Assembly (NCBI GenBank): GCA_001412365.1 | Contig: LKUE01000058.1 | Coordinates: 1-9,425 of the forward strand | DNA: 9,425 nucleotides | From: Desulfuromonas sp. SDB | Lineage (GTDB): Bacteria > SDB-A | Direction of reading: 5' to 3' | In this document: in pieces, positions 1 to 9,425 of the stretch | How the letters are laid out: each line of letters starts with the position of its first letter | How positions within the stretch are numbered: position 1 is the first letter of the stretch | Position numbers and translations under genes: made by a program | The notes under the pieces: generated by a model | The model's database searches: none | The model's input: only the letters and a program-made list of their open reading frames with translations | Told to the model about the DNA's origin: nothing

Positions 1-5
1 ATCAG

Positions 6-28
6 GGATAAAATCAGAGATTTTATCC
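6..28. repeat. Perfect 10-bp inverted repeat (hairpin)
   Basis: GGATAAAATC (6-15) and GATTTTATCC (19-28) are exact reverse complements separated by the three bases AGA. The stem is AT-rich and no T-run follows on either strand, so it is not a textbook terminator. It could be a transcript-end hairpin of a gene to the left, or part of an interspersed palindromic element. Confidence 0.6.
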
Positions 29-135
29 AGGGAGAATCAGCGCAGATGAAGTGTGCTTGCACAGTCTCATCAAGCTGATAGCCCGTCTCATGAAACAATC
101 CTGTCCAAAAGTTTTTTCCCGGGGTCGGATGGTGT

Positions 136-189
136 GCTCTGTGTTGGGAAAGGTAGTGCGGGAATGGGCTCTGTGTTCATCTGTGGCTA
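136..189. repeat. Short direct repeats, possible interspersed intergenic element
   Basis: GCTCTGTGTT occurs at 136-145 and again at 168-177. The second copy continues into a phrase with CTGTG repeated at 171-175 and 181-185 (TCTGTGTTCATCTGTGGCTA at 170-189). Phrases of this style recur in intergenic DNA of several bacterial phyla. Whether this one is repeated in its own genome cannot be judged from this window. Confidence 0.35.
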
Positions 190-211
190 TTCAATAAGGA
201 GTGGGGATGGG

Positions 212-832
212 CTACTGGAAACTGAAAAACCACCTGCGTTTAACCTTCACCGGATGCAGTCTGAGCCATAAATCATCAGGAAGATAGATATCTGCTCCAC
301 AAAAATTGCATTCCACCATCCGGTCCTTACCATCAATGTCCAGAGCGCCTCCGCATTTAGGGCAGGTAAATACCACAATTTTATCAGAGGAGGTGGAATT
401 ATCAGAAGAGGGATCCCGGAGCAGACAGTTATAGAGGGCGGTAATGCCGGGAAATTCCTGTTTCAACCAGTCGGGGGGATAATCAATAGGTATATTATTA
501 CCACATTGAGGGCATCTGTAATTTTCATCCTGGGGGCTTATTTTTTCCAAATCCACATCCAGTTTACATTCGGTGCAGTAAGGTTTCATATTGGCATAGG
601 TCAGATTGCAGTTAAAGTGACCGAAGATAGTTGAATTAGTGCCCTGGCCCGGTTCTAATTCTTTTTGGACCGATTGTTTTATATCCTTGATTAAATCAAC
701 TAAAAACTCCTTGGGTACATCTATATCATGTTGACAGGAATCGCAGTGTACCTGGAGAAGGGGACCGGTAAATTTTATTGAATTATCACACTTCGGACAG
801 ACAATACTCAATTCAACCATTGCATAATTCAT
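212..832 (-). CDS. Triple zinc-ribbon protein of unknown function
   Basis: A 206-residue soluble protein with six CxxC pairs, at residues 12/15, 30/33, 86/89, 107/110, 157/160 and 175/178. Consecutive pairs fit three separate zinc ribbons (about 10-40, 84-115 and 155-185), each probably binding one metal through four cysteines. The third has the classic CPKCGG...CNFCG form. Linkers are acidic or polar and no enzymatic domain, signal peptide or membrane helix is seen. The C-terminus is basic and aromatic (KRRWFF). Start chosen at ATG 832: CAGGAG lies 5 nt upstream, whereas the in-frame GTG at 838 overlaps that ribosome site. It is the last gene of the metal/oxygen operon, 15 nt after the SufB-like gene. 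A role in protein or nucleic-acid contacts, zinc binding or Fe-S protein support is possible, but no function is recognised. Confidence 0.85.
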   Translation of the reverse strand: MNYAMVELSIVCPKCDNSIKFTGPLLQVHCDSCQHDIDVPKEFLVDLIKDIKQSVQKELEPGQGTNSTIFGHFNCNLTYANMKPYCTECKLDVDLEKISPQDENYRCPQCGNNIPIDYPPDWLKQEFPGITALYNCLLRDPSSDNSTSSDKIVVFTCPKCGGALDIDGKDRMVECNFCGADIYLPDDLWLRLHPVKVKRRWFFSFQ

Positions 833-837
833 AATCA

Positions 838-843
838 CTCCTG
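838..843 (-). promoter_or_regulatory. Ribosome binding site fixing the zinc-ribbon start
   Basis: CAGGAG on the minus strand sits 5 nt before the ATG at 832. The alternative GTG at 838-836 overlaps this site, which excludes it as the start. Confidence 0.7.
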
Positions 844-847
844 AATT

Positions 848-1789
848 TTACTTTGATAGCAAACCTTGGATTATCATTTCCACCGCTTCATCTTCTGAAA
901 TTCCCCGGGACATTAAAGTTTCCAATTGTTTGTTGTCCACACTCCCAATTGCCGCTTCATGGGTGACATGAGCTTTGGGATGAGCCACTTCCACAATGGG
1001 GACCGCATTAGCCACTCCTTGATCCTGGACTATTTCTTTACAATCCACATGACCCCGGGCATAGGGTGCGCTTGCTACAATTTTATTATTTATCTGTGCT
1101 CTTGCTCTGTCTCTGACCGCAATCTTTGAAGTCAATACCGCGGTGGAATGTTCTCCATTGAGATAAGCCTGCTCATTGATTTTTATCACATCATCCTGCA
1201 AGCCGCTGATTCGTGCATTCATGTCAATAACAGAGTATTCCAATCCTTCTGCAGCATAATCAACATCTATGATGCCCACTCTGCCTTTGAGAAGAACAAA
1301 TTCTGTGGAAAACCGTGAGTTTTTGCCTACCACTATCTTTGCTTTGGGAATTACCTCTACTCCTCCGCTGTCACTATGTACATGTTTTTCCTGATAACTG
1401 TAAACCGCATTTTCTCCAATTAAAATTTCCGCATTCATGATGTGCTTAACTTTAATTGCCCGGGGAAATACGCAATGAGCCAGTATAGCAATGGAGGAAT
1501 TATCTCCAATGTTCACCTTCATCTCAATTCTCTGAGTGCCCCTCTCCGGCAGCATCCCGAAACAAAGATGAACCGGTTTATTAATTTTATGCTGGGATTC
1601 CAGGTCGATTTCTATATTTAAACCCTGTTCAATTTGCTCAGTTTTAATATTTAAACCGGGCACTCCGTGCATCCCTAAAACCTTGTCATGATTAACTATC
1701 AGATGAGCTATTTCAGGATCAGTCAATACATCTGCATCTGAATCTGTTTGCTGGTATAAATCCCTGGCAGTGGCGTAGTCATTATTCAT
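848..1789 (-). CDS. sufB: SufB/SufD-family Fe-S scaffold, minimal (SmsB-like)
   Basis: A 313-residue SufB/D-type protein, the scaffold partner of the SufC ATPase for assembling Fe-S clusters in the cytoplasm. The middle is a run of short beta strands (about residues 70-240), as expected for the SufBD beta-helix. The diagnostic C-terminal block reads GHVDCKEIVQDQG (246-258), then THEAAIGSVD (276-285), then SRGISEDEA (294-302). C250 and E278 are spaced like the catalytic Cys/Glu of E. coli SufB, so this copy looks SufB-like and functional. It is much shorter than E. coli SufB (about 495 residues) and fits the short form found in archaea and anaerobes (two-gene SUF-like minimal system). The ATG at 1789 is chosen because GGGAG lies 6 nt upstream. 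It overlaps the sufC stop by 8 nt (ATGAATAA), implying translational coupling. No SufS, SufE or SufU is present in the window. Confidence 0.92.
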   Translation of the reverse strand: MNNDYATARDLYQQTDSDADVLTDPEIAHLIVNHDKVLGMHGVPGLNIKTEQIEQGLNIEIDLESQHKINKPVHLCFGMLPERGTQRIEMKVNIGDNSSIAILAHCVFPRAIKVKHIMNAEILIGENAVYSYQEKHVHSDSGGVEVIPKAKIVVGKNSRFSTEFVLLKGRVGIIDVDYAAEGLEYSVIDMNARISGLQDDVIKINEQAYLNGEHSTAVLTSKIAVRDRARAQINNKIVASAPYARGHVDCKEIVQDQGVANAVPIVEVAHPKAHVTHEAAIGSVDNKQLETLMSRGISEDEAVEMIIQGLLSK

Positions 1790-2570
1790 CTTTCTCTCCC
1801 TTATCAACCTGGAAAATATCACTATTTTGTTTATCTATTGACTGAATTGTGCCATCAGGCTTGTTTTTGTGATCACAGGGTTCGCAAACTGATTTAAAAT
1901 ACTGGGAAATTTTTTCAACTGAACCTTTATCCTGAAGCTGTCCTCTGCAAATTAAAAAGGCATGATCAGCTTGATCAAGTACCGCCAAACTATGGGTAAT
2001 CAGAATAATTGTAGTTCCCCGTTTCTTTAAAATCTTAATTACTTCGAAAATCTTTTCAATGGAAGCAATATCAATACCCGAATCAGGTTCGTCCATCATC
2101 GCAATTACCGGTTCCATAACCATTATCGAAGCCAATTCTATCTTCTTTCTCTCCCCCCCGCTGAGGGTTTTATCTACCGACCGGAATAAATAACTTGCAG
2201 GTTCCAGTCCTACCGTATTTAATGCATTTTCAGCTATTTCCTTGTTCTTCTGTTTAGCGGAGGCCAAAATAAAATCACTTACGGAGAGACCCTCAAATCT
2301 AGCCGGTTCCTGCCAGGAGAGAGTTAATCCAAATTTTGCTCTTTCATCAATACTCACTTGTTTTAATGAATTTCCCTTGAACAAAATATCACCATCGAAA
2401 TTATGATAACCGTTTAAGCCCATGATGGTTGAGGCTAAACTGGATTTTCCTGCTCCGTTTGGCCCCACCACTGCATGTATGTATCCTTCCCAGAATTCTA
2501 AACTTAAATTATCCAATATTTTTTTCCCATCCAGGGTTAAACTCAGATTTTTTACTTCTAATACAGACAT
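1782..2570 (-). CDS. sufC: SufC-family Fe-S assembly ATPase (SmsC-like)
   Basis: A 262-residue ABC-type ATPase that powers Fe-S assembly on the SufB-like scaffold. No membrane segment is present. Visible motifs are Walker A GPNGAGKSS (36-44), Q-loop glutamine 87 in SWQEPARFEG (typical of SufC), signature LSGGERKK (136-143), Walker B VIAMMDEPDSGID (155-167) and H-loop histidine 193. Residues up to about 224 match a normal SufC. The remaining 38 or so form a polar tail that starts with CEPCDH (C229, C232) and is longer than the usual SufC end. Start at ATG 2570 with GGAG 6 nt upstream is preferred to the TTG at 2573. It is directly coupled to the SufB-like gene. An 82-nt gap with a hairpin separates it from ferritin. 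Confidence 0.95.
   Translation of the reverse strand: MSVLEVKNLSLTLDGKKILDNLSLEFWEGYIHAVVGPNGAGKSSLASTIMGLNGYHNFDGDILFKGNSLKQVSIDERAKFGLTLSWQEPARFEGLSVSDFILASAKQKNKEIAENALNTVGLEPASYLFRSVDKTLSGGERKKIELASIMVMEPVIAMMDEPDSGIDIASIEKIFEVIKILKKRGTTIILITHSLAVLDQADHAFLICRGQLQDKGSVEKISQYFKSVCEPCDHKNKPDGTIQSIDKQNSDIFQVDKGEKDE
1796..1800 (-). promoter_or_regulatory. Ribosome binding site for the SufB-like gene, inside sufC
   Basis: GGGAG on the minus strand, 6 nt before the ATG at 1789 and inside the last codons of sufC. It supports the 313-residue form over the GTG at 1822. Confidence 0.65.
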
Positions 2571-2599
2571 CAATCACTCCCTGGTAACGATTATAAATG

Positions 2600-2620
2600 G
2601 CTGGAGCATTAAGCCCCAGC
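2600..2620 (-). other. mRNA hairpin between ferritin and sufC
   Basis: On the minus-strand transcript, GCUGGGGC pairs with GCUCCAGC (7 Watson-Crick pairs plus one G-U) around a UUAAU loop. It lies in the only long gap (82 nt) of the operon, 30 nt ahead of the sufC start. The following bases (CATTTATAATC) are AT-rich but not a true T-run. It may act as a partial terminator, a processing site or an mRNA stabiliser separating the storage/detoxification genes from the Fe-S assembly genes. Confidence 0.5.
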
Positions 2621-2652
2621 TGAATTTCCATACTTCACTGAGGCAGCGGCGA

Positions 2653-3147
2653 CTAATGTTCCCCTCTTTGACCCAAGGTCCGGTCCATCATCAACATCCC
2701 ATTGGAATTATCCCTAATCATAGATAATTTTTCTACAATTTCACTGGCATTTGCTTCTTCTTCAACCTGTTCAGTTACAAACCAATCCAGCATAGCCTCA
2801 GTGGCATAATCATCCAGTTCTCTGGAAATCTTAACCAGATTATTTATGAGGGAAGTAACTTTTTGTTCATGCTGATATGCTGCCTGAAATGCAGCCAGGG
2901 GAGATTCCCATTCGGTGGGAGGGCCTTCAATTGGTTTTAATATTACTCTTTCCCCTCGATCGTTGACATATTTGTAGAACTTCATTGCATGTTCAACTTC
3001 TTCATGCGCCTGAACCTCCATCCAATGGGCAAAACCCTGAAAATTTTTCTCCTCAAAATAGCTAGCCATGGACAAGTACATGTAGGCAGAATACAATTCC
3101 GCATTTATCTGTTCATTAATAGCATCCAGCATTTGTTTAGGTATCAT
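2653..3147 (-). CDS. ftnA: Ferritin, non-haem (FtnA type)
   Basis: A 164-residue bacterial ferritin subunit. It oxidises Fe(II) at a di-iron ferroxidase centre and stores ferric mineral inside a 24-subunit shell. All expected ligands are present at the same numbers as in E. coli FtnA: E17, E50 and H53 (in EEVEH), E94, Q127 and E130. The four-helix bundle length and the family phrase GFAHWMEVQAHEEVEHA (38-54) fit a non-haem ferritin rather than bacterioferritin. The ATG is preceded by GAGGAG. The upstream TM1266-like stop is only 9 nt away, so the ribosome site lies against that stop. In the operon it would sequester iron, and it follows a flavodiiron/rubredoxin pair that removes oxygen. The C-terminus (TLGQRGEH) is intact. 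Confidence 0.97.
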   Translation of the reverse strand: MIPKQMLDAINEQINAELYSAYMYLSMASYFEEKNFQGFAHWMEVQAHEEVEHAMKFYKYVNDRGERVILKPIEGPPTEWESPLAAFQAAYQHEQKVTSLINNLVKISRELDDYATEAMLDWFVTEQVEEEANASEIVEKLSMIRDNSNGMLMMDRTLGQRGEH

Positions 3148-3156
3148 TATTACTCC

Positions 3157-3417
3157 TCATTCACTTAAAGTTAAACTTACATATTTAGCTTCCACTCCCG
3201 GAAGCAGATTTAATTTTCTGGCAACTTCTTCAATATTGTTTTTATCCCCTACCACCTCTAAAACCATTAATCCGAAATCTGAACAATCCTCCAATACTCC
3301 GTCATGCACCCCTAATCTGGTTTTGATCATACAGCCCCATTCCGTCAAGATTTGCTGCACTTTTAACGCAGAATCTTTTCTTTTTCCAACCAGGATCAAG
3401 ATTAAATGCTTGGTCAT
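3157..3417 (-). CDS. TM1266-family small protein (ACT-like fold)
   Basis: An 86-residue protein resembling the TM1266 family ('iron-only hydrogenase system regulator'), a small ACT/NikR-C-like fold with no DNA-binding domain. The pattern matches: an N-terminal strand LILILVG, a helix with KVQQILTEWG, then CMIKTRLGVHD (29-39), a second strand FGLMVLEVVGD (48-58), a helix and a terminal GVEAKYVSLTL strand. It has two cysteines, C29 and C45, flanking the RLGVH loop. Known relatives usually sit beside HydE/F/G hydrogenase maturases, none of which is in this window. Here it lies between the flavodiiron gene (16 nt upstream) and ferritin (9 nt downstream), suggesting a metal- or redox-linked sensing or accessory role. 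It has a strong AGGAGGAG site ahead of the ATG. The family assignment is from pattern only, and the biochemical function is unknown. Confidence 0.75.
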   Translation of the reverse strand: MTKHLILILVGKRKDSALKVQQILTEWGCMIKTRLGVHDGVLEDCSDFGLMVLEVVGDKNNIEEVARKLNLLPGVEAKYVSLTLSE

Positions 3418-3433
3418 GCTCTCCTCCTGTTTT

Positions 3434-4603
3434 TTAGCTGTTTTTAGCCACCACCATTTCCACTAATTTATCTAAGTTATCATAATCAGCCTGCCGGGGA
3501 TAACCTTTGATTAAAATTGGATTTAAAAATTCAGCATTGAGATTGGCCAACAGGGGTTTAATCACTTCTGCCATTCTACCTCCCCATCCGTAGGAACCAA
3601 CCAGACCAATATATTTCGTTTTAGGTCTTAATGCCCCTAACAGGTAAGCAACATAAAAAGTGGAGGGATGAGCTACCGTCAATACTGTAGGTGAAGCCAG
3701 TATTACCGTGGAAGCATCTACTAAGGACATAGCTATTTCCCCGATATCACTTACGGTTATATTGAAGGGGAATACTTCAATCTGAATTTCCATGAATTTG
3801 TCCACCAGGTAATCCACTATCCGGGCAGTACTGCCATGCATGGAAACATAAGGAATGACAACCTGGGGGAGCACTTTATCCGAACTCCACTGCTCATAAG
3901 CAGAAATAATAAATTCCGGATCCCGGTATACCGGACCATGACTGGGAGCAATAATTGACGGGTTCAAAGACTTGATCTCTGCAATATTTCGAGTTATTTG
4001 ATTTCGAAAGGGCATCATTATTTCTGCATAATACCTCTTAGCGTCCCGGAGGACTTTAGGATCACGGTCAGTGAACAGTTGTGAAGTAGCCAGATGTGAA
4101 CCAAAAAAATCACAGCTGAATGCAATCCCGTCTTCCTCCAAATATGTGGTCATAGTTTCCGGCCAATGAACCCAGGGAGTCATTACAAATTTCAATTTCC
4201 GGTCTCCCAGGGACAGTACGTCCTGATTTTCCACTATTTTAAATTTGTTTTCAGGTATTTCTAAATGTTCTGACAAAATGGTCTTAGCTTTAGAATTTGT
4301 GACCAACTGAGCTTGCGGAAATTCAGATAATACCCGGGGAATAATTCCAGAATGATCTTGTTCGGAATGATTGGAAATAACATAATCAATTTTTTTAATA
4401 TTCAATTGTTGCAAGTTCTTAAAAAGTTGGTGTTCACAGTCCGGATCCACCGTATCAATTAATGCGGTTTTTTCAGATCCTTTAATAACATAGGAATTAT
4501 AGCTGGTGCCATCGGGGAGAGGTATTAATTCATCAAATAATCTCCGGTCCCAGTGCATCGCTCCAACCCAAAAAACCGCTTCATTTATCTTTATTGCTGA
4601 CAT
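3434..4603 (-). CDS. fprA: Flavodiiron protein, class A (O2/NO reductase)
   Basis: A 389-residue A-type flavoprotein. It reduces O2 to water (or NO to N2O) in the cytoplasm of anaerobes with electrons from rubredoxin. The N-terminal metallo-beta-lactamase-like domain (about 1-245) carries a complete di-iron ligand set: H79, E81, D83 and H84 in NHSEQDHSG, H146 in PWVHWPET, D165 in SCDFFGSH and H222 in SHGP. The C-terminal flavodoxin domain (about 247-389) has the FMN phosphate loop SMHGSTARI (254-262) and ends without further fused domains, so this is the simple class A form. Rubredoxin, its usual donor, is encoded just upstream (18 nt). The ribosome site is weak (AGAG before an A-run), which may lower its yield relative to rubredoxin. 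Confidence 0.96.
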   Translation of the reverse strand: MSAIKINEAVFWVGAMHWDRRLFDELIPLPDGTSYNSYVIKGSEKTALIDTVDPDCEHQLFKNLQQLNIKKIDYVISNHSEQDHSGIIPRVLSEFPQAQLVTNSKAKTILSEHLEIPENKFKIVENQDVLSLGDRKLKFVMTPWVHWPETMTTYLEEDGIAFSCDFFGSHLATSQLFTDRDPKVLRDAKRYYAEIMMPFRNQITRNIAEIKSLNPSIIAPSHGPVYRDPEFIISAYEQWSSDKVLPQVVIPYVSMHGSTARIVDYLVDKFMEIQIEVFPFNITVSDIGEIAMSLVDASTVILASPTVLTVAHPSTFYVAYLLGALRPKTKYIGLVGSYGWGGRMAEVIKPLLANLNAEFLNPILIKGYPRQADYDNLDKLVEMVVAKNS

Positions 4604-4621
4604 TTTTTTCTCTGGATTGAC

Positions 4622-4780
4622 TCACTGTTTTTTGAAAAGATCCTTAGCTGCTCCACAGATTGGACACACCCAGCTATCCGGTACTTCGCTAAATGGAGTG
4701 CCCGGATTTACTCCGTTGTCAGGATCGCCTTTTTCCGGATCATAAACATATCCGCATAATTTGCATACATATTTATCCAT
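4622..4780 (-). CDS. rub: Rubredoxin
   Basis: A 52-residue rubredoxin: a small cytoplasmic electron carrier with one iron held by four cysteines, C6 and C9 in CKLCGY and C39 and C42 in CPICGA. The conserved core is complete: [14 protein letters not shown] (11-24), [15 protein letters not shown] (26-40) and the ending KDLFKK. Length matches the family norm. It is preceded by GGAGGAGA and starts 13 nt after the regulator stop. The flavodiiron gene begins 18 nt later. The pairing implies it donates electrons to FprA. The NAD(P)H:rubredoxin reductase needed to recharge it is not in the window. Confidence 0.97.
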
Positions 4781-4793
4781 TTTCTCCTCCTGG

Positions 4794-5342
4794 TTAAGAT
4801 TTTGACTTGTTGATATCTTCTGTTTCCAGTTTAAGTAATACCTTTTGATACTTTTCTATACAGGATTGGAGGCACTGTTTGCACTGAGTATAATTTTTCT
4901 TACCATGCTTGCAGTGGCGGTGAAATCCATTCAACCAATCCTCTCCAGCCCGGGGGCAGCAGTCAATAAATTCCAAAAAACTGATTAAACGGTTTAATAC
5001 ATCCTTGGATAGTGAATATTCAATATCTTCCGATACCTGCTGGGAACTATGTTCATTCAGACACAAAACTTTATTTAGAAATTTATAAATTATTAAATGA
5101 TCATGATAAATTTGTTCAGCAATTTTTTCACCTTGAGGAGTGAGAGTAATAAGATCATAGGGAACATAATTTACCAAATCTCTTCTAGCTAATGACTGGA
5201 GGGCACCAGTTACTGAAGAACTTTTAACTTTCATCTTTTTGGCAACATCTTTCACTCTAGCTACTTTTTTATATTCAATAATTTGAAATATTGAAAACAG
5301 ATATTTTTCCAAACTTCTAGTTAATTTTTTTTCATTACTCAC
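4794..5342 (-). CDS. DtxR/MntR-family metal-dependent repressor, Cys-rich tail
   Basis: A 182-residue metalloregulator. The N-terminal winged helix (about 8-75) includes the helix-turn-helix [20 protein letters not shown] (29-48) and wing LITLTPQG. The dimerisation/metal helices follow (74-125). H80 and E105/E108 fit family metal ligands. The family EH pair after them reads EY here (E108-Y109), so one classical histidine ligand seems lost. The C-terminal part is cysteine- and histidine-rich: CCPRAGEDW from 128, HRHCKHG (141-147), then C154, C157 and C161. No SH3-like domain follows, so it is MntR-like in size with an extra metal or Fe-S binding region. The start is GTG at 5342, as TAG lies shortly upstream in frame. 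It heads the operon and has a palindromic operator over its own promoter, so autoregulation is likely. The metal (Fe or Mn) is inferred; neighbours favour iron. Confidence 0.9.
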
Positions 5343-5365
5343 AATTATTGTCTATCCTAAAATTA

Positions 5366-5379
5366 TTAGTCATGACTAA
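5366..5379. promoter_or_regulatory. Palindromic operator for the DtxR-family repressor
   Basis: TTAGTCATGACTAA is a perfect 14-bp palindrome. It directly abuts the -10 box of the promoter that drives the regulator and its operon, and would cover the start point. The TTAG...CTAA ends resemble boxes bound by DtxR/IdeR/TroR-type repressors. A further TTAGG half-site (minus strand, 5360-5356) lies just downstream. Binding by the adjacent regulator is inferred from position and symmetry. Confidence 0.75.
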
Positions 5380-5407
5380 AATATAATCTGTTTAGCTTTG
5401 CTGTCAA
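5380..5407 (-). promoter_or_regulatory. Sigma70-like promoter of the dtxR-suf operon
   Basis: On the minus strand, a perfect -35 TTGACA (5407-5402) is followed by a 16-base spacer and TATATT (5385-5380), five of six matches to TATAAT. The -35 box overlaps the TGA stop of the DUF364 gene. Predicted transcription starts around 5373, inside the palindrome, leaving a leader of about 30 nt before the GTG at 5342. Confidence 0.72.
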
Positions 5408-6150
5408 GTATTTTTTAGCCGTCCCACCTTTTCCGCAAATTTTACAAAATCTTTAGTCCCTCCTCCCTTGCCAATAATCTCCAGCACCCTCCGGTCTTCT
5501 GGTTTAAACTTCATTCCAAATAAACCATCAATCCGGTTCAGTTTAAACATCTGATCATCCATAACAGTGGAGGGGCCCAGGATATAAATGTGAGCAGAAT
5601 CATTGGATTTGCTTAAAATTTCTTTAAAAGTCAGATTGGTAATGGAAGTGGCAGTTAAAATAACCGCAGAAGCACGATGTAAATCATTTTGCAGGGATTT
5701 AAAGTAATAGGGGGTGATGTTTTGAAATTTAAGATCGTAAACATTAACCTGAATTTGCTTATTAATCAATCTATTCAATACCGGTTTAAACAATCCCACC
5801 ATAACCACCAAAGAACCCTTGGGGAAATCAACAATCTCTGCAATATCATTTTTCAGCGGAAGAGAATTTTTATAATTCACCGCTGCATTCAGGTAAGCTT
5901 GAAACCAAACCCGGTGGGATAATTTAACTAAATCTAAGTTATTACTGTCAGGCGGAGATGATTTTAATTCACCGCAATTCAGATTAGCACAAACACCGAT
6001 ATTCCCATTTTCAAGCATCACTGCAGAATAGCGGATTCCCCTGGACCAGGATTTAATTTTCAGGGGATGGTAACTGTACTTACCGTAGTAAAATGCTAAC
6101 AAATCATCAAGGTTATCCTCTATACAAATCTTTCCCGGTGATTTATTCAT
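5404..6150 (-). CDS. DUF4213/DUF364 putative heavy-metal chelation protein
   Basis: A 248-residue soluble protein of the DUF364 family. The N-terminal part (about 10-95, DUF4213-like) contains SRGIRYSAVMLENGNIGVC. The C-terminal Rossmann-like part shows the family phrases VVMVGLFKPVL (115-125), ILTATSITNLTFKEILS (164-180), YILGPSTVMDDQMF (189-202) and IIGKGGGTKDF (225-235). Family members have been proposed to bind or chelate metals or a small ligand and often sit near metal or molybdenum/siderophore-like genes, but no reaction is established. The ATG at 6150 is chosen. An upstream TTG frame (6225) would add 25 AT-rich residues with no ribosome site. The local site (GGGG, 2 nt from ATG) is poor, so the start is less certain. 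Its stop overlaps the -35 of the downstream metalloregulator promoter, so it can also read through into the operon. Confidence 0.85.
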   Translation of the reverse strand: MNKSPGKICIEDNLDDLLAFYYGKYSYHPLKIKSWSRGIRYSAVMLENGNIGVCANLNCGELKSSPPDSNNLDLVKLSHRVWFQAYLNAAVNYKNSLPLKNDIAEIVDFPKGSLVVMVGLFKPVLNRLINKQIQVNVYDLKFQNITPYYFKSLQNDLHRASAVILTATSITNLTFKEILSKSNDSAHIYILGPSTVMDDQMFKLNRIDGLFGMKFKPEDRRVLEIIGKGGGTKDFVKFAEKVGRLKNT

Positions 6151-6251
6151 TTCCCCATATTTTACTTTAATAAATATGTAAATAAATACTGTGCAGTGAA
6201 ATAAAGTATAAATTTTTACTGACAATATATTTTAACAAAATCAATAAAAAA

Positions 6252-6268
6252 TTGTTATAAAATAACAA
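6252..6268. promoter_or_regulatory. Perfect inverted repeat in the divergent promoter region
   Basis: TTGTTAT-AAA-ATAACAA is a perfect 7-bp inverted repeat lying between the divergent DUF364 and FGE-like genes. Symmetry and location suit a dimeric regulator. It resembles the Rex-type box TTGTTAA-N4-TTAACAA of anaerobes but is one base shorter. The surrounding DNA is extremely AT-rich, so chance is a real possibility. Confidence 0.4.
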
Positions 6269-6283
6269 AATATTAATTATAAT
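6252..6283 (+). promoter_or_regulatory. Possible promoter of the FGE-like gene
   Basis: A perfect TATAAT (6278-6283) lies 49 nt ahead of the ATG at 6333. The best -35 candidate is TTGTTA (6252-6257), but the 20-base spacer is longer than usual. The ribosome site AGGAGG (6322-6327) is strong and 5 nt from the start. The sigma-factor type is uncertain. Confidence 0.35.
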
Positions 6284-6332
6284 AATTTTCACAGAGTGAT
6301 TAGTTGTTTATATAAATTTTCAGGAGGATTTA

Positions 6333-7838
6333 ATGTCCTTAAAATGTTCGAAATGCGGTACTGAAAACACTGAAGATTCTGTATTTTGTAAAAAATGCGG
6401 AGAAAAACTCAGCCCTCCCCCTCCCCCTCCTCCTTCTGAAAAAACCACTCATCCCGATAATAATTCGAAATCATCTCCTCCCCCCTCATCTACTTTTAAA
6501 CAAAAAGACATTGCTAAAAATTCAACTTCGGAGGATGTTTTTTCTCTTTACCGGAAAAAGCACAGCCAGCCGGTTGAACATAAATTTAAATCATCTGAGC
6601 ATAAAAATGATGAGGACACTAAATTTACCAAATTCACCAAACCGGAAAAACCCGGTCAATATAAATCAACATCAAAGCAAAATAAATCAAATCAGCAAAA
6701 ACAGATTTCTTCATCATCATCAATTAAGTCCTCTTCTTCCCAACCAAATCAGGATCTTCCCTATGATTTAAAAGTCCCTGATTATCTGGAAAACAAACAA
6801 AATCCAGCGAGGAATATTTTATTTATCGGATCATTTATAGTTTTCCTGCTAATAATATTTGCTGCAATCATATTTGTTCCCCGGATTAAAGATAAATTCT
6901 TTCCATCTTCCCCCGACCATTCAACAGATTATGAACCCCCTGGATTGGTGCTGGTTCCCGGAGGGATCTACCGTATAGGAAGCTATAAAGCTGTATTCAA
7001 TGACGAAGTGCCGAATTTTAAAGTGGAATTGGACAGTTTCTATATGAAGGAGACTCCAGTTACAAATTATGAATTCAGCAAATTTATCAATGAAACCGGA
7101 TATTTAACTTATGCTGAACGGGACAGCAGTATTGGTTTTTGGACTGATTCAACCGGATATCAGCATGACGGAGCCAACTGGAGACATCCCCGGGGGATGG
7201 ATGGACCGGATGCTGTTTTTGATCTTCCTCTGCATCCAGTAGTGCAGGTTACCTGGTACGATGCAGCAATTTTCTGCAACTGGCTTTCAGAGAAAGAAAA
7301 TCTTGAACTCCAGTACGACACCATAACTTGGGAATGTAAATTTACCAACGGTTACCGGCTGCCCACTGAATTTGAATGGGAAGCAGCAGCTCAGGGGCTG
7401 CGAAGAAGCACTTATCCCTGGGGAGAAGATTCACCTAAAGCCACTGCTGACAGCGCTCAAGCCAATCATGCCGGATACCTCAGGGTGGGGGAGTTTATTG
7501 AAGATCAACAGGCAATGAACTTCTCCAGCATTATGGAACATATGAGATTAGATGGTTATCAATTTACTTCACCGGTGGATGCATTCCCCCCCAATGATTT
7601 GGGATTATATGATATGGCTGGGAATGTTTGGGAGTGGTGCCAAAATTATTACGACCTTTATCCTCCGGAAACCTATACTAATCCCCGGGGATTTGAGGAT
7701 GGCGAATACAAGGCAATGCGGGGAGGTTCTTATGGGCATGATTACAGATATTTACGAAGATCTGCCCGGGGTAAAAATGTTCCTTACACTGCAGTGGAGT
7801 TAATCGGATTCAGAGTGATGAGATTAAAATCGGAATAA
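6333..7838 (+). CDS. Membrane-anchored FGE/SUMF1-fold protein with zinc ribbon
   Basis: A 501-residue three-part protein. Residues 1-25 form a zinc ribbon (C5, C8, C19, C22; CSKCG...CKKCG). A proline run (28-34) and a long Ser/Lys/Gln/Pro-rich, probably disordered linker (35-150) follow. One membrane helix spans 161-182. Residues about 204-500 form an FGE-sulfatase (SUMF1) domain with the family phrases LVLVPGGIYRIGS, PVVQVTWYDAAIFCNWLS, NGYRLPTEFEWEAAAQG, YPWGE, LGLYDMAGNVWEWC, MRGGSYGHDYRYLRRSARG and IGFRVMR. The two catalytic cysteines that true formylglycine-generating enzymes carry just after GGS are absent (GHDYRYL here), so sulfatase activation is unlikely. It may be a binding, scaffold or other SUMF1-like oxidoreductase relative. 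Zinc ribbon probably cytoplasmic with the SUMF1 domain outside, but charges flank the helix on both sides, so topology is uncertain. Confidence 0.9.
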   Translation: MSLKCSKCGTENTEDSVFCKKCGEKLSPPPPPPPSEKTTHPDNNSKSSPPPSSTFKQKDIAKNSTSEDVFSLYRKKHSQPVEHKFKSSEHKNDEDTKFTKFTKPEKPGQYKSTSKQNKSNQQKQISSSSSIKSSSSQPNQDLPYDLKVPDYLENKQNPARNILFIGSFIVFLLIIFAAIIFVPRIKDKFFPSSPDHSTDYEPPGLVLVPGGIYRIGSYKAVFNDEVPNFKVELDSFYMKETPVTNYEFSKFINETGYLTYAERDSSIGFWTDSTGYQHDGANWRHPRGMDGPDAVFDLPLHPVVQVTWYDAAIFCNWLSEKENLELQYDTITWECKFTNGYRLPTEFEWEAAAQGLRRSTYPWGEDSPKATADSAQANHAGYLRVGEFIEDQQAMNFSSIMEHMRLDGYQFTSPVDAFPPNDLGLYDMAGNVWEWCQNYYDLYPPETYTNPRGFEDGEYKAMRGGSYGHDYRYLRRSARGKNVPYTAVELIGFRVMRLKSE

Positions 7839-7879
7839 CTATGATTAGTATTTGACCCTCTGGGCATTCTGAGTATTTT

Positions 7880-9391
7880 CTAGTAGAAGATTATTTTATT
7901 AACCTGTTTCATCCTGTGTCCCCGGACAGTTTCCATCTGCACCGAGCAAAAGTAAATACCAGAATTGTACAGTTTGTCTTGTAATTTAAAACTATACTGA
8001 CCTGTATTTAAATTAGCACAACAGATATTTTCCACTAAACTGCCGTTAATTCGAAACATTTTCAATTCCACCCATCCTGGTTCAGTTAATTCAACTATAA
8101 ACTGGTAGGTGTGATTTTGGGGTATACATATAAAATTAATTTTTACCAAGTCCTGCTGGTTATTTACCGGAAATTCCTCTGTGCCGGTAACAGTAAATAA
8201 ATCGGAAAGATCAAAAACATAGGGTTCTCTTAGATATGCTGCGGAATCTACAGTAGCCGTTGCCACCATCAGAGTACCGGTGGAAGGGATGTACTGCATC
8301 ATCTGATTGTTGTTTGAATACCCTCCTCCTGCTGCCATAATTGACCAGCTTCTAGACCTGGTTATATCGGAGGAACTGTTCAAGGAATCCACAATTTCAT
8401 TATAACGCACACAGTAAACAGGATTTACCAACTTGCGGTGATGGTTTGTAGCTACCAGGTTTTCTCCGGGAACTACGGTATTATCCAGTACATCCCGGGT
8501 AACCAATCCATGCTCGTTATCACATTCCACAATGAGGGCATGGCTGTCCAAACAAACCTTGGACACCAAATGGATTACTGAAGAACCAAATTGATATTTA
8601 TCCCGGATTGCCTGAACTACATCAATGGAATTACACTCTCCGTCCTGATTGTAGTCATTCATTTCCAAGCCGTTTCTAACCGACAAAAGAACCGGATGAA
8701 AAGTATGCATATTAGTATGGTTTTGAGGATTACCTACGTTTTTAAATGCCCCTACTCCGCTTTGATTCATTGCGGAAAGAGCCGCGATAAGACCGGGATA
8801 AGTTACTGAAACCCAGTTCTGTTCATCACTCTCCTCAGGAATACTAACTAAAATCAGATGATTTTCCACTAAGGCAAAATGTGTCTGCCAATCCATAAGT
8901 CGGGTTATAACCACATCTCCGTTTAATCCGGGATCATTCACTGTTGAATTTCCCCAGCTGGACATGCTGGAACATTTGTTTATTTCTCTGATCTCATCAA
9001 TGGCGTTGACCATTAAAATATCCATACTGTCAACATTGCGCTGCAAGGTGCTGTCGTAAATGCTGATCCCTGCATCTTCCATCCCCCTGATCATTGCTCC
9101 TGCTTCCTGCAAATATTTATCTTCTACACTGAAATTTGAAATAAAATAATTCCGGACAATTTGATAATTGGCGGGATTATTGTAAAATACAGATTTCAAT
9201 ACATATTCTTGGAAAATAAGCTTAATTTTATCTCCTAACAGGTAGCCATGACTGTATCCCCTCTGGTAGTGATTACCCCATACTTTTAAAATCATGGTGT
9301 TATCACTAACTCTAATTGTATCTCCGGTTACAGTTTGACCGATTAAACTGCCGCTCCAACATAACCAAATCACCATAATCTGAAAGATCAT
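7880..9391 (-). CDS. Secreted C45-type Ntn-hydrolase with C-terminal sorting-like domain
   Basis: A 503-residue protein. Residues 1-18 are a hydrophobic signal-peptide-like segment, though with no basic n-region. The body matches C45/acyl-transferase-type N-terminal-nucleophile hydrolases: RGYSHGYLLGDKI (44-56), probable nucleophile C140 in INKCSSMSSWGN (autocleavage expected before it), VVITRLMDWQ (160-169), PGLIAALSAMNQSGVGAF (199-216), ALIVECDNEHG (285-295) and ATNHH (314-318). These enzymes cleave or transfer amide bonds; the substrate is unknown. A dockerin-like calcium loop DYNQDGECNSID (246-257) lies within the enzyme region. The final 95 or so residues form a beta-rich domain ending NSGIYFCSVQ...VNKIIFY, like type IX secretion sorting tails, but the usual NP motif is degenerate. 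GGAGGT 5 nt before the ATG fixes the start. It converges on the FGE-like gene with a 41-nt gap. Confidence 0.82.
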   Translation of the reverse strand: MIFQIMVIWLCWSGSLIGQTVTGDTIRVSDNTMILKVWGNHYQRGYSHGYLLGDKIKLIFQEYVLKSVFYNNPANYQIVRNYFISNFSVEDKYLQEAGAMIRGMEDAGISIYDSTLQRNVDSMDILMVNAIDEIREINKCSSMSSWGNSTVNDPGLNGDVVITRLMDWQTHFALVENHLILVSIPEESDEQNWVSVTYPGLIAALSAMNQSGVGAFKNVGNPQNHTNMHTFHPVLLSVRNGLEMNDYNQDGECNSIDVVQAIRDKYQFGSSVIHLVSKVCLDSHALIVECDNEHGLVTRDVLDNTVVPGENLVATNHHRKLVNPVYCVRYNEIVDSLNSSSDITRSRSWSIMAAGGGYSNNNQMMQYIPSTGTLMVATATVDSAAYLREPYVFDLSDLFTVTGTEEFPVNNQQDLVKINFICIPQNHTYQFIVELTEPGWVELKMFRINGSLVENICCANLNTGQYSFKLQDKLYNSGIYFCSVQMETVRGHRMKQVNKIIFY

Positions 9392-9425
9392 CTATACCTC
9401 CAAATTTTTTTAATTATTCACCAAT

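Follow-up and report, generated by a model that had tools for sequence, protein, structure and literature searches.

The window, that is, the whole 9,425-nt stretch of DNA analysed, carries on its minus strand a gene coding for a DtxR-family regulator, followed by genes for a rubredoxin, a flavodiiron protein, a small CPF_0552-family protein, a ferritin, and SufC- and SufB-like proteins (Table 1). This gene content supports an earlier note, made from the letters of the DNA, which had predicted an iron/oxygen gene set downstream of the regulator. From dtxR to the ferritin gene the gaps are only 9–18 nt, and 79 nt with a GC-rich hairpin separate the ferritin gene from sufC. The hairpin could attenuate the suf part of the operon, and it might terminate part of the transcripts or have a stabilising effect. 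Homologues of the flavodiiron protein occur at 50–58% identity in many genomes. The best NCBIfam hits of the suf genes (848–2573) are below the cut-offs; the set consists of SufC and one short SufB/D-like protein (324 aa), and resembles a minimal two-gene system.

On the other side of the DUF364 gene, a divergent gene (6333–7838) codes for a proline-rich protein with a zinc ribbon and an FGE-sulfatase (formylglycine-generating-like) domain, which is probably membrane-anchored. Each of the three sister genomes has a homologue, at 47–49% identity, of the gene at 7880–9391; the contig therefore belongs to this genome, and contamination of the assembly was rejected.

Table 1. Features of the promoter, the dtxR operon and the adjacent DUF364 gene, in positions of the window.
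Feature	Position	Strand	Remarks
-35 box TTGACA	5402..5407	-	contains the TGA stop of the DUF364 gene
-10 box TATATT	5380..5385	-	16-nt spacer from the -35 box
Perfect palindrome TTAGTCATGACTAA	5366..5379	.	candidate operator over the expected transcription start; class conserved upstream of related dtxR genes
DtxR-family regulator, 182 aa	4794..5342	-	PF01325 and PF02742 over cut-off; model resembles MntR
Rubredoxin, 52 aa	4622..4780	-	PF00301; NF045768 over cut-off
Flavodiiron protein, 389 aa	3434..4603	-	beta-lactamase-like diiron domain and flavodoxin-like part
CPF_0552-family small protein, 86 aa	3157..3417	-	related to TM1266; NF052672 over cut-off
Ferritin, 164 aa	2653..3147	-	PF00210
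GC-rich hairpin, ferritin-sufC gap	2600..2620	-	z = -2.38; no proper U-tract
SufC-like Fe-S assembly ATPase	1782..2573	-	TIGR01978 best hit, below cut-off
SufB/SufD-like scaffold protein	848..1822	-	PF01458; overlaps sufC
DUF364 gene (putative heavy-metal chelation)	5404..6150	-	directly upstream of dtxR; start ATG at 6150, ORF open to 6225

A promoter-adjacent palindrome and its operator class

Read along the minus strand (5407–5366), the promoter TTGACA-N16-TATATT runs directly into the perfect palindrome TTAGTCATGACTAA, and 23 nt further on lies the GTG start codon of the DtxR-family gene (5342). This promoter is the top promoter-like match of the window, with 11 of 12 positions matched, and the TGA stop of the DUF364 gene (5406–5404) falls within its -35 box. 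Both the abutting arrangement and the reuse of the stop codon had been described in the earlier note and were confirmed, and the proposed placement of the palindrome over the transcription start, ahead of the regulator gene, is supported for the predicted start. The statement that no other such palindrome exists in the window was wrong, as a second perfect 14-mer palindrome, AATCCCCGGGGATT, is present at 7680–7693. It sits within the coding sequence of the FGE-sulfatase-domain gene and is probably due to chance. The composition of the DNA predicts about 0.8 perfect 14-mer palindromes per whole window and about 0.014 per 62-bp gap; hence, by composition alone, the palindrome is unremarkable in 9.4 kb but not in the 62-bp gap. 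Shuffling of the upstream region gave some perfect 14-mer palindrome in 23 of 2000 cases. Folding gave no RNA hairpin at the site (z = -0.48), so this reading was rejected and the site is regarded as a DNA-type dyad. The 3.14-Mb genome contains a single exact copy of TTAGTCATGACTAA.

Eighty relatives of the DtxR-family protein were gathered with their flanks, giving 77 usable upstream regions of 150 bp. TTAG-N6-CTAA was found in 20 of these regions, compared with a mean of 0.185 and a maximum of 2 in shuffled sequences, and at 7 of 8 matched arm bases the number rose to 41, against 5.2 expected. The family consensus, taken as the majority base at each position, is TTAGGCATGCCTAA, and at least 11 of its 14 positions were matched in 25 upstream regions (0.49 in shuffles). 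The window palindrome matches it at 12 of 14 positions, a value reached in 5 of 5000 shuffles, and its TTAG/CTAA arms are exact and lie no more than about 120 nt ahead of the operon of the regulator. The two departures, at positions 5 and 10, are mirror images that leave the dyad intact. In most relatives with a recognisable site and promoter, the start of the palindrome follows that of the -10 box by 5–8 nt; the offset of 6 in the window lies inside this cluster, directly after the -10 box. A second, smaller group has the palindrome between the -35 and -10 boxes. Genomes of the sister genus carry GTTAG-N6-CTAAC ahead of dtxR-feoAB genes; in an unrelated genome with a feoAB-dtxR operon, TTAGTTATGACTAA is located in the promoter at the start of feoA. 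An exact TTAG-N6-CTAA is absent as a recognisable site in more than half of the relatives.

Conservation ahead of related dtxR genes, which the earlier note had named as the test of its reading, was thus found, and the position is shared as well. Since this footprint in relatives far exceeds the 0.185 expected, chance is a most unlikely origin of TTAGTCATGACTAA; very probably a repressor does bind there, and the class to which the site belongs is common to many distant bacteria. Autoregulation by the adjacent DtxR-family protein, as the earlier note had suggested, is well supported as a prediction, because the operator class is conserved upstream of related dtxR genes and usually stands right after the -10 box. 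The class also offers a handle for regulon prediction in many uncultured anaerobes.

The arms recall those of the actinobacterial regulators DtxR and IdeR (TTAGG...CCTAA), which belong to the same family and bind sites such as TTAGGATAGCTTTACCTAA (PMC524172). Those sites are 19 bp long (TTAGG-N9-CCTAA), whereas the window dyad has 14 bp with an inner CATG and does not fit the classical box.

Two further arrangements were seen in one of the other genomes. At G016:C25:65490-65503 (L180), the perfect palindrome TTAGTTATAACTAA stands just ahead of genes for MinD-type ferredoxin-ATPases, with a divergent glutamine synthetase-like gene on the other side, and it is possibly a further target of that genome's DtxR. 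On contig C5 of the same genome (L176, 4827-5193), feoAB-dtxR diverges from a ferritin-flavodiiron-desulfoferrodoxin cluster, and the operator lies at the feoA side of the shared gap.

A DtxR-family protein with a largely replaced metal site

The regulator consists of a winged-helix domain (PF01325), a dimerisation/metal-binding domain (PF02742), both above the Pfam cut-offs, and a Cys-rich C-terminus (C128, C129, C144, C154, C157, C161). MntR was its nearest solved relative in both sequence and fold searches (fold match E 1.8e-8), and the predicted model had a pLDDT of 85.9. By descent and fold, the protein is therefore a member of the DtxR/MntR family; a role as a metalloregulator is putative. 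In Bacillus subtilis MntR, the metal ligands are Asp8, Glu11, His77, Glu99, Glu102, and His103 (PMC6860424). The corresponding columns in the 80 relatives hold D (79), E (80), H (80), C (80), E (80), and H (80), while the window protein has K13, F16, H82, E105, E108, and Y109. Four of the six primary ligands of the relatives are thus replaced (D by K13, E by F16, C by E105, and H by Y109) and H82 and E108 are kept, so that the protein agrees with the feoAB-linked relatives in two of six columns and retains three of six ligands in MntR terms. In 24 further genomes, C and H were found in all 24, and D and E in 21 each. One of the two patterns used to retrieve the relatives spans residues 13 and 16; a retrieval bias at these positions is possible but slight, because the pattern permitted the residues of the window protein. 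Neither pattern includes positions 105 and 109, so such a bias does not apply to them. As four of the six primary ligands are replaced, the ordinary Fe(II)/Mn(II)-dependent repression assumed in the earlier note is not supported.

The other parts of the protein follow the family. The C-terminal cysteines C129, C144, C154, and C157 are shared with 78, 65, 78, and 67 of the 80 relatives, and the HTH residues T45, A47, and R29 with 77, 77, and 78. The ORF is undisrupted. In the tree, the branch of the protein has a length of 0.84, long in comparison with the median of 0.20, and its placement is weakly supported (0.37).

Compared with MntR of B. subtilis and B. halodurans, the window protein has the same fold (the best structural match), a two-domain length without SH3 and a palindromic operator, but Asp8, Glu11, and His103 are replaced by Lys, Phe, and Tyr, the Cys-rich C-terminus is extra, and the target genes differ. 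It has neither the Met10/Cys102/Glu105/His106 site nor the SH3 domain of actinobacterial DtxR/IdeR. The closest likeness is to the feoAB-linked Cys-terminal DtxR regulators of Desulfobacterota, Planctomycetota, Acidobacteria, and others (L043–L122), which have the same domain architecture, cysteine motif, operator class, and -10-adjacent placement. These regulators keep the D/E/H/C/E/H metal site, of which the window protein has lost four ligands.

A second DtxR paralogue in the genome (L035) keeps all ligands. It stands alone (L035/L146, G000:C349:6569-6931), and there is no clear TTAG-N6-CTAA palindrome upstream of it. A DtxR homologue in the sister genus (L037, G002:C100:27236-27607) retains a single one of the six ligands (L, R, L, K, E, F) and is flanked by an outer-membrane-protein gene similar to that next to L035. 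Loss of ligands may have happened more than once.

Gene context and scope of the regulon

In the loci inspected, feoA and feoB follow most dtxR genes of the relatives, in contrast to the rubredoxin, flavodiiron, CPF_0552, ferritin, and suf genes of the window. Among 129 related loci, no rubredoxin, flavodiiron, ferritin, or SufB gene was found beside dtxR, and the only genes shared with the window operon were generic ABC ATPases; the dtxR-rubredoxin-flavodiiron-ferritin-suf order was found in one genome. The sister genus has the reverse arrangement, with dtxR next to feoAB and a PerR/Fur-type gene, again in first place, next to rubrerythrin and flavodiiron genes (L142–L144). The sister-genus dtxR genes code for no Cys-rich C-terminus, and, judged by sequence, the window dtxR is for this reason a different regulator in the slot and not a simple exchange of one orthologue. 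In other genomes (L147, L150), a Fur-type regulator gene is followed consecutively by rubredoxin, flavodiiron, and ferritin genes. By this comparison, the window seems to carry the same oxygen/iron module, with the place of the regulator taken by a DtxR-type protein and not by one of the Fur family. We found no paper linking DtxR with flavodiiron protein, rubredoxin, and ferritin in a literature search, and a 2004 delta-proteobacterial reconstruction described Fur and PerR sites, with DtxR not mentioned. The DUF364 gene also directly precedes dtxR in a distant genome in which feoAB is kept (L205), which hints that DUF364-dtxR is an older pair.

Genome scans gave 13 sites for TTAGTCATGACTAA with up to two mismatches, 6 for TTAGTNNNNACTAA, and 45 for TTAGN6CTAA, compared with 34, 23, and 139 for the respective reversed-pattern controls. 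As all three patterns were rarer than their controls, a genome-wide regulon was rejected. The few sites outside ORFs lie near genes without an evident iron role, and the single one-mismatch copy of TTAGTCATGACTAA extends across the start of a methionine aminopeptidase gene. The earlier note had proposed a scan for further sites ahead of feoAB, ferritin, or suf genes, and the pattern searches gave no convincing second site there in this genome. Its feoAB genes are on another contig, directly behind a Fur gene. With no other convincing site in the genome, the regulon looks local, and the regulator seems to control just its own operon, in which ferritin and suf genes are already included. The only feoB detected in the genome follows feoA and the Fur gene (L145, G000:C337, 3694-6139), and TTGATATTGAGTATCAA, by eye a Fur-box-like dyad, lies just upstream of fur.

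Proposed mode of regulation and competing explanations

The explanation that we favour, and consider probable, is that the palindrome is the operator of the adjacent DtxR-family protein, which would autorepress the operon and respond to a trigger other than classical loss of Fe(II) or Mn(II). A dimer of the protein on TTAGTCATGACTAA would cover the edge of the -10 box and the transcription start and block RNA polymerase; repression is the natural reading of this geometry, because the dyad starts at the -10 box. The protein would repress dtxR itself and the rubredoxin, flavodiiron, CPF_0552, and ferritin genes, probably together with sufC-sufB, all on a predicted common transcript. Since most of the primary metal ligands are gone and the C-terminal cysteines remain, the protein has probably ceased to sense Fe(II)/Mn(II) in the classical way, and release would probably not be set off by these ions leaving the classical site. 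Both the ligand losses and the kind of genes in the operon suggest another signal. The likeliest would be that, on exposure to oxygen, the cysteines become oxidised or lose a bound metal or Fe-S cluster. It is conceivable, and we advance it tentatively, that a DtxR-family repressor has abandoned its classical metal site, turned into an oxygen/redox or Fe-S sensor by means of the C-terminal cysteine cluster, and come to autoregulate an operon for oxygen scavenging, iron storage, and Fe-S assembly in place of the usual iron-import targets.

Several observations weigh against the favoured explanation: the operon is seen in one genome, its regulator is on a long branch, the operator departs from the consensus at two positions, the exact motif goes unrecognised in most relatives, and L035, with its ligands kept, could bind instead. 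Ligand loss could also simply weaken binding, as in the four-ligand alanine mutant of P. gingivalis MntR, which gave no robust DNA complexes (PMC4805248). Metal sensing is assumed for DtxR-family proteins and is carried over by homology from one annotation to the next. Here a conserved operator occurs together with a protein that has lost most of its sensing site and has other target genes, suggesting that the two are separable in a testable way.

Among the alternatives, an ordinary metal-dependent repressor, activated by Fe(II) or Mn(II) and silencing the operon when metal is plentiful, is unlikely. Its fold, operator, and genomic context are typical of the family, SUF genes are plausible targets of iron repression, and H82 and E108 are kept, with E105 equivalent to the ligand Glu99 of MntR; these three residues would have to suffice together with alternative ligands. 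Against this, K13, F16, and Y109 remove three MntR ligands, Lys13 brings a positive charge into the site, and abundant iron would switch off ferritin, which is backwards. One of the lost ligands is among three residues for which strict conservation across the IdeR/MntR family has been reported (PMC6860424).

A fair rival, although an unlikely one, is a metal-independent, constitutive autorepressor that would keep the operon at a set level, with Lys13 in the cation's stead and the cysteines in a structural role, for example with zinc. The charge of K13 lies beside the retained acidic ligands, P. gingivalis MntR binds DNA both in its apo form and as the C108E variant (PMC4805248), and feoAB-linked relatives with an intact metal site conserve the cysteines to the same degree. 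The salt bridge from Lys13 to E105/E108 is hypothetical, and it would be unusual for an oxygen-defence operon to lack inducible control.

That the palindrome serves another regulator (the paralogue L035, a protein of the Fur/PerR type, or some unrelated factor) while the adjacent protein degenerates is very unlikely: the intact ligands of L035, the long branch of the window regulator, and the Fur/PerR genes heading similar rubredoxin-flavodiiron-ferritin clusters would fit this view, but the TTAG-N6-CTAA class tracks dtxR genes with conserved adjacency, and the HTH residues and reading frame are maintained. A chance palindrome in an AT-rich promoter, for which the composition-based expectation for the window and the second palindrome in a gene could be cited, is extremely improbable in view of the rarity of a 12/14 family-motif match in shuffles and the recurrence of the -10-adjacent placement in relatives.
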